Shown here piece after piece: positions 1 to 64,000 of a DNA stretch of 64,000 bases. A program made the position numbers and the translations under genes. Source of the stretch: Chloroflexota bacterium (GTDB lineage: Bacteria > Chloroflexota > Anaerolineae > UBA4142 > SHND01); the NCBI GenBank assembly GCA_029778615.1, contig JAKOPZ010000102.1:1-64000 (forward strand), given 5' to 3'. How positions within the stretch are numbered: position 1 is the first letter of the stretch; each line of letters starts with the position of its first letter. The notes below the pieces were generated by a model. That model was not told where the DNA came from. It saw only the letters and a program-made list of their open reading frames with translations, and did no database searches.

Positions 1-54
1 CTCGTGGCACCAATCAAAAATCCGATCTCGGACGCAGATGGAATCATGCCTTCC

Positions 55-290
55 CATTTTCATCCAACTGTTGGTGCGCCGCAAGGCGAATGACGAACTC
101 CCTTGAAAATGTTTTGTAGTGACGAATTCATTCGTCCGCCCAGGGGAACGATTGAGGCGATGTCGTTCATCGCACGTTACTACGCGCCATCCATTTTCAT
201 TGGCTGCGGGTGAGCCAACGGCTCATGGACAACTCTCTTGAAAATGTACGACAAATTTGAAATTTGTCCTACCGCACACCCATTTTCATT
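55..290. repeat. Array of palindromic units bounded by CATTTTCA / TGAAAATG
   Basis: CATTTTCA occurs at 55-62, 192-199 and 281-288, and its reverse complement TGAAAATG at 104-111 and 239-246, so the two alternate. Between them lie hairpins: GTAGTGACGAATTCATTCGTC near 116-136, GAGCC-AAC-GGCTC near 213-225, and a near-perfect 27-bp palindrome at 246-272 (arms CAAATTT/AAATTTG). The same architecture recurs at 26011-26060. The array sits just beyond the 3' end of a truncated-looking regulator gene. I see no gene in 1-431. Confidence 0.7.
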
Positions 291-431
291 CGACCGGGGT
301 GTATCGGCATACATGCTCAACTCCTTGTTCGGTTGCAAGCATTATAGCGACAAGCCCAATGTGTCACAAGAGGGCTGCTGACCGTGGTTTAGAAAACTAT
401 GGCAAACAAAAGAAAAGACGCAACCAATTGG

Positions 432-2096
432 CTATGAACTTGTTTTGGCGAGCACTCGTTCCAACACATCCACTGAAAATTCGCGTCCCAGCACCGACGC
501 GGTTTGCAGCACGCGGCGCGTGTCGTCGGGCAATTGGTCTACGCGCGCCATCAATACGCCTTGCAAAGTGTTGGGCACATCCAGCGTTTGAAATTCGCGC
601 GCGAGCATCCACTGCCCGTCCACGTGTTTCAAATCGCCGCGCTCCAATAACATGTGCACCAGTTCTTGGACAAAGAGAGGATTGCCTTCGGCGTGTGTGA
701 GAACGAGTTCTTGAATTTCGTACGGCAGGGTGCCGGGAATCAATGACGCGACCAGTGCGTGCGCGGCGCTTGGCGCGAGCGGCGCGAGATGAATTCGCAT
801 GGTCGCGATGCCGGGCAGTTCTTCAGCATCGTGCATCAACGTCCACCCCGGTGTTTCGGGTTCGGGGCGCGAGGTAAAAGCAACAAGCACGCGTGCCGCC
901 GGCAGAGACGTGAGGACACGGCGCAAAACCTGTACCGACGGCGCGTCCGCCCAATGCAAGTCTTCGCACACCACCACCCACGCGTCATGCTGCGCGTATT
1001 TGGAAATGAGTTCGCGCAGTACGTTCGCGTATTGCGCATTGAGTGTAGCGCTGTCCGGCACGTCGGAATTTTGCGCGTGTGTGGTCATGCCCAACAACGC
1101 GTCAAGCGAAGCGGAAGGTTCGGGCAAATTTTTTTGCGCGTCGACAATGACGCGCGCAAGTTCCGCAATCAACGCATAGGCGCGCGTGGCGCTATCGGGA
1201 GCGCTGCCCGCGATGATGAAATGCGCCTCCTGCTCTGCCGCGCACCATTCTTCCACCAAACGCGACTTGCCCAGTCCCGCTTCGCCCAGAATGGACACGA
1301 TGCGCAGTCCCGGCTCGTCGTGCCGCACTTCACGCGTCACGCGCCGGAGCAGTGCGAGTTCGCGTGCGCGCCCGAGCAACGGCGTTTCGGTGTCGAGACG
1401 CCGATGACGCGGCGCGTGCGCCTGCACGCCGACCAATTGCCACACGCGCTGCGGTTCGCTTTTGCCTTTGAACGGCATTGCCCCGCGCGAGACAAATTCG
1501 AAATAATCGCGCGCGAGGTTGTACGTTTCCGCGCCGACAAAGATTTCGCCGCGCTCTGCCGCGTCTTGCAAACGCGCTGCCATATTGACCGCGTCGCCCA
1601 ATACGGAATATTGTTGGCGTGCGCGCGAACCGATGCCTCCCGCGAGCACCATGCCGCTGTTGATGCCGACGTGCAGACCGAGATTCGTTTTACGTGCCGC
1701 GTTAACGTGTTCCATCGCGGCGAGCATTTCCAACGCGGCGCGGCACGCCTGCACGGGGTCGTCTTCATGTGCGGCAGGCGCGCCAAACAACGCAACAATC
1801 GCGTCGCCGACAAATTGGTCAACGACGCCTTGATGATTTTCGATGATGGGGACAAGGCGGTCGAAACACGCGTTGACCAGTTCGCGCACTGCTTCGGGGT
1901 CGTGCGTTTCCGTCAGCGCGGTAAAACCTGACAGGTCGGCAAAGAGAATGGTGACGAATCGGCGTTCCGCTTCGGGCGCGCGGCGCGTTGAATCGAGGTC
2001 ACGCGCGCGTTGTGGGCGCGTGAGGTCGCGCCCACAGTTGACGCAGAACGCGGCAGTGGGGAGATTTTCAAACGCGCAGTGAGGACAGGTGAGCAC
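432..2096 (-). CDS. Class III nucleotide cyclase-AAA ATPase protein, N-terminal half
   Basis: A 554-residue protein. A zinc ribbon (Cys4, Cys7, Cys18, Cys21) is followed by a class III adenylate/guanylate cyclase domain (about 45-215) with metal-binding Asp54 in FADLSGF and Asp98 in VGDAIVALFG, plus Asn171 and Arg175 in VNMAAR. An AAA_16-type ATPase follows, with Walker A GEAGLGKS at 271-278 and a Walker B-like VVVCEDLHWAD. Proteins of this family normally continue into a helical linker and a long TPR region. Here the reading frame stops at AKTSS, right after the ASVLGREF motif. The missing C-terminal portion looks like the separate gene at 2722-4173, which lies upstream in the direction of transcription. 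The product may sense signals and make cAMP or cGMP, or act as a stand-alone ATPase regulator. Confidence 0.85.
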   Translation of the reverse strand: MLTCPHCAFENLPTAAFCVNCGRDLTRPQRARDLDSTRRAPEAERRFVTILFADLSGFTALTETHDPEAVRELVNACFDRLVPIIENHQGVVDQFVGDAIVALFGAPAAHEDDPVQACRAALEMLAAMEHVNAARKTNLGLHVGINSGMVLAGGIGSRARQQYSVLGDAVNMAARLQDAAERGEIFVGAETYNLARDYFEFVSRGAMPFKGKSEPQRVWQLVGVQAHAPRHRRLDTETPLLGRARELALLRRVTREVRHDEPGLRIVSILGEAGLGKSRLVEEWCAAEQEAHFIIAGSAPDSATRAYALIAELARVIVDAQKNLPEPSASLDALLGMTTHAQNSDVPDSATLNAQYANVLRELISKYAQHDAWVVVCEDLHWADAPSVQVLRRVLTSLPAARVLVAFTSRPEPETPGWTLMHDAEELPGIATMRIHLAPLAPSAAHALVASLIPGTLPYEIQELVLTHAEGNPLFVQELVHMLLERGDLKHVDGQWMLAREFQTLDVPNTLQGVLMARVDQLPDDTRRVLQTASVLGREFSVDVLERVLAKTSS

Positions 2097-2137
2097 GGAA
2101 AAAAATAAAGCACGCGCGCCGCGTTAGATTTGAACTG

Positions 2138-2722
2138 TCAGGGTTTTCCCACACACAAAGGGTCATTCGGCGCGAGCGTGTACAAATCGGCAGTGAGCGT
2201 GCCGCCATTGCCATCGGCATCGGGCGTGACTTGGGTGGCGAGTTTTTCAAAACGCAATCCCTTGTCGCTTTCGTACACGGTGACAATGGACAGCTGCGGA
2301 ACCCCGTTGTTCATTGTCGTACGCGCGGCATCTTGTTTTTTGTACGAAATTGTCACCGTGAGCGGCGGGTCAAAGGTTTCGAGCGGCTCGCCGGTTTCTG
2401 CGGCATAGACCATCGGATTCACCACGACCGCGAGAATTTCGTCAATTCTTTTTTCGGGCGGCGGTTTCGTTTCGCCGAGCGCGGGGAGGGGTTTGAGTTC
2501 GATGCGGACTTGTTGGCGTTTGCCGCGACGAGTCTGCGGCGGCGCTACGATACGCAGTCTGCGGCGCGTTGGCGCGGCAATCCCTTCTTGTTCTTCAAAG
2601 TCAAAAGTTTGTGGCACATTGTCCTCCGGTGGGAGCGCTTCACGCGGTCCACTGCGCGAGCGCGCAAGATAATAAAACAAAACGATGAGTACGATAGCGA
2701 GAATCACGAGAATCCACGGCAT
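2138..2722 (-). CDS. Single-pass membrane protein of unknown function
   Basis: A 194-residue protein I do not recognise. Residues about 3-19 form an N-terminal membrane anchor (WILVILAIVLIVLFYYLA), followed by a charged linker. The C-terminal region (about 75-190) is rich in beta-type residues and contains VTISYKKQ and SIVTVYESDKGLRF. This looks like an exported beta domain. Its ATG overlaps the stop of the preceding TPR gene in TAATG (one-base overlap), so the two are probably translationally coupled. It lies between the two halves of the cyclase-ATPase-TPR regulator, so it is probably co-expressed with both. Confidence 0.75.
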   Translation of the reverse strand: MPWILVILAIVLIVLFYYLARSRSGPREALPPEDNVPQTFDFEEQEGIAAPTRRRLRIVAPPQTRRGKRQQVRIELKPLPALGETKPPPEKRIDEILAVVVNPMVYAAETGEPLETFDPPLTVTISYKKQDAARTTMNNGVPQLSIVTVYESDKGLRFEKLATQVTPDADGNGGTLTADLYTLAPNDPLCVGKP

Positions 2723-4173
2723 TACGAAACTCCTTTCTCTGCTTTGGCGAGGAACGCCGCACCGATTCGGCGTTTCTCGTCATCGGCAGATTCGCTGAGC
2801 AGCTGCCCGTACACGCGATACGCGCGCTCCAGCTCCAACGATGAATTAACCTGCTTTAACAGCTCAAGACTCTGCGCGGCAAAATTTTCGGCCTGCTCGA
2901 AATCTTTTTGCGCGCCGGCAATTTCGGCGAGCACGCGATAGGCAATTCCTTGTATCTCCGGTGAACGAATCTGGTTCGCAATCTCGAACGCTTCTTGCGC
3001 GGCGTGGCGCGCGTTCGCCAACCGTTCTGCGTCCGCGTTTATCGCGTAGTGCAGCAGCTCGATTTGAGCCAGTCCGGCGAGATTATATGCTAACGCGTAT
3101 TCCTGCTTGGTCTCGCGAAAATAATGGATTGCCTGTTGATAAAACTCGGTCGCCTGCGCGACGTCTTGCTGTTGGGCAAAGAGCTCAGCGAGATTGCTTT
3201 GCACAATCGCGGTCGCCATTGCATCGCCGAGCGCGCGACTGCCAAAAATCGCGCGGCGATAATATTCCTCCGCCGTTGCGAGGTCGCCCATGCTGTGATA
3301 ACACGCGCCCAAAAGTTGCAGACTGCGCGCGGCTGCCGCGCTGTGGTCAAACTGTTCTTCCAGCCGCAGCGCGTGTTCGGCGCTGGCAATTGCTTGCGCG
3401 TACTGTCCCATCGCGCGCTGCACGAGCGCCAAATTGTATTCTGCGGTGGCAAGTTCAATGCTTTCGCCATTTTGCAAACTCAGGGCGCGGCTCTGCTGCA
3501 AAAATTCTTCTGCCTTGTCCGTTTCGCCAAGTGAGAAATATGCCAGCCCGAGTCCGCCCGTCGAGCGTGCTTGCAGCGCCGTGTCGTCGAGCGCTTGCGC
3601 CAAGGCTAAACTCGAGCGATAGAATTCGATTGCCTCCGCATAACTGCCGAGATGATATGTCGCTACGCCCAATGATTGCAGCAGCCGCGCGCGCTGCGCG
3701 TTGGAATCGGCGTGCGGCAACACGCGTTCATACAACGTGCGCGCGGGTTCGTATTCGCCGCGCGCGGCGTGCGCGTCCGCGAGCGCGCTGTCCAATTCGC
3801 ACTGGAGCGACGCGGGCAAATTTTCGCGCTGGAGCCGCAGCAATAACGCGGTGAGCGAAAGACTGCGCCCCGTGAACAAGAGCGTTTGCGCGTGCGGCAA
3901 AAGAGTTTGCAGCGCGAGCGCGTCTTCACTCCCGCGCTGCCAATGTTCCGCAATCGTCAAGACCATTTCCAAATCGGGCTGTGGATTCATTTCCGTCAGC
4001 GTTTGCGCGGCGGCGCGATGCAGTTCGGCGCGGCGCGATTGCAGCATCGAATTGTACGTGGCTTCACGCGTGAGCGCGTGTTTAAAGCGCAGGAATGGTT
4101 TCTCATGCTCGAGCGTGGTGCGTACCAGTCCGCGCGTTTCCAACAGCGAGAGGTCTTGGGCAAGGGTAGACAT
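2722..4173 (-). CDS. TPR protein matching the missing C-terminal half of the cyclase-ATPase regulator
   Basis: A 483-residue protein. The first ~65 residues, with FLRFKHALTREATYNSML and RRAELHRAAAQ, are the segment that in full-length cyclase-ATPase-TPR or LuxR/SARP ATPase proteins follows the ATPase domain (KHAL..E..Y..LL..RR..LH). The rest is tandem TPR repeats (for example ATYHLGSYAEAIEFYRSSLA and AEYNLALVQRAMGQYAQAI). It has no catalytic domain of its own. It starts 5 bp after the polytopic membrane protein gene and overlaps the next gene by one base. The simplest reading is a gene split and permuted relative to the family norm. Its partner would be the N-terminal half at 432-2096. The ribosome-binding site is weak, so translation may depend on coupling to the upstream gene. 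Confidence 0.8.
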   Translation of the reverse strand: MSTLAQDLSLLETRGLVRTTLEHEKPFLRFKHALTREATYNSMLQSRRAELHRAAAQTLTEMNPQPDLEMVLTIAEHWQRGSEDALALQTLLPHAQTLLFTGRSLSLTALLLRLQRENLPASLQCELDSALADAHAARGEYEPARTLYERVLPHADSNAQRARLLQSLGVATYHLGSYAEAIEFYRSSLALAQALDDTALQARSTGGLGLAYFSLGETDKAEEFLQQSRALSLQNGESIELATAEYNLALVQRAMGQYAQAIASAEHALRLEEQFDHSAAAARSLQLLGACYHSMGDLATAEEYYRRAIFGSRALGDAMATAIVQSNLAELFAQQQDVAQATEFYQQAIHYFRETKQEYALAYNLAGLAQIELLHYAINADAERLANARHAAQEAFEIANQIRSPEIQGIAYRVLAEIAGAQKDFEQAENFAAQSLELLKQVNSSLELERAYRVYGQLLSESADDEKRRIGAAFLAKAEKGVS

Positions 4174-4178
4174 GCGAG

Positions 4179-5963
4179 TTAATTTTCTTTTTTCAATAAC
4201 GCGCGCCCGCCTTCGACAAAAACGAGGTACGCGGCAGTGTAGCCAAAGATGCGTAGACCCGCGAGCGTAATGTCGCCGTTAAAGACTTGTTCGGGCACAT
4301 TGTGCGTGACGGTGAACCAATGTGTCAAGTTCAGTGTGAGCAAGATATACCCCAAATACAACACAATGCGACTGAGGCGCGGAAAACGCAGCGAATCAAA
4401 ATTGGCAAATTTCCCGCCCGCCGTCAAGACGCCCCAGAGAATGCCGAACGCGGTAAAGAAAATTCCCGCGAACCCAAAAAAGAGCGCGAGCGGATTGTCC
4501 AGAAAATCGGTAAAGTTGAGAATCCACGCAAAAAAGGCGAGCCCGAGCAGCGCGAGCGCGCGCGCAGAATTTAATTCGCGTCGCGCCAACCACCACACGG
4601 TGAGCGCGGTGAGCGCGAGCACGAGCCACGGTTCCACATCGCTATAGTGATAGCGCCATTCTTGCAGCGGGCGTCCGTTTTCCATAAACCACCAAACGAA
4701 CTGCGTCCAGCCGAGAAGCATGCCGAACGCGGCGACGGTGTAACGTTTGCGGCGCGCGGCGATGAACGCAATCACCGCGCCCGCGACAGCGAGCTCTAGG
4801 TACAAAAAATCGCGCAAGCCGTTGCTGAGCGCAATGAGCGGCGCGTTCACGCGTTCCATGTTTGCCAAAACATTTGGGTCGCTGACCGCAACGGAAAAAT
4901 ACGCGCTGGTGAGAGTGATGAGAATCAAGAGCACGAGCTGCGGCAAAATCATTCCCAATATCAAACCCACAATCAGTTTCAACGGCACGCGGTCGGTCAA
5001 ATTTTGTTTCGCGCGCCAGTACGCGACGGGCAGCAATACAATGCCCGCGAGCAGCGCGCCGCCCCAATGCTGCAATTGTTCCACCGAAACGCCCGGCAAC
5101 ACACTGCGCGTGACAAATTCGAACCACCGAAACGCCAACAGCACAAACAAGAGCACGACGAGTGTCCATGCTTTGGCGTACCGTTGTGCGGACTGCGCGC
5201 CCCAGCCCGTGAGCGAGATGCCAAAATTAATCATCTCGGCGCCCGAAAGGTACAGCATTGGAACAATCAACGTGCGCGGTCCCGTCACCGCGTCCGAGAC
5301 GAGATAGCCGCTGACGAAATCAATCGTGCTGAGGCGCGTAGATTCGACGGACGCGAACAAGTTGATAATAAAGAGTCCGCCGACAAGCGCGAGGACAATA
5401 ACAAATTCCACTGCGAGCGGCAGGCGCACGCGCGGCAAAATCAGAAAGGACGCGAGCAGTAATGCGAGCGCGCTGACGACGACGATGACACTGACCGCGA
5501 GCAGCAAAGGACGGTCGGAACTCGCGCCCTGAATCATTCCGCCAAAAATCGCGGGGAGTCCAAAAAATAAAAATGCCGCAAACACTGCCCAGCGCACCGC
5601 AACGTGAATGTGCAGCGCGCCCGTCAATAAAAATGTCCACGCGAGAATGGTTGCCAGATACGCGAGCGGGACGGCGGTGGAGGGAACGAAAAACCCGCGA
5701 CTCCCCGACGACGCGAGCGGTAAAAGTTGGAGCGAGCCGCTCCAGCGCAGCACGTTGTTGAAAAAGATACTGCCGATGAATAGGAAAACAAACACCATGC
5801 CCACAATGGCGAGCAGGCGCGCCACGCGCGGCAGGGGGCGAATGTCAATGAATCCTTCGCGCAGCGAGTCCCACGCAAAAATGCGAATGCCGCCAAAGAG
5901 GATGCTCCACAGCGTAAGCGCAAAGGTTTTCAGCGTTTGCTGCGAAATGGTTGGTACGGTCAC
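4179..5963 (-). CDS. Polytopic integral membrane protein, function unknown
   Basis: A 594-residue protein made of about 14-16 hydrophobic segments, with few charged residues between them. I could not assign it to a transporter family. There is no ATP-binding motif and no obvious conserved polar signature. The first helices begin near residue 10 (TLKTFALTLWSILFGG). It overlaps the upstream PQQ-repeat protein gene by four bases (ATGA) and is followed after 5 bp by the TPR gene, so it belongs to a single transcription unit of membrane and sensory proteins. A role in membrane organisation or signal reception is only a guess from context. Confidence 0.75.
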   Translation of the reverse strand: MTVPTISQQTLKTFALTLWSILFGGIRIFAWDSLREGFIDIRPLPRVARLLAIVGMVFVFLFIGSIFFNNVLRWSGSLQLLPLASSGSRGFFVPSTAVPLAYLATILAWTFLLTGALHIHVAVRWAVFAAFLFFGLPAIFGGMIQGASSDRPLLLAVSVIVVVSALALLLASFLILPRVRLPLAVEFVIVLALVGGLFIINLFASVESTRLSTIDFVSGYLVSDAVTGPRTLIVPMLYLSGAEMINFGISLTGWGAQSAQRYAKAWTLVVLLFVLLAFRWFEFVTRSVLPGVSVEQLQHWGGALLAGIVLLPVAYWRAKQNLTDRVPLKLIVGLILGMILPQLVLLILITLTSAYFSVAVSDPNVLANMERVNAPLIALSNGLRDFLYLELAVAGAVIAFIAARRKRYTVAAFGMLLGWTQFVWWFMENGRPLQEWRYHYSDVEPWLVLALTALTVWWLARRELNSARALALLGLAFFAWILNFTDFLDNPLALFFGFAGIFFTAFGILWGVLTAGGKFANFDSLRFPRLSRIVLYLGYILLTLNLTHWFTVTHNVPEQVFNGDITLAGLRIFGYTAAYLVFVEGGRALLKKEN

Positions 5964-7807
5964 GGGTTCGCTCCGCGAAAACTCAAGACGGTGCCATCAA
6001 AGAATCCGGCAAAAAGTTTTTCTCCGTCGCTGCTCAAGCCCGTATAGCTGCTGACCTGTGTTGTGTCCACCTCGTCGAGCAGTGCGCCCGAAGCCGCGTT
6101 CATCGCAAGCATTTTGCCCGGACGCAGAATCCATAATTGATTGCCGCACAGTACGGGCGCGCCCCACAGCGCGCGGTCACTCGCATAACGCCACAGCACA
6201 ACACCCGTTTGCGCGTCGAGCGCGAACATTTCTTCCGGCAGTGTGACGTACACGCGTTGGTTTGCCACAAGCACCGGTTGTTGAATGGTGTCGCTCAAAT
6301 CATGCGCCCAAACCACTGTCCCATCTTTTTCGTCAAGGGCGTACACGGTACTGTCAAAGGAACCAAAATACACGCGTCCATCGCTCAATGTGACCGGCGC
6401 GGTAATCGCGCTTTGGGCAGAAAATTCCCACGCGACGCGTCCCGTCGCTTGACGCAGGGCGAATAATGTTCCATCGTCGTTGCTCACAAACACCAGGTCG
6501 TCTTGCGCGACGGGCGCGGCAATGAACGGACTGCCCGATGAAAATTTCCAACGCAGCTGTCCCGTGTCGGCATCGAGGGCGTACACAGTGCGGTCTTCAG
6601 AAGCGAAAAAAATCGAATCGCCCGCGAGCGCGGGGGATGCGGAAACAATGTCGAGCGTACGAAATGCCCACACGAACGCGCCATCGCTCACGCGCACCGC
6701 GTAAACTTTTTTATCGGCGGAACCAAAATAGGCAATGCCGTTCGCGACTACCGGGGTACTGAAAATCGCGTCGCCGGTTTGAAAACGCCAACGCTGCTGC
6801 ACGGTCGTACGGTCCAACGCCACTAGCGCGCCGCGTTGGGTCCCGTACAACAAAATATCGCCGAGCGGCACCAGAAGCGTTGTCACACCTTCGCCCGATG
6901 TTGTTTCGGTGTAATCGAATTCGCGCGTCGGCGTGCCCGCGATGGGATTTTCAAACACGCGTTGGGACGCGGCGTTGACGCGCGCGTTTGGCAACGCGGG
7001 CAAATTGCCGCGCACGTAACCGCCCACGCTGGCAGCTACAATTTCCGAACGCGTGGTGCCGGTGGCATCCGTTGTTTCGTCCAGTACTTCGCCAATCCCG
7101 GCACAGTACCATGAATGGCTGGTGCTGCGGTTGGCGCCATATTCCAATTGCGCGCGCACGCGGATACAATCGCCGAGTTCGCCGAGCGGCGTCGCGACAC
7201 TGCCGCGCATCTCAATCTGTTGGGTGTAGCGGTACGGCGTGCGCTCGTTCAATTTTCCTTCCAGCGTTTCAGATTGATTCGAAGCGGGCAAAAGGGGAAT
7301 CGGCGGCGCGATGCCGACCGCGTTCACGCCAAATTGTTTGATGCCGTCGTTTTCGACAAGCGAGCGGCTGCGTGTTTGCGTTTTCAGATTGCCCTGCGCG
7401 TCGGACTCGGTGTCGTGCGTTTCAATCATTTGAAACGTATCGAGCTTTGCCAGCGCTTCGGTGGTGCCCATTTGTTCCAAATCAATCCCCGCCGCTTGCA
7501 TCAACGCATTGAATGTGTCCGGAGCGAGCGCGGAAACAAAAGTACTCGCGCTGCCGCGCGCGATGTTGCGCGAACGATAGGTGACGGAACCATCGGGATG
7601 CGTGACACGATACGCGAACGACGCGCCGCGCGGCACGGGCAAATATCGTTCGCTCGCCAGTTCGCCGCGCGGCGCGACTTGAAACCACAAAAAGAGGACG
7701 ACGGCAATCAGCCCCGCCAATGCCAAGACGACCAGCGCGACGCTCGACAGTGATTCGTCAAAGCGTTTCGTCTTTTCCGGCGCGACGATGACAGGAGGAT
7801 TGACCAT
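5960..7807 (-). CDS. Membrane-anchored PQQ-like beta-propeller protein
   Basis: A 615-residue protein. A cytoplasmic N-terminus is followed by one membrane helix (about 22-45, VALVVLALAGLIAVVLFLWF), then an extracytoplasmic domain of about 230 residues of unknown fold. The C-terminal half consists of repeated PQQ-type blades such as KVYAVRVSDGAFVWAF, TVYALDADTGQLRWKF, TLFALRQATGRVAWEF and TVYALDEKDGTVVWAH. These resemble BamB and PQQ-dehydrogenase propellers. I see no complete dehydrogenase active site, so a binding or scaffold role is more likely than catalysis. The stop overlaps the next gene start (ATGA). It starts 15 bp after the flavoprotein gene, in the same operon. Confidence 0.8.
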   Translation of the reverse strand: MVNPPVIVAPEKTKRFDESLSSVALVVLALAGLIAVVLFLWFQVAPRGELASERYLPVPRGASFAYRVTHPDGSVTYRSRNIARGSASTFVSALAPDTFNALMQAAGIDLEQMGTTEALAKLDTFQMIETHDTESDAQGNLKTQTRSRSLVENDGIKQFGVNAVGIAPPIPLLPASNQSETLEGKLNERTPYRYTQQIEMRGSVATPLGELGDCIRVRAQLEYGANRSTSHSWYCAGIGEVLDETTDATGTTRSEIVAASVGGYVRGNLPALPNARVNAASQRVFENPIAGTPTREFDYTETTSGEGVTTLLVPLGDILLYGTQRGALVALDRTTVQQRWRFQTGDAIFSTPVVANGIAYFGSADKKVYAVRVSDGAFVWAFRTLDIVSASPALAGDSIFFASEDRTVYALDADTGQLRWKFSSGSPFIAAPVAQDDLVFVSNDDGTLFALRQATGRVAWEFSAQSAITAPVTLSDGRVYFGSFDSTVYALDEKDGTVVWAHDLSDTIQQPVLVANQRVYVTLPEEMFALDAQTGVVLWRYASDRALWGAPVLCGNQLWILRPGKMLAMNAASGALLDEVDTTQVSSYTGLSSDGEKLFAGFFDGTVLSFRGANP

Positions 7808-7822
7808 AGGGCACAGGCGCGG

Positions 7823-8968
7823 TTATGCGGCGGCAACGGCTTGACCAATAATTTTCGCGGCGACGGGACACGCGACGGTGAATCCGAAAAACGGACCGAA
7901 ATCTTGCGTGGCGGCGAGACCCGTAATGTACAAGTTCGGGAGATTGGTTTGAAATCCGGTATCGAGCGCAGGAAAACCTTCGCGCGTCGCAAGCGGGTCC
8001 AAAATCGTTGCGCGGTCGAGAAACGCGACGTTTTGCATATTCGGTTTGTACCCCGTTGCGAGAATGATGCGATGCACATTGAACTGCGAACCATCGTCGA
8101 GCAAGACATCCACCGTTTTGTCCGCGCGCGCGTTCGCGCCGACGAGATTTGTTTTTTCGTGAATGTGAATGTTCGGTTGATGCACGCGCGCATCGAGCCA
8201 CGGTTCCAAAATCAAACGCCCCGCCGCCCAAAAATCGTGACGGATTTTTTCTTGTTGTGCGGGCGTGAGGTTGCGCCACCACGCGTGATGTTCCAACGTG
8301 CGGCGCGCCATGGGCTGCACCCATGACCAATCGGGTTCGATGAATTGCGGCGTCGCGTGCCGATGCGTGAGATGGATTTCCTCCGCGCCGTTTTCATTCA
8401 GCAGCGCCGCCCATTCAAACGCGCTTTGTCGCCCGCCGATGAGCAGCACGCGCTTGCCGCGATAGAATTCAAAATCCACCGTGTCGCACGTGTGCGCGTA
8501 CGAACCCTGCGGCAATTTTTCCACGAGCTCGCGGGAAGAATGTTTGAAAAACGCAAAACCCAAACCCAACAACACCTTGTCGGCATGAATTTGCGAACCG
8601 TCATCCAGCGCGGCGACGTAGGCGCCGTTCGCTTTTTCCAAACGCGTCACGTACGCGTTGTGGGTTGTGACGTTGGTCTGTCCCATGAACCAACTCGCGT
8701 AATCGAGAAACGTGTCGAGCGGGACGGGTTTGGTCTGTGCGGGCGCCAAGCCGCGCAGTTTCACAAATGCCTCGAACGTATGGACGTCGCGCGCGTCGAG
8801 ATGCCAATCGGGACCGGAGCGCAGAAACATGCCGCGCGGCATATTCGTTTTCCACAAATCGAGCGGTTTGCCGACGACGAGCGTTTCGACGCCGAGATGT
8901 TTTGCATACGCGGCAGTTGCAATGCTGTACGGTCCCGCGCCGATGATTAGAAAATGGGTGTGGTTCAT
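7823..8968 (-). CDS. FAD/NAD(P)-binding monooxygenase-like oxidoreductase
   Basis: A 381-residue protein with two Rossmann signatures. The FAD site is GAGPYS at residues 10-15 and the NAD(P) site is GGRQSAFE near 184. ATGYKP near 305 is the conserved motif of flavin-containing or Baeyer-Villiger monooxygenases and lysine/ornithine N-hydroxylase relatives. It also resembles SidA/IucD-type and thioredoxin-reductase-like flavoproteins. The substrate cannot be read from the sequence. The ATG overlaps the stop of the upstream PIN toxin gene in ATGA, so its expression is tied to the toxin-antitoxin transcript unless an internal promoter exists. Confidence 0.85.
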   Translation of the reverse strand: MNHTHFLIIGAGPYSIATAAYAKHLGVETLVVGKPLDLWKTNMPRGMFLRSGPDWHLDARDVHTFEAFVKLRGLAPAQTKPVPLDTFLDYASWFMGQTNVTTHNAYVTRLEKANGAYVAALDDGSQIHADKVLLGLGFAFFKHSSRELVEKLPQGSYAHTCDTVDFEFYRGKRVLLIGGRQSAFEWAALLNENGAEEIHLTHRHATPQFIEPDWSWVQPMARRTLEHHAWWRNLTPAQQEKIRHDFWAAGRLILEPWLDARVHQPNIHIHEKTNLVGANARADKTVDVLLDDGSQFNVHRIILATGYKPNMQNVAFLDRATILDPLATREGFPALDTGFQTNLPNLYITGLAATQDFGPFFGFTVACPVAAKIIGQAVAAA

Positions 8969-9381
8969 TTTATGAGTCGAACGAAACCGGCTTGTTCAAA
9001 ATGATGGTCGGTTGTGAGCGCCTCTGTAATCTTGTACTCTTGCATGACCAGAAAACTCACTGCATCTACCAGTGACCATTCTTTATCTGCACGAGTTTTG
9101 AGAAATGCATATGCCGCACTATCCATTTGGGTGTCCACATGCACGATGTCAAGGACTTTGGAGGCGCGAATAGAATCAATATATTGGAACTGCGTTGCGC
9201 GCGGCAAGCGAAGAGGACTTGAAAGCAATGCCATCAACTCGACAAGCACATAATTCGTTGTGATGAACTTGCGTCCTTCGCTGCGCAGCTGTTGATAAAG
9301 CTGTGCGGCGGCGGAATGACCTTTCTCGCCGCGCACAAACAAAGCTGCCCAGCCCCCGGTGTCAACGAATACTGGGTCCAT
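8965..9381 (-). CDS. PIN-domain ribonuclease toxin (VapC-like)
   Basis: A 138-residue PIN-domain protein with the expected acidic active-site set: Asp7 in VDTGGW, Glu48 in VLVELM, Asp106 in SLVDAVSF and Asp125 in TTDHHF. PIN toxins are Mg-dependent endoribonucleases that cut tRNA or mRNA. The antitoxin gene directly upstream overlaps its start by 20 bp, which is typical of a toxin-antitoxin pair. All catalytic residues appear intact. Its stop overlaps the start of the flavoprotein gene, which is unusual for a self-contained module. Confidence 0.88.
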   Translation of the reverse strand: MDPVFVDTGGWAALFVRGEKGHSAAAQLYQQLRSEGRKFITTNYVLVELMALLSSPLRLPRATQFQYIDSIRASKVLDIVHVDTQMDSAAYAFLKTRADKEWSLVDAVSFLVMQEYKITEALTTDHHFEQAGFVRLIK

Positions 9382-9628
9382 TTCGAATTTCCTCTATCAA
9401 TGCTTGTCCCAAGTATTCATCGTGTCGTTCTGCAAGGTCATGTATTGGAGCATCCAACGCTCCAATCAATTCGTCCAGAGGGTCCGGTTCAACATTTTGG
9501 ATGCGGTGAATTGCTTCGTCAAGCCATTCCACAACAAGTTCTGATGGTTCGATGCCCTTGTTATGCGCTTGTTCTTCGATTACGACAAAGGTCGTTTCCG
9601 GGATTTCCACTATGATTGTTCGGAGCAT
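9362..9628 (-). CDS. Antitoxin of the PIN-domain pair
   Basis: An 88-residue acidic protein preceded by a strong ribosome-binding site (GGAGG, five bases before the ATG). That site decides this start over an upstream in-frame ATG. The N-terminus (LRTIIVEIPETTFVVIEEQA) looks like a short beta strand plus helix, as in ribbon-helix-helix or coiled antitoxins, followed by an acidic helical tail (EPDPLDELIGALDAPIHDLA) of the kind that wraps a toxin. I assign it from position and overlap, not from a recognised domain. Confidence 0.75.
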   Translation of the reverse strand: MLRTIIVEIPETTFVVIEEQAHNKGIEPSELVVEWLDEAIHRIQNVEPDPLDELIGALDAPIHDLAERHDEYLGQALIEEIRNGPSIR

Positions 9629-9682
9629 GTTTCCTCCTTTATCAGTACACAATTTCATATTTGCTTCACCCGCCAAGAATTG

Positions 9683-10873
9683 TCAAGGACACACATCAAA
9701 ATACACCGTCACCGGTTCGCCGTTGATGTCGGGGAAAAGCGGTTTGTCAAACGCGTTCACTTTCCAACCCGCGTGCATGTACAAATTCTTGCAACCGCCC
9801 GGTCCGTTCACCGCAACATAGGCGACGGTATATTTACTTTCGCCCGGCGGAATGCTGATTTCCGTCGCCGGTGATTCGCCAAATCCTTTGTTGTTGCCCG
9901 TCTTTTGCGGGTCATACAACAGAATGAGCCAGTTGTAGGTTACGGCATTGCCGGTGGAATTCAAAAAGGTCGCGGTAAAGGTGACATTTTGATTTCGTTT
10001 CGGCGCGTCGGGAAAATATTCAATTTTGGTGACGCACACGCCGTTTGGACACGTTGGCAGTGAGGTCGCCGTCGGCGGCACATGTGTCGCGGTCGCGAAA
10101 ACTTGCGTTGGCGCGAGAGTTGGCTCAACCGTTGGCGGCGTAGTGGCACTGGGCAACAATGTTGGCAATTCTATCGTTGCAGCCGGTTCGGTGGTGATGA
10201 CGACAAGGGTAATTGCAGGCGCGTTCGTCGCCGGCGCATTTGTGGGTTCGCTTGTGGCGAGAACAATTGGAGTTTCTGTCAGCACGGTTGGCGGCGGAAC
10301 AGCGGTGGCGAGCGGCGCAAGCGTGGGTTGCTCCGCTGTGGGCAGCGCGGCGAGCGCGGTGGGGCTGGGCGCGCGCGTAATGGTCGGCGGCAAAATCGGT
10401 GTGATTTGCGGTGGCGGCTGCACGACGAAAAGGCGTTCGCGATTTTGATAAACGAGAAATGCGGCGATGCCGAGAATGACGAGTGTCAAGACAAGCAGAA
10501 TCGGCGCCCATGGAATGGCGCGCTGCGCTTGAGTCGCCCCGGTATGAATGGGCATTGGCGGCGCGACGAGCGGTGCGGATTCCGACGCGGGCGGAACGGT
10601 GGCGGGGGCTGCCGTTGTTGTCGCAGCGGGCGCGTCCGGCAGGGGGGGGGGCGTCGCACCGGGGTACGGGTCGCTCTGCACCCATTTCGCGCCATCATAG
10701 TAATACCATTTGCCGCTGTCCGCGCCGAGCATCCAATAGCGTCCCTGCGCGTCCTGCACCATCAGCTCGCGCAATTTTTCGTCGAATGATTCTTGCGTAA
10801 TGCGTCCCGTGTCAAACTGACCGCGCAGTTTAAAGTATTCGTCTTCGGCGTGGCGATATTTGTCTTGAGCCAT
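9683..10873 (-). CDS. Membrane protein with SHOCT-like N-terminus and extracellular CARDB-like domain
   Basis: A 396-residue protein starting at the ATG that follows GGAG (an upstream ATG lacks a site). Residues 1-40 resemble a SHOCT-type short helical domain (EYFKLRGQFDTGRIT..FDEKL). Residues about 45-70 are Trp/Tyr-rich (RYWMLGADSGKWYYYDGAKW), like short WW/DUF2510-type repeats. After a Pro-rich stretch comes one membrane helix (about 120-141), then a Thr/Pro/Ala linker of about 140 residues. The C-terminal beta domain has FTATFLNSTGNAVTYNW and Cys residues, similar to CARDB or DUF11-type Ig folds. A run of ten C residues lies in codons 75-78. The role is unknown; the protein faces outward. 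Confidence 0.75.
   Translation of the reverse strand: MAQDKYRHAEDEYFKLRGQFDTGRITQESFDEKLRELMVQDAQGRYWMLGADSGKWYYYDGAKWVQSDPYPGATPPPLPDAPAATTTAAPATVPPASESAPLVAPPMPIHTGATQAQRAIPWAPILLVLTLVILGIAAFLVYQNRERLFVVQPPPQITPILPPTITRAPSPTALAALPTAEQPTLAPLATAVPPPTVLTETPIVLATSEPTNAPATNAPAITLVVITTEPAATIELPTLLPSATTPPTVEPTLAPTQVFATATHVPPTATSLPTCPNGVCVTKIEYFPDAPKRNQNVTFTATFLNSTGNAVTYNWLILLYDPQKTGNNKGFGESPATEISIPPGESKYTVAYVAVNGPGGCKNLYMHAGWKVNAFDKPLFPDINGEPVTVYFDVCP
10642..10651. repeat. Homopolymer G10/C10 tract inside a coding sequence
   Basis: Ten consecutive G on the plus strand encode Pro75-Pro77 (and the first base of Leu78) of the minus-strand SHOCT/CARDB membrane protein. It lies before the membrane segment, so slippage by one base would remove the transmembrane and external parts. 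Confidence 0.9.
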
Positions 10874-11062
10874 TGTTTGCTCCGCGAAATTCAAATCCCT
10901 CGACGTTTCCATGCGCACATTTCGCTTTGCATTATAAACGCTTTTTGGCGCGATGGCGCGAAGGTCTCGCGCGTTTGCCCGTATCCTTTCGCCGGCGCCA
11001 AGCGTTTCTGTTAACGAGACGCGCGCCTCCTTTCAACAAACTGATTCCACAGGAGATTCCCA

Positions 11063-11845
11063 ATGAAACAGCATACCGCGATTTTTATCGCGCTCGCGCT
11101 GACCGTCTTTGTCCTTGTACTGGGCGGAGCGACAGCGTTTAGTATTGTCATGCAAACTCGTACTGCCGAGACCGCCCAAGTGTTGGCGGCGGAGGCGCCT
11201 TCGCTCGCCGAAAACGCGGCAAGCAACAATCCCGCCGTCCAAGACCTCGCGCCGCGCGCGCTGGCTGTGGTGACGCCGCGTCCCACGACGGTTGCAGCCA
11301 TCGCGCAGCCGATGATTCTTGCGCCGGAACGCGCCGCGCAAATCGCGCGCACGCGCATTGCCAATGGCAAATTGCAGCAGCCGCCCGAACTCGTCAATTA
11401 CAAAGGCAAGATGGCGTACGAAGTTTTGTTGAGCACGGGCAGGGTCTATGTGGATGCGTTCAACGGAACGGTGTTGGCAAGCATTGCGTTTGTTCCGCCA
11501 ACTCCCACGCCGTCGCCGGAACCAAACGTTTCCAATGATTCCAACACGTCAAACAATAACGCGGATTCCGGCAATCAAAAGGAACGCACCTCCGCGCCGA
11601 ACGATGTTCCGCCTGCGCCGCCGCCCGCCGACCCGACCGACCCGCCCGCGCCGCCGCCTTCAGGACAACATCAACACGACGGCGGAAATAACCAGTCCGG
11701 CGACGATGAGCACGGGAACGGTGACGACCATCACGACGACGACAACGGCGGCAAACAAAAACAGGACAAGCACAAACAGCACAAAGGGAATGGCGGACAG
11801 AACGGCGGCAATGGCGATGACGGCGGACACGACGATAACGATTGA
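11063..11845 (+). CDS. PepSY-domain membrane protein with His/Asp-rich tail
   Basis: A 260-residue protein with an N-terminal signal anchor (about 6-30). A PepSY domain at about 90-145 is marked by AAQIARTRIANG and AYEVLLSTGRVYVDAFNGTVL. A Pro/Thr linker follows, then a tail (about 196-260) made almost only of His, Asp, Gly, Asn, Lys and Gln (DDHHDDDNGG and similar). PepSY domains occur in peptidase inhibitors and in ferric-reductase-like membrane flavoproteins. The tail looks suited to metal binding, which is an inference. The ATG has a GGAG site, and the gene starts a plus-strand run with apbE and a ferric-reductase-type gene, suggesting a metal- or flavin-linked electron-transfer role. Confidence 0.8.
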   Translation: MKQHTAIFIALALTVFVLVLGGATAFSIVMQTRTAETAQVLAAEAPSLAENAASNNPAVQDLAPRALAVVTPRPTTVAAIAQPMILAPERAAQIARTRIANGKLQQPPELVNYKGKMAYEVLLSTGRVYVDAFNGTVLASIAFVPPTPTPSPEPNVSNDSNTSNNNADSGNQKERTSAPNDVPPAPPPADPTDPPAPPPSGQHQHDGGNNQSGDDEHGNGDDHHDDDNGGKQKQDKHKQHKGNGGQNGGNGDDGGHDDND

Positions 11846-11875
11846 ACCAAGACATTGTGCGTACGAGGAAAATTC

Positions 11876-12385
11876 ATGACTCAAGTAAATCCGAAACCCA
11901 ATCCGAAAACAGGAATGAATCGCGGCGCAAAATTTCTCATTGCTTCGCTCTCGGTGGCGACGACTCTTGGCGGCTGGGCATGGCTCACACTGCACGAACC
12001 GCCCGCGGACGCGCAAGAAACAGACGACACCGCGTACATCGCCGACCTGCCCGCGCCGACCGAAATTCCGTTGTTGACGTTGAACGGCGCGAGCGGGTAC
12101 GAGCTCGCCGCGCTGCCGACACCAAACATTCCCGATTTGGCAAAACTGCCGGTGCGCGGTTTGCGCTTTGTCGGCGACCCCACAGCTGTTGTTCCCGTAC
12201 CAACAGGTGTGCCGCCGACAGAGCCACCGCCTTCGAACGACCCGTCCAAAAAAGAACGTAACTCGAACAATGCGCCGCAAGTTTCCGCACCGCCACAGCA
12301 ACCCGCGCCGCGCGCATCACAGCCGCAGCCGCCCGCGCCGCAGCCAAAACAGAAACCGCAGCGCAAGACAAAATCCTCGAGATAG
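11876..12385 (+). CDS. Proline-rich membrane-anchored protein of unknown function
   Basis: A 169-residue protein starting at an ATG with GAGGA seven bases upstream. One membrane segment (about 18-38) precedes a low-complexity exported region. The C-terminal half is Pro/Gln/Lys-rich (PQQPAPRASQPQPPAPQPKQ) and may be unfolded or cell-wall spanning. An NGAS tetrapeptide at 70-73 is faintly like the SGAT flavinylation site used by ApbE, but the flanking Asp is missing. It lies between the PepSY gene and apbE, only 8 bp before the latter. Confidence 0.65.
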   Translation: MTQVNPKPNPKTGMNRGAKFLIASLSVATTLGGWAWLTLHEPPADAQETDDTAYIADLPAPTEIPLLTLNGASGYELAALPTPNIPDLAKLPVRGLRFVGDPTAVVPVPTGVPPTEPPPSNDPSKKERNSNNAPQVSAPPQQPAPRASQPQPPAPQPKQKPQRKTKSSR

Positions 12386-12392
12386 AAATCCG

Positions 12393-13307
12393 ATGCAAGA
12401 AATTTTATTTCGGGCGATGGGGAGTGAAATCTATTGCGCGGTAGATTCCCGTCTACCGCGCGTGCGCGCGCAGCTCGAACGCGTGCCCGCGATGTTTGAG
12501 GCGTGGGAAAAATGCCTGAGCCGTTTTCGCGGCGAGAGTGAACTCTCACAGCTCAATGCGCTCACGGGCGAACGCGTGCGCGTGAGTGAAACCTTGTGGC
12601 GTGTGCTAAAACTCGCGGAACGCGCGGAAATCTGGAGCGACGGACTCGTCACGCCAACCGTATTGAATGCGCTCGAACGCGCGGGCTATGTTTGCTCGTT
12701 CGAGCAATTGCAAAACGTTTCCGCGCGCGCGGACAACACGCCAAGGGTGGCGCGTGAAAACGCATGGCAGCTGCACCACGCGTCCCGAACGGTCACGCTC
12801 GCACATGACGCGCGGCTCGACCTCGGCGGCGTGGCAAAAGGTTGGGCGGCGGAACAGACCGCGCAGCTTTTGGGCGAAACCGGCGCCGCGCTCGTGGACG
12901 CGGGCGGTGACATGGTGATGACCGCGCCGCCGCGCGCGGGCGCGTGGTGCATCGGCATCGAAAATCCGTTCGCGCCGCAAGACGATGAAAGCATGCCCGT
13001 GCTCCAAATTTTGCGCGGCGCGGTCGCCACATCGGGACGCGATTTTCGCAAGTGGACGCGCGGCGGCACACCCGCCCATCACTTGATTGACCCGCGCACA
13101 AATCAACCCGCGCAAACCGATGTGTTGACGGCGACAGTCATCGCGCCCGATATTTTTCATGCCGAAGTTGCCGCCAAAGTGATTTTGATTCTGGGCAGCG
13201 CGGAGGGAATGGGGTGGCTGGAAATGCACCCCGACCTTGCCGCGCTGGTCGTCTTGGAAAATGGCACCGTATTGCAGAGTGAACGAATGGAGCAATTTGT
13301 GATATGA
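12393..13307 (+). CDS. apbE: ApbE-like FAD:protein FMN transferase
   Basis: A 304-residue protein. The ApbE family transfers FMN from FAD onto Thr/Ser of exported targets using Mg. Family signatures are visible: FRAMGSEIYC near the N-terminus, SRFRGESELSQLN, the LDLGGVAKGWAAEQ motif, GGDMVM, and RGAVATSGRDFRK followed by HHLIDPRT with its conserved His and Asp. No lipobox or signal peptide is seen, so it may act from the cytoplasm or lack its usual lipoprotein leader. The start at 12393 matches the conserved N-terminus. The stop overlaps the next ATG (ATGA). A hairpin palindrome (GCGGTAGA...TCTACCGC) lies within the coding sequence near 12440-12463. Confidence 0.9.
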   Translation: MQEILFRAMGSEIYCAVDSRLPRVRAQLERVPAMFEAWEKCLSRFRGESELSQLNALTGERVRVSETLWRVLKLAERAEIWSDGLVTPTVLNALERAGYVCSFEQLQNVSARADNTPRVARENAWQLHHASRTVTLAHDARLDLGGVAKGWAAEQTAQLLGETGAALVDAGGDMVMTAPPRAGAWCIGIENPFAPQDDESMPVLQILRGAVATSGRDFRKWTRGGTPAHHLIDPRTNQPAQTDVLTATVIAPDIFHAEVAAKVILILGSAEGMGWLEMHPDLAALVVLENGTVLQSERMEQFVI

Positions 13308-13999
13308 ACGCGCAAGCGAATCAAGAAATTCCGTCCGTGCTGAATCCGTTTGAATTGACGTTACTGCTGCTCGCGGTCGCGGGCGGCGCATTCGCTGCGG
13401 CGGTGGTCTTGCCCGCGTGGCTGCCCGCGTTGAGTCAATCGCTGCTCGGCAGCGAACCCAAAGCGTACTGGTATTTGGCGCGCGCGTCGGGCGTGGTCGC
13501 GTACCTGCTGCTGTGGCTCGCCATTGTTTTTGGATTGGTGGTGAGCAACAAAATGGCGCGCCTGTGGAACGGCGGACCTACCGCCGTCGAGCTGCATCAA
13601 TTTGTGACGTGGATGGCGCTCGCGCTCGGCGTGTTTCACGCGTTGATTTTGCTCGGCGACAAATATATTCAAGCGACGCTGCTGCAAGTGTTGACGCCGT
13701 TTGCGTATACCGGCTATCAACCGTTCTGGGTCGGTCTGGGGCAAATCGGTTTCTATTTGAGTGTGGTTGTGGCGTGCAGTTTTTATCTCCGCAAACAAAT
13801 CACCTATCGCGTCTGGCGCACGCTGCATTATCTGAGTTTCGGACTGTATCTGCTGTTGACCGCGCACGGTATTTTCGCGGGCAGTGACACCACGAGCGCG
13901 AATTTGTATTATGCGTACCTTGCGACGAGTAGCAGCGTTTACTTTTTGTTGGTGGTGCGCATCTTTGCTGCCATCCGCGCGCCGCGCGTGGCGACATAG
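13304..13999 (+). CDS. Ferric-reductase-like transmembrane (MsrQ/YedZ-type) heme b protein
   Basis: A 231-residue polytopic protein with about six membrane helices. It carries histidines placed as in ferric-reductase-like or MsrQ heme proteins: ELHQFVTWMALALGVFHALI gives two His in adjacent turns, and WRTLHYLSFGLYLLLTAHGI gives the second pair. Such proteins move electrons across the membrane via two b hemes and often partner with flavinylated or PepSY domains. Coupling by ATGA to apbE and the upstream PepSY gene supports a small membrane electron-transfer unit. The acceptor is unknown. Confidence 0.85.
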   Translation: MNAQANQEIPSVLNPFELTLLLLAVAGGAFAAAVVLPAWLPALSQSLLGSEPKAYWYLARASGVVAYLLLWLAIVFGLVVSNKMARLWNGGPTAVELHQFVTWMALALGVFHALILLGDKYIQATLLQVLTPFAYTGYQPFWVGLGQIGFYLSVVVACSFYLRKQITYRVWRTLHYLSFGLYLLLTAHGIFAGSDTTSANLYYAYLATSSSVYFLLVVRIFAAIRAPRVAT

Positions 14000-14025
14000 C
14001 AAATCTTGACCGCGTTCTTTTTCTG

Positions 14026-14055
14026 CGCCGCGACGATTTTCGTCGCGGCGTTTTT
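14026..14055 (+). terminator. Intrinsic terminator after the apbE/ferric reductase run
   Basis: A ten-bp perfect stem (CGCCGCGACG / CGTCGCGGCG) with an ATTTT loop is followed by five T. Confidence 0.9.
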
Positions 14056-14098
14056 GTCATATACTCGCGCCCGAGTATTTCTGTGAAAGGAAAACGAC

Positions 14099-14500
14099 GT
14101 GAGCGAAAATAAAAAACGCACAAGCGTAAGCAGCGGCACGAAATGGGAAGCGATGGCGGGCTATACGCGCGCCGTGCGCGTCGGCGATGTGATTCACGTT
14201 TCCGGTACGACGGCGACGGATGAAAATGGAAATTTGGTCGGCGGAACGGACGCGGCGGAACAGGCGCGTTATGCGATTCAAAAAATTGAACGCGCGATTG
14301 TTGCATTGGGTGGCAGTTTGCGTGATGTGGTACGCACACGCGTTTTCGTGAGTGACATAAAAAATTGGGAACGCGTCGCGCGCGTACACGGCGAATTTTT
14401 TCACAGCATTCGTCCGGTGAACACACTCGTCGAAGCAAAACTTGTCGGCGCGGAATATCTGGTCGAGATGGAAGCGGAAGCGATAGTGGGACAGCAATGA
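14099..14500 (+). CDS. RidA/YjgF family protein
   Basis: A 133-residue protein with a GTG start and a GAAAGGA site. RidA proteins are trimeric deaminases that clear reactive enamines/imines, though many subfamilies act in specific catabolic routes. Seen here: the strand GDVIHVSGTTATDENG, the helix AEQARYAIQKIERAIVALGGSLRDVVRTRVFV, and the C-terminal VEMEAEAI with the conserved Glu. The usual Arg near position 105 appears in SIRPVNTLVEAKLV. It lies 54 bp ahead of a luciferase-like monooxygenase gene, and both may be in one catabolic unit, as RidA homologues accompany flavin monooxygenases in the rut pathway. Confidence 0.88.
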   Translation: MSENKKRTSVSSGTKWEAMAGYTRAVRVGDVIHVSGTTATDENGNLVGGTDAAEQARYAIQKIERAIVALGGSLRDVVRTRVFVSDIKNWERVARVHGEFFHSIRPVNTLVEAKLVGAEYLVEMEAEAIVGQQ

Positions 14501-14554
14501 GCGAGGTGCAATAATTGCTTTGTGCATATTGCATCGTTCATTGTGCATTGAATC

Positions 14555-15565
14555 ATGCGTTTTAGCATTCGTCTCAACAACGACCTCACAATTTCCGAAT
14601 ACATCGCGCTCGCGCAAGCGGCGGAAAAATTCGAGTTCGACCAATTTTGGGTGAGCGATGATTTATTTTTTCGCAGCGCGCCCGTACTTCTCGCGGCGAT
14701 TGCGAACGCGACCACGCGCATTGAAATCGGAACGTGCGTGCTGAATCCGTACACGCTGAATCCTGCGGAAATCGCCATGTTGGCGAGTACGCTCGATGAA
14801 CTCTCCAACAATCGTTTCCGGCTCGGACTCGCGGCAGGCGCGCGCGATTTTTTGGAATGGGTCGGCGTCGAACAAACGCATCCGCTCGCCGCGATGCGTG
14901 AAACGATTGAGGCGATTCGCGCATTGCAGCGCGGGGAGCGCGTAGAAATACGCGGTGAATTTTTGCACTGGACGAACGAAGCGTACTTGCGTTTTCGCGC
15001 GCCGCGCGTGACGCCGATTTATGTTGGGGCGTTGAGTCCAAATATGCTCGCGCTCGCGGGAGAAATTGGCGATGGTGTGTTACCACTTTTATTTCCGCCC
15101 GAACATTATTTCACAGTGAAACCATTTGTGGCCAAGGGATTGGAGATTAGAGACCGGAGATTGAGGCATCTCGATTTCGCCGCGTGCATTTGGGTCTCGT
15201 TGAGTGCGGATGTTTCTGCGGCGCGGCGCGTGTTGGCGCAAAAAATTGCCTACTACGGACACGCGTTGTCGCCGTTGATTTGGGCGCGCTTGAATTTAAC
15301 GCGCGCGGATTTTGAACCGATTACGCGCGCAATGATGGTTGAACGCGATGAAGAGAGAGCGATTGCGTTGGTGGATGACCGCATGTTGAAAATCGGCGTC
15401 GTCGGTTCGGCGGACGATGTGATTGCGCGACTCGAACCGTTGGTGAACGCGGGCGTCACCCATTTGAGTTTCGGTCCGCCGCTCGGTCCCGATTTGTTGT
15501 ACGCGATTGAATTGTTGGGAACGCGCGTGCTGCCGCACCTGCGACGAACGACGAACGACGAATGA
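14555..15565 (+). CDS. Luciferase-like (F420- or FMN-dependent) monooxygenase
   Basis: A 336-residue single-domain TIM-barrel protein of the bacterial luciferase superfamily. Seen: N-terminal SIRLNNDLTISEYIALAQAAE, FDQFWVSDDLFF, IEIGTCVLNPYTLNPAEIAML, and FRLGLAAGARDFLEWVG, which resembles F420-dependent methylene-tetrahydromethanopterin reductase relatives more than LuxAB. The cofactor cannot be decided from sequence alone. Heptameric microrepeats run through the coding sequence: GGAGATT-type units encode the LEIRDRRLRH stretch near 15137-15170, and GACGAAC units form the last codons. The upstream RidA gene suggests a joint catabolic role. Confidence 0.82.
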   Translation: MRFSIRLNNDLTISEYIALAQAAEKFEFDQFWVSDDLFFRSAPVLLAAIANATTRIEIGTCVLNPYTLNPAEIAMLASTLDELSNNRFRLGLAAGARDFLEWVGVEQTHPLAAMRETIEAIRALQRGERVEIRGEFLHWTNEAYLRFRAPRVTPIYVGALSPNMLALAGEIGDGVLPLLFPPEHYFTVKPFVAKGLEIRDRRLRHLDFAACIWVSLSADVSAARRVLAQKIAYYGHALSPLIWARLNLTRADFEPITRAMMVERDEERAIALVDDRMLKIGVVGSADDVIARLEPLVNAGVTHLSFGPPLGPDLLYAIELLGTRVLPHLRRTTNDE

Positions 15566-15641
15566 CGAACCCCACGCTGGTGAAACGCACGCGCGACTTT
15601 TTGAAATTGCATTCCATCTGTGTTAGTGGCATCATTGAGTT

Positions 15642-18600
15642 GTGTGGTCGGTTTTATTGTTCGGCGCACCGCAAATTTTGCGGGACGATTCCTCCATCCA
15701 AATTCCCCGTCGCAAAAATCGCGCGCTCGTCTTTTATCTCGCCGCGCATTCCAAACCTCTGACGCGCGACCAAATCCTCGCGTTCTTTTTTATTGACCAC
15801 GAACGTTCTGCCGCGCAGCAAATTTTTCGCACGATGCTGCACGATTTACGCAAACAGCTCGGCGACGCGCTCATCGTCCAAGATGATACGCTCGCGCTCG
15901 CGAACGATGTGTTTGTGGACGCGCGCGCATTGGAGGCAGAGAGACGTTTCAGCGAAACGTCTCTACAATTGTATCGCGGCGATTTTCTGGAAGGTTTCAC
16001 GCTCGCCGATGTTCCCGAATTTGAGGATTGGGTCGCGCGGGAACGCGAACGGTATCGCGCGTTGGCGATGCGCGGTTGGATGAATGTTGCCGCCGCGTAC
16101 GAAAATGAACGGGATTACACGCACGCTTTGGACGCGCTAAATCACGCGCTCGCGTTCGACGAATTGAATGAAGAGGCACAGCGTCAGGCATTACGCGTGC
16201 AGTATCGGAACGGCGACCGCGCGGGCGCGATTCGACGCTTTGAACAATTGCAAAAAAAGTTGGATGAGGAATTGGGCGTGCCGCCGATGGCGGAAACACG
16301 CGCCGTGTACGATGCGATTGTCACGGATACGTTTCCGGCCGACAGAGCGCCGACGACAGACAAAGGACGAACGCGGCAAGCTGAACGCGCGGACGCGCGC
16401 CGCATCGAAACGAACGCGCTGCCCTTTATCGGACGCGCGCGCGAATTGGAACAATTGCATGACGCCGCCGCGCGCGGCAAACTGCTTTGGCTTGAGGGCG
16501 AACCGGGGATTGGCAAAACGCGTTTGGCGGAAGAATTTATCGCCGACGCAAAAAATCAGAACGCGCTTGTATTGCGCGGCGCAGCGCATGAGCTGGAGCA
16601 GAATTTGCCGTACCAACCCATCATCGCCGCGCTGCAAGGATTGTACGCCCAACGCGAATGGGCGACGATGGCGTTGTCGCTCGGACTCGCGAGCGTATGG
16701 TGGGCGGAACTCGCGCGCTTGACGCCCGAGCTGTTGACGTTGTTTCCGAATTTGTCAGCGGCTACCCCAAGCGTCGACGAAGCGCGTGTGTGGGAAGCGG
16801 TGTCACAGTTGTTTGCGAATCTCGCCGCCAGCCAGCGCGTGATTCTTTTTATTGACGACGCGCAATGGGCGGACACGGCAACGCTCGGCCTGTTGGGCTA
16901 TCTCGCGCGTCACGCGTCGGAAGCGTTTGTGCTGCTCGTCACTGCGCGCACAATGGAATTGCCGACGCCTGCTTCAACTTTGTTGTACACGTTGACACGT
17001 GAGGAACGCATTGCGCGAATCGAAATGAACGCCTTGTCCGCGCGCGATTTGGAAACGCTCGCCGCGCATTTGACACCCGCACACGCGCTCGAACTTGCAG
17101 GGTGGCTGAGTGAAAATACCGAAGGCAATCCGTTTTTCGTCAACGAAATTCTGCGCTTTTTGTACGACCAAGAAGTGTTAACGCGCGATGGCACGCTTGC
17201 AACAGAGACGCTGCGGCTGACGACGATTCTTACGCCGACGATTCAGAATTTGATTCAATCGCGCGTGATGCGTTTGAACGACAATGCGCAGCGCATCTTG
17301 CAGTGCGCGTGCGTGATTGGGCGCGAGTTTGATTTTGCATTGGTGGAGCGCGTCGCGGAATTGTCCGAAGGCGCGCTGCTCGATGCGTTGGATGAGTTGT
17401 TGCGCGCGAGTTTGGTGCGCGCGACGCATGGCGCGGGATACGCGTTTGACCATCATTTGACCATGCAGTACGTGTATGACCACTTGGGCGCGGCGCGGCA
17501 ACGCGTGTTACATCGGCGCGTCGCCGAAGCATTAAGTGAATTGCATCGCACGCGGCTGGATTCTATTGCGGGACTCATCGCGCAGCATTACAGTCAAGCG
17601 GGTGCGCGCGACCGCGCCGCGCCATTCGCGCGACGCGCGGGCGATTACGCGCGTACGCTCGCCGCATGGTCTGACGCGATTACGTTTTATCAATTGGCGC
17701 TGCAAGGGGAAACGGTCGATGCAGTACGGGCGCGGATTTTTGTCGCGATGGGCGAGGCGCAATTTCACAAAGCGGACTTTGGCGCGTCCACCGAATCGTA
17801 CCGCACCGGTTTGCAGCTGGCGCAAGCGAACCGCGATTTTGCGTTGATGGAAGAAGCGCTGCTCGCCATTACACAATCGCTCTTTCCGCAAGCGCGTTAT
17901 GCAGAAGCGATTGCGCTTGCGCGCGAAATGCGCGCGAACGGTCCGGCGGAACTCGCGGGCGCGGCAGAATTTGCGTGGGGGACAACGCTGGCGGTGGAGA
18001 GCGCGCATCCGCTCGAAGCGGAACAACATTTGCAAGCGGCGGAAAAATTCCTCGCGCTCGCTTTGCCCTATGCCACACAAATCACACCCGCGCGCCGAAA
18101 CTATCAACTGGCGGCGGTACTTGGACAGCGCGGCAACAGCGCGGCAGCCGTTGCGGCATATCGCGCGGCGTTGGAGCTCGCGCAAGCGCAGCCCGGCTCG
18201 CTCGATATTACGCGTTCTATCATGCTCTATAACAATCTCGCGTATCACTTGCATTTGCTCGGTGAACAACGCGCGGCGGCAGACGCGGTGCGCGCGGGAA
18301 TTCAGGTGGCGCAAGAAAAAGGGTCCACTTCGCATTTGCCGTACTTGCTTTCCACGTCGGGCGAAATCGCGCTGGCGCAAAATGATTTGGACGCGGCGGA
18401 AAAATTTTTCAAGCAAGGTCTCGCCGCCGCGCAAGCGATGCCGCTTCCCGAACGCGTGGCGGGAATTACGGCGAACTTGGGCTTGGTGGCAAAAGCGCGC
18501 GGGCAATCGGACGCGGCGCGCGAATTACTCTCTACCGCGCGTGAACGCGCGGACGCGATTGGCAATGGACATCTTGCCGTGCGCATTCGCATTTGGCTCG

Positions 18601-18728
18601 CGCCGTTATTGTCCGGCGCGGACGCGCAAACGGAATTGCGTGACGCGCGTGCGATTGCGGAGGCGAACGGTTACGCGGGGCTGTTGGAAGAAATCGAACT
18701 GTTGCAAAAAGACGTGACAGGTGTTTAG
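15642..18728 (+). CDS. SARP/BTAD-type transcriptional activator with AAA ATPase and TPR
   Basis: A 1028-residue regulator with a GTG start that fits the family N-terminus (VLLFGAPQILRDD). Residues 1-90 form an OmpR-type winged helix (PRRKNRALVFYLA...TRDQIL). Residues about 95-230 form the BTAD helical domain ending at ELGVPPMAETRAVYDA. An ATPase module begins with FIGRARELEQL and has Walker A GEPGIGKT at 286-293 and Walker B-like VILFIDDAQWAD. The C-terminal third is TPR-like. Family members activate nearby operons in response to ligands or protein partners. The target is not evident. A 25-bp palindrome sits inside the BTAD codons at 15940-15964. Confidence 0.88.
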   Translation: MWSVLLFGAPQILRDDSSIQIPRRKNRALVFYLAAHSKPLTRDQILAFFFIDHERSAAQQIFRTMLHDLRKQLGDALIVQDDTLALANDVFVDARALEAERRFSETSLQLYRGDFLEGFTLADVPEFEDWVARERERYRALAMRGWMNVAAAYENERDYTHALDALNHALAFDELNEEAQRQALRVQYRNGDRAGAIRRFEQLQKKLDEELGVPPMAETRAVYDAIVTDTFPADRAPTTDKGRTRQAERADARRIETNALPFIGRARELEQLHDAAARGKLLWLEGEPGIGKTRLAEEFIADAKNQNALVLRGAAHELEQNLPYQPIIAALQGLYAQREWATMALSLGLASVWWAELARLTPELLTLFPNLSAATPSVDEARVWEAVSQLFANLAASQRVILFIDDAQWADTATLGLLGYLARHASEAFVLLVTARTMELPTPASTLLYTLTREERIARIEMNALSARDLETLAAHLTPAHALELAGWLSENTEGNPFFVNEILRFLYDQEVLTRDGTLATETLRLTTILTPTIQNLIQSRVMRLNDNAQRILQCACVIGREFDFALVERVAELSEGALLDALDELLRASLVRATHGAGYAFDHHLTMQYVYDHLGAARQRVLHRRVAEALSELHRTRLDSIAGLIAQHYSQAGARDRAAPFARRAGDYARTLAAWSDAITFYQLALQGETVDAVRARIFVAMGEAQFHKADFGASTESYRTGLQLAQANRDFALMEEALLAITQSLFPQARYAEAIALAREMRANGPAELAGAAEFAWGTTLAVESAHPLEAEQHLQAAEKFLALALPYATQITPARRNYQLAAVLGQRGNSAAAVAAYRAALELAQAQPGSLDITRSIMLYNNLAYHLHLLGEQRAAADAVRAGIQVAQEKGSTSHLPYLLSTSGEIALAQNDLDAAEKFFKQGLAAAQAMPLPERVAGITANLGLVAKARGQSDAARELLSTARERADAIGNGHLAVRIRIWLAPLLSGADAQTELRDARAIAEANGYAGLLEEIELLQKDVTGV
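15940..15964. repeat. Palindromic unit inside the SARP coding sequence
   Basis: Perfect arms AGAGACGTTT and AAACGTCTCT with a CAGCG loop are followed by AC, giving the CTAC end seen in other palindromes of this window. The reading frame stays open through it (residues about 100-108). Confidence 0.85.
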
Positions 18729-18768
18729 ACGTGACAGGTTCCCAAAACCTGTCACGTCAATTTTTATT
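18728..18768. terminator. Hairpin terminator / palindromic repeat after the SARP gene
   Basis: Arms GACGTGACAGGTT (18728-18740) and AACCTGTCACGTC (18746-18758) are followed by a T-rich run. The left arm sequence is also present at the very end of the SARP coding region (18714-18722). A copy of the same arms lies at 59230-59276. Confidence 0.8.
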
Positions 18769-18861
18769 TTTGTTCACGCTCGTGCTGACGCGCGTGTCAC
18801 GCCTCCTTGTTATGATAGCGGCATCAAACAAACAGAAAGCAAGTTCAAGGAGGAAAATTCA

Positions 18862-19590
18862 ATGGTTACCGTTCTCACACATATCAAGGTTCAAGATTAC
18901 GCCAAATGGCGTCCCGTATTCGACGAATTGAAATCGCTGCGCGACGCGCATACGTTGATTTCCGAACGCGTTCTTCGCAATGCTGCGAATCCGAATGAAG
19001 TCTTTATCGAAATGAATTATCGCGAGGCGGATGGCGCGCGCGCGTACATGAGTTCGCCCGAATTGCGCACGGGAATGCAAAAGGCGGGGGTGATTCCGCC
19101 GCCCGAAATCTTTTTTCTCGAAGACGCGCCCGATGTTGCCGCGCTCGACGCGTCCACGCAAATCGTGAACCAAGTCGCGGCGGCGATTGAAGCGCAAAAT
19201 TGGGACGGTGTGCGCGCACTCTTGGCGAACGATTTCAAATTTAGCGGCGCGGTGCCCGAACCTATTTCCGCCGAACAATGGATTGGCGTGCATCGCGCGC
19301 TCGCGGCGGCGATTCCCAATTTGCGAATGAATTATGCGCCGACGAAATCGAACGGCTCGCATACGAGCGGTACGGTGAAAATCACCGGCACGCACAACGG
19401 CGAATTCAATCTGCCGCTGCCCGGTATTCCACGCGTGCCAGCCACCGGCAACGCGATTGCGAATCCGACCGAACACGTCGAGGTCACAGTGCAAAATGGG
19501 CAAGTGACGGAATGGCAAGTGGAACCATTGCCGAACGGAGGTCTGCCGGGCATCCTTTCGCAAATGGGTGTGGCGCTGCCGCACGCGTAA
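18862..19590 (+). CDS. Fused ABM-like and SnoaL/NTF2-like protein
   Basis: A 242-residue protein starting at an ATG with an AGGAGG site. Residues 1-95 resemble a dimeric alpha-beta barrel of the antibiotic-biosynthesis-monooxygenase type (LTHIKVQDYAKWRPVFDEL, then RVLRNAANPNEVFIEMNY). Residues about 105-242 are an NTF2/SnoaL-like fold (VNQVAAAIEAQNWDGVRALLANDFKFSG, then HVEVTVQNGQVTEWQVEP). Both halves are small-molecule pocket folds used in monooxygenases and polyketide cyclases. The substrate is unknown. It stands alone between the SARP gene and the ECF sigma gene, and may be a target of either regulator. Confidence 0.78.
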   Translation: MVTVLTHIKVQDYAKWRPVFDELKSLRDAHTLISERVLRNAANPNEVFIEMNYREADGARAYMSSPELRTGMQKAGVIPPPEIFFLEDAPDVAALDASTQIVNQVAAAIEAQNWDGVRALLANDFKFSGAVPEPISAEQWIGVHRALAAAIPNLRMNYAPTKSNGSHTSGTVKITGTHNGEFNLPLPGIPRVPATGNAIANPTEHVEVTVQNGQVTEWQVEPLPNGGLPGILSQMGVALPHA

Positions 19591-19641
19591 TTAAAAAAAA
19601 GAGGAAGGCGAGATTCGCTTTTCTCTTTTTTTTTCTTGTTC

Positions 19642-19647
19642 TATAAT
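19642..19647 (+). promoter_or_regulatory. -10 element (TATAAT) placed for a leaderless sigma-factor mRNA
   Basis: A consensus TATAAT ends six bases before the GTG of the ECF sigma gene, so the transcript would begin at or next to the start codon. There is no ribosome-binding site between them. The -35 region (about 19619-19624) is not consensus. Confidence 0.6.
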
Positions 19648-19653
19648 CGTCCC

Positions 19654-20322
19654 GTGACCGCTTCGCCACCTGCGTTTGAACTCTCTCCCACCGAACAAGC
19701 TCAACTTGCCGCGCTGCGGCGCGGCGACGAAAACGCGTTTCGCGAGCTCGTCGCCGAATATCATGGCGCGATGGTGCGCATCGCGCAAATGTTTGTGGAC
19801 GACCGCGACATTGCCGAACAAGTGGCGCAAGAAGCGTGGCTCGGCGTTTTGCGCGGCTTGGAACGTTTTCAAGGACGCAGTTCGCTCAAGACATGGCTGT
19901 TCACTATTGTTTCTAATTTGGCAAAGACGCGCGGCAAGCGCGAAAAGCGCACAATCCCCTTTTCGTTTTTCGCTTTGCGAAAATTGGAAAATTACGACCA
20001 AGACACGGACGAACCCGCCGTTCCTGAAAATCGTTTTCGCGACGCGAAGGATTTGTACGCGGGACATTGGGCGATGAAACCCGTGCCGTGGGAGGTTGAC
20101 CCCGAACGCGTCGCGCTCAATTCCGAATTGATGAAATACCTGGAAGCCGCTGTAGAGATGCTGCCCGAACAACAGCGTATCGTGATTACGCTGCGCGATA
20201 TTCAAGGATGGACGGCGGAAGAAGTGTGTAACGCTTTGGGGATTGCCGAGACGAATCAGCGCGTATTACTGCATCGGGCGCGCAGTAAAGTGCGGCGCGC
20301 AATGGAAGAATATTTGCAATGA
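19654..20322 (+). CDS. ECF-family RNA polymerase sigma factor
   Basis: A 222-residue protein with a GTG start. Sigma region 2 is seen in ENAFRELVAEYHGAMVRIAQMFVDDRDIAEQVAQEAW, in FQGRSSLKTWLFTIVSNLAKT, and region 4 in EMLPEQQRIVITLRDIQGWTAEEVCNALGIAETNQRVLLHRARSKVR. A ~60-residue spacer rich in charged residues (from about residue 95) is longer than in minimal ECF sigmas. The stop overlaps the anti-sigma ATG (ATGA). The sulfite-oxidase-fold gene 23 bp downstream of the anti-sigma gene is a likely member of its operon. An upstream TTG would add six residues, but it lies in the -10 region and is unlikely to be used. Confidence 0.92.
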   Translation: MTASPPAFELSPTEQAQLAALRRGDENAFRELVAEYHGAMVRIAQMFVDDRDIAEQVAQEAWLGVLRGLERFQGRSSLKTWLFTIVSNLAKTRGKREKRTIPFSFFALRKLENYDQDTDEPAVPENRFRDAKDLYAGHWAMKPVPWEVDPERVALNSELMKYLEAAVEMLPEQQRIVITLRDIQGWTAEEVCNALGIAETNQRVLLHRARSKVRRAMEEYLQ

Positions 20323-20570
20323 CAAATGAATTGACCTGTCAAGAGTTGGTCGAACTGGTGACCGATTATTTTGAAAACGCGTTGACGGAAACCGAACGCG
20401 CGCGCGTGGAGCAACATCTCGCGTCGTGCGATGGTTGTGATACCTACGTAGAGCAAATGCGCGAGACGATTGAAACGCTGGGCAAGCTGCAAGAAAAAGA
20501 TGTTTCGGCGGAAGCGCAGGAAAAATTGTTAACGGTGTTTCGAGATTGGAGATTGGAGACTGGAGAATAG
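20319..20570 (+). CDS. Zinc-finger (zf-HC2) anti-sigma factor
   Basis: An 83-residue cytoplasmic protein. Cys7, His33, Cys37 and Cys40 form the zf-HC2 pattern (H-x3-C-x2-C) of zinc-binding anti-sigma domains, as in EQHLASCDGC. There is no membrane anchor, so it is a soluble anti-sigma of the RsrA/ChrR type; such proteins often respond to thiol oxidation or metals. It is coupled by ATGA to the sigma gene. The last codons (FRDWRLETGE) are encoded by heptameric GAGATTG-type repeats that run on past the stop, so the natural C-terminus may have been replaced. Confidence 0.88.
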   Translation: MTNELTCQELVELVTDYFENALTETERARVEQHLASCDGCDTYVEQMRETIETLGKLQEKDVSAEAQEKLLTVFRDWRLETGE

Positions 20571-20593
20571 AGTATTGCACGGAAGGAGTTCCA

Positions 20594-21217
20594 ATGTCTG
20601 AAAAATTTATTTCGCGTGGATTTGTCGGTAAACGCCGCGCACCCGAAGCGGCACAAGCGAACCGCGTTCCGCCGGGACAATATGTGACAAAAGATTTTCC
20701 CGTGCTTTCTGCCGGTCCAACGCCGCGCGTGGATTTGAACAAATGGACGTTCACGCTCGAAGGACTTGTGCGCGCGCCCGTTACTTGGACGTGGCAGCAA
20801 TTTCTGGAACTGCCGTCGCGCGAATATGTGGTAGACATTCACTGCGTGACCAAGTGGACGAAACTCGATACGAAATGGCGCGGCGTTTCCTTGGACACAC
20901 TGCTCGAGCACGTCGAACTAGACCCCAAAGCGGCGTTCCTCACCGCGTATTCGTACGAAGGATATACGACGAATTTACCACTGCCCGATGTGGTGAACGG
21001 ACAAGCATTCGTCGCGTACGAATACGACGGCAAAGCGATAACGCCCGAACACGGGGGACCCGCGCGTTTGCTTGTGCCCGGACTCTATTTTTGGAAAAGC
21101 GCGAAATGGTTAAAGGGCATCCGCTTTATGGATAAAGATAAATCGGGATTCTGGGAATCGCTGGGCTACAACAATCACGGCGACCCGTTCAAGGAGGAGC
21201 GATATACGGGGGATTAG
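20594..21217 (+). CDS. Sulfite-oxidase-fold molybdopterin oxidoreductase
   Basis: A 207-residue protein with a GGAAGGAG site. It is a stand-alone sulfite-oxidase/YedY-like domain. Cys84 in DIHCVTKW is the expected molybdenum ligand, followed by WRGVSLDTLLEHVEL, YTTNLPLPDV and EHGGPARLLVPGLYFWKSAKWLKGI. No signal peptide is seen, so it appears cytoplasmic. This type is commonly found with a ferredoxin-NADP-reductase-like flavoprotein and a DUF6510 protein. Both are present here (24035 and 24901) but separated from it by inserted genes. The sigma/anti-sigma pair directly upstream probably controls it. Confidence 0.88.
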   Translation: MSEKFISRGFVGKRRAPEAAQANRVPPGQYVTKDFPVLSAGPTPRVDLNKWTFTLEGLVRAPVTWTWQQFLELPSREYVVDIHCVTKWTKLDTKWRGVSLDTLLEHVELDPKAAFLTAYSYEGYTTNLPLPDVVNGQAFVAYEYDGKAITPEHGGPARLLVPGLYFWKSAKWLKGIRFMDKDKSGFWESLGYNNHGDPFKEERYTGD

Positions 21218-21283
21218 GACGCCCTAAACACCAATGATCGAATAACAAAAATATTCACAGAAAACCCTTCAAGGCATAACCGT

Positions 21284-21328
21284 AGAGGCGTGTTTCCTTT
21301 GAAATGAGGAACACACCTCTTCTTTTTT
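21284..21328 (+). terminator. Intrinsic terminator after the molybdopterin oxidoreductase
   Basis: An imperfect stem AGAGGCGTGTTTCC / GGAACACACCTCT is followed by TCTTTTTT. Confidence 0.85.
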
Positions 21329-21346
21329 CAACATGCAAACGAATAC

Positions 21347-21375
21347 TTGACTCTGCACTTGGAATATACTAAAAT
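21347..21375 (+). promoter_or_regulatory. Promoter of the higBA-like module
   Basis: TTGACT (21347-21352), a 17-bp spacer and TAAAAT (21370-21375). The element ends six bases before the toxin ATG, predicting a leaderless transcript. Confidence 0.6.
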
Positions 21376-21381
21376 CCGTAT

Positions 21382-21747
21382 ATGCCAGAATCGACCGAAG
21401 GGACGACTGAATTTTTCATCGAAGCGAATGGAACCAGTCCGATCGAAGATTTTCTGGACGGTCTGGATCTGAAAACGCGTGCGCGCTTTCGGTGGTCTAT
21501 GGAACAACTGCGAATGCGTAATGTGCGAGCCAGAGAACCGCTGGTGAAACATCTCGAAGGTGATTTGTGGGAGTTGCGCGAAGAGAGTCAGACGAACATC
21601 TATCGGATTATTTATTTTTCCTTTATAGGGCGGCGCATCGTGTTCTTGCACGGCTTTCAAAAAAAATCGCAAAAGACGCCGCGTAAAGAACTCGAACTGG
21701 CAAAGAGACGCTATGGTGATTTTCTTGAACGTGAGAAAAGGAAGTGA
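21382..21747 (+). CDS. HigB/RelE-type (Gp49-like) toxin
   Basis: A 121-residue protein of the phage-derived Gp49/HigB group of RelE-fold ribosome-dependent mRNA interferases. Typical features are seen: SPIEDFLDGLDLKTRARFRWSMEQL, VKHLEGDLWELREES, NIYRIIYFSFIGRRIVFLHGFQKKSQKTP and a basic C-terminus (ELAKRRYGDFLEREKRK). The toxin-first gene order and overlap with an HTH antitoxin are typical of HigBA. The pair lies between the molybdopterin oxidoreductase and the rest of its expected operon, which suggests insertion. Confidence 0.92.
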   Translation: MPESTEGTTEFFIEANGTSPIEDFLDGLDLKTRARFRWSMEQLRMRNVRAREPLVKHLEGDLWELREESQTNIYRIIYFSFIGRRIVFLHGFQKKSQKTPRKELELAKRRYGDFLEREKRK

Positions 21748-22112
21748 TGAATATGAATATGAAAAAAGAAATGCACAACACAGGACAGCAGCGCTATCAA
21801 GAGTATTGGGATCGGCAAATGGCGGACCCCCAATTCCGTCGCGTCTACGAAGAAGAAGCAGCAAAAAAAGAAGTATGGTTGCAACTTGTCGAGGCACGCA
21901 AAGCAGCGGGACTAACTCAAGAACAAGTGGCGAAACGGCTTGGTGTGTCTCAGGCACAAGTGGCACGGATTGAAAAGCAGGGCTATGATGCCTACACGCT
22001 GAATACCTTGCGCCGATATGTCGAAGCCTTGGGTGACGAGTTCTCGCTCGAAGTCAGAGTGCGCGGTCCCCAACTCGACGAAAATTTTCCGCAGGTGGTG
22101 ATGAGCCGCTGA
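21747..22112 (+). CDS. HigA-type XRE-family antitoxin
   Basis: A 121-residue protein beginning at the ATG in TGATG that overlaps the toxin stop, with AGGAAG upstream. An XRE helix-turn-helix is clear at about 58-110: LVEARKAAGLTQEQVAKRLGVSQAQVARIEKQ, then TLRRYVEALGDEF. Such antitoxins bind the toxin and repress the shared promoter. The N-terminal extension (YQEYWDRQMADPQFRRVYEEEAA) is typical of antitoxins paired with Gp49-type toxins. Confidence 0.92.
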   Translation: MNMNMKKEMHNTGQQRYQEYWDRQMADPQFRRVYEEEAAKKEVWLQLVEARKAAGLTQEQVAKRLGVSQAQVARIEKQGYDAYTLNTLRRYVEALGDEFSLEVRVRGPQLDENFPQVVMSR

Positions 22113-22371
22113 GCGCAACGCATACCCGTTGCCGATAAGAGATAAAGAAAAAAACAAAATAGTCGGGGGCGCGTCTGAATGCTCTATTTTGTTTACGAGT
22201 AACCATCTGACATAGAGAGATCTCTATTACTTTATTTTTGGTTCAGTTTTCTGAAATCCGCCCCCTCTTTTTTCCCTGCCTACTCAATAGATTTTTCTCC
22301 CTGCAACTAGGGGTGCTGTCATACAATACCCCACCGCAATTCAAGTCAAGCGCCCATAGATATGAAAGAGG

Positions 22372-22404
22372 GAAACCGGACACGCAGCAACCCGGTTTCT
22401 TTTG
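22372..22404 (+). terminator. Hairpin with T-run after the higBA-like module
   Basis: Arms GAAACCGG / CCGGTTTC with a 12-nt loop are followed by TTTTG. The stretch 22113-22501 otherwise holds no gene that I can support. Confidence 0.6.
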
Positions 22405-22501
22405 TTATAATGCAATAACACTTGTGGTCTGATCAGAGACGATGTGCATGAACACCCTGAACGATTCCATGAATTCAAATCCTGATGTATGCCCTTTAGC
22501 G

Positions 22502-22546
22502 AGTTTCGGCGACCCGTTCAAGGAACAACGGTACACGGGAGATTGA
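22502..22546 (+). pseudogene. 3' remnant of a second sulfite-oxidase-fold gene
   Basis: An in-frame tail reading GDPFKEQRYTGD plus stop matches the C-terminus GDPFKEERYTGD of the intact enzyme ending at 21217. About 35 of 40 bases agree. Nothing homologous lies upstream of it. Confidence 0.7.
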
Positions 22547-22615
22547 GCGGCGCGCTCTGCGCGCCGGTTAACTTGATTCTGCTCGAGCTGTCAAGACAAG
22601 AGAATAGGAGGTTTG

Positions 22616-23956
22616 ATGTTGAAACGTATTCTCTTGGTCCCGGTTGTTCTCGCTGTTTCTATGCTGCTCACATCCGTTTCCTCTATCACTCTTGCAAAAC
22701 CTCGCTCTGCGCCGAACGCCATTGACACACCGACACGCACGCCGACCCCGGTCTTTATTGGAAACTTTGTATGGAACGACCTCGACCAAGATGGGCTGCA
22801 AGATGCCGGCGAGCCCGGACTTTCGGGCGTGACGGTAGAATTGTGGAACAGTGACAAAACCCAGCTGCTTGACTCGACCGTCACGAATGCAAACGGCAAT
22901 TACGTTGTCGTCGCGCCATCGTCGGGTTCCTATCGCGTGCGCGTGATTTTGCCGGATGCAAATGACCAATTTTCACCAAAGGATGCGCCCACCGCGACGG
23001 ATACAACCGACAGCGACATCAATCCTTCCGGGGGTGACGCGGGTTTCACGGATGTGATTTTCATCGCGGCGAATGTCATTAGCAATACGACGATTGATGC
23101 AGGCATCATCAAGTATCGTCCGCCGACCTCTACCCGTACGCCGACGCCGGTGTACATTGGGAATTTTGTCTGGCTCGATTTGGACCAAGATGGTGTACAA
23201 GATGTGGGCGAGCCGGGAGTGTCCGGCATTACTGTGCAATTATGGAACAGTGACAAAACGCAGTTGCTTGACGCGACCGTGACAAATGGGAATGGGAATT
23301 ACACCGTTGTGGCGCCGTCCTCCGGCGCGTATCGGGTGCGTGTTGTTTTGCCCGGTGTCAATGACCAATTCTCGCCAAAGGATGCGCCCAACGCAACGGA
23401 TACCACCGACAGCGACATCAATCCTGCCGGTCCTGATTTGGGATTCACCGATATCATCAACATTGCTGCCAACGTCATCAGCATCAGTACGATTGATGCC
23501 GGCATCAGCCGCTTGGATACGCCGACTCCGACCGCCACGGCGACCGCCACCTGGACACCAAGCGCGTCACACACACCAACGGCAACCCAAACACCAAAGG
23601 CAACGAAAACAATAGCGGCTGCTACACCGACTCCTACGACGACAGAATTCGCCACCGCAACAGATTTGTCCACTCTTGTTGTGCGGCGCCTGTTGAAAGG
23701 GGGTGTGGTGGTCAAATGGCAAACCGCGACGGAGGCGCGCCTTGCGGGTTTTGATGTGTGGCGCCAAGGCAAGGCGGTCTATCGCAAACTCAACCCACAA
23801 TTCATTCAGGCAAAACACGCAGGCGATGCCGCGAGCGCGCGCTATCGGTTCCAAGACAAGGCGGTGAAACATGGCAAGACGTATGCGTACAAACTTGACC
23901 TGTTCTATCTGGACGGACACTCTGAATGGAGCCGAATCGTCAAGCTGCGCCCGTAA
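22616..23956 (+). CDS. Secreted protein with two SdrD_B-like domains
   Basis: A 446-residue exported protein with AGGAGG four bases before the ATG. A signal peptide spans about 1-28 (ILLVPVVLAVSMLLTSVSS). Two SdrD_B/prealbumin-like beta domains follow (VFIGNFVWNDLDQDGLQDAGEPGL..., VYIGNFVWLDLDQDGVQDVGEPGV...). They are very similar to one another, indicating an internal duplication, and carry Asp-rich Ca-binding type loops. A Thr/Pro linker leads to a C-terminal beta domain (GGVVVKWQTATEARLAGFDVWRQ) of the type found at the ends of both giant surface proteins in this window. No sortase motif is seen. It is probably a cell-surface or matrix protein and splits a redox operon. Confidence 0.85.
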   Translation: MLKRILLVPVVLAVSMLLTSVSSITLAKPRSAPNAIDTPTRTPTPVFIGNFVWNDLDQDGLQDAGEPGLSGVTVELWNSDKTQLLDSTVTNANGNYVVVAPSSGSYRVRVILPDANDQFSPKDAPTATDTTDSDINPSGGDAGFTDVIFIAANVISNTTIDAGIIKYRPPTSTRTPTPVYIGNFVWLDLDQDGVQDVGEPGVSGITVQLWNSDKTQLLDATVTNGNGNYTVVAPSSGAYRVRVVLPGVNDQFSPKDAPNATDTTDSDINPAGPDLGFTDIINIAANVISISTIDAGISRLDTPTPTATATATWTPSASHTPTATQTPKATKTIAAATPTPTTTEFATATDLSTLVVRRLLKGGVVVKWQTATEARLAGFDVWRQGKAVYRKLNPQFIQAKHAGDAASARYRFQDKAVKHGKTYAYKLDLFYLDGHSEWSRIVKLRP

Positions 23957-24034
23957 CTGTGAATGTTTGAACGCATCAGGACGCCGTATTCCAAAGAACG
24001 AGGCGCGGCGAATGCGGCATCCTCTTGAACGATT

Positions 24035-24775
24035 ATGAAACAGACCCTCGATTGGCAAATTGCCACTATCACCCACATCAAAACTGAAACCGCGCGCGCG
24101 AAAAGTTTCACGCTCGCGCTGCCAAATTGGATGCCGCATCGCGCGGGACAACATTACGATTTGCGCCTCACCGCGCAAGACGGCTACCAAGTCGAACGCA
24201 GTTATTCGATTGCATCCGAACCCGAACGCGCGGGGCAAGTTGATTTGACGATTGAAAAAATTGAGGACGGCGAAGTATCGCCGTACATGCACGAGGTTGT
24301 CGTCGTCGGCGACCAAGTAGAAGTGCGCGGACCGATTGGCGGATATTTTGTGTGGGACGCTTCGATGCGCGAACCGTTGTTGTTGATTGGCGGCGGTTCG
24401 GGCGTGGTGCCGTTGATGAGTATGCTGCGTCATCGCGCGGCGGCGCACGCGTCTGCGCCGACACATCTGTTGTATTCGTCACGCGCGTTGGACGATGTGA
24501 TTTATTATGATGAATTGGAAACATTGCGCGCGCAGATGGACGGGTTAAAAGTTTTTCACACGTTGACGCGTTCGCATCCCGAAAATTGGAACGGGTACAC
24601 GCGGAGAATAGACGCGGACATGTTACGCGAGGTCGCCGCACCGTTGGGGAAAAATGTGCGCGTGTTTATTTGCGGACCGACCGCGCTGGTGGAAAACGCG
24701 GCGAATGGGTTGGTGCAAATTGGGATTCCGGCGTCGAGTGTAAAAACGGAACGGTTCGGACCGAGTGGGACATAG
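24035..24775 (+). CDS. Ferredoxin-NADP-reductase-like flavoprotein
   Basis: A 246-residue protein. The FAD site RSYSIASEP, the NAD(P) site LLIGGGSGVVPLMSML and the C-terminal FICGPTALVENAANGL fit the ferredoxin-reductase superfamily without a 2Fe-2S domain. It lies 78 bp after the SdrD_B gene and about 125 bp before the DUF6510 gene. In other bacteria this reductase is found beside a stand-alone sulfite-oxidase-fold enzyme and DUF6510, so it likely supplies or takes electrons for the enzyme at 20594-21217. Confidence 0.9.
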   Translation: MKQTLDWQIATITHIKTETARAKSFTLALPNWMPHRAGQHYDLRLTAQDGYQVERSYSIASEPERAGQVDLTIEKIEDGEVSPYMHEVVVVGDQVEVRGPIGGYFVWDASMREPLLLIGGGSGVVPLMSMLRHRAAAHASAPTHLLYSSRALDDVIYYDELETLRAQMDGLKVFHTLTRSHPENWNGYTRRIDADMLREVAAPLGKNVRVFICGPTALVENAANGLVQIGIPASSVKTERFGPSGT

Positions 24776-24895
24776 CGAGGGATGAGGGGTGAACGGGTGG
24801 CGAGGTGACAGGGTGACAGGGTGACAGGGATGGCGATACGCGATTTGCAATATGCCATTTGCTATCGGCTATCGGCTATCGGCTACATACGAGGT
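24775..24895. repeat. Short tandem heptamer/octamer repeats
   Basis: A GGTGACAG-type octamer repeats three times near 24805-24830. A run of degenerate heptamers follows (GCGATAC, GCGATTT, GCAATAT, GCCATTT, then CTATCGG three times), ending just before the DUF6510 gene. Confidence 0.8.
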
Positions 24896-24900
24896 GTGAC

Positions 24901-25188
24901 ATGGAACATGAGATGGACATGAATACGGAAATGATGCTCGACGGAAACGCGTTGGGCGGGATGATGATGGAAATGTTTGGTGTGGAGATGACCGCCGCGC
25001 AAACGGAATGCGCGCATTGTGGAACGGGAAATGAAATGGGCGCGCTAATGGTTTTCAATCAAGCGCCGGGGATGGTGCTGCGTTGTCCCGCGTGCGAACA
25101 GGTGATGGTGCGCGTGGTGCGGACACCGGACGCGATGTATTTGGATGCGCGGGGCGCGGTGTATTTGAGGATTGGGCGTAAAACATAA
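24901..25188 (+). CDS. DUF6510 family zinc-ribbon protein
   Basis: A 95-residue protein. LDGNALGGMMMEMFGVEMTA, a Cys37-x2-Cys40 pair, APGMVLRCPACEQVMVRVVR with Cys62-x2-Cys65, and YLDARGAVYL match what I recall of the DUF6510 family. The four cysteines should bind zinc. DUF6510 genes are regularly found with sulfite-oxidase-like and ferredoxin-reductase-like genes; the biochemical role is unknown. The ATG at 24901 was chosen because upstream codons are repeat-derived. Confidence 0.85.
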   Translation: MEHEMDMNTEMMLDGNALGGMMMEMFGVEMTAAQTECAHCGTGNEMGALMVFNQAPGMVLRCPACEQVMVRVVRTPDAMYLDARGAVYLRIGRKT

Positions 25189-25220
25189 AACAGGCGGTTC
25201 CATTTGGACCTGCCTGTTTG
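25187..25220 (+). terminator. Intrinsic terminator after the DUF6510 gene
   Basis: Stem AAACAGGC / GCCTGTTT with a loop of about 16 nt. It may serve the convergent gene as well. Confidence 0.65.
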
Positions 25221-25260
25221 GCAATCGACTCATCTTGACTCGATGTGTTCGTCGGGCACG

Positions 25261-25821
25261 TTATTGATTCGGTGGCGTGATTGTTGGCGCAGTCTGTCCG
25301 TAGGTGCATTCGCGCAATTTCTTGGGCGGCGGCGCGAGTCGGGACTTGTTGGGGGGTAGACTTGGATCCTTCAAAATTTCTGCAAAGCCCTCTCCCGTTT
25401 TCGAGTACGACGTACTTGTTGGAATACCTAGCTTGAGATCAAAGAGCAATGCCACGTACTTGGCGCTTGGCGGTACAGATGTGCTACCAAGTACGTTTAT
25501 TTGCTCAAAATTGCCCTCAAGAATTATCAATGCTAGCTGTTGGTCCTTGCAAAGCGCTTGGGTACCGCCAAAAAAAAACATGTATTCCTTTGGAGAAATC
25601 TTGCGATTCAATAGTATGCGTGGAGCGGGACCGACTGATTTGAATGCCGCACAAACATAATCGAGTGCTGCGCTCTCAATCTCCTTTAGCGATTTTCCTT
25701 CAAGAGAGCTCGGTTGAAACTTGCAATCCGCATGGAGAGTTTGCCCTGGGGTTCCGCCGGAAATTGCAACGGCGATCATTAGACTGGCAAGTCCGATAGT
25801 TGTGACGATTATTTTTTTCAT
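25261..25821 (-). CDS. Secreted protein of unknown function
   Basis: A 186-residue protein starting at an ATG with GGAGG, which decides against an upstream ATG. A signal peptide spans about 1-28 (KKIIVTTIGLASLMIAVAISG). The mature part has three cysteines near the start and middle and a Pro-rich C-terminus ending in PTITPPNQ. I recognise no domain. It follows the remains of another secreted-protein gene by 13 bp and may be the survivor of a two-gene unit. Confidence 0.7.
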   Translation of the reverse strand: MKKIIVTTIGLASLMIAVAISGGTPGQTLHADCKFQPSSLEGKSLKEIESAALDYVCAAFKSVGPAPRILLNRKISPKEYMFFFGGTQALCKDQQLALIILEGNFEQINVLGSTSVPPSAKYVALLFDLKLGIPTSTSYSKTGEGFAEILKDPSLPPNKSRLAPPPKKLRECTYGQTAPTITPPNQ

Positions 25822-25834
25822 TCGCGCCTCCAAT

Positions 25835-26144
25835 TTATGGGAATCGAACCGTCCAATCAAAGTTATTGCCACACGGCGTTATCTGCCTGTTCACATTTTT
25901 CAATACAGCGTTATAGCAATCATTCGTCCAAGCGCCCGCCTTATTTCTCCATTTGAAAGCGGCAGAGGTCACAGGTCCAAAGTCTACACTGATTCCCTCT
26001 CCACAGCCAATGAAAATGGGCAAGCCGTAGAGCAAATTTGAAATTTGCTCTACATTTTCAGACGAGTATCATCAAAAACGTAAAGGAAACAAATACAAAG
26101 CTCAAAGGCGTTTTGAGCAGGATACGAGGCATTTTGCCGAGCAT
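25835..26144 (-). pseudogene. Secreted-protein gene interrupted by a palindromic element
   Basis: A good ribosome-binding site (GGAGG) and ATG at 26144 begin a signal-peptide-like sequence (RILLKTPLSFVFVSFTFLMILV) that ends at a TGA formed by the TGAAAATG border of the palindromic unit (26011-26060). Beyond the unit, in another frame, an open stretch (FIGCGEGISVDFGPVTSAAFKW...) with four cysteines runs to a stop at 25835. Removing about 52 bp would join the two parts in frame, so I read it as insertional inactivation. Alternatively, these could be two unrelated short frames. Confidence 0.55.
26011..26060. repeat. Palindromic unit with TGAAAATG/CATTTTCA borders
   Basis: TGAAAATG (26011-26018) and CATTTTCA (26053-26060) flank a perfect 27-bp palindrome (26027-26053; arms GTAGAGCAAATTT / AAATTTGCTCTAC around one central base). 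Confidence 0.88.
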
Positions 26145-26255
26145 AACAATCCTCCAATGTTTTGGATTTTCCAGACTCGTGACATTATAGCCCCCCCTCC
26201 CCCCCCCATTTGTCAAGCGCTCAAACCTTAAAAATATATCGCGATTGGACAAGCC

Positions 26256-26348
26256 ATGAAAGCCATCGCCGTTTTTCCCGGTCAACCGAACAGCATTCAT
26301 CTGACCGAAATGCCGATGCCGACCCTCAACGAAATTCTGAACGGGTAG
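26256..26348 (+). pseudogene. N-terminal fragment of a glucose/zinc alcohol dehydrogenase gene
   Basis: Thirty codons (MKAIAVFPGQPNSIHLTEMP...) match the start of GroES-like glucose 1-dehydrogenases, which typically begin MKAIAVFPG. The frame then stops and the sequence turns into heptameric repeats. The rest of the gene is absent. Confidence 0.65.
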
Positions 26349-26414
26349 CGTATTTGCGCAAGGAAAGAATGAGCGATGAGGTTTTCATTCTTTATCTCTC
26401 ATCCCTCATCGCTT

Positions 26415-26520
26415 ATGACTATCGAACGCGAACGTTTGCAACATGACCCGCGCGCGTGACGGCGTTGGGGTCCGTATCTCGCCGAACGCGCGTGGGGAAC
26501 GTGCGCGAAGATTATTTGGT
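26415..26520 (+). pseudogene. Decayed N-terminal fragment of an MGH1-like glucosidase gene
   Basis: Codons read MTIERERLQHDPRA-stop-RRWGPYLAERAWGT and then continue as VREDY in a shifted frame. This resembles the RWGPYLSERQWGTVREDY signature at the start of MGH1-type glycoside hydrolases. One stop and one frameshift are visible, and nothing of the catalytic part remains. Confidence 0.6.
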
Positions 26521-26734
26521 GAACGGGCGAGTCACCAAACGGTTTGGACAGGCTTGATTGCGAAAATTCTCCAAGAGGTGGGCGAGCCGGGACCGGCGCG
26601 CGGCGCGCGTTAATTTTTATCTTAAGCTTGGTACGATACACTCATGCCAAATTATCGCATTTACTTTGTTCTCCGCCCCGGCGGGACAAACGCGGCATTC
26701 TTTTTTCTGCGCCCCGGCAAGCCGCCATAAAAAA

Positions 26735-26926
26735 ACGGATGCAATGATCCCCGTTCCACTGCGCCGGACCCGCAACTTGGACGCTTGAAGCCGTATCCCT
26801 CACAATCGAATCCATTTGATTCGACGATTTGTGTTGGTGGGACGGCGATTCAGGGGCGGGGGGAGCGAGTGGCGTAACCGACCGTAAGCTGGCATCAAAT
26901 CACGATGCCGCGCTTGCGGTTTTTTG
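26735..26926 (+). ncRNA. Structured leader RNA, copy 1 (riboswitch-like)
   Basis: This ~190-nt stretch shares ordered conserved blocks with 30405-30605: ACGGATGCAATGAT, TGCGCCGGACCCGCA, TTGGACGC, CGTATCC, and GGAGCGAGTGGCGTAACCGA followed by CCGT. Variable stems lie between the blocks, which is the pattern expected of a conserved RNA fold and not of a coding region. TGCG/CGCA can pair around CCGGACC. The last conserved block runs straight into an intrinsic terminator, so the element could switch read-through into the giant surface-protein gene 67 bp downstream. I could not match it to a known riboswitch class. Confidence 0.7.
26881..26926 (+). terminator. Terminator of leader RNA copy 1
   Basis: Outer stem ACCGTAAGC / GCTTGCGGT (one wobble) and inner stem GGCATC / GATGCC are followed by TTTTTT. 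The 5' arm overlaps the conserved CCGACCGT block. Confidence 0.85.
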
Positions 26927-26992
26927 TTTGTTACGAATTAAAAGCTCGCGTGGCGGCGCCATGCAATCCCAACAAATTGTATCGGAGTAACT

Positions 26993-29900
26993 ATGCAAAA
27001 ACATTCGACCTTTTTTCAATGGGTGTTCTTTCTTGTTCGCTTGAGTGTCTGCGCGTTGGTGGTGCTGACGGCGATTGGGGCGTCAAGACAAAGCGCGCAC
27101 GCTGCCGGAACTATCAGCGGCAGAGTGTATCAAGATTTTAATGCGAATGGCATCTATGATACGACCGCGACCTTGAACAACAGCGGTTCGGGAACGATTG
27201 CCGTTGCGGTTGACCGCGGTGTGCAAAGCGTGACGGTGCGCGCGTACGATTCGAGCGGCACACTGCAAGGCAGTGCGACCACCGGCTCGAACGGGTTGTA
27301 CAGCTTGAGCGCGGGTAGCACCGGTCCGTATCGCATCGAATTTGATTCGACCACGTTTCCAAGCGGCTATGTCGCGGCGCCGGCAGGAACGGGGAACGGC
27401 ACAACCGTCCAATTTGTCTCTGATGGAAACACGAGCAACGTTAATTTGGGTTTGGAGCGTCCCGGCGAATATTGCCAAAACAATCCCACGCTCGTGACCC
27501 CTTGTTATTATTTTGGCGCGTCGAATGGCACAAGCGGCGACAATGGCAGCTTTCGCGATGAGGGCACGCTCAAAACATTTCCCTATGCTGCGGGGACGTA
27601 CTATGCGGACACGGTGGTTGCCAATATGCAGAATACGCTCAACACCAATTGGGACCAACCGACGGCGAGCAATCTCACCACCTTTGGTACGATTGGCGCA
27701 ACATGGGGCATCGCGTATCGGCGTTCTACGGAGCGTCTGTATGTCGCGGCATTTTACAAACGCCATTCGGGTTTCGGACCCGGCGCGGATGGCGTCATCA
27801 ATAATTCGGATGACCCGGGCGCGGTTTATGTCATCAATCCAAACAGCGGCGCAGTCACGGCAACCTACACAGTTCCAAACGCGACAACGAATCCCCACAA
27901 CACCTCAGATTACAACACGGATAACAACAACAGCGGTTGGGATGGTGTTGGCAAAGCTTCACTCGGCGGCATTGCGCTGAATGACGATGAATCGGTGCTG
28001 TATGTGATGAATTTGCAAAACCGTACGCTGTATGCGTTGAACGCCGGCACGGGCGCAGTATTGAACAGTACCGGCGCATATGGCACCGGCGTCGTGCCGA
28101 CGAATCAAAACACGTTGGCGACGAATGCGTGTACCGTTGGCACAAACGCGGTCAACATTCGTCCCTTTGCGGTGAATTATTATAACGATTATAACGCGTC
28201 CACCAACGACCTTTATGTTGGCATCACGTGTACGGGACAGAGCAATGCAAGCACGAGCAACATGTTTGCGTATGTGTATTCGGTCAATCCGTCCACGCTT
28301 GCGTTCAGTTCCACACCCGTATTCTCGATGGCATTGAACTATGCGCGGCGTTGCGTAAATGATTCCACACAAACTACGGCAATCTGTCAAAGCACATATC
28401 CGGCAGCGTGGAATCCATGGACCACTACGATTACACGGTATGTTCCTTCTGGTGTGGGCAACAACGCAAGCTATCCGCAGCCGTGGCTCACCGATATTGC
28501 ATTTGATAATGGCAATCTCATCTTGGGGCTGCGTGACCGTGCGGGCGACCAGTTTGGACTTTACACGACGGAAACTCCCTCTACGGGAAACAGTTTTACC
28601 GCGCGCGGCATTGGCGGTGGGGATACTCTGCGCGCGTGCGGCAGTCCGGCAACGGGCTGGACGCTCGAAAGCAATGGTCGCTGTAACAGTATTGGAAACG
28701 CGCCCCAAAACACCTCTCAAGGTCCGGGCAACGGCGAATATTATTACGAAGAAAATTATGCGCGCTGGCACGATGAAGTTTCAACAAATGGCTTGATGCA
28801 AATTCCCGGTTATCCCGATGTGGTGACGAATGTGTACGACCCAATTCGAAGTACGGATTCCATTGACTCTGCGCCCTATTCCGGCGGCACGCGCTGGCTA
28901 AGCAACGCGGGCGCGGGCGCCAACAACAGCAGCGCGGGCAGCACGAGCAAAGGGTATCGCCTCTATCAATCTGCGTTTGGGGGCGGCACGACTCCGACCA
29001 CCGCCAAATTTTTTGGCAAAGCGAATGGCTTGGGCGACCTCATCGCCTTGTGCAGTTCTGCGCCCATCCAAATCGGCAATCGCGTTTGGAGCGACAGCAA
29101 CAAAGATGGGATTCAGGATGCGAATGAAGCGGGCATTGCGAATGTGCTCGTCCAGCTCACCGACAGCAGCGGCAATGTGCTTGCCACCGCGCTCACCGAT
29201 TCGAGCGGAAATTATTTTTTTAGCAATGACCCGCGCGGTTATCCTTCCGGCGGCAACAATGCGCCGAACGCGACGAGCGGCGGAGGCGTAAGCGGCGGTT
29301 TCAGTCAAGATAATCAAGGCGGAAGTGCCAGTACGGCAAGCTCTAAATTTGGGATTCTGGGATTGGTTGCAGGTGGCACCTATTTTGTCCGCATTGACCG
29401 CAGTCAAACCGCGCTTAATGCGCTTACAAATTTGTCTCCGGCAAATGTTGGCAGCAATGCCTTTATCAATTCCAAAGGCACTGCCACAACGCTCAACTCT
29501 GTCAATTACAGCCGCGCGAGTGTGACGCTCGGCTCGGCGGGAAACAACGACCATCGTTATGATTTTGGTTTTTATAGCACGCCGACGGCAATTGACTTGG
29601 GCGAGGTACAAGCCAAAGCGAACGACGATGGCAGTGTGCTGGTCAAGTGGGAAACCCTCGACGAAAGCAATCTGCTCGGCTTTAACGTGCTCCGCAGCGC
29701 CAAGAAAAATGGCGCCGTCACCCAACTCAATGCGGAACTGGTCGCCGCGCGTTCGGTCGGACAACTCGCCGGCAATCGTTATACCTTCCGCGACTCGAAC
29801 GTTCAAGGCGGCAAGCGCTATTTCTATCGCATTGAGCTGGTGCGCCCGAACGGCACAAGTGAAACGAGCGCTGCGGTGGTCGTGAGAACTAAAGTGACAA

Positions 29901-30247
29901 GCAGCGCGTGCAGCGGCAAACCGAACGTGCCGACGTTGGCGGGACCGGAAGATGGGAAAAAAGTAAAGAAAGGCAAAGTGACCTTCACGTGGAATCCGGT
30001 CGAATGCGCGGTGAGTTACAAGTGGCAGCTGCGCGGCGATGCGTCGGATGGCGAATCTATCGCGAGCAAAAAAGATTTGACGACAACGCAGACGAGCATC
30101 AAAAAGTTGCAGCCGGGACGGACGTATTACTGGCGCGTGCAAGCGTGCAATGCGGCGGGCAAGTGCAGTGCGAGTGAATGGTCGAGCATCGTCGTCAAGC
30201 AGCCGAAAGAGAAGCAGAAACAAAAAACCAAGTCAACCACCGAGTAA
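26993..30247 (+). CDS. Large secreted SdrD_B-domain surface protein (1084 aa)
   Basis: An exported protein with a signal peptide (about 8-36). An N-terminal SdrD_B-like domain ([17 protein letters not shown]) is followed by a region of about 500 residues rich in Asn, Thr and Tyr that looks like a beta-propeller or lectin-like body ([41 protein letters not shown]). A second SdrD_B domain ([23 protein letters not shown]) leads to a beta domain starting [21 protein letters not shown] and a C-terminal Fn3-like cassette ([19 protein letters not shown]...) ending in [11 protein letters not shown]. No LPXTG or PEP-CTERM anchor is visible. It is paralogous over its length to the 2284-aa protein at 31350 and lies under the leader RNA at 26735. 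Confidence 0.87.
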
Positions 30248-30270
30248 GGGGAACCCCGGTGCGCCCCTGA
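29904..30270 (+). repeat. 367-bp C-terminal cassette, copy 1
   Basis: Identical except for two bases to 37861-38227. It covers the last ~114 codons of both giant genes, the shared stop and about 23 bp of 3' sequence. Flanking coding sequence is far more diverged. Confidence 0.93.
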
Positions 30271-30276
30271 ATCCAG

Positions 30277-30314
30277 ATCTCATGCCGCAGTTGAGCGGCA
30301 TGAGATTTTTTTTG
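30277..30314 (+). terminator. Intrinsic terminator after the 1084-aa surface protein
   Basis: Stem ATCTCATGCCGC / GCGGCATGAGAT with an AGTTGA loop is followed by TTTTTTTT. Confidence 0.92.
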
Positions 30315-30404
30315 TTAATCGGCATCTTAACTTTGCTCTTGTAGAATTCACGCAGATTTATCCTGCCGCGCACGCTTGCGGCAAACCTCATACACACAAT
30401 AGTA

Positions 30405-30605
30405 ACGGATGCAATGATTCCCAGTCCTTGCTGCGCCGGACCCGCAGAATTTGGACGCCTGGAATCGTATCCACGAACGCAAGATAGAATTTCCACTTGC
30501 GCGTTTCGTTTTCGTGGAGAGATTCTGAATGGGCTGGGCGGAGCGAGTGGCGTAACCGACCGTGACTTGTGCTGTAGTACAGCATGTGGTCGCGGTTTTT
30601 TGTTT
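30405..30605 (+). ncRNA. Structured leader RNA, copy 2 (riboswitch-like)
   Basis: Conserved blocks occur in the same order as copy 1: ACGGATGCAATGAT, TGCGCCGGACCCGCA, TTGGACGC, CGTATCC and GGAGCGAGTGGCGTAACCGA. The intervening stem differs in sequence but can still pair (CACGAAAACGAAACGCGC-type arms, CCACGAA with TTCGTGG). A terminator (ACCGTGAC / GTCGCGGT with inner TGCTGT / ACAGCA, then TTTTTT) closes the element. It precedes the small secreted GYWKN protein gene by about 90 bp. Confidence 0.7.
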
Positions 30606-30695
30606 GGCAGAATATTACAAGTCAAACAAGGCGAATTCGGGGACGTACAAGGTCTCGCAGGAACATCCGCAACATATTTCTCAAGGAGGTCTGTC

Positions 30696-31178
30696 ATGTT
30701 TCGAGTTCTGTCTTTTTCAATGCTTGTGCTGGTAACGCTGGCGAGCATTGTGATTGTTGCACCATCTGCAAGCGCTGCACCGTCGCAAATCAGTGACAGT
30801 GCATGTGCGGCAATTTATAGTCCGGGCTATTGGAAGAACTGGAAGAATCATTACACTGCCCAAGAATTCCAGGGAATTGTTTCCAACACAATTCACTTTT
30901 CATCCTTGACTCCTGCAGAGGCAGTAGCCATTCTGAACAATAACCGCAATCAGTTTCAACGGCATTTGCTTTCCGCTGAATTGAACGCGGCGAACGACCC
31001 TTCGTTCGCCTATGGCTATTATGTCTATGGCGACCTCTTTATTTCGGTTTTTGAACTCCTCGATACCGCGTACAACACTTCTTCCCCGAGCGCGAACTTG
31101 GACGATGCCATTCGCTATATTGGCAGTAACGGTGAAGGCGCGTCGAGCTCCAGTTGTCGCGTGATTGGACGCATCTAG
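30696..31178 (+). CDS. Small secreted protein with a GYWKN motif
   Basis: A 160-residue protein with an AAGGAGGT site. The signal peptide spans about 1-28 (LSFSMLVLVTLASIVIVAPSASA). The mature N-terminus has SPGYWKNWKNHY, a GYWKN motif that I recall from secreted bacterial and archaeal proteins, often beside SdrD_B or anchor domains. The remainder is helical (FQGIVSNTIHFSSLTPAEAVAILNNN, RHLLSAELNAAND). Two cysteines (about 36 and 153) could form a disulfide. It sits between the two giant SdrD_B genes and shares the leader-RNA type of the first, so a joint role in a surface structure is likely. Confidence 0.8.
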   Translation: MFRVLSFSMLVLVTLASIVIVAPSASAAPSQISDSACAAIYSPGYWKNWKNHYTAQEFQGIVSNTIHFSSLTPAEAVAILNNNRNQFQRHLLSAELNAANDPSFAYGYYVYGDLFISVFELLDTAYNTSSPSANLDDAIRYIGSNGEGASSSSCRVIGRI

Positions 31179-31183
31179 GTGAC

Positions 31184-31218
31184 AAAGGACTCGCTCGAAA
31201 TGGGCGAGTCCTTTTTGG
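31184..31218 (+). terminator. Intrinsic terminator after the GYWKN protein gene
   Basis: Stem AAAGGACTCGC(TCG) / (C)GCGAGTCCTTT-type with a short loop is followed by TTTTT. Confidence 0.88.
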
Positions 31219-31349
31219 AACGCTCGCCTGTCCCTCCTGACTGTCGTAACCACGTTCACTTTTTGTCTGTCCGAATAAAGTGGGACTGTACTCTTTATTG
31301 CCCCGAGAGACACCGGCAAAAATCTCCCTCTCACTTTGCATGAGGTTTT

Positions 31350-34300
31350 ATGAAACCATTCCAACTGCATTCGTTGGTCCGTTATGCCATGCAGCGTAGC
31401 ATTGTCCTGCCAATGTTTTTTGCGTTGGCGTTGTATCTCGTGGCGAATCTGGGCGCGCCGGGCAATATCGCTTATGCTGCCGGAACGTATACCGGTACCG
31501 TGTTTATTGATTACGATAATGATGGCGTGCAGGATGCGAACGAGCCCGCGCAAAGTGGGATTGCTGTTGCTCTCTTTGACGTGAACGGGAATCGCTGCAC
31601 GACCACAACGAACTCAAGCGGCGTGTGGAGCATAAATTCCAGCACCTGTGGCGGACTGTCTGCAGGACCCTATCGCGTGGAATTCACTATTCCCGCTTCT
31701 TTTTCCTACTTTCAACCGGGCGCTGTCGGCACGGGCAATTCCACGTCTGTCGTTTTTGTTGCCGATGGCGGCGCAACGGTTAATTTTGGACTCATGTCGC
31801 CGGATGAATATGCCGGTGCGGCAGATGTTCCACTCGTCACTTCAAACAACTCAAACCCGGGTGCGTCGTCAACCAAAACGAGTTCGACGACGAACCCAAG
31901 CGTGCTCGCTTGGCCCTACAATGCAACGGCTCCTTCGACTTTCAATCCAAACGACCCGGACCCGACGCGCAGCATTTCTTTTAGCGGCATGGGTTCGACA
32001 TGGGGTTTGGGCATTCAACGCAGCAATTTGCGCGCCTATTTTTCTGCCGCGTTGGTGCGGCATGTTGATTTAGGACCGGCAGCTCGCCCAACAACCGGCG
32101 CAGGAAACCAAAGCAAAGCAGTGGACGGCGTGTACATGGTGGACATGAGTAGTACGAGCGGAACTCTCGCCGGCTACTTTACTCTGAATGGCGTCAGCCC
32201 CGCAAATGGAAACGCCGGGGCGATTAATCTCGGCTCGGTAACGCGAAAAATCATCACTACAGCCGTAGATACAACCGGTACGACCGGGACAAATCAAGAC
32301 TTGAATGCGCTCAGTACAACGAACGCCGAGAGCTTTGACCGCGATGCATTTGGCAAAGTGGCAACGGTTGGTTTTGGCGGCGCAGAGGTCAGTTCTGACG
32401 ACAAATACCTTTGGCTCGTCAATCTTAACCAAAAATCACTCATTCGTGTTGACATTACCAACTATTCTTCACTTCCGACCGGTGGCAGCACGCCCAGCGC
32501 GAGCTTGGTTTCGCATTACACAATTTCTACATCGGGCCTGTCCGCATGTGGCAGCGGAGGAACCTATCGTCCCTGGGGTCTAAAATTGTATCGCGGACGC
32601 GGCTATGTTGGGATCACCTGCGATGTGTTAAATGCGCAAGGCACCGCCGATGCGTGGGTGCGTTCCTTTGATTTGAATGACCCCACTGCCGGATTCACCA
32701 CCGAGGTAAGTATTGACCTGAGCCGGAATACTTCTGGGGGAGCATCGGGTTACAGCCGAGAACAAACGAACAACACCGTAAATACGAACACTACTTTTGC
32801 GAACCGCTGGAACGATTGGCTCAATTCGTTTGATGCCCGAACCGGCATTGCTTACGAGACCACTGGAACAAATTGGGAAGCGTCACGCCCGCAAGCTTTG
32901 ATTGGCGATATTGAGTTCACGGATAGCGGGGATATGGTGATAGGAATGCTGGACCGTTTTGGGATGCAGTCCGGCTTTTTGAATTACAGCACCAACCCGG
33001 CAGACGATACGAGCGGCAGCCAGCAACTCTACTCGGCAAATGCAGGCGGAGATTTGATTCATGCCTGCAGATCCGGAAGCTCATATATTGTTGAGGGTTT
33101 TTCGGGATGCACCATTGACAACGATACGGGTCCCCAGAGCGGTCTAACGAACGACGGACCAAACAGCGTTGGAGAATATTACTACGATGATTATGCATAT
33201 TTTGGCGGCACTGTCACGCACTTTGAGGTAGCTTCAGGAGGGCTAGCCGTTCGTCGTTCTACGACCGAAGTCGTTTCAACCGTTTTTGACCCGGTTCGGG
33301 AAAATGCGAATTATCAACAGGGTGTCCGCTGGTTTGACACAAACACTTCGAGCGGCAATTCTACCCGCGGGACTGCTTTGCGGTCCTATCAGGCATGGCC
33401 CGTTTCCGGCGGCAACACGTCAAAAGCAAATGGCTTGGGTGATATTGAGCAGTTGAATGTCGCGCCGTTAGAACTTGGCAACCGCGTTTGGCGCGACGAT
33501 GATGGAGATGGAATACAAGACCCGAATGAAATGGCAGTCGCCGGCGTAACGGTTCAATTGTTACGCGGGGGAAATGTCGTTGGAACTGCCGTTACCAACT
33601 CCAAAGGCGAATATTATTTCACCAGCACACCGGGTACCAACGACTCGAATACGAGTGACAACATTGGGCAAGTGAACGACAGCAGCAACGGAATTTTGCG
33701 GAACACCGCGTATGTGGTTCGCATCAATCCTACAGTCGGTAACAATGCCGCTTTATTGAGTGGATTGAATCTCACAACTGCGAATGCAAGTGACAGCGGC
33801 GCAGGCGATTCCGGTGCCAACGCGGACGCGCGCGATTCGGATGCCACGCTGTCGAGCAGCAACTATGAAATCTCCTTGACCACCGGCGGCGCGGGAGCAA
33901 ATAATCACACGAGCGACTTTGGTTTCACCCCACTCGGCGCCATCGGCAATCGCGTGTGGCTCGACGAAGACTCGAACGGCTATCAGGATGAAGGCGAAGA
34001 CGGACTGCCGAACATCACTGTTCAACTGAAAAACAGTGGCGGCACCGTCATTGCGACCACCTACACCGACGCCAACGGAAACTATTTGTTCAAAGACCTT
34101 CCGGCGGGCAGTTACTTTGTGCAGGTCTTGAGCGGCAGCGTGCCGACAGGTCTTTCGCAAACAACAACATATCCCAACAACGGCGCGGATTTGTTTAATC
34201 AGAATCAAAGCAGCGGGAACGGGTATGCTGTCACCTTGAGCGCGGGACAAGAAAATCTCACCGCCGACTTTGGCTACAACTGGAATCCGACGAGCGATGT

Positions 34301-37300
34301 CACAACGGGCGGCGCAGTGAACGCGACTGCCGCACTGGGCGACCGCGTGTGGATTGACATTAACGGCAACGGCTATCAAGACCCGTTCGAAGTCGGCGTG
34401 CGCGGCGCAACCGTCACGCTTTACTATGCCGCGCAAAACGATGGTGTGTATGACGATGTATATAACGTTGGCGGTTATACGCCAACGCGTACCACCGATT
34501 CTAACGGCAACTATATGTTTGACGGTTTGCCGCCCGGCGCGTATGTTGTCCAAGTAACGAGTGACAGCGGCGCGAGTCACGCCATTCTCACGGCAGGGCA
34601 ATACAATCAAACCGGCGACCCCGAACATTGGGGCACCACCGGCACCAATAACGACAATAAAACCACCACGCCCGTTGTTCTCGGACCCGGCGATGTTTTC
34701 CTCAACGCGGACTTTGGCTATCAACCCAATGGCGCGGTGCTTGGCAGCATCGGCAACTTTGTGTGGTTTGACCGCGATGCCGATGGCGTCGGTCCGAATG
34801 TGGACGCCGATGGCGCGGGTTCCGGGTCTGCCGAAACGCATGGCGCGTCCGGCACCGCCGACAGTGAAGAAGGCATCGGCGGCGTCTCGGTCTCGCTCAT
34901 TCGTGATACGAATGGCAACGGCGTGTGGGACAGCGGCGAACCCATTATTGCGACGCAATTCACTTCGGACGGAACCCAAGATGTGGATGGCGATGGAAAT
35001 GTGGATGCCAAAGGCGCATATCGCTTCCGTGGTTTGCAATTGACCGACGGCAGCGGTAGTGACGATTATCTCGTGTGGGTGAATGATACCAACCGCGTGT
35101 TGGACGGCTTGCGCGCGACGTATGACAAAGATGGTAGCAGCGCGCCTTCCAGTGGTGTGGTCACTGGACTCGGCATCAGCGCCGTCACAAATCTTGGCAC
35201 AACCGGCGGCACACCGTATGGCACGAACGACGCGACCGACCAGGACTTTGGCTACACCGGCGATGGCAGCGGACAGCGCACTTCGAGCGCGGTCTTGACT
35301 TCGCCCACGAACAGCGGCGTCATTGGCGACCGCGTGTGGTTGGACATCAATAACAATGCTGCTCAGGATTCCGGTGAATTGGGTATCCCCGGCGTGCGCG
35401 TGAATTTGTATGATTCCAGCGGCGGACTCGTCGCGACCACACTCACCGGTGCAGACGGATATTACTTGTTCCCGAACTTGCCGACGAGTGCAGGTGGAAT
35501 TGCTTACACTGTCAAAGTGGATACCACAACCCTGCCCGGGGGTTTGACGCAAACCTATGATGCAACGAATCCAACGACAGACAGCACTTCGACCGTCACG
35601 TTGACCAATGCTGCTCCGTCAAATCTTCTGCAAGACTTTGGCTATCGCGGCACAGGCACCGTCGGCAACTTGGTGTGGAAGGACTTGAACGCGAACGGCG
35701 TGTATCAAGCGAATGGCGCGGATGGCGTGGGCGGCACCGAAGACGACGAAACGGGCATCAGCGGCGTCACGCTCGACATTTACTTTGACACGAATCGCAA
35801 CGGCAAAATTGACCCGGGCGAACCGAAACTCGGCACAACCACCACCGACGCGAACGGCGCATACTCGTTCAGCGGACTCCCAACGAATGATGGCAGCGGC
35901 AGCGCATATTACGTTGTGGATGTGACCGACAACAAAGGCATTCTCGCCGGCTATTGGCACTCGCTCGGAACGGCAGGCAGCGATAACAACAGCCAAACCG
36001 ACCCGTATGGCGTTTCCATCTCGCCCGGCTCGCCCGACAATCTCACCGCCGATTTTGGTTACTATCCCAAATTCGCCGCGCTCGGCAACTATGTCTTTAA
36101 CGACGCGAACGCGAACGGTATTCAAGATAGCGGCGAAGTCGGCATCAACGGCGTCGTCGTTCAATTGACCATCACGTATCCAAACGGAACGACGACAACG
36201 CTCTATACGACGACGGGCGATGACCCGAATACCAACGGCACACAAACCGGTTGGTACAGTTTCGGCAATCTTTTGCAGGATGAAAATTACAACACAACCG
36301 GCGGCAGCGGACCTACGTTCTCGATTTCGGTTGTGACGGCAGACAATACGGGTGCGCTCGCAAATCTCGTCAAAACAAACATTGACCAGGGCGCGAATGA
36401 CAAAACAGACGCGGACAATCCGGCAGGCGTCAGCGCCACCGCGCTCAAAGGTGTAACAACGGTCAGCCAAAACGCGACCGCCAACAATGAATCCACGATT
36501 GCGAGTTACGACTTTGGCTACACCGCGCCCGTGAATCTCGGCGACCGCATCTGGTATGACACAAACAACAACGGCACGTTGGACGCGGGCGAAGCGGGCA
36601 TCAACGGCGTGACCGTGCGTTTGTATCGCGACACGAACGGCAACGGCACTTTTGATTCCGCCACCGACACGCTCGTCGCCACGACGACGACGGCGAACGC
36701 GAGCGGCAATGACGGTACCTATAACTTTACACTGCTCACGCCATCCATCGAAGCAACCATCAGCACACATTACTTTGTCGTACTGCCTGACACGAACTTT
36801 ACAAGCGGCGGCGCACTGGCGAGTTATCTGAACAGCAGCAGCACGGTTAGCGCGAACAGCGACACCAACAACGCCGACCACGGACGCGTCATTGGCACGC
36901 TCGGACAAAGCGGCGGCTATGTGGTGACCCAAAACGCCGCCGGCAACAACAGCGGCGCGGTCAGCGTCACGCTCGGCGGCGAACCGACCAACGACGGCGA
37001 TGGCAACAACGGCAATCTCACACTGGACTTTGGTTTCTATCGTCTCACCGCAAGCGGCAAAGTGTGGTTGGACAATGGCGCGGGCGGCGGCACATCCAAT
37101 AACGGCATGTTGGACGGCAGCGAAGGCGGTCTCAACAGCGTGCGCGTCGAACTGTACAAGAACGGCGTGTTGGTAGCGGTTGCGTTCACCAACTCGAGCG
37201 GCGATTACAGCTTTACGCAGCAGACCGATTCAAACGGCAATGGCAACAACCGACCGCTCCAACCCGGTTCGGACTATACCATCTCGATTCCGTCGGGGCA

Positions 37301-38204
37301 GAATGTTCTCGGCACGCTCAAGAGCAGCGCGGACGTTTCCACTACGACGAATCCGACCAACACCGGCAACGGCGTCCAAACAGACGACAATGGCGTTGGC
37401 ACCGATCCCGGCTCCAGTACGATTACCACGAGTACGTTCACACTCGGCGCGACCGGTACAAGCAATACGGCAGGTTCGACCTTTACCAATTCGAATGGAA
37501 CGACATCGCAGCCGACCATTTACTTTGGCTTTGCACCCGGTTCGCCCACATCCATTGACCTTGGTCAACTGACTGCCCAAGCGAATGACGATGGCAGTAT
37601 CACAATCGAGTGGGAAACCTTGAACGAGAGCAACATCCTCGGGTTTAATGTCCTGCGCAGCGAACGCAAGAATTCGGAACAAACGCAGGTGAACACCGAA
37701 CTCGTCGCGTCAGAGTCCGTTGGAGAAATTACAGGCAACGTGTACACATTTACGGATACGGGAGTCGCGACGGAAAAGAAATATTTCTACCGTCTCGAAA
37801 TTGTCCGTCCGAATGGCGAGAACGAATTCACCGAGCCCGTAAGCGTAACGACGACCGCCGGCGCGTGCAGCGGCAAACCGAACGTGCCGACGTTGGCGGG
37901 ACCGGAAGATGGGAAAAAAGTAAAGAAAGGCAAAGTGACCTTCACGTGGAATCCGGTCGAATGCGCGGCGAGTTACAAGTGGCAGCTGCGCGGCGATGCG
38001 TCGGATGGCGAATCTATCGCGAGCAAAAAAGATTTGACGACAACGCAGACGAGCATCAAAAAGTTGCAGCCGGGACGGACATATTACTGGCGCGTGCAAG
38101 CGTGCAATGCGGCGGGCAAGTGCAGTGCGAGTGAATGGTCGAGCATCGTCGTCAAGCAGCCGAAAGAGAAGCAGAAACAAAAAACCAAGTCAACCACCGA
38201 GTAA
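31350..38204 (+). CDS. Giant SdrD_B-repeat surface protein (2284 aa)
   Basis: An exported protein with a long signal region (about 1-48). An N-terminal SdrD_B domain (GTVFIDYDNDGVQDANEPAQSG) and a body of about 600 residues similar to that of the 1084-aa paralogue (STWGLGIQRSNLRAYFSAALVRH) are followed by some nine further SdrD_B-type domains. Each opens with a variant of LGDRVWxDxNxNGxQDxxE, for example LGNRVWRDDDGDGIQD, IGNRVWLDEDSNGYQD, LGDRVWIDINGNGYQD, IGDRVWLDINNNAAQD and LGNYVFNDANANGIQD. The Asp-rich loops fit Ca binding. The end is the same beta/Fn3 cassette as in the paralogue. It is probably an adhesin or matrix fibre. No anchor motif or catalytic domain is seen, and no leader RNA of the neighbouring type lies upstream. 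Confidence 0.88.
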   Translation: MKPFQLHSLVRYAMQRSIVLPMFFALALYLVANLGAPGNIAYAAGTYTGTVFIDYDNDGVQDANEPAQSGIAVALFDVNGNRCTTTTNSSGVWSINSSTCGGLSAGPYRVEFTIPASFSYFQPGAVGTGNSTSVVFVADGGATVNFGLMSPDEYAGAADVPLVTSNNSNPGASSTKTSSTTNPSVLAWPYNATAPSTFNPNDPDPTRSISFSGMGSTWGLGIQRSNLRAYFSAALVRHVDLGPAARPTTGAGNQSKAVDGVYMVDMSSTSGTLAGYFTLNGVSPANGNAGAINLGSVTRKIITTAVDTTGTTGTNQDLNALSTTNAESFDRDAFGKVATVGFGGAEVSSDDKYLWLVNLNQKSLIRVDITNYSSLPTGGSTPSASLVSHYTISTSGLSACGSGGTYRPWGLKLYRGRGYVGITCDVLNAQGTADAWVRSFDLNDPTAGFTTEVSIDLSRNTSGGASGYSREQTNNTVNTNTTFANRWNDWLNSFDARTGIAYETTGTNWEASRPQALIGDIEFTDSGDMVIGMLDRFGMQSGFLNYSTNPADDTSGSQQLYSANAGGDLIHACRSGSSYIVEGFSGCTIDNDTGPQSGLTNDGPNSVGEYYYDDYAYFGGTVTHFEVASGGLAVRRSTTEVVSTVFDPVRENANYQQGVRWFDTNTSSGNSTRGTALRSYQAWPVSGGNTSKANGLGDIEQLNVAPLELGNRVWRDDDGDGIQDPNEMAVAGVTVQLLRGGNVVGTAVTNSKGEYYFTSTPGTNDSNTSDNIGQVNDSSNGILRNTAYVVRINPTVGNNAALLSGLNLTTANASDSGAGDSGANADARDSDATLSSSNYEISLTTGGAGANNHTSDFGFTPLGAIGNRVWLDEDSNGYQDEGEDGLPNITVQLKNSGGTVIATTYTDANGNYLFKDLPAGSYFVQVLSGSVPTGLSQTTTYPNNGADLFNQNQSSGNGYAVTLSAGQENLTADFGYNWNPTSDVTTGGAVNATAALGDRVWIDINGNGYQDPFEVGVRGATVTLYYAAQNDGVYDDVYNVGGYTPTRTTDSNGNYMFDGLPPGAYVVQVTSDSGASHAILTAGQYNQTGDPEHWGTTGTNNDNKTTTPVVLGPGDVFLNADFGYQPNGAVLGSIGNFVWFDRDADGVGPNVDADGAGSGSAETHGASGTADSEEGIGGVSVSLIRDTNGNGVWDSGEPIIATQFTSDGTQDVDGDGNVDAKGAYRFRGLQLTDGSGSDDYLVWVNDTNRVLDGLRATYDKDGSSAPSSGVVTGLGISAVTNLGTTGGTPYGTNDATDQDFGYTGDGSGQRTSSAVLTSPTNSGVIGDRVWLDINNNAAQDSGELGIPGVRVNLYDSSGGLVATTLTGADGYYLFPNLPTSAGGIAYTVKVDTTTLPGGLTQTYDATNPTTDSTSTVTLTNAAPSNLLQDFGYRGTGTVGNLVWKDLNANGVYQANGADGVGGTEDDETGISGVTLDIYFDTNRNGKIDPGEPKLGTTTTDANGAYSFSGLPTNDGSGSAYYVVDVTDNKGILAGYWHSLGTAGSDNNSQTDPYGVSISPGSPDNLTADFGYYPKFAALGNYVFNDANANGIQDSGEVGINGVVVQLTITYPNGTTTTLYTTTGDDPNTNGTQTGWYSFGNLLQDENYNTTGGSGPTFSISVVTADNTGALANLVKTNIDQGANDKTDADNPAGVSATALKGVTTVSQNATANNESTIASYDFGYTAPVNLGDRIWYDTNNNGTLDAGEAGINGVTVRLYRDTNGNGTFDSATDTLVATTTTANASGNDGTYNFTLLTPSIEATISTHYFVVLPDTNFTSGGALASYLNSSSTVSANSDTNNADHGRVIGTLGQSGGYVVTQNAAGNNSGAVSVTLGGEPTNDGDGNNGNLTLDFGFYRLTASGKVWLDNGAGGGTSNNGMLDGSEGGLNSVRVELYKNGVLVAVAFTNSSGDYSFTQQTDSNGNGNNRPLQPGSDYTISIPSGQNVLGTLKSSADVSTTTNPTNTGNGVQTDDNGVGTDPGSSTITTSTFTLGATGTSNTAGSTFTNSNGTTSQPTIYFGFAPGSPTSIDLGQLTAQANDDGSITIEWETLNESNILGFNVLRSERKNSEQTQVNTELVASESVGEITGNVYTFTDTGVATEKKYFYRLEIVRPNGENEFTEPVSVTTTAGACSGKPNVPTLAGPEDGKKVKKGKVTFTWNPVECAASYKWQLRGDASDGESIASKKDLTTTQTSIKKLQPGRTYYWRVQACNAAGKCSASEWSSIVVKQPKEKQKQKTKSTTE

Positions 38205-38227
38205 GGGGAACCCCGGTGCGCCCCTGA
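37861..38227 (+). repeat. 367-bp C-terminal cassette, copy 2
   Basis: Matches 29904-30270 with two substitutions: GCGGCGAG versus GCGGTGAG, and GACATATT versus GACGTATT. Confidence 0.93.
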
Positions 38228-38231
38228 AAGC

Positions 38232-38270
38232 AAAACTCCTCAAACTGTGAAACAGTTTGAGGAGTTTTCG
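38232..38270 (+). terminator. Intrinsic terminator after the giant surface protein
   Basis: Stem AAAACTCCTCAAACTGT / ACAGTTTGAGGAGTTTT with a GAA loop. It is bidirectional in design. Confidence 0.9.
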
Positions 38271-38330
38271 TTTGTGTCGCGCAGAGCGCAGACATTGAAA
38301 ACGATTTTGCCGTCAAGATATTTTTCTTTA

Positions 38331-38472
38331 CCTAATGTGCAACACTTTTGTCATTTCGAGCGGAGCGAGAAATCTCGCAAGGCGCGAATGAGATTTCTCG
38401 CAAAACTTGTCCCGAAGCATTGAGGGAACGGCTCGAAATGACATTTGTCCCGCGAAAGAGTTGCACATTGAG
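38331..38472 (+). mobile_element. 142-bp MITE-like element, copy A
   Basis: Terminal inverted repeats are CCTAATGTGCAAC and its near-complement GTTGCACATTGAG, with internal inverted repeats around TGTCATTTCGAGC. A perfect 10-bp direct repeat (TTTTTCTTTA at 38321-38330 and 38473-38482) flanks it as a target-site duplication. An identical copy in opposite orientation lies at 55100-55241. It holds no gene of its own. Confidence 0.85.
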
Positions 38473-38479
38473 TTTTTCT

Positions 38480-39196
38480 TTATGTGATGAGCATAGGCGG
38501 CAAAAAATCAAAGCGATTGAGATACACCACCGCAACGCCGAACTCGCCTACGTCAATTCTCGATAGCGCGCAGTTGTTGAGGGTGAACCATGTTTTTTCC
38601 GAATCGGGAATTTGCAGCAAACTTGCAAGCAAGTGATTATAGAAACCGCCATGCGTGATGAGACCAATGACATCCTCCGAGTCACCGTGTCGCGTCATCA
38701 AATCCTCCCAAACGCGGCGCGCCCGTTCGGGACGCACAGTATCGTCCTCAAACGGACGGTCCCACCAGCCGCGTTCGTTCAAGTGCGCGGGCAGAGTCAA
38801 TTCGGGAAAATGTTTTTCAAAGTGCGCGCGGTTCGGTCCCTCTATCCCGCGTCGTTCGCCTGACACTTCATCCTTTAAATAGAGTCCGCCCGTTTCATGC
38901 GCGTCGCTCAACGCGACCAAAGGCACATTCAACGCGCGCGCAATCAACTGTCCCGTTTGCACCGCGCGGGTCATCAAACTGGTGTACAGCAGCAGCGGGC
39001 GCGCCGCATCTTTATACAAACCGTTGAGCGGCAAGCGCGCGTCCAATTCATCCCGCAAAAATTCGGCGACGCGTTCTGCCTGTGCGTATCCTACCGGTGT
39101 GAGCTCGGGGTCAACCGAGCGACCTTTATCCGCACCGGTTTCAGTCCACAACAAATTGTTTACGGATTGTCCGTGACGAATGAGATACAGACGCAT
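38480..39196 (-). CDS. Histidine phosphatase family protein
   Basis: A 238-residue protein starting MRLYLIRHGQS, the phosphohistidine motif of the phosphoglycerate-mutase/acid-phosphatase superfamily (RHG at 7-9). A second His is in GLITHGGFYNHLL, with LYTSLMTRAVQTGQLIA between them. Substrates in the family include sugar phosphates, nucleotides and proteins, so specificity is not given. A start 23 codons upstream (coupled to the preceding stop) is possible, but those residues look non-conserved. It follows the TPR gene at 39266 as the second gene of a minus-strand pair. Confidence 0.88.
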   Translation of the reverse strand: MRLYLIRHGQSVNNLLWTETGADKGRSVDPELTPVGYAQAERVAEFLRDELDARLPLNGLYKDAARPLLLYTSLMTRAVQTGQLIARALNVPLVALSDAHETGGLYLKDEVSGERRGIEGPNRAHFEKHFPELTLPAHLNERGWWDRPFEDDTVRPERARRVWEDLMTRHGDSEDVIGLITHGGFYNHLLASLLQIPDSEKTWFTLNNCALSRIDVGEFGVAVVYLNRFDFLPPMLIT

Positions 39197-39265
39197 ACCA
39201 TTCCATGTCGGCGCGCGGCGGCAGGCGCGTCCGCGCGGGTTTCGCGCATTGTGCCGCGCAAACAT

Positions 39266-39733
39266 TCAATTCAATTTTGTCAAACACTGGGCGAGCAATT
39301 CTTGATTCACTTGCGCGAACGGCTGAATTTCCAACGCGCGTTTGAATGCGCGCGCGGCGGCATCGTACTTGCCCAACGCGAGATAATTCAGACCCATGCC
39401 GTGCCATGCGCCGAAATGCTGCGGTTCGAGCCGCGTTGCCGCCTCGCAATCGGCAAGCGAGGCGATGTAATTTTTGACGAGATAGTACAACGTCGCGCGG
39501 CGATTCCACGCTTCCGCGAAATTTGGAAAATCCAAAATCAAATCGTTCAACCAAATTTCTGCCGTGTCGTACATGCCGCTCTCGACGGCTTGTTCCGCTT
39601 GCAGTAAACGAATTTCTGCTTCGGGTCCTGCCGCGCCAAAATATTCTTGCCACAGGCGCGAGGTTGCTTCTTCGCGCACGCGCGGGTCTGCGCTCTGTAA
39701 GTGTTGATACAACAAATTGGTTTCGTCGTTCAT
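39266..39733 (-). CDS. TPR-repeat protein
   Basis: A 155-residue soluble protein with about three TPR units: AEIWLNDLILDFPNFAEAWNRRATLYYLV, DCEAATRLEPQHFGAWHGMGLNYLALGKY, and AFKRALEIQPFAQVNQELLA. The N-terminal LYQHLQSADPRVREEATSRLWQEYF recalls small TPR proteins found widely in bacteria with no known role. The start at 39733 (MNDETN) is favoured over upstream ATGs in repeat-like sequence, but no strong ribosome-binding site is seen. It is probably co-transcribed with the phosphatase. Confidence 0.75.
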   Translation of the reverse strand: MNDETNLLYQHLQSADPRVREEATSRLWQEYFGAAGPEAEIRLLQAEQAVESGMYDTAEIWLNDLILDFPNFAEAWNRRATLYYLVKNYIASLADCEAATRLEPQHFGAWHGMGLNYLALGKYDAAARAFKRALEIQPFAQVNQELLAQCLTKLN

Positions 39734-39920
39734 CGTTTCGTAACGCATTGTACCACAACGCGCCGGCATCAACGCAAGAACGCCAAATGGTTCGCCTTCC
39801 GCATCGCGTATGTGTAACAGCGTTCGTTCGAATCGCATCGCTCCTTCACACGTCCTTCACACCTTTCGCGTATGGTGAGCATAGAAAAGTAACGGATTGA
39901 AATCCAATAGACTCTATCGG

Positions 39921-40031
39921 AAATAGACAGGATTAACAGGATGTACAGGATTCAATCCAGAATCAAGTTTATAAAATCATGTTCATCGTGTTAATCCTGT
40001 CAAAAATCTTATTCCTGATAAAGTCTATTTC
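39921..40031. repeat. 111-bp inverted-repeat element upstream of the cupredoxin gene
   Basis: Terminal arms GAAATAGAC / GTCTATTTC and inner arms GACAGGATTAACA / TGTTAATCCTGTC form a large hairpin. It includes 9-mer repeats of ACAGGATxx. It ends 18 bp before the cupredoxin start and may be part of its mRNA leader. Confidence 0.7.
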
Positions 40032-40048
40032 TCAGAAAGGTGTTGAAA

Positions 40049-40924
40049 ATGAAAACTCGAACAAAATTCCTCGTCGGTATCGGCATCACCGTGTTCTTGA
40101 TGCTCGGACTCGCGGTCGGCGGATGGTTCTGGACCACCGCTTTCGCGCAAGGTCCCGGGCAGGGCGGCAATTGGAATGCAATGCACGATAATCAAGCGGT
40201 CACGCAATTGCTCAAAAGCGACACGAGCGCGTTGCTCGCGGAACGTCAGGCGGGCAAGAGCTGGCTCGACATTGCGGCAGCAAAAGATGTGAGCGAACAA
40301 GCGCTGCTCGACGCATTGATGGAACCCGTAACACAAAGACATGCGTGGATGACACAAAATTATTCACAGACCAACGCGCAACAAATGACCGAATGGATGC
40401 GTCAGCAATTGACCCAAGACCTTGGCGCAACTCAATTTGGCACGTTGGCAGACAGGCATGTCTTTGGCGGCGCGACGATGTTTGCGCCCAACAATCGCGG
40501 CATGATGGGCAATTGGAACGGGCGCAACAATTTCGGCGGCATGATGCGCGGCGGGATGATGGGCAACGCGTATGGCAACGGATATGGCGGCATGATGGGC
40601 GGCTGGAACAATGCGCCAAACGTCATTGCGACACCGGTGCCGTCGTCACAAAAAATTGACCGCGAGATTCAAATGACCGTGAGCAATTTTCAATACAGCC
40701 CGACCCAAGTCACCGTCAAGGCGGGCGAGACCGTCAAGTTCTCGATTGCGAATCAAGACCGCTTTGCGCACAATGTAGTGAGCGTGCAGGGCAAGCTCGC
40801 CAACACGGTACTGGCTCCGAATCAAACCACATCCATCGTGTGGAGTGCGCCGAATCAGCCGGGAACGTACACCGTCATTTGCACATGGCATCCGGGAATG
40901 CAATTTAACATTGTGGTTGAATAA
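40049..40924 (+). CDS. Exported Met-rich cupredoxin (blue-copper-type) protein
   Basis: A 291-residue protein with a signal peptide about 1-34 (LVGIGITVFLMLGLAVGGWFW). A helical N-terminal domain (DNQAVTQLLKSDTSALLAERQAGKSW) precedes a Gly/Met/Asn-rich stretch (NRGMMGNWNG, MMRGGMMGNAYG) that could hold Cu(I). The C-terminal cupredoxin domain has the type I copper ligands: His in RFAHNVV, then Cys, His and Met in VICTWHPGM. It may carry electrons or buffer copper for the respiratory genes that follow. It is transcribed on its own, ending at a strong terminator. Confidence 0.88.
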   Translation: MKTRTKFLVGIGITVFLMLGLAVGGWFWTTAFAQGPGQGGNWNAMHDNQAVTQLLKSDTSALLAERQAGKSWLDIAAAKDVSEQALLDALMEPVTQRHAWMTQNYSQTNAQQMTEWMRQQLTQDLGATQFGTLADRHVFGGATMFAPNNRGMMGNWNGRNNFGGMMRGGMMGNAYGNGYGGMMGGWNNAPNVIATPVPSSQKIDREIQMTVSNFQYSPTQVTVKAGETVKFSIANQDRFAHNVVSVQGKLANTVLAPNQTTSIVWSAPNQPGTYTVICTWHPGMQFNIVVE

Positions 40925-40944
40925 CAAGTCACTCGAACACAAAG

Positions 40945-40980
40945 AAACGCGCAAGGAAAAAATCCTTGCGCGTTTTTTTT
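40945..40980 (+). terminator. Intrinsic terminator after the cupredoxin gene
   Basis: Stem AAACGCGCAAGG / CCTTGCGCGTTT with an AAAAAAT loop is followed by a T-run. Confidence 0.92.
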
Positions 40981-41193
40981 GTTTTGGACGCGCAAGTTTT
41001 TTTCCCTCACGGCTCAATACCTCACACTACACCCGCACACGCCAGTGGCAGTGAACCGCCTACGCAATAAAGCAAAGCGTGCGGGAAACACCCCACGCGC
41101 CAAATACAGGGTCTTGCGGATTGATTGTGTATGCGCGCAAGGCGTATAGTTCAAGTGAAAAAAGGGGTTGGACTGTTCGAGGAGGCACAAGCC

Positions 41194-41412
41194 ATGTTTG
41201 AAGAAATTATCGCTTTTGTACGCGATGCAATAGTCATCGGCTACATGTTTGTTTTGCGAATTGGCGTGCCCATTATCGTAACGTTGTTCATGGGCTGGTG
41301 GCTGGAGCGCAAGCTCGCCGAATGGGATGCCAAAGAAATTGCCGAGTTGGAAGCGGCAAAAGATAAAGAACGCCGCCAAGTGGAACAGCCGATTCATTCC
41401 CAAGTCAAGTGA
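41194..41412 (+). CDS. Small single-pass membrane protein of the HybA/HybB-like cluster
   Basis: A 72-residue protein with a GAGGAGG site nine bases from the ATG. One membrane helix (about 15-37, YMFVLRIGVPIIVTLFMGWWL) is followed by a charged helical tail (KLAEWDAKEIAELEAAKDKERRQ). The helix closely resembles the first helix of the next gene product and of the HybB-like protein. There is no recognised domain. It is the first gene of the cluster 41194-44131 and is probably a small subunit or assembly factor of that membrane complex. Confidence 0.75.
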   Translation: MFEEIIAFVRDAIVIGYMFVLRIGVPIIVTLFMGWWLERKLAEWDAKEIAELEAAKDKERRQVEQPIHSQVK

Positions 41413-41419
41413 GACGCAC

Positions 41420-41776
41420 ATGTCAAGCGAAACTTTGGCGGTCCTGCGCGATGCGTTCGTTCTGACGTACATGCTTGTTTTGCGCGTCGCCGTGCCCTTG
41501 CTGACGATTTTTTTGGTCGGCAGGTGGATACGGCGTCGCATGGTAGAAACAGATTTGCGCGAACAGCGCGCCCGCATGGGCGAACCGTACTGTTGGGACA
41601 TTCGCCATAACGCGCACACCGCGCAGGCGAAATTTGCCGCCGCCGCGCATCCTGATTTGCCGTGCTGGTTGGCGGTGCAAAGCCAAGGCGGCGGTGTGAC
41701 GGACGCGTGTTTCAATTGCCCGCGCTATGCAGTCAACACGACCCTGCGCGCGGGCGACGCATTGGAGGTTAGGTGA
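41420..41776 (+). CDS. Membrane protein with a two-CW-like cysteine domain
   Basis: A 118-residue protein starting 8 bp after the previous stop. The N-terminal helix (about 16-36, YMLVLRVAVPLLTIFLVGRWI) is similar to that of its neighbour. The C-terminal domain has PYCWDIRHN, LPCWLAVQ and DACFNCPRY, the spacing of 'two-CW' domains, which have two Cys-Trp pairs plus CxxC and probably bind a metal or Fe-S centre. It may face the cytoplasm or the exterior; topology is uncertain. The tight operon with the Fe-S and HybB-like genes suggests a redox or sensory subunit. Confidence 0.75.
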   Translation: MSSETLAVLRDAFVLTYMLVLRVAVPLLTIFLVGRWIRRRMVETDLREQRARMGEPYCWDIRHNAHTAQAKFAAAAHPDLPCWLAVQSQGGGVTDACFNCPRYAVNTTLRAGDALEVR

Positions 41777-41777
41777 G

Positions 41778-42683
41778 ATGAACAATGGCACCAATATCAC
41801 GCGGCGTGATTTTTTGAAATGGTCGGGCAGCAGCGCCCTGGCATTGAGCACGCTGGCAATTTTTGACCAAACCGCGCTGGCGGAATTTTTGGGTGATGAC
41901 GCCGCGGCGAATCAAATGGGAATTTTAGTGGACACGACAAAATGTATTGGCTGTCGTCAATGCCAAATCGCCTGTCAAGCCAAAAATAATTTGCCCGCGC
42001 TGCCGGAAAAAATTCCCGCGCACGAAACGTATCCCGCGCAATTGTCCGCCACCGCGTTCACGCATGTTGAATTTTTCCAGACGGGCGGAACGGAGGACGC
42101 GCCGGTTTTTTCAAGCATCAAGCGTCAATGTATGCACTGTCTCGAACCCGCGTGCGCGTCGGTGTGTCCTGTCGCGGCGATTGTAAAAACTCCACAGGGT
42201 CCGGTTGTCTATGACGCGGACAAGTGCATGGGATGTCGCTACTGCATGGCGGCGTGTCCGTTCAATGTTCCCAAATTTGAATGGGACTCGCCCAATCCGC
42301 GCATACGCAAATGCAATATGTGCGCCGACCGCCTCGCGGAAGGAAAATTGCCCGCGTGCGTGGAAGCATGTCCGACCGGCACGCTGAAATTTGGGACGCG
42401 CAAAGAATTGGTCGCGGAAGCACAAGCGCGTGTCGCCTCAAGTCCGGACCAGTACGTGCCGTACATTTATGGATTGAGTGAAGTGGGTGGCACATCGGTT
42501 TTGTATTTGGCAAATGTGCCGTTCGAGAAACTCGGTTTGAACGCGAGTCTGCCCAAGACCGCGCTGCCCGATTTGACCTGGCAAGTGATGGAAAAAATTC
42601 CGGCGGTTGCGGTAGGCGTCGGTTTGTTGATGGGCGGCGTGGCGTGGTGGCGAAATCGAAAGGGTACAAGTAACGAGCATTGA
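41778..42683 (+). CDS. HybA-like Tat-exported 4x[4Fe-4S] ferredoxin subunit
   Basis: A 301-residue protein. A twin-arginine signal (TRRDFLKWSG) and a hydrophobic stretch lead to four cysteine clusters: KCIGCRQCQIAC, QCMHCLEPACASVC, KCMGCRYCMAAC and KCNMCADRLAEGKLPACVEAC. This is the HybA/DmsB/NrfC pattern for four [4Fe-4S] clusters. A C-terminal membrane anchor (PAVAVGVGLLMGGVAWW) follows. It should pass electrons between an exported redox partner and the quinone-reactive HybB-like protein. No catalytic subunit (hydrogenase, molybdoenzyme) is encoded nearby. A GGAGG site precedes the ATG. Confidence 0.92.
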   Translation: MNNGTNITRRDFLKWSGSSALALSTLAIFDQTALAEFLGDDAAANQMGILVDTTKCIGCRQCQIACQAKNNLPALPEKIPAHETYPAQLSATAFTHVEFFQTGGTEDAPVFSSIKRQCMHCLEPACASVCPVAAIVKTPQGPVVYDADKCMGCRYCMAACPFNVPKFEWDSPNPRIRKCNMCADRLAEGKLPACVEACPTGTLKFGTRKELVAEAQARVASSPDQYVPYIYGLSEVGGTSVLYLANVPFEKLGLNASLPKTALPDLTWQVMEKIPAVAVGVGLLMGGVAWWRNRKGTSNEH

Positions 42684-42757
42684 GCATTGAGTATTGAACG
42701 TGGTGATGTTACTCATACCTCATCGCTCGTAGGTCATCCCTCATTCCGGAGGTTGCT

Positions 42758-44131
42758 ATGTTTGAACAATTTTCTCTATTCATCGGCGAGGTGTTAACGT
42801 TACTCGCATTTATTGTGCTGCGTTTGGTGCTGCCGCTCGCGTTCATGTTCGGCATCGGCTGGCTGTTGTGGAAATTTTTTGCGCCGCTGCCCGTGCCCGA
42901 ACCGGGACGCGTGCCCGTGCGCGAACGCTTTGGAGAATTTGTGCTGCGCGTGCGCGAACTGCCGAGCATTCAAATTCCCGAATTGTCGGCGCGCCAAATC
43001 CTCGCGGTCTTTACCGTGTTGATGTTGTGGATTGCGGCGGCAGGTTTTGTCATTGCGCGCGTGTTCTGGGGCTTGGGGACCGTGACCGCGCTCAGCGATA
43101 CCGTGCCGTGGGGCTTGTGGATTGGCTTTGATGTGATGACCGGTGTCGCACTCGCCGCCGGTGGGTTTGTGCTCGCGGCAACCGTGTACGTCTTTCGCCT
43201 CGAACGGTATCGCCCGTTGGTTCGCCCGGCGGTGTTGACCGCGCTCATCGGTTACGGTTTGGTCGTCGTCGCGCTGTTGATGGACCTCGGACGCTGGTAC
43301 AACATTTGGCATCCCATCGTCATGTGGAATCCGCATTCCGTTATGTTTGAAGTGGCGTGGTGTGTGATGTTGTACACGACAGTGCTGCTGCTCGAATTCA
43401 GTCCCGCCGTATGGGAACGTTTCAAAATCGGTTGGGCGCAAAAGCTCTTGCACAAAATTGTCATCCCGCTCGTCATTCTCGGCGTTGTGCTTTCCACACT
43501 GCATCAATCCTCGCTCGGCTCGCTGTATCTGATTTTTGCGACCAAGTTGAGCGCGTTCTGGTACACGCCGCTGCTGCCGGTGCTCTTTTTCGTCTCGGCG
43601 GTTATTGTCGGTCTGAGCATGGTGATTGTGGAAGGCAGTCTCGCCGCGCGCGCCTTTGGACTGAAAGGCGAAGGTGATTTGCTTGCGGGTCTTGCCCGAG
43701 CCGGCGCGGTGGTGTTGAGCATCTATCTCGTGCTCAAGGTCGGTGATTTGCTTTGGCGCGGACAGCTGGAGCGGTTGTTCACATTGAGTTTCGGGAGTGT
43801 GCTCGTGTGGATTGAATTGCTCGTCGGCATCGCAGTCCCGCTCGTACTGTTCAGCACCACGCGCGGACGTGAGAATGGGCGACTGCGCTTTCGCGGCGCG
43901 TTGATGGTGCTCGGCGGCATCCTGCTCAACCGCATGAATGTGGCAGTGTTCGGCTTTTATGACTATACAATGCAGTTCGGCAGTGTTTACATTCCGTCGT
44001 TGGGCGAATGGGTTGTCACGTTGGCGTTGGTTGCCGCAGGTGTAACGGCGTATGTGATTGCGGTGAAACTGTTCCCGATTTTGCCGCCAGCACACCGCGA
44101 GCTCACACCTCAAACGCTTACCGTCAAGTAG
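42758..44131 (+). CDS. HybB/NrfD-like integral membrane quinone-reactive subunit
   Basis: A 457-residue polytopic protein with about ten helices. The N-terminal segment (EVLTLLAFIVLRLVLPLAFMFGIGWLLW) is like the helices of the two small proteins upstream. It is followed by a cytoplasmic stretch and then the HybB/NrfD core with GLGTVTALSDTVPWGLWIGFDVMTGVALAAGGF, a recognisable HybB signature, and LLMDLGRWYNIWHPIVMWNPHSVMFEVAWCV. Family members exchange electrons with menaquinone without heme, some with proton translocation. It completes the cluster with the Tat Fe-S subunit. Confidence 0.92.
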   Translation: MFEQFSLFIGEVLTLLAFIVLRLVLPLAFMFGIGWLLWKFFAPLPVPEPGRVPVRERFGEFVLRVRELPSIQIPELSARQILAVFTVLMLWIAAAGFVIARVFWGLGTVTALSDTVPWGLWIGFDVMTGVALAAGGFVLAATVYVFRLERYRPLVRPAVLTALIGYGLVVVALLMDLGRWYNIWHPIVMWNPHSVMFEVAWCVMLYTTVLLLEFSPAVWERFKIGWAQKLLHKIVIPLVILGVVLSTLHQSSLGSLYLIFATKLSAFWYTPLLPVLFFVSAVIVGLSMVIVEGSLAARAFGLKGEGDLLAGLARAGAVVLSIYLVLKVGDLLWRGQLERLFTLSFGSVLVWIELLVGIAVPLVLFSTTRGRENGRLRFRGALMVLGGILLNRMNVAVFGFYDYTMQFGSVYIPSLGEWVVTLALVAAGVTAYVIAVKLFPILPPAHRELTPQTLTVK

Positions 44132-44197
44132 AGACCGAATCGGACGCCCGGCGTTGTTGCCGCGAGCGTCGCTTGCGAACTCTGCCTCCGTTCGCAG

Positions 44198-44252
44198 GTC
44201 GCATGTCGTCGCCTTTGCCGAAAGCAGAGAGACGATGTGCGACTTTTTTTTA
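44198..44252 (+). terminator. Intrinsic terminator after the HybB-like gene
   Basis: Imperfect arms GTCGCATGTCGTC / GACGATGTGCGAC are followed by a run of nine T. Confidence 0.8.
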
Positions 44253-44388
44253 TTGAAAAAGGCGAGCAGTTTTAACAAAGCGGCGCCGCCGCGCACCAAA
44301 CGCGTTTGGGACTGAATTACGACTGGGCGCGAACCCCGAACGCGCTACACTCGCGGTGCGGAAAAAATCGCGCACGGGAGTGGCGTTC

Positions 44389-46383
44389 ATGACCGGAGGA
44401 TTTCCTGAATTTTGCCAATCCAACTTGCCGTTGATTTACGGCTTGTATGGCTTGGCATTTTTTGTGACCGGCGTGGTTGTGGCGCTCGAAAGCGGACGCA
44501 ACAGTCAATTGGCGTTGACGCGGGCGCTGCCGTTTCTCGCCGCGTTCGGTTTGACTCACGGCATTCACGAATGGCTGGAAATGATTTTGCTGATGACCAG
44601 CGATGCCGGTACGGCAACGCAAGTGATTGAAGCGGTCAGCATCTTGCTTCTCGCCGCGTCGTTCGTCCTGCTCACCGAATTTGCTTTGCGGCTCATGCGT
44701 TTGCTTGACGACAAATTTGCGCCCCTGCGGCATCTCACCTTGATTCTTGGCGCGCTGTATTTGATAGGGCTGGTCGCGTATCGCGTGCGTTATTTTGATG
44801 GGAACGAATTGTTGTTCTGGCGCTTTGCCGATATTCTCGCGCGCTATATGCTCGGCGTTACGGGCGCGGCGTTGGCGAGCGCGGCAATGTTTGTGCAGCG
44901 CCGCGCGTTTGTGCGGGAAGGATATGCGCCCTTTAGCCGCGATCTCATCGGCGCGGCGCTGGCGTTCGCGTGGTATGCCGCGTTTCAATTTGTGGTGCCG
45001 CCCGCCGAATTTTTTCCTGCCTCGCTGCTCAACACCGCCACCTTTCAAAATTACACCGGTATTCCCGTGCAGCTCTTTCGCGCGCTCGTCGGCGCGCTCG
45101 CCGCATTTTTCATCGTGCGCGTCTTGCGCGTGTTTGAAACCGAATACGCGCGGCGCATCGAAAGACTCAATCACGCGCGTTTCGACGCGCAAGCCCAAGC
45201 CGCGCGCGAATTGACCGTCTTGTTTGAAACGTGCCGCATTCTCGGCACGTCGCTCGATTTGAATGTGCTGCTCAACGAAGCGATTGAAAAAATCGTGACG
45301 CTCGTCGAGCCGGTGATTGGCGGAACGATTTATTTGTACGATGCGGACGAACACGCGCTCGTCGCTCGCGCGACGCAGCAGCGTTCGGAGGCGATGCTCC
45401 CGTCCGACGCGCCGGAACGCGCGCGCGCGCTCGCACAGCGCGCGTACGAAACGCGCGAACTCGTGTACGAACCTGCCAATGCCCAAGTTGCGGTGATGGC
45501 ACTGCCGCTCCTGTCGGGGGATGAGCCCATTGGCGCGATTGGACTCGTTCATGCGGGCGCGTTCTCCAATCTCGCGGTCTTGCAGACATTGGCGCGGCAG
45601 TTGGTGATTGCGGTCGAGAATGCGCGGTTGTATGAACGCGTCCAAGAAAAAGAAGCGCTGCGCGGCGAACTATTGGAGCGCGTGGTCGCCGCACAGGAAG
45701 AAGAACGCAAACGGCTCGCGCGCGATTTGCACGACCAAACCGGGCAAACGCTCGCGGGTCTCGCGATGGGCATTCATTCGGTGGAAGCGATGATGCAGTC
45801 CAATCCTGCGCTGGCGGAAAAACGTTTGGCAGAACTGGAACGCATGAGCGCGAGCGCAGTGGATGATTTGCGCGCGATGATTGCGGACTTGCGTCCCGCG
45901 CAGTTGGACGATTTGGGTCTCGTTCCCGCGTTACGCGATATGGCAGAACACATTGCCGCGCGCAGTGGCATGCGCGTCGAGGTGAACGCGTCGGAACCGC
46001 GCCGGCGTTTGCGCGCGCAAGTGGAAACGATTTTGTATCGGCTGGCGCAAGAGGCGTTGAATAATGCGGCGCGGCATTCGCGCGCAACGCATGTGAGCAT
46101 CACGCTCCGGTTTACCCAGTCGGACGTGATGCTGGAAATTCAAGATGACGGCGTTGGCTTTTCTCCGGAAGCTATCATCAAGACGCAAGCGCCGCGCCGC
46201 GCGTGGGGTTTGTTGGGAATGCAAGAACGCGTGATGCTCGTCGGCGGCACGCTGGACATTCAATCGGCGCCGGGCAAAGGCACGCGTCTGGTGGCGCACA
46301 TTCCGCAGCGGGACCCGACGATTGGTTTGTCAAGCGCTGTGGGAAAGGAAACGTCTGCGTATGCGGCTGTTATTGGTGGATGA
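44389..46383 (+). CDS. Membrane sensor histidine kinase (7TM-like + GAF + HisKA_3)
   Basis: A 664-residue protein. The N-terminal ~270 residues have about seven membrane helices (YGLYGLAFFVTGVVVALES, LPFLAAFGLTHGIHEWLEM). A helical stalk precedes a GAF domain (about 300-450, ILGTSLDLNVLLNEAIEKI...). The HisKA_3 dimerisation domain carries the phospho-His in RLARDLHDQTGQTLAGLAMGI, and the HATPase domain has QEALNNAARHS and DDGVGF. This is a NarX/LiaS-class kinase. An upstream GTG would add 11 residues, but the ATG has a GGGAG site. It pairs with the response regulator at 46361, whose start overlaps by 23 bp. It may sense redox state, given the HybAB genes before it. Confidence 0.9.
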   Translation: MTGGFPEFCQSNLPLIYGLYGLAFFVTGVVVALESGRNSQLALTRALPFLAAFGLTHGIHEWLEMILLMTSDAGTATQVIEAVSILLLAASFVLLTEFALRLMRLLDDKFAPLRHLTLILGALYLIGLVAYRVRYFDGNELLFWRFADILARYMLGVTGAALASAAMFVQRRAFVREGYAPFSRDLIGAALAFAWYAAFQFVVPPAEFFPASLLNTATFQNYTGIPVQLFRALVGALAAFFIVRVLRVFETEYARRIERLNHARFDAQAQAARELTVLFETCRILGTSLDLNVLLNEAIEKIVTLVEPVIGGTIYLYDADEHALVARATQQRSEAMLPSDAPERARALAQRAYETRELVYEPANAQVAVMALPLLSGDEPIGAIGLVHAGAFSNLAVLQTLARQLVIAVENARLYERVQEKEALRGELLERVVAAQEEERKRLARDLHDQTGQTLAGLAMGIHSVEAMMQSNPALAEKRLAELERMSASAVDDLRAMIADLRPAQLDDLGLVPALRDMAEHIAARSGMRVEVNASEPRRRLRAQVETILYRLAQEALNNAARHSRATHVSITLRFTQSDVMLEIQDDGVGFSPEAIIKTQAPRRAWGLLGMQERVMLVGGTLDIQSAPGKGTRLVAHIPQRDPTIGLSSAVGKETSAYAAVIGG

Positions 46384-47017
46384 CCACGAAATTGTGCGCG
46401 CGGGTTTGCGGATGTTGTTGGAATCGCAAGCGGACATGGAAATTGTGGGCGAGTGTGAAAACGGGGGCGACGCGATTCGCCGCGCGGGGGAATTGAAACC
46501 GGATGTGATTTTGATGGACGTGAGTTTGCCCGACCTGCCGGGTTACGACGCCACGCGCGCGATTAAAAAAGAATTGCCGCAGGTGACAATTCTCGCGTTG
46601 ACGATGCACGAGAGCGATGAATATTTTTTTGAAATGCTGAACGCGGGCGCGTCAGGATACGTTCCAAAAAAAGCGGCGCCCACAGAATTGGTCAATGCGA
46701 TTCGTGTGGTGCACGCGGGGGGCGTCTATTTGTATCCTTCGCTGGCAAAAAGTTTGGTGAAAGATTATTTGACGCATGTCGAGCAAGGCGACGACAAAGC
46801 CGCGTTCGACGGTTTGACGGAACGCGAGCGTCAAGTATTGAAATTGATTGCGGACGGCAAGGGGAATCAAGAAGTTGCCGATGAACTTGTCATCAGCGTC
46901 AAAACGGTGGAGCGGCATCGCGCCAACATTTTAGCGAAACTCGGTTTGCACAGTCGCACCGAATTGGTGAAATACGCGATTCGCAAGGGGTTGATTCAGG
47001 TAGATACAAACGGGTAG
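46361..47017 (+). CDS. NarL/FixJ-family response regulator
   Basis: A 218-residue protein. The receiver domain (1-120) starts RLLLVDDHEIVRAGLRMLL, with the phospho-acceptor Asp in VILMDVSLPD and the conserved Lys in YVPKKAAP. The LuxR-type HTH is LTERERQVLKLIADGKGNQEVADELVISVKTVERHRANILAKLGLHSR. The start with GGAAAGGAAA upstream agrees with the conserved N-terminus. Likely targets are the adjacent respiratory genes, which is an inference from position. Confidence 0.93.
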   Translation: MRLLLVDDHEIVRAGLRMLLESQADMEIVGECENGGDAIRRAGELKPDVILMDVSLPDLPGYDATRAIKKELPQVTILALTMHESDEYFFEMLNAGASGYVPKKAAPTELVNAIRVVHAGGVYLYPSLAKSLVKDYLTHVEQGDDKAAFDGLTERERQVLKLIADGKGNQEVADELVISVKTVERHRANILAKLGLHSRTELVKYAIRKGLIQVDTNG

Positions 47018-47339
47018 TAACGAAATGTGTAGTAACGATTTCAATCGTTCTATTAGGGCAATCGCATGTGGAATCGCGCGGCCGGCATGAAATAGAATTT
47101 CACGGCTAAAAAAAGAGAAAATGCTCCGCATTCGCAATCGCCGCGCGATTTGTGCGATGTTGGCATCGCCACTTTTTTTCAGACGGCAAGTTCCAATTGC
47201 GGAAACCGCGCGAATCAAACGAAAATTCGCATAATTCAGCACCCGCCCCAAAAAAGTTTTTCAAATGCGATTGCCCTGTCGTTCTATGTGGCGATGCGCG
47301 CGGAACGATTGAAAGCGTTACTATGATGATTCGCGTTTT
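47018..47339. other. Gene-free spacer between converging operons
   Basis: This stretch contains a degenerate palindrome (GTAGTAACGATTTCAATCGTTCTATTA near 47030-47056) of the GTAG...CTAC kind and T-rich runs, but no open frame with coding signals. Both flanking operons end here, so it probably holds terminators. Confidence 0.5.
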
Positions 47340-47951
47340 TTATTTTTCCAACAATTTCAAGATTCTTCCTTCCAGCGCGCTCGCGCTAATGGGTCCAATC
47401 CAATTTCCGTACGCGCGTCCGTTCGCATCGGTGCCGCTCAACACTTGTCCTTCGCGCGTGATAAAGTACGTTTCGGGCACGCCGGTAATTTTGTATTGCG
47501 TCGAGATTTGGGTGCGGAGGTCGGGACCGTTCGGATACGTTTGCGCGAATTCTTGAATAAATTTCTTTGCTTCGGGTTCGGTGTCCACATAGTCCACGCC
47601 GAGAATCACAACGCCTTGGTCTTTATATTTTTGCCACATCGCCTCTAACGCGGGCGCTTCGTCGCGGCACGGAATACACCACGACGCCCAAAAATTGACG
47701 ACCACTACTTTGCCGCGCAAATCCGCGAGCCGAATCGTTTCCCCTTGAAACGTTTTCAATTCAAACTGCGGTGCGCGTCCCGCCTCGAGCGGCGGCGCTT
47801 GACGCTGAATCCACCCATACGCAAACAAACCCAACAGCGCGAAGGCGATGAGCAGAATGAAAAGAAAGACGACGGACGACGGACGACGGATGACGGATGA
47901 AGACGATTCATTACTGACTACTGACGACTGACTACTGGCTACTGTTCTCAT
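47340..47951 (-). CDS. ccmG: CcmG/TlpA-like membrane-anchored thiol-disulfide oxidoreductase
   Basis: A 203-residue protein. After a low-complexity N-terminus ([22 protein letters not shown]), encoded by heptamer repeats, comes a membrane helix (about 28-46) and a thioredoxin-fold domain with active site WCIPC (91-95), VVVVNFWAS before it and the cis-Pro in [10 protein letters not shown]. CcmG reduces the heme-binding cysteines of apocytochromes c outside the membrane. It is the last gene of the ccm run, one base after ccmH. Many c-type cytochromes in this window would need it. Confidence 0.9.
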
Positions 47952-47952
47952 T

Positions 47953-48447
47953 TCATTCCCTCGCTTGTAATTCGCGCGCAATGCGTTCGGCGTATTCGGG
48001 CGCGATGTGCGGCACGGTGGCGGGCGTATTCGTACTCACAGGACGCTTGAGCCATGTGCGCGTCGTCCAAAAAATAATCACTCCGCCGATGAGCAGCGCG
48101 AGCACCGGCAAAATATACGCGCTCAAATTAAATCCTTCGGGCGGCGGCGCGCCGAGCACGCGTTCGCCGTACTGGGCGATAAAGTACTGACGAATTTGTT
48201 CCTCGTTTTCGCCCGCCAACAATTTTTCGCGAATCAACGCGCGCCACTGCGCGCACGCTTGCGTTTCGCATACGTCGAGCGGCACGCCCGTGCAAACGGG
48301 ACAGTACAGATTTTTGGAAATGCGTAATACTTGGTCATCCACATTCGGCGTCGGCTCTTGCGCGAACGCGGGGGACGATGCGCCGAGCGTGAGCAAAAAG
48401 AACGTGACGGCGATGCACGCGAGAAAGAAGCGAAAAGGATTTTCCAT
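47953..48447 (-). CDS. ccmH: CcmH-like cytochrome c maturation protein
   Basis: A 164-residue protein with a signal peptide (about 8-30). The CcmH redox motif is CPVC at 49-52, in [22 protein letters not shown], followed by [35 protein letters not shown] and a C-terminal membrane helix ([17 protein letters not shown]). It works with CcmG to keep apocytochrome thiols reduced for ligation. A 27-bp palindrome lies 15 bp before its start. Confidence 0.93.
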
Positions 48448-48461
48448 GAGCGGACAGAGTC

Positions 48462-48488
48462 GTAGGGCAAATTTGAAATTTGCCTTAC
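48462..48488. repeat. 27-bp palindromic unit between ccmD and ccmH
   Basis: Arms GTAGGGCAAATTT / AAATTTGCCTTAC (one mismatch) around one base match the core of 246-272 and 26027-26053. The ccmD stop codon lies inside it. Confidence 0.88.
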
Positions 48489-48595
48489 TCTTCTTGCAGC
48501 GCGCGATTGAGCTGGCGCGTTTGCCTTATCACATTTGCAATGTACGCGGTCAATAGAATCGCAATCACCGCATACGCCAAAATCAAATTCACCAT
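48485..48595 (-). CDS. ccmD: CcmD-like small heme-exporter membrane protein
   Basis: Thirty-six residues: one membrane helix (LILAYAVIAILLTAYIANVI) and a polar C-terminal tail (RQTRQLNRALQEE). The length, topology and position between ccmC and ccmH match CcmD, which tethers CcmE to CcmABC. A GAGGTG site lies four bases before the ATG. The stop codon falls within a palindromic repeat, so the C-terminus may have been altered by its insertion. Confidence 0.8.
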   Translation of the reverse strand: MVNLILAYAVIAILLTAYIANVIRQTRQLNRALQEE

Positions 48596-48596
48596 C

Positions 48597-49355
48597 TCAC
48601 ACCTCTTGGGCGGCGCGCTGGCGCGCCAATTGATTTCGTTTTTGTTCCAAACGCACGCGCATCAAAAGCATCCACGCAAATAACAGGGTGAACGAAAACA
48701 GCGCGACGAACAACGTGACGCGCATCGCGGGGTCCAGTCCGCCCGCATCGCTGACGACCAAAGTGGGATGCATCGTGCGCCACCACGTCACCGAAAGATA
48801 AATGATGGGCACGTCGAGAAAACCGATGATGCCAAGCACGGCGGACATTTGCGCGCGTTTCGTTTCGTCCACGCTCGAACGCAGCATCAGGTAACCAACA
48901 TACACGAGCCATAACACCAGCGTCGTCGTCAAGCGCGCGTCCCACACCCAATACGTACCCCACGCGGCTTTTGCCCACAACGGTCCCGTGAGCAGCACGA
49001 GCGTCGTAAACACGACGCCAATTTCGGCAGCAGACAGCGCGAGGGCGTCCCACTTGCGGTCACGTTTCAACAAAAACAAAATGCTCGCGACGAACACGAC
49101 AAAGAACGACAAAAATCCAATCCACGCGCTCGGCACATGAAAATAGAAAATGCGCTGCGCGTCGCCCATCGTCGCTTCACGCGGCGCGTAAAACAGCGCC
49201 ATGTATAACGCGACGGCAATGGTGACGAGCGTCACGGGAAGCAGCACGCGCGAAATTTTGTTGGAAACACTATCGTCAAGAATGTGCCAATAGGTTGCGG
49301 AAGTTTCAACTGTTTCTTCCGAATGACCGTGCGAGTACGCTAAAGTCGAATTCAT
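48597..49355 (-). CDS. ccmC: CcmC heme-handling membrane protein
   Basis: A 252-residue polytopic protein. The tryptophan-rich WWD motif WGTYWVWD is at 132-139, with flanking His in YFHVPSAW (near 73) and in RTMHPTLV. CcmC loads heme onto CcmE. The ATG overlaps the stop of the zinc-ribbon gene in ATGA and has GGAG upstream. The gene for the ATPase CcmA and its partner CcmB are not in this window. Confidence 0.94.
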   Translation of the reverse strand: MNSTLAYSHGHSEETVETSATYWHILDDSVSNKISRVLLPVTLVTIAVALYMALFYAPREATMGDAQRIFYFHVPSAWIGFLSFFVVFVASILFLLKRDRKWDALALSAAEIGVVFTTLVLLTGPLWAKAAWGTYWVWDARLTTTLVLWLVYVGYLMLRSSVDETKRAQMSAVLGIIGFLDVPIIYLSVTWWRTMHPTLVVSDAGGLDPAMRVTLFVALFSFTLLFAWMLLMRVRLEQKRNQLARQRAAQEV

Positions 49356-49735
49356 AGCTTGGCTCCACATTTGGTGCAGAATTTATCTTGCGCGCTCATG
49401 TTTGTGTGACAGCGCGGGCAGGCGCGCACGGCTTGGGCGTTCTTGCTCTTGTTCGGTTGCAGCGCGTCAATCTGCTGCAGGATTTGCGCGGCTTGGAGCT
49501 CGTATGTTGCTTTCATTTGCGCGTAATCGCTCGCCGCGAGTTTGCCCGTCGCAAATTCAAATTGCAAATCGCGCAGCGCTTCAAACACAATTTCGCGTTT
49601 GCCGTATAAATCATTGTCGTCGCGCGCGAGCGGGCGCGTGCCGTGCGCTTCTTGATATTTCAGCGGGTTTACCAACGGATAACCCACGAGCAAAATGACG
49701 ACGACGACGAGAGAGAGAATGATAAAGATTTCCAT
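49352..49735 (-). CDS. Membrane zinc-ribbon protein in the ccm operon
   Basis: A 127-residue protein. An N-terminal membrane helix (about 3-22, IFIILSLVVVVILLVGYPLV) is followed by a helical segment (IVFEALRDLQFEFATGKLAASDYAQMKATYE), which resembles the start of CcmI-type proteins. A C-terminal zinc ribbon has CPRC and CTKC. Similar small proteins occur in ccm operons of other bacteria; a chaperone or assembly role is inferred. It sits between ccmF and ccmC. Confidence 0.82.
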   Translation of the reverse strand: MEIFIILSLVVVVILLVGYPLVNPLKYQEAHGTRPLARDDNDLYGKREIVFEALRDLQFEFATGKLAASDYAQMKATYELQAAQILQQIDALQPNKSKNAQAVRACPRCHTNMSAQDKFCTKCGAKL

Positions 49736-49827
49736 AATTGTTAGTGCGATAGTGCAATAGTTTGGTAGTGCGATAGTTGAAATGAAACGACATAACTATC
49801 TCACTGTCGCACGATTGCGCGATTGCA
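49736..49827. repeat. Octamer microrepeats forming an inverted repeat
   Basis: GTGCGATA / GTGCAATA-type octamers occur on one side and their complements (TATCTCAC, CGATTGCG, CGATTGCA) on the other, so the intergenic RNA could fold back between ccmF and the zinc-ribbon gene. Confidence 0.65.
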
Positions 49828-51828
49828 CTATGCACTCACGAGAACTCTTTCCGCGCGTACGCGTGCGCGCGCTTTGGCTTCGCGCGGGTCGGGCAGCATG
49901 GTGACCAGTGTGCCGATGATGAATACGATGAAACCTATCCATAACCACACGACGAGCGGATTGATAATCACTTTTAATGTCGCGCTGCCGTCGTCGTTCC
50001 AACCCGCGAGAATCAAATACAAATCATCGCGCGCGGTGGTACGCACCGCGACTTCGGTGGTCATTTGGTCGGCGGCGGGATAGTACGCTTTTTGCGGACG
50101 CATGGTGTCAATCTGTTTGCCATTTTCAAAAACGATTAAATCCGCGCCGATGACCTGGGCGTTGCTTTCGCGCGTCATGAGCAATTTTTGAAATTGAATC
50201 GTGTACGGTCCGAGCGTCGCTTCTTCTCCCGGCGCGAGATTCTGCTGCAGGGAGGATTGGAAAAAGCTCGAGCCCACGATGCCGATGACCGCGAGCATGA
50301 CGCCAATGTGAACGATGTAACCACCATAGCGGCGGCGATTTTTATTGACGAGCTGCACATGCGCGACCGCGACGTTTTCTTTATACATGCGCATTCGCGC
50401 GCGCGTGCCGCGAAAGAATTCCAAAAATACGGTCGTCAATACGAATGCGGACGCGGCGAACGCAATCAAGCCGTACACATCGTACAGTCCGCCGACGAAC
50501 AAAACCACGGCGGTCACAATCGAGACTGCGAACGGCGGAAGGAAATTGCGGACGAGATGCTGTGGGGACGCGCGCCGCCAGCCGATGAGCGTGCAAACGC
50601 CCATCAACAAAACGAGCGCGAGAAAAATCGGACCGTTCACTTGATTAAAGAACGGCGCGGCGACGGTGATTTGTTTGCCCACGACGATTTCGCTAATCAT
50701 CGGGAAAATCGTGCCCCACAAGGTTGCCACTGCCGCGCCGAGAAAAATCAGATTGTTCAAGAGGAACGTTGCCTCGCGCGACCAGAGCGAGTCGAGACGA
50801 TTTTCTTCTTGCAGTTTGTCGAGACGCAGATAGAGCAAATACGCGAACACGAGCAGCACTGCCGCGATGTACGCAAGAAACAACGGACCCATCGAACTCA
50901 CGCCGAACGCGTGCACCGATTGAATGACGCCGCTGCGCGTAATGAACGTTCCCAAAATCGAAAGCAGGAACGTGAGCATAATCAACACGAGATTCCACAC
51001 TTTGAGCATCCCGCGTTTTTCTTGAATCATTACGCTGTGCAAATACGCGGTGCCCGTGAGCCAAGGAATCAGCGCGGCGTTTTCCACCGGGTCCCAACCC
51101 CAATAACCGCCCCAGCCGAGTTCCACATACGCCCAGCGCATTCCAAATAAAAGTCCGAGCGAAAGGAACAGCCACGCGAACAACGCCCAGCGTCGCGTCG
51201 TGCGAATCCAGTCATAGCCCAAATCGCCGCTGACGAGCGCGGCGAGCGCGAACGCGAACGGCACGGTGAATCCGACATATCCCAAATACTGCGTGACGGG
51301 ATGAATAAACATGCCGGGGTCTTGGAGCAGTGGATTGAGACCGATGCCTTCGACGGGCGTTTGCGCGAGGAGAACGAATGGACCAGAGATGAAAATGAGG
51401 AGCGAGAAAAAGAACGCTTCGGTGAACGCGATAAAGGCGATGACCCACGGAATCAAATGGTTGCGTTGTCCGAGGTGTTGAATGAGGACTGCCGCGCCAA
51501 ACAACGAGAGCAACCACACCCAAAATAAAAGTGACCCTTCTTGTCCGCCCCACAACGCCGAAATGGTGTAGAGCAGCGGTTGGTCACTGCTGACATGATT
51601 GGCGACGTATTCAAAACGAAACTGATGGGTGATGAGCGCCCATTCGAGAATTGCCACCGCGAGCGTCGCTAACGCGGCGACGACATAAATGCCATGTTTC
51701 GCGCTGGCAAAAAATTCACCGCGCTGTTTGAATTGAGAAAACAAAGCGGCAACAATCACATAGACTGAAACCGCCAGCCCGAGCGCGAGCGTTAAATTGC
51801 CTACTTCAGCGATTTGTGCGAGTGCCAT
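49828..51828 (-). CDS. ccmF: CcmF cytochrome c heme lyase subunit
   Basis: A 666-residue protein with about 15 membrane helices. The WWD motif WGGYWGWDPVENAAL lies near residue 240, with conserved His in VNHVSSDQP-type loops and WGGQEGSLLFW near the start. CcmF takes heme from CcmE and attaches it to apocytochrome with CcmH. The C-terminal extracytoplasmic domain and final helix (VVWLWIGFIVFIIGTLVTMLP) are present, so the gene looks full length. Confidence 0.95.
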   Translation of the reverse strand: MALAQIAEVGNLTLALGLAVSVYVIVAALFSQFKQRGEFFASAKHGIYVVAALATLAVAILEWALITHQFRFEYVANHVSSDQPLLYTISALWGGQEGSLLFWVWLLSLFGAAVLIQHLGQRNHLIPWVIAFIAFTEAFFFSLLIFISGPFVLLAQTPVEGIGLNPLLQDPGMFIHPVTQYLGYVGFTVPFAFALAALVSGDLGYDWIRTTRRWALFAWLFLSLGLLFGMRWAYVELGWGGYWGWDPVENAALIPWLTGTAYLHSVMIQEKRGMLKVWNLVLIMLTFLLSILGTFITRSGVIQSVHAFGVSSMGPLFLAYIAAVLLVFAYLLYLRLDKLQEENRLDSLWSREATFLLNNLIFLGAAVATLWGTIFPMISEIVVGKQITVAAPFFNQVNGPIFLALVLLMGVCTLIGWRRASPQHLVRNFLPPFAVSIVTAVVLFVGGLYDVYGLIAFAASAFVLTTVFLEFFRGTRARMRMYKENVAVAHVQLVNKNRRRYGGYIVHIGVMLAVIGIVGSSFFQSSLQQNLAPGEEATLGPYTIQFQKLLMTRESNAQVIGADLIVFENGKQIDTMRPQKAYYPAADQMTTEVAVRTTARDDLYLILAGWNDDGSATLKVIINPLVVWLWIGFIVFIIGTLVTMLPDPREAKARARVRAERVLVSA

Positions 51829-51848
51829 CGTCGGCTCCAGAAATACAA

Positions 51849-51912
51849 GAGATTAGAGACTGGAGACTGGAGATTGTATGGTTCCCAATCTCCAATCTTT
51901 AATCTCTAGTCT
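51849..51912. repeat. Heptamer repeats forming an inverted repeat between ccmE and ccmF
   Basis: GAGATTA-GAGACTG-GAGACTG-GAGATTG faces CAATCTC-CAATCTT-TAATCTC-TAGTCTC across a 10-bp loop, giving a long imperfect hairpin directly after the ccmE stop. Confidence 0.8.
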
Positions 51913-52356
51913 CTATTGAACTTGACTTTCTTCATATTTGGAAGGACATTTCACGAGAATGGAATTGGCTTGGAAAACGCCGTTGCCGTCGAGCTTGCCT
52001 TCGGCGACAACACTTTCGCCCGTGCCCATCGTGTCGGGCGCGACGCCGTGATAGACCACCGGCAAGACGAGATTGTCTTCGACGATGTTGAATTGGAGCA
52101 CGAGATTTTTTTGGTCGTTCTGAATGCTCGACTTGTCCAACGCGCCGTTGACGCGAATCGTTTGTCCCGCGAGCTGCGCGCGCTGTGCGTTCAATTCGGG
52201 GATGGTATAGTAATAGACGGTGTTGGATTGAAAGCTGTTGTACATGACAAAGATAATGACGCCGAGCAAGACAACGGCGCCGATAATAAATTTCCAAGAA
52301 ATGCTGCGTGCACGCGTGGAGGATTTTACGGGCGGGTTCTGCAGAATGCTTTCCAT
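51913..52356 (-). CDS. ccmE: CcmE heme chaperone, Cys variant
   Basis: A 147-residue protein with a GGAAGG site. One membrane helix (about 22-39) is followed by an OB-fold domain (TIPELNAQRAQLAGQTIRVNGAL, LVLPVVYHGVAPDTMGTGESVVAEGKL). The covalent heme-binding His of classical CcmE (HxxxY) is replaced by Cys137 in LVKCPSKYE, giving the CxxxY form known from archaea and some sulfate reducers. CcmE carries heme from CcmC/D to CcmF. It is the first gene of the ccm run. The region upstream (52357-52634) holds no gene I can support. Confidence 0.92.
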   Translation of the reverse strand: MESILQNPPVKSSTRARSISWKFIIGAVVLLGVIIFVMYNSFQSNTVYYYTIPELNAQRAQLAGQTIRVNGALDKSSIQNDQKNLVLQFNIVEDNLVLPVVYHGVAPDTMGTGESVVAEGKLDGNGVFQANSILVKCPSKYEESQVQ

Positions 52357-52634
52357 ATGCGTTCCTTCCTTACGGGGTATGCCGGACGCTGTGTCCGGTG
52401 CGGCGAACGATGCCGTTCGCAACGATTCCGTTCGCTTGGAGCATAGAAATCGCCGGTCTGAATTGTGTCCAAATGCGGTCAAAATCGAGGGAGGTTGTGA
52501 AATTAGGGACAAATGTCCCGCACATCCCGGCTGGTTTGTCCCCCGCACCGCGCAGAAATGCTTTCGCTCCAAATCCTTTGCGAGCGCGAAGGTCGCCAAT
52601 TGATTTGCGCGGAGCAATTTTGCAAGGCGGTCAG

Positions 52635-52690
52635 AAAAAAAAAAGAAAACGGACTCGCACATTTTTGGAATGCACGAATCCGTTTTGCTT
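52635..52690 (-). terminator. Intrinsic terminator of the 9-heme cytochrome gene
   Basis: On the minus strand, stem AAAACGGATTCG / CGAGTCCGTTTT (imperfect inside) is followed by CTTTTTTTTTT. Confidence 0.8.
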
Positions 52691-52749
52691 GTTCCCTTGA
52701 GGAATTGACGCGTCGAACGGACAACGCGTCAACCCGTATTCCAAAAAAT

Positions 52750-54768
52750 CTATTTCATAATGGTCGCGCCGGGCACGTCATTGCCTGTGAGGTCTTTGTA
52801 CGAGAGCTGCAAGAGTTCCACCGCGCGTTTAAAGTTGTGAATGGCTTGGGCTTTGCCTTCATTGCCATTGCCTGTTTCCGTTCCCCACATCACGCCATAG
52901 ACGGTGCGGAAATTGTACCAGGCATTGTCAATTTTATCGTCGGTCTGACCATCCGCGCCTTTGGGCAGGGTGGCATACGGATAGCCGGTGTCCACTTTCT
53001 TGAGACCTTTGGCTTCCAATGCTTTCCACAACACGTCCAACAAGCCCTTGACTTCGGTCTGCACGCCTTCGACTTTGCCGTTGCCGTCATAGTCGGCTTT
53101 GGCTTTAAAGTCGAATGTATCCAAACCTTGATGACACGCTTGACATGCAGCGGTGTATTGGAACTTGCGGTCAAGACTGACGGTATTGAACGAATGTCCG
53201 CCGACCTTTTCATAGTACGGGTCTTTGGGGTCCGTAATCGGTGCAGTCATGTGACACGTCACACACGGACCGGGGATGTTGCCCTTGTCATCGCCCACCG
53301 CGCTGAACAGGAACTTGGCGGCATCCGGGTTGTCTTTGGCAGCCGGATTCGGAATCGGCGAGATGCCTACGAGCGCGCCGTGCGGCGAGTTCTGTAGAGT
53401 TTGTCCATAGGTCACACCACCGGTATCGCTGATGAACTCGGCGATACTGTTATAGTGTGGGAACGAACTCTTGATGGCGTCTGCCGGGTCGGTGCGCGAA
53501 TTATGACATTCGAAACACGTTGCCGAGAGACCGACATCTTTGGTGAGTTCAAAGGGCAGCGCAATCGGTTTGCTCATGATGCGGAGTTGGAACGGATTGG
53601 TTGCGTCGTGCGGGTCGTGGCAGGTCGCACAAACGATAGTTTGTTTTTCGTTGACCCATGCCGCTTGGTTGGTTGGGTTTTCCAAGAAGGAAGCGTAACC
53701 CTCACCGGAATGGCAGCGCACACATGCCTGACGCGTTGGACCAATGGGTTCATTGAACGCGGGAGCGTTCGCATCCGAATGCGCGGCGTTCTTGAGTTGT
53801 TCGCCTTTGTCATGGCGGCTGCTCGAGTTGTGGCACACATTGCATGTCCCTTCACTCTGGCTCTTTGCCATGATAGGCAAGCCCTTGTTTACATGGTCCG
53901 CGGCGGGACCGTGACATTGTTCGCAGCCGATAGCTGCCATCGCTTTGACATCGGCGGGCATTGCATCAAAGTTGCTCTTGCCGCCTTTGCCTGCCGCGTT
54001 GATTTGCTCCCAAGTCGGGAACTGCCAATTGGCTTTGGTCGCGGCATCTTTGAAACCGTTTGAATCCGCGCCGACCGGTGGGACATAATAACCCGTAACG
54101 TGACATGCCGCGCAGCGTTCCGTGAAATGGGTGTTCGCGTCGGGAGTCAACGTGTTGTCAATGTTGTACTTGAGCGCGTTGGCATGACCGGTCTTGAGCC
54201 AATCTTCCACTTGCTTGGGATGACACGTCTTGCAAGTCTCGGCATTGTTGCCGATATATGCGCCGGCATAGAGATGGATGCCACCGGCTTGACCGCCGCC
54301 CGGCAGCGAACAGGAAACCGCGTACGCGCCCGGAATATCGGGTGTGAATTCGGTCAAATTCGCTTTGGGGTCTTTGAGCGCGGCTTTTGAATCCGGTGAC
54401 TTGTACAGAGCCCACGTAGGAGTCATGGGTCCCGTATATTCGATATTGTCGGGTTTGCACTCGACGCGCACAGGCACATTAATCGGCACGTTGGGCAAGC
54501 CGCTGGCGCCCATGGCAATCACCGCGTTCGACTCGCCGACTTTGGTGTCGGTGATGATTTTGATTGTGCCGGTAATAGCGTTCGGGTCATTCGGATTCAT
54601 GGTGACCGGAACGATTCGGACTGTGGCGTTAATCGGAGCAGGTGTTGGTTCTTGCGCCGGCGGAGCCGCCTGCGCGGTAAAAGTTGTACTGATTGGTGTT
54701 ACGGCTAACACCGCGACGATTACTCCAATTACAAGGAGTGGAATCGCCAAGAGTTTCCAATTGAACAT
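52750..54768 (-). CDS. Nine-heme exported cytochrome c (c554-like)
   Basis: A 672-residue protein with GGAGG before the ATG. A signal anchor (about 5-28) and an N-terminal beta domain (to about 175) precede nine CxxCH sites: CKTCH, CAACH, CEQCH, CNVCH, CVRCH, CATCH, CFECH, CVTCH and CQACH. ETCKTCHPKQ, CHVTGY and IGCEQCHGPAADH resemble the cytochrome c554 / multiheme-cyt family. It is probably periplasm-like or surface-exposed and takes part in electron transfer; no substrate-site motif (such as the HAO Tyr or NrfA Lys) is recognisable. It is transcribed alone, toward the ccm genes. Confidence 0.9.
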   Translation of the reverse strand: MFNWKLLAIPLLVIGVIVAVLAVTPISTTFTAQAAPPAQEPTPAPINATVRIVPVTMNPNDPNAITGTIKIITDTKVGESNAVIAMGASGLPNVPINVPVRVECKPDNIEYTGPMTPTWALYKSPDSKAALKDPKANLTEFTPDIPGAYAVSCSLPGGGQAGGIHLYAGAYIGNNAETCKTCHPKQVEDWLKTGHANALKYNIDNTLTPDANTHFTERCAACHVTGYYVPPVGADSNGFKDAATKANWQFPTWEQINAAGKGGKSNFDAMPADVKAMAAIGCEQCHGPAADHVNKGLPIMAKSQSEGTCNVCHNSSSRHDKGEQLKNAAHSDANAPAFNEPIGPTRQACVRCHSGEGYASFLENPTNQAAWVNEKQTIVCATCHDPHDATNPFQLRIMSKPIALPFELTKDVGLSATCFECHNSRTDPADAIKSSFPHYNSIAEFISDTGGVTYGQTLQNSPHGALVGISPIPNPAAKDNPDAAKFLFSAVGDDKGNIPGPCVTCHMTAPITDPKDPYYEKVGGHSFNTVSLDRKFQYTAACQACHQGLDTFDFKAKADYDGNGKVEGVQTEVKGLLDVLWKALEAKGLKKVDTGYPYATLPKGADGQTDDKIDNAWYNFRTVYGVMWGTETGNGNEGKAQAIHNFKRAVELLQLSYKDLTGNDVPGATIMK

Positions 54769-55099
54769 TGGGTTTGCCTCCAAATTGATGATGAATTGTT
54801 CGAGACCGCTCAAAACTCTTTGCCGATGACAAAGAGCGAAATCGTTCACCCCTTTCCGCGGTTAAAGTCAACGCAGCTCGCTAGAGTGCGTTATGGCAAA
54901 CCTCGCCGCGCTGTGCCGTTTGACACAGCGCATGAACCCCAACATGGGGCAGCTGGACTGGGCGCATCCCTCTTCAGATGCGAACACGGTCACTATAAAA
55001 AATATTGGTCAAAATTGGGTTACGAAAGGTAACAAATATTGTTCGATTCGCGTTACAGATTCTTTTGCCGGATGACAAGCGCATGGATTTACTTGTTGA
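54769..55099. other. Gene-free spacer with hairpin
   Basis: This is upstream of the 9-heme gene and downstream of the glutaredoxin gene, both minus strand. A GCGCTGTG / CACAGCGC hairpin lies near 54911-54934. I see no open frame with coding character; it must hold the 9-heme gene promoter. Confidence 0.5.
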
Positions 55100-55241
55100 C
55101 TCAATGTGCAACTCTTTCGCGGGACAAATGTCATTTCGAGCCGTTCCCTCAATGCTTCGGGACAAGTTTTGCGAGAAATCTCATTCGCGCCTTGCGAGAT
55201 TTCTCGCTCCGCTCGAAATGACAAAAGTGTTGCACATTAGG
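55100..55241 (-). mobile_element. 142-bp MITE-like element, copy B
   Basis: The exact reverse complement of the internal 136 bp of 38334-38469, with terminal inverted repeats CTCAATGTGCAAC / GTTGCACATTAGG. Flanks show a partial direct repeat (TTGTTG on both sides). Confidence 0.85.
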
Positions 55242-55261
55242 TTTGTTGTTGTTGTTGTTGT

Positions 55262-55561
55262 TCAACAACTTGGCTGTTCTGACAACGCTTCGCGCACCTC
55301 GGCGGTCCGAATGGGAGCAAACAGCGTTATCCGACTGTTGACGACGAGCACCGGAATCTTGTCACGATACCGGGCGTACAATTGCGGGTCTTGGGTGATG
55401 TCAATTTTTTCGATTACGCACTCTTCCGCTTGTACCACTCCACAAACCAGCTCGTATGCAATTTCGCACAAATGACAGCCCGGCTTGTCATAAAGGACGA
55501 GTCGGGTTGGTGTCTTACGCGCTTCGTCCGGGCAGTTGTTTGCCCACAAGGACTTGACCAT
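55262..55561 (-). CDS. Glutaredoxin-family protein
   Basis: A 99-residue protein with LVLYDKPGCHLC, a CxxC redox site in the glutaredoxin position, and IEKIDITQDPQLYARYRDKIPVLVVN with the cis-Pro. The fold matches the DUF836/glutaredoxin-like group. Its start lies 47 bp inside the Rieske gene, in another frame. It is the last gene of the cytochrome b/Rieske operon and could serve thiol or heme maturation. Confidence 0.85.
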   Translation of the reverse strand: MVKSLWANNCPDEARKTPTRLVLYDKPGCHLCEIAYELVCGVVQAEECVIEKIDITQDPQLYARYRDKIPVLVVNSRITLFAPIRTAEVREALSEQPSC

Positions 55562-55982
55562 CTCTGACCACCAATTCGTATTGTGTCAACGGCAGTGGCG
55601 GCGGTCCCGAAATTACCGCGCCCGTGACGGCGTTGAAAAATCCATCATGGCAAGGACAGTGAATAATACTTTTACGTTCATTCCACGCGACCACGCAGCC
55701 GAGATGTGTGCAAATCGCCGAGAACGCCTTGAGCCCGCCGGCTTTGGTATTGACAATGATAATCGGTTTGTCATTCACTGAAACAATCTTGCTGCTGTTG
55801 AGCGGAAAATCTGCGGCGGCTCCCACCACGCTCGGACCGCCATACGCGGCGGCATTTTCGCGCGGAATGAGGTACGCGATGATTGGCGCAACAATGCCGC
55901 TGATGGTCGCGACAATTGAAAAACCAAGCAGCAGTTGAATGGACTTGCGGCGCGTAATCGGTGTTCCGGTCAATTCAGTCAT
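55515..55982 (-). CDS. Rieske [2Fe-2S] protein
   Basis: A 155-residue protein. A twin-arginine-like start (TRRKSIQLLLGFS) and one membrane helix (about 16-39) lead to the Rieske domain with CTHLGC (91-96) and CPCHDG (109-114), supplying two Cys and two His plus the disulfide pair. GPPPLPLTQYEL follows. It belongs to the cytochrome b-containing operon, so it should be the quinol-oxidising iron-sulfur subunit. A GAGGGAG site precedes the ATG, 30 bp after the 13-heme gene. Confidence 0.95.
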   Translation of the reverse strand: MTELTGTPITRRKSIQLLLGFSIVATISGIVAPIIAYLIPRENAAAYGGPSVVGAAADFPLNSSKIVSVNDKPIIIVNTKAGGLKAFSAICTHLGCVVAWNERKSIIHCPCHDGFFNAVTGAVISGPPPLPLTQYELVVRDGQVLVGKQLPGRSA

Positions 55983-56012
55983 TAGACACTCCCTCGCGTA
56001 CAAAGTGCGCGC

Positions 56013-57872
56013 TCACTTGGGCGGCAGCTGTTTGTATAACTCGCGGCGAATCAGCCATAGGGCAAAGATTGCCATTGCCATAATGACCAAGCCAATCACC
56101 ATAATCTCACGACGGAAAATACTGTCCGCAATTGCTTTTTGAGCGTCGGCGGTGACCTCGTTCGCTTTCTTGGTCGCCGCATCGGTGCGTTGTTTGATGG
56201 TGTCCAGATTCAAAGTGTGCTGTGCGGCGCGCGCGGTAATCAGATTCGTCTTGGCGTCGGCAAGCTTGATTTGCTCCGGCGCCACAATGAGCGCGCTGCC
56301 CGCCGCTTCGTTGATTGCTTTTTCGGCTTGGTCAACGGCTTGGGCACTGGCTTCAATGTTCTCTGCGATTTCTTGCACCGCAGCATTCTGCGGCGACGTG
56401 GGAGTGTGACAGCTGCCGCATTGCCGCGCGCCGTCACCGTGAAACATTGCATCGGTTGGCGTTTCGACATCATAGCGTCCATGACAGGTGACACATTTGG
56501 GCGTGCCGGGCGTATCGCTTGCGTGAATGCTCTTGAGATAATAGTCCTGCGTGGCAGTGTGACAGCCGCCGCAAACATTGGCTACCTCTTCAAAGCCCGG
56601 AGGCGCCGCGCCATGTGTGCCATGACAGGTCGCGCAGCTCGGCGCGCGCAGGTCTTGTTTCTCCAACAATGCAATGCCGTGGACACTCTTGACGTACAAC
56701 TCGTATTGATTGGTCGGAATGTTGTACGGCTTTATCAGTTCAATATTCGAGTGACAGCTGCCGCACAGCGCGGGAACGTTTAGCGGATAGACGTGTGCGG
56801 ACGGGTCGGTTACTTGTTTCGTCGCATGTCCGTCGTGACAGACAAAACAGGTGGCAACGTTCGTGTCGCCTTGCGCGAGTTTCTTGCCGTGAATGCTCTG
56901 TTGATATTTCGCCCACTGGTCGGTTGGCAAATCGTACTGCCGCATCAAATCCACGCGCGCGTGACAACCGGCGCACAGTGCGGGAATGTCCACAGTCTTT
57001 GGTGTGCCGATAAAATTCGCGCTCGCCGCGTGCGCTGCTGCTTTATCCGTCGCGTTCGCGTCGCCGCCATGACAGTCGGCGCAAGTGACACCGCGCTGCG
57101 AATGAATACTGCTCTCCCACTCTTGGACAGGTCCCGCCAATTTTGCGTCCAAGTTTGTATGACAAGTCACACACGAATCTTGATTTGGCAGCACGGTAGG
57201 ATGCGGAATCTGCGTGGGCAAAATCTGCGGCGCTTCGGCTTGGGTCGAAGCCGCAGGTTGATGACACAGCCGACAGGTATCGCTGGTGCGTCCCGCGTGT
57301 GACGCGGGGACGCGCGGCGCGCCTGCCGCGCCCGTACCATGACACGCGAGACAATCATCGCGTCCCTCCAGCGGATGCGGAATGCGCGGAGTAGTTGTTG
57401 TGGATTCTGCCGTCGGCTGTGCGGGTTCGCTGGACGGTTCCGGGGACGCTGTTGCGGCGGCGGTCGGCGGAGGCGTTGCGGTTCCAACCTCTGTCGCTTG
57501 AATCGTTATCGTTGCGACGGTCGTCGCTGTAACCGTTTCGGAAAATGTTTCGGTCGCGCTCACGGTACTGGATACGGATGGCGTTTCCGAACCCGGAGTC
57601 GTCGCGGCGGGGGTACCGGTTCCGTTTATCGCGGGCTTGTGGCAAAACAGACATTGTTCATTCGTGCGTCCTTCATGGTCCGGAGGATATTTGGGCGCGC
57701 CCGCGATGCCTGCCGAATGGCACGCGACGCACAATGTTTCGCGCCCTTCGACGTTATGTGGAATGGGTGGCTGCCCCGGCGGACGCGCGTTAACGGGCAC
57801 GCGTGCCAAGACCAAGCTGGCGGCAGCAACCACTATCAAAATGAGGACCACACGAAACCAGAGTTTGTTCAT
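56013..57872 (-). CDS. Thirteen-heme membrane-anchored cytochrome c of a b/Rieske complex
   Basis: A 619-residue protein with a signal anchor (about 4-25). Thirteen CxxCH sites are present: CVACH, CLFCH, CLACH, CRLCH, CVTCH, CADCH, CAGCH, CFVCH, CGSCH, CATCH, CGGCH, CVTCH and CGSCH. The first four form two diheme modules separated by a Thr/Ser/Pro linker (about 70-140). The middle part has repeated sequences like SIHGKKLAQGDTNVATC and SVHGIALLEKQDLRAPSC, typical of cytochrome c7/NapB-like tandem units. A C-terminal helical domain and a final membrane helix (IMVIGLVIMAMAIFALWLI) follow. Its place between cytochrome b subunit IV and Rieske suggests it replaces cytochrome c1/f. Confidence 0.9.
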   Translation of the reverse strand: MNKLWFRVVLILIVVAAASLVLARVPVNARPPGQPPIPHNVEGRETLCVACHSAGIAGAPKYPPDHEGRTNEQCLFCHKPAINGTGTPAATTPGSETPSVSSTVSATETFSETVTATTVATITIQATEVGTATPPPTAAATASPEPSSEPAQPTAESTTTTPRIPHPLEGRDDCLACHGTGAAGAPRVPASHAGRTSDTCRLCHQPAASTQAEAPQILPTQIPHPTVLPNQDSCVTCHTNLDAKLAGPVQEWESSIHSQRGVTCADCHGGDANATDKAAAHAASANFIGTPKTVDIPALCAGCHARVDLMRQYDLPTDQWAKYQQSIHGKKLAQGDTNVATCFVCHDGHATKQVTDPSAHVYPLNVPALCGSCHSNIELIKPYNIPTNQYELYVKSVHGIALLEKQDLRAPSCATCHGTHGAAPPGFEEVANVCGGCHTATQDYYLKSIHASDTPGTPKCVTCHGRYDVETPTDAMFHGDGARQCGSCHTPTSPQNAAVQEIAENIEASAQAVDQAEKAINEAAGSALIVAPEQIKLADAKTNLITARAAQHTLNLDTIKQRTDAATKKANEVTADAQKAIADSIFRREIMVIGLVIMAMAIFALWLIRRELYKQLPPK

Positions 57873-57882
57873 AGGTCTGCCC

Positions 57883-58317
57883 TCAGCTGTACTGTCCCCA
57901 AATCGTAAGCGCGATGATGACGCCAAGTGTGGTCACGGTGAGCAAGAGCAAGAGTGGACGATAACGCGCGGGGCGTTTGGGTGCGCGATCCAGAAACGGC
58001 AAAAAGAACAGCAGCGCCATGCCGAATGCGGGCAAAAGAATTCCAATCAAGCGCGGCGCTTCGGAACTTAGAAAACTGAATACCGAAGCGACCTTGAGGA
58101 ATTGATAGACCGCGAGAAAATACCATTCCGGTTTGACATGTTCGGGCGTTTGAAGGGCGTTGGCAGGTTCTTCCAATCCGGCGGGGAACAACGCTGCCAA
58201 GATAATCAAGATACCGAGAATGATGTACCACGCGATAAATTCGCTCAAGACGTAATGGGGCCAAAACGGGAGCAAATTTTTTTCACGCGGTGCGCGGGAC
58301 TCGAGTTCGCGGCTCAT
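57883..58317 (-). CDS. Cytochrome b6f subunit IV-like protein (cytochrome b C-terminal part)
   Basis: A 144-residue protein with three to four helices. PEHVKPEWYFLAVYQFLK carries the PEWYF quinol-site motif (PEWY) of the C-terminal cytochrome b half. The N-terminus (NLLPFWPHYVLSEFIAWYIILGIL) matches subunit IV proteins. The ATGA overlap with the upstream cytochrome b gene shows coupling. A split cytochrome b is the b6f-like arrangement. Confidence 0.93.
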   Translation of the reverse strand: MSRELESRAPREKNLLPFWPHYVLSEFIAWYIILGILIILAALFPAGLEEPANALQTPEHVKPEWYFLAVYQFLKVASVFSFLSSEAPRLIGILLPAFGMALLFFLPFLDRAPKRPARYRPLLLLLTVTTLGVIIALTIWGQYS

Positions 58318-58994
58318 GCCTCATCGCCCCTTTCCGGGTCTGCCAGCCCTTGCTCATGAATCAAGATGATATGGACCAAGAGCAAGCCCGCGAGGACAAC
58401 GGGCAGCACCAGCACATGCACACCAAAGAAACGCGTCAGCGTTGCCGCACTCACATCCGCGCCGCCGCGCAAAAATTCACGGACGAAATCTCCGACGAAC
58501 GGCACTGCCCCCGCAATTTCCGTGCCCACCGTCGTCGCCCAAAACGCGCGCTGGTCCCACGGCAACAGATAACCGGTGAAACCAAACCCCAGCGTCACAA
58601 ACAGCAAACCCATTCCGACCATCCACGTAAGTTCGCGCGGTTTTTTATACGCGCCTTGCACCACCACTCGCAAAAGGTGCAGGATACAAAACACAATCAT
58701 CAGATTCGCGCTCCAGGCGTGGACACTGCGAATCAGCCAGCCAAAGTTCAACTGGTTCATGATGACCAAGATGCTGTTGTATGCCGTTTCGGGGGTCGGT
58801 TGATAATACAATGCCAGCAAGATGCCGGTCGTTGCCTGGACGGTGAAACAAAAGAGTGTGATGCCGCCGAGATAGTACGTGTGCGCGCTGCGCGGAATGG
58901 TGACATGCAGCAGCGCCGCAATCCAAGCTTGAATCGGAACGCGGTCTTCAATCCAATTGTAAAGTCCTTGGGAGACTCGAGTTGGGTTCAACAT
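58314..58994 (-). CDS. Cytochrome b6-like diheme membrane protein
   Basis: A 226-residue protein with a GGAGCAGG site before the ATG. The four heme-ligating His fit at His92 (SVHAW), His106 (LHLLR), His193 (GVHVL) and His208 (LVHII), with LGFGFTGYLLPWDQRAFWATTV between. The family makes the Q-cycle core with two b hemes. There is no cytochrome c1, f or plastocyanin gene nearby; the 13-heme cytochrome follows after subunit IV. Confidence 0.94.
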   Translation of the reverse strand: MLNPTRVSQGLYNWIEDRVPIQAWIAALLHVTIPRSAHTYYLGGITLFCFTVQATTGILLALYYQPTPETAYNSILVIMNQLNFGWLIRSVHAWSANLMIVFCILHLLRVVVQGAYKKPRELTWMVGMGLLFVTLGFGFTGYLLPWDQRAFWATTVGTEIAGAVPFVGDFVREFLRGGADVSAATLTRFFGVHVLVLPVVLAGLLLVHIILIHEQGLADPERGDEA

Positions 58995-59229
58995 ACCTGC
59001 TCCGTTTCTCCTGCCTGCCCAAAGCAAAATGCCTTCGGCGCGTCTTGCTGCACCGAAGGCAATCATCACCTCAGGAAATCGGGATGGTCCTCTACATTCC
59101 GGTTTGGAATGAAACAATGCCATTCTAGGGAGAGCGGGTCAAAATTTGGTTCCAATTTTGTTCCTTTTTTTGAAACACAAATTTTCTTGCGCGGGGGCGC
59201 ACCAAGGGCACGCGCGCGCCTCATTCAAA
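58995..59229. other. Promoter region between divergent cytochrome operons
   Basis: No gene is seen. Both operons must start within 58995-59474. Confidence 0.5.
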
Positions 59230-59276
59230 ACGTGACAGGTTTATGCGGTGAATTCCACCGCCGAAACCTGTCACGT
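59230..59276. repeat. Palindromic unit (ACGTGACAGGTTT arms)
   Basis: Arms ACGTGACAGGTTT (59230-59242) and AAACCTGTCACGT (59264-59276) enclose a second hairpin GCGGTG / CACCGC. The outer arms match the hairpin after the SARP gene at 18728-18758. Confidence 0.85.
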
Positions 59277-59474
59277 CTGAACGCTGCATACTGCGACTCG
59301 TTTGCCCTGTCCAAAATGAGTGGCGCAATCAAACTGAATTTTGACCAACTTGGAATGGGAATGGAACCCATTCTCTCTATCCTCACCATGTATGGTTGAC
59401 ATGTGTCGTTTGTGCGCGCACGCACGAATGAATGCACACCTTCGACACGGCATCGGTTTGGAGGCGTTTTGACT

Positions 59475-60644
59475 ATGAATGGGTCAAACATTTTTCCGAC
59501 GCGGCGCGCGGCGCAGTACGGCATTCGCATTCGCCCGCTGTTTGTCGGCATTGCGTTGGCGTTGGCGCTTGCCGCGTCGCTGTGTGTGGTCTCGGTCAGT
59601 TTCGCTCAAGGTCCGACAGACAACCAATCGTGTTTGCAGTGCCACTCGAATCCCGAACTCTCAATGACGCTTGCCAGCGGCGAACCGCTTTCACTCTTTG
59701 TTGATTCCGATGTATTTCACGCTTCGATTCACGGCACGCTGAATGTGCAATGTGTCCAGTGTCACACGGACATTCAAGGGTACCCGCATCCGCCCGCGAA
59801 TTATCTTGACCGGCGCGATGTGACCTTGCAAAATTATCGCACCTGTGAAGGTTGTCATCCCGACAATTATCGGAAAACGCTCGACAGCATGCATCAGGTT
59901 GCGCTCGCAGGCGGCAATCGCAACGCGGCGGTGTGCACCGACTGTCATACCGCGCACGCGGTCACCGACCCCGCAACGCCGCGCACGCGTATTCCGCAAA
60001 CGTGCGCGCAGTGTCACAGCACCATCAGCGACCAATACATCAAGAGCGTACACGGCGAAGCATTGTTCAATGACAACAATCCCGACGTGCCGACGTGCAT
60101 TGATTGTCACGGCGTTCACGGCATTGGCGACCCGACCACCGCGCGCTTTCGTTTGAATTCGCCCCAGCTCTGCGCGAAATGTCACACCGACGCGGCGATG
60201 ATGTCCAAGTACGGCATTTCCACGAATGTGCTGAATACGTACATTGCGGACTTTCACGGCACGACGGTGGAACTCTTTGCGAAACAGCATCCCGACCAGC
60301 CGACGAACAAACCTGTTTGCTATGATTGTCACGGCGTGCATGACATCAAAAGCACGAGCGACCCCGCCTCAACCGTTTCGACGCAAGAGAATCTGCTCAA
60401 GACATGCCGCCGTTGTCATCCTGACGCGACGACCGCATCTTTTACCGCCGCGTGGATGAGTCATTACGAAGCGAGTCCCGAAAAATATCCGCTCGTGTAT
60501 TACGTGAATCTGTTTTATTGGGTCATTATTCCGCTGACCATTGGTGCCTTGTTGATTTACATTGCGAGTGATGTGTTCCAGCGCGTGCGGCGGAGATTTG
60601 GCAAAGCAAAAACGATGGCGGACAAGTCCTCAGACCAAGTCTGA
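59475..60644 (+). CDS. Nine-heme membrane-anchored cytochrome c
   Basis: A 389-residue protein with GGAGG before the ATG. The signal peptide spans about 20-46 (PLFVGIALALALAASLCVVS). Nine CxxCH sites are present: CLQCH, CVQCH, CEGCH, CTDCH, CAQCH, CIDCH, CAKCH, CYDCH and CRRCH. Repeats such as YIKSVHGEALFNDNNPDVPTC and CHGVHGI are typical of cytochrome c3/NrfB-like electron-transfer proteins. A C-terminal membrane helix (YYVNLFYWVIIPLTIGALLIYIA) anchors it. It is followed 31 bp later by a cytochrome b gene, so the pair may form a quinol-to-cytochrome gate. Confidence 0.92.
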   Translation: MNGSNIFPTRRAAQYGIRIRPLFVGIALALALAASLCVVSVSFAQGPTDNQSCLQCHSNPELSMTLASGEPLSLFVDSDVFHASIHGTLNVQCVQCHTDIQGYPHPPANYLDRRDVTLQNYRTCEGCHPDNYRKTLDSMHQVALAGGNRNAAVCTDCHTAHAVTDPATPRTRIPQTCAQCHSTISDQYIKSVHGEALFNDNNPDVPTCIDCHGVHGIGDPTTARFRLNSPQLCAKCHTDAAMMSKYGISTNVLNTYIADFHGTTVELFAKQHPDQPTNKPVCYDCHGVHDIKSTSDPASTVSTQENLLKTCRRCHPDATTASFTAAWMSHYEASPEKYPLVYYVNLFYWVIIPLTIGALLIYIASDVFQRVRRRFGKAKTMADKSSDQV

Positions 60645-60675
60645 TAATAGAGGACTCGCATCGAACGAGGCGATT

Positions 60676-61818
60676 ATGGCAACTACCGTTTCGACACCCC
60701 AAAAAGAAACCGTTCAAGAATACCGACGCTTTAGCAGCGTCCAGCGCGCGCAGCATCTGTTGTTGATTCTTTCATTCACTCTGCTCGCCATCACCGGACT
60801 CCCGCAAAAATTCGCGGGCGAAGGTTGGGCGGAAACCATGATTGCGTGGATGGGCACGATTGAGAACGCGCGCCTCATTCATCATTACGCGGCGATTGTT
60901 TTGGTGCTTGTATCCATCGCCGAGTTTGTGATGATTGGGTACAAAATCTATGTGGAACGCGCGCGCTGGACAATTTTTCCGCGCTTGCAAGATGCGTTCG
61001 ACGCGTTCAATCAATTTTTCTATAACTTGGGGCTGCGCAAGGACGCGCCAAAATATGACCGCTATGCGTGGGGTGAAAAATTTGAATATTGGGCGCTCGT
61101 GTGGGGCACGGCGATTATGGCGCTCACCGGATTTATTTTGTGGAATCCGATTTTGAGCACCAAGTTTTTGCCCGGCGAATGGATTCCCGTCGCCAAAGCC
61201 GCGCACGGCGGCGAAGCGATTCTTGCCGTGCTCGCGATTCTGGTGTGGCACATTTACAACGTTCACATCAAAACATTCAACAAGTCCATGTTCACCGGAA
61301 AAATGTCGCGGCACGAGATGCAAGAGGAACACGCGCTGGAACTGGAATTGCTCGAACAAAACAAAGCGAGTTATGCCGCGCCAATCGAAATTCAACAACG
61401 CCGCCGCCGCCGTTTTTTGCCGTTCGCCATTATCGCCAGCGCGCTGATGTTGTTCGCCGTTTATCTTTTTGTCACGGCAGAAACTACCGCCATCAGCACC
61501 GTCCCGCCGGTGTCCGCGCAGCAGCAGGTGTTTGTGCCGCGCACCTTTACGCCAACGGCAACGCGCGTTCCGCCAACCGCTACGCCACTGCCCGCGACGG
61601 CAACCCTCGAACCGGGCAAGCCAACCTTTACGCCCGCTCCCGCGCAATCACCCACCGCGAGCGGCGCGCAGAACGCGGTGGCGCTCCCCGCCGACCATGC
61701 CGGACGCACCGTGTGTCAAGTGTGTCACGCGACCGGCGTTGGCGGCGCGCCCAAGAATCCGCCCGACCACGAAGGCAGATTGGATTCAATGTGTTTGGAC
61801 TGTCATAAACCGCAATAG
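60676..61818 (+). CDS. Cytochrome b (b561/FdnI-like) fused to a diheme c module
   Basis: A 380-residue protein. Four membrane helices with His in QRAQHLLLILSFTLLAITG, LIHHYAAIVLVLVSIAE, KAAHGGEAILAVLAIL and VWHIYNVHIKTF fit a diheme cytochrome b of the formate-dehydrogenase gamma / b561 group. After a fifth helix (FAIIASALMLFAVYLFV) and a Thr/Pro linker comes a ~38-residue C-terminal module with CQVCH and CLDCH. The fusion should pass electrons from menaquinol to exported hemes. The start follows the stop of the nine-heme gene by 31 bp. Confidence 0.9.
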   Translation: MATTVSTPQKETVQEYRRFSSVQRAQHLLLILSFTLLAITGLPQKFAGEGWAETMIAWMGTIENARLIHHYAAIVLVLVSIAEFVMIGYKIYVERARWTIFPRLQDAFDAFNQFFYNLGLRKDAPKYDRYAWGEKFEYWALVWGTAIMALTGFILWNPILSTKFLPGEWIPVAKAAHGGEAILAVLAILVWHIYNVHIKTFNKSMFTGKMSRHEMQEEHALELELLEQNKASYAAPIEIQQRRRRRFLPFAIIASALMLFAVYLFVTAETTAISTVPPVSAQQQVFVPRTFTPTATRVPPTATPLPATATLEPGKPTFTPAPAQSPTASGAQNAVALPADHAGRTVCQVCHATGVGGAPKNPPDHEGRLDSMCLDCHKPQ

Positions 61819-61981
61819 GCAATGACAGTGAAAGGGCTGGTACTGAATCGCGACTGAATTTTGACTTGGACTTGGTAGTTTCTTGATGCGGGTGATGAAT
61901 GCCCATTCTCGTACGTGATGCCGCGTACTGCGAGAAATACTGCGCGCGCAGTTTCTTGCACACTATTTTCGGAGGCATCAC

Positions 61982-63901
61982 ATGGGGCGTTTGAAACGGG
62001 TCTGGCAGTGGATACGGCGCATCAAGCCACGCACATGGCTTTTATCCCTCGGCGCCGTGGTTGTGCTCTTTCTTTTATTCCTCGGCGGACTGTATGCGTG
62101 GGACTATACCAACTCGGCATACTTTTGCGGCACCACCTGCCACACCATGCCGCCGCATTACGAATCGTACCTGCGTTCGCCGCACGCGCGGGTGGCATGT
62201 GTGGAATGTCATATCGGGCGCACCTCGTTCGGCGTACAAATTACGCGCAAAGCGGTGGACGCGCAATTCGTTTGGGCGTACGTGACCCAGCAGTACGAAT
62301 ACCCACTTCACGCCAAAGGACTACAGCCCGCGCGGGAATCGTGCGAAAAATGTCATTGGCCCGAAAAATTTTCGTGGGACAAGGTCGTCAAAAAGAGCGA
62401 TTATCCCGAAACCGACTCGTCGGTGCCGATTGATACCTCGCTTGTCATCAAGACCGGCGGCGGCAGTGCGCGCGTGGGCTTGGGACGCGGCATTCATTGG
62501 CACATCGAAAACCCGCTCGAGTTTTATTACACCGACGACTTGCAGCAAAACATTCCATACATCGAAATCACCAACGCGGACGGGACCAAGACCGTCTATA
62601 CCGACATCGAAAATCCGGTCACGCCCGATGAGCTCGCCCGTCTGCCCAAGCGGACGATGGACTGTATTGATTGTCACAACCGCGTTTCGCACACCTTTTT
62701 GACGCCCGCCGAAGCGATGGACAATTTGCTCGAGACCAAGCAGATTGACCCGACGATTCCGGGCATCAAAGCCAAAGGCGTCGAAGTACTCGCCAGTCCC
62801 TTCGGCTCTTCGCTGGAATTGGCGAATCAAGCCATCAACCGTGTGGAAGCGTACTATCAACAGAATTACCCCGCGTATTATCAACAAAATACTGCCACCG
62901 TTCAAAATGCGGTGGCGATGTTGAAAGAATGGTACCCCAAGCTGCATTTCCCCGACCAGGGATTGGATTGGACAACGCATCCCGACAATTTGGGGCACAA
63001 AGATTGGCCCGGCTGTTTTCGTTGTCACGATGGCAAACATTTCACCCAAGACCGCAAAGAAGCGATTCGGCTCGAATGTAACCTCTGTCATTCCATTCCC
63101 GTTGTCTATACCGAAGGACAGTCCGCGCCCGCGATTTCGTTGGAACGCGTGAACGAACCGGATTCGCACAAAACGACGACGTGGCTCATTGAGCATCGCA
63201 CCAAGTTTGACGCGTCGTGTCAGGACTGTCACGATACGCGCAACGCCGGCGGCAATGACAATACATCGTTTTGTTCCAACAGCGCGTGTCACGGCACCAA
63301 GTGGACGTACGCGGGTTTTGATGCGCCCGCGCTCGCCCAAATTATTCAACCGCCGGTAAAGCAACCGACCGACCCGAACTCGCCGCCCGCGCAAATTCCG
63401 CATCCCATCGGCGGCAGTCCCGATTGCCAAATCTGTCATGGTCTGAAAAGCCCGGTGCGTCCAATGCCTGCTGACCACGAAGGGCGCACTAACGATTTGT
63501 GTCTCGCCTGTCACGTGCCGACCATTCCTCCCGAAGGTTACAATCCGGAAGCGGGCAAGCCGCCGGGCATTCCACACGAACTTGCCGGACGCGCGGAATG
63601 TTTAGGGTGTCATGCGAGCGGCGCGGCGAGTTTCCCGCAAGTCCCGCAATCGCACAAAGACCAAAATTACACCAACGGTCAATGCACGACCTGCCATCAG
63701 CCGGCAAAAGCAGGGGAACAAGGCACGCAGTCATCGCAGCCGCCAACGCAGAGCGCGATTCCAAAAATTCCGCCCGACCACGCGACGAGCGCGTGCGCGG
63801 CATGTCATCGCGATGGGCTTGCGGGCGCGCCCAAGTTTCCGGACAATCACGCGGATTATTTGGACGCGAATTGCGGGGACTGCCACAAACCCGCGCAGTG
63901 A
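61982..63901 (+). CDS. NapC/NrfH-like multiheme cytochrome c with C-terminal diheme modules
   Basis: A 639-residue protein. An N-terminal membrane helix (about 18-40) leads to a NapC/NrfH-type segment, but the first site reads CGTTCH (C-x3-CH, with Met after it as in quinol dehydrogenases) and a later one CSNSACH (C-x4-CH). Twelve normal CxxCH sites are seen as well (CVECH, CEKCH, CIDCH, CFRCH, CNLCH, CQDCH, CQICH, CLACH, CLGCH, CTTCH, CAACH and CGDCH), so up to 14 hemes. The last ~200 residues are three diheme modules like those in the two neighbouring proteins. It probably passes electrons from quinol to outside acceptors. The stretch after it (63902-64000) holds no visible gene. Confidence 0.9.
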   Translation: MGRLKRVWQWIRRIKPRTWLLSLGAVVVLFLLFLGGLYAWDYTNSAYFCGTTCHTMPPHYESYLRSPHARVACVECHIGRTSFGVQITRKAVDAQFVWAYVTQQYEYPLHAKGLQPARESCEKCHWPEKFSWDKVVKKSDYPETDSSVPIDTSLVIKTGGGSARVGLGRGIHWHIENPLEFYYTDDLQQNIPYIEITNADGTKTVYTDIENPVTPDELARLPKRTMDCIDCHNRVSHTFLTPAEAMDNLLETKQIDPTIPGIKAKGVEVLASPFGSSLELANQAINRVEAYYQQNYPAYYQQNTATVQNAVAMLKEWYPKLHFPDQGLDWTTHPDNLGHKDWPGCFRCHDGKHFTQDRKEAIRLECNLCHSIPVVYTEGQSAPAISLERVNEPDSHKTTTWLIEHRTKFDASCQDCHDTRNAGGNDNTSFCSNSACHGTKWTYAGFDAPALAQIIQPPVKQPTDPNSPPAQIPHPIGGSPDCQICHGLKSPVRPMPADHEGRTNDLCLACHVPTIPPEGYNPEAGKPPGIPHELAGRAECLGCHASGAASFPQVPQSHKDQNYTNGQCTTCHQPAKAGEQGTQSSQPPTQSAIPKIPPDHATSACAACHRDGLAGAPKFPDNHADYLDANCGDCHKPAQ

Positions 63902-64000
63902 TGAATTTGATTTGAAATGGTACGCGCAGAGTGAACCGGTACAGCGTTAACCAAGCGCTCGAGTATGTGTGTGCGAAATCGGTTAATAACTCATGTTACG

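Follow-up and report, generated by a model that had tools for sequence, protein, structure and literature searches.

Among the closest described counterparts of the RNAs treated here are the c-di-GMP class II riboswitches of C. difficile, which act as ON switches for pili and for sortase-dependent surface proteins and adhesins (PMC6366702). Tandem class II switches ahead of surface-anchor genes have already been described (PMC9481103), and in Bacillus thuringiensis a class I switch turns on a collagen adhesin via antitermination (PMC4933901). The direction of a switch need not carry over from one species to another, and it varies for class I (PMC6366702). In the open-access literature, no paper was found that joins riboswitch, c-di-GMP and Anaerolineae, and riboswitch control by c-di-GMP seems little studied in this lineage.

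We examined a 64,000-nucleotide stretch of Anaerolineae DNA (the window) in which two structured leader RNAs had been proposed to control secreted-protein genes. Both leaders are members of the known c-di-GMP-II riboswitch class, not a new kind of RNA, and each is very probably an ON-acting class II switch that uses a transcriptional terminator as its expression platform. The novelty of the locus is small, and lies in a peripheral hairpin found at the level of the genus, whose CCGGMCC loop is conserved, and in a long second insert.

Two leaders of the c-di-GMP-II class

The leaders occupy positions 26735-26926 and 30405-30605 on the plus strand, and the five sequence blocks on which the original prediction was built are present in both, in the same order. 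The 20-mer GGAGCGAGTGGCGTAACCGA is found twice, at 26862-26881 and at 30540-30559, and the window has no third match even when three mismatches are allowed (chance expectation with up to three mismatches, 0.01). When the covariance models of Rfam 15 were run against the entire window, exactly two matches reached a gathering score, both of them to RF03169 (c-di-GMP-II-GAG): 30398-30570 with 41.1 bits and 26728-26892 with 40.9 bits, for a cut-off of 40. The margin is about 1 bit in both copies, probably because of their long hairpin inserts. The same inserts are the likely reason why the window copies fall below the cut-off of 53.5 for RF01786, for which copy 2 scored 23.9 bits over a partial stretch and copy 1 was absent among the matches listed; a sister copy on contig C103 of the same genome does pass.

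The original prediction had called the RNA unclassified and had named an Rfam search as the way to overturn that view. Since both copies pass the gathering threshold of a known family, the claim to novelty fails; the resemblance to class II had been missed because the inserts hide it. A partial similarity of the last block to GEMM (c-di-GMP-I) had also been noticed. No GEMM match was found in the window at E<=0.1, where the two RF03169 matches stand alone, and the likeness is instead to c-di-GMP-II: the last conserved block is the 3ʹ half of a class II aptamer, and no relic of class I.

In the RF03169 alignment, block 1 falls within P1 and the 5ʹ core, and the pseudoknot takes its 5ʹ strand from block 3 (TTGGACGC) and its 3ʹ strand from block 5, which also covers the 3ʹ core. 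Block 2 is a hairpin insert, and a second insert, about 67 positions long, includes block 4. In copy 1, sequence and alignment pair the P1 5ʹ strand ACGG (26735-26738) with 26882-26885, and the alignment, together with P2 pairing across relatives, pairs CCCCGTTCC (26749-26757) with GGGGCGGGG (26853-26861) to form P2. The P2 loop carries the peripheral hairpin TGCG-CCGGACC-CGCA (26760-26774, 4 bp), followed by the pseudoknot 5ʹ strand (26777-26784, with U37 at 26778 and G39 at 26780) and by the second insert, a long stem-loop that includes CGTATCC (26785-26852). The 3ʹ core GGAGCGAGTGGCGTAACCGA (26862-26881) then supplies the 3ʹ strand of the pseudoknot and the contacts A69-A74 (26876-26881; contact list from PMC7288161).

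Copy 2 repeats this plan, with P1 formed by ACGG (30405-30408) and 30560-30563, P2 by CCCAGTCC (30420-30427) and GGGCTGGG (30531-30538), the peripheral hairpin extended to CTGCG-CCGGACC-CGCAG (30431-30447, 5 bp), the pseudoknot 5ʹ strand TTGGACGC at 30451-30458, the second insert with its CGTATCC at 30459-30530, and the 3ʹ core at 30540-30559, including A69-A74 at 30554-30559. As had been proposed, stems that differ in sequence between the copies still pair, which applies both to P2 and to the CCGGACC hairpin. P1, P2 and the pseudoknot can all pair with compensatory change, as expected of class II (clan CL00127). Unconstrained minimum-free-energy folds of the whole leaders did not form the aptamer. 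Pseudoknotted aptamers commonly escape such folding, but folding provides no independent support for the aptamer. A candidate switch helix between GUAUCC of block 4 and GGAUGC of the core is pairable in both window copies, but block 4 reads GAAUCC in genome G005 and is missing from the copies of G001, and the helix was rejected as not general.

Covariation across relatives

In 115 related leaders with 104 different P2 5ʹ strands, a mean of 7.45 of 8 P2 positions are paired, compared with 4.15 after the 3ʹ strands are redealt, a comparison in which the observed value is somewhat favoured by the choice of register for best pairing. The pseudoknot pair between positions 40 and 68 played no part in finding the strands, and its counts are therefore free of that choice. 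Among 117 leaders this pair is A-U in 61, U-A in 40 and G-C in 6, and the adjoining triplet is CGC/GCG in 84, CAC/GTG in 20 and TGC/GCA in 9. Covarying pairs, which the original prediction had wanted to see in wider copies, are thus found both in P2 and in the swaps of the 40-68 pair.

Ligand-contact residues and the GAG variant

In the structure PDB 3Q3Z, c-di-GMP is contacted by A13, A14, U37, G39, U60, A61, C68, A69, A70, C71, C72, G73 and A74 (PMC7288161). The consensus is ...UGG.../...GUGCAACCG in RF01786 and ...CGG.../...GCGAGACCG in RF03169; the variant therefore differs by U37->C and A69->G. From these consensus sequences we infer that C37 and G69 define the GAG variant; residues 67-69 probably gave GAG and GCG their names. 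In the window copies, the corresponding sequences are UUGGACGC and GGCGUAACCGA. With numbering transferred through the Rfam consensus alignment, both retain U37, G39, A61, A69, A70, C71, C72, G73 and A74. The exceptions are position 14, which is U (A14->U), position 60, which varies across the family, and position 68, which is U and is matched over the pseudoknot by A40, its swapping partner.

Since no Rfam model scores higher than RF03169 for either copy, the leaders might belong functionally to c-di-GMP-II-GAG and recognize a ligand other than c-di-GMP, or recognize it with altered specificity. This is highly unlikely, because both copies carry U37 and A69 in place of the C37 and G69 of the RF03169 consensus, and because the C37-G69 combination occurs in only 7 of 117 tabulated relatives, one of them a weak and probably spurious match, whereas 104 of the 117 are U37-A69. 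Judged by their contact residues, the window copies can be taken as canonical c-di-GMP-II aptamers, and with U37 and A69 kept and the GAG changes absent, c-di-GMP is the expected ligand. The original prediction had left the ligand open; class and contact residues now predict it. The genome gave nine matches to GGDEF and one to PilZ, so c-di-GMP should be available to the cell.

The RF03169 model thus gathers canonical-type class II switches, and counts of the variant made by score alone would therefore be inflated. GAG-type aptamers with C37 and G69 do occur elsewhere in the class, in leaders of genomes G044, G102, G265 and G292, and one lies within the same genus (G002:C55:50457-50559, L241). 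The paired changes U37->C and A69->G suggest that ligand recognition may be altered in these RNAs, and the C37/G69 leaders of the class offer a good comparison set.

A genus-level peripheral hairpin and a long second insert

The hairpin between P2 and the pseudoknot strand, with the loop CCGGACC or CCGGCCC, is present in seven leaders from three genomes of the genus: two in the window and one on contig C103 of the same genome, two in G001 and two in G005. An eighth hairpin leader (G001:C23) carries the loop CCAGUUC. Changes in the stem are partly compensatory (UGCG/CGCA, AGCG/CGCU, UGUG/CACA). In the set searched, the hairpin is confined to this genus; a class-wide search for its pattern gave mostly chance matches outside it, and the sole match inside an aptamer (G016:C34) sits in a P2 strand. 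The CCGGMCC hairpin is shorter and better conserved than the second insert.

These inserted hairpins may be simple decoration. Conservation of a seven-nucleotide loop hints at a possible contact, and one could imagine a genus-level class II subtype in which the switch is tuned, or given a second input, by a specific contact of the CCGGMCC loop, be it tertiary, RNA-RNA or with a protein, but we regard such a role as unlikely.

A terminator that shares a strand with P1

Each leader ends in an intrinsic terminator whose 5ʹ arm runs on from the last conserved block, as had been proposed. The terminators lie at 26880-26925 (-26.4 kcal/mol, 11 bp in the overlap count) and 30558-30601 (-24.0 kcal/mol, 10 bp in the overlap count). 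In both copies the 5ʹ arm begins at G73, within the contact strand, and the P1 3ʹ strand CCGU (26882-26885 and 30560-30563) doubles as its base. A strand is thus common to aptamer and terminator, and the two folds are mutually exclusive. An overlap between the P1/core strand and the 5ʹ arm of the terminator is seen in 101 of 119 leaders examined, a slightly generous count given that the best T-run within 120 nt was taken and that two of the 119 matches are probably spurious.

This sharing of a strand predicts a switch that c-di-GMP turns on. At low c-di-GMP, the terminator stem would capture the P1 3ʹ strand CCGU, and transcription would halt before the gene. At high c-di-GMP, the ligand would bind at the junction of P2 and the pseudoknot and stabilize P1, which would block the terminator and permit read-through, such that the SdrD_B or GYWKN protein is made. 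The opposite sign is conceivable, given that the direction of class I switches differs between species (PMC6366702), as is an outcome decided by a second input added through the inserts, which are unusual in their length and in the conserved CCGGMCC loop that is kept within the genus. We consider it unlikely that the RNAs, while binding c-di-GMP, act in either of these ways, because P1 and the terminator share a strand in a layout that is family-wide, and no separate anti-terminator arm is visible in either window leader.

Secreted-protein genes downstream

Copy 1 precedes a gene for a 1084-aa secreted protein with SdrD_B and fn3 domains (26993-30247, plus strand, ATG at 26993), and copy 2 precedes a gene for a 160-aa secreted GYWKN protein (30696-31178, plus strand, ATG at 30696, strong Shine-Dalgarno sequence AAGGAGG). 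Each gene has a ribosome-binding site and a signal-like, hydrophobic N-terminus, in agreement with the original prediction of a secreted product behind each leader. A terminator on the plus strand at 30275-30308, behind the first gene, separates two transcription units, and the two copies therefore serve one unit each. For the GYWKN protein, Pfam and NCBIfam gave no match, and the five other genomes of the family that were examined yielded no homologue.

Low scores and the existence of non-functional riboswitch copies in C. difficile (PMC6366702) could be read to mean that these leaders are degenerate relics duplicated along with the island. Such decay is extremely unlikely, as core, P1, P2, pseudoknot, terminator and ribosome-binding site are intact in both copies, and their stems differ yet pair. 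The leaders are real and well built.

The link to secreted proteins extends to wider copies. By a simple hydrophobicity rule, with downstream ORFs chosen automatically, a strong hydrophobic N-terminus is found in 75 of 100 distinct leader targets from the whole class; in the background, 120 ORFs taken from 20 other contigs of the genome of the window, it is found in 24 (odds ratio 12, p ~1e-16). The window itself would have been a misleading background, with hydrophobic N-termini in 27 of its 43 genes, and the 20 other contigs were used instead. Class II leaders before signal-less genes are a minority; two of these (G141:C71 and G204:C27) precede an apparent radical SAM enzyme and a response regulator, their N-termini having been judged by eye. 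Targets in the genus carry SdrD_B, fn3, DUF11, Big_1, thioester and GEVED domains, each of a type common among secreted or surface proteins.

Two secreted-protein genes, one with MSCRAMM-like SdrD_B domains, are thereby placed under predicted c-di-GMP control, which may serve attachment or a sessile state. The notion of a ligand-responsive switch for attachment proteins accordingly survives in its aptamer-terminator layout, its link to secreted or surface proteins and its suspicion of c-di-GMP, and is given up in its novelty and in its likeness to GEMM.

A second SdrD_B protein of the window, of 2284 aa (31350-38204), is 78% identical to the 1084-aa protein (26993-30247) over a C-terminal region of 228 aa, and over the last ~110 residues the two are nearly identical; this similarity suggests that a duplication or a gene conversion took place recently. 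Ahead of the 2284-aa gene, no riboswitch was found.

Further copies in the genome, genus and class

The family is present in 6 of 6 genomes of the genus and, in a class-wide sample of 396 genomes, in 48. Within the genome of the window, contig C2 holds three copies, and contig C103 holds a copy at 53871-53957 that reaches 54.4 bits for RF01786 (cut-off 53.5). Immediately upstream of the latter is a divergent class II-like leader with the CCGGACC hairpin that Rfam missed. This leader (L229, about 4155-3970, minus strand) carries an extra insert of ~50 nt before GGAGC, and with the canonical C103 copy forms a tandem in front of the gene for a secreted DUF11 protein. In genome G016, secreted-protein genes are preceded by an array of two c-di-GMP-II leaders (L182 on contig C34) and by one of three (L177 on C5). 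A loose-pattern scan of the genome contigs returned 118 stretches, none with the class II core by regular expression, and these were set aside as chance matches.

Comparison with known systems

The window copies share with RF01786 (PDB 3Q3Z) the arrangement of P1, P2 and pseudoknot, the contacts U37, G39, A61 and A69-A74, the terminator platform and the surface-protein targets, but their P2 loop holds two additional hairpin domains, and their pseudoknot has the pair A40-U68 in place of G40-C68. RF03169 is the model that scores best for both copies, above its gathering score, although residues 67-69 of the window copies are GUA rather than GAG and the consensus C37 and G69 are lacking. The C. 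difficile switches Cdi-2-1, Cdi-2-3 and Cdi-2-4 (PMC6366702) agree in aptamer class, in terminator control and in their adhesin and pili targets; they come from a distant organism, in which ON action is proven, whereas it is predicted for the window copies from their layout. The tandem arrays described earlier (PMC9481103) likewise have surface-protein targets, and tandems are also seen on contigs C103 and C2 and in relatives, whereas the two window copies each control their own gene, with a terminator between the two units.
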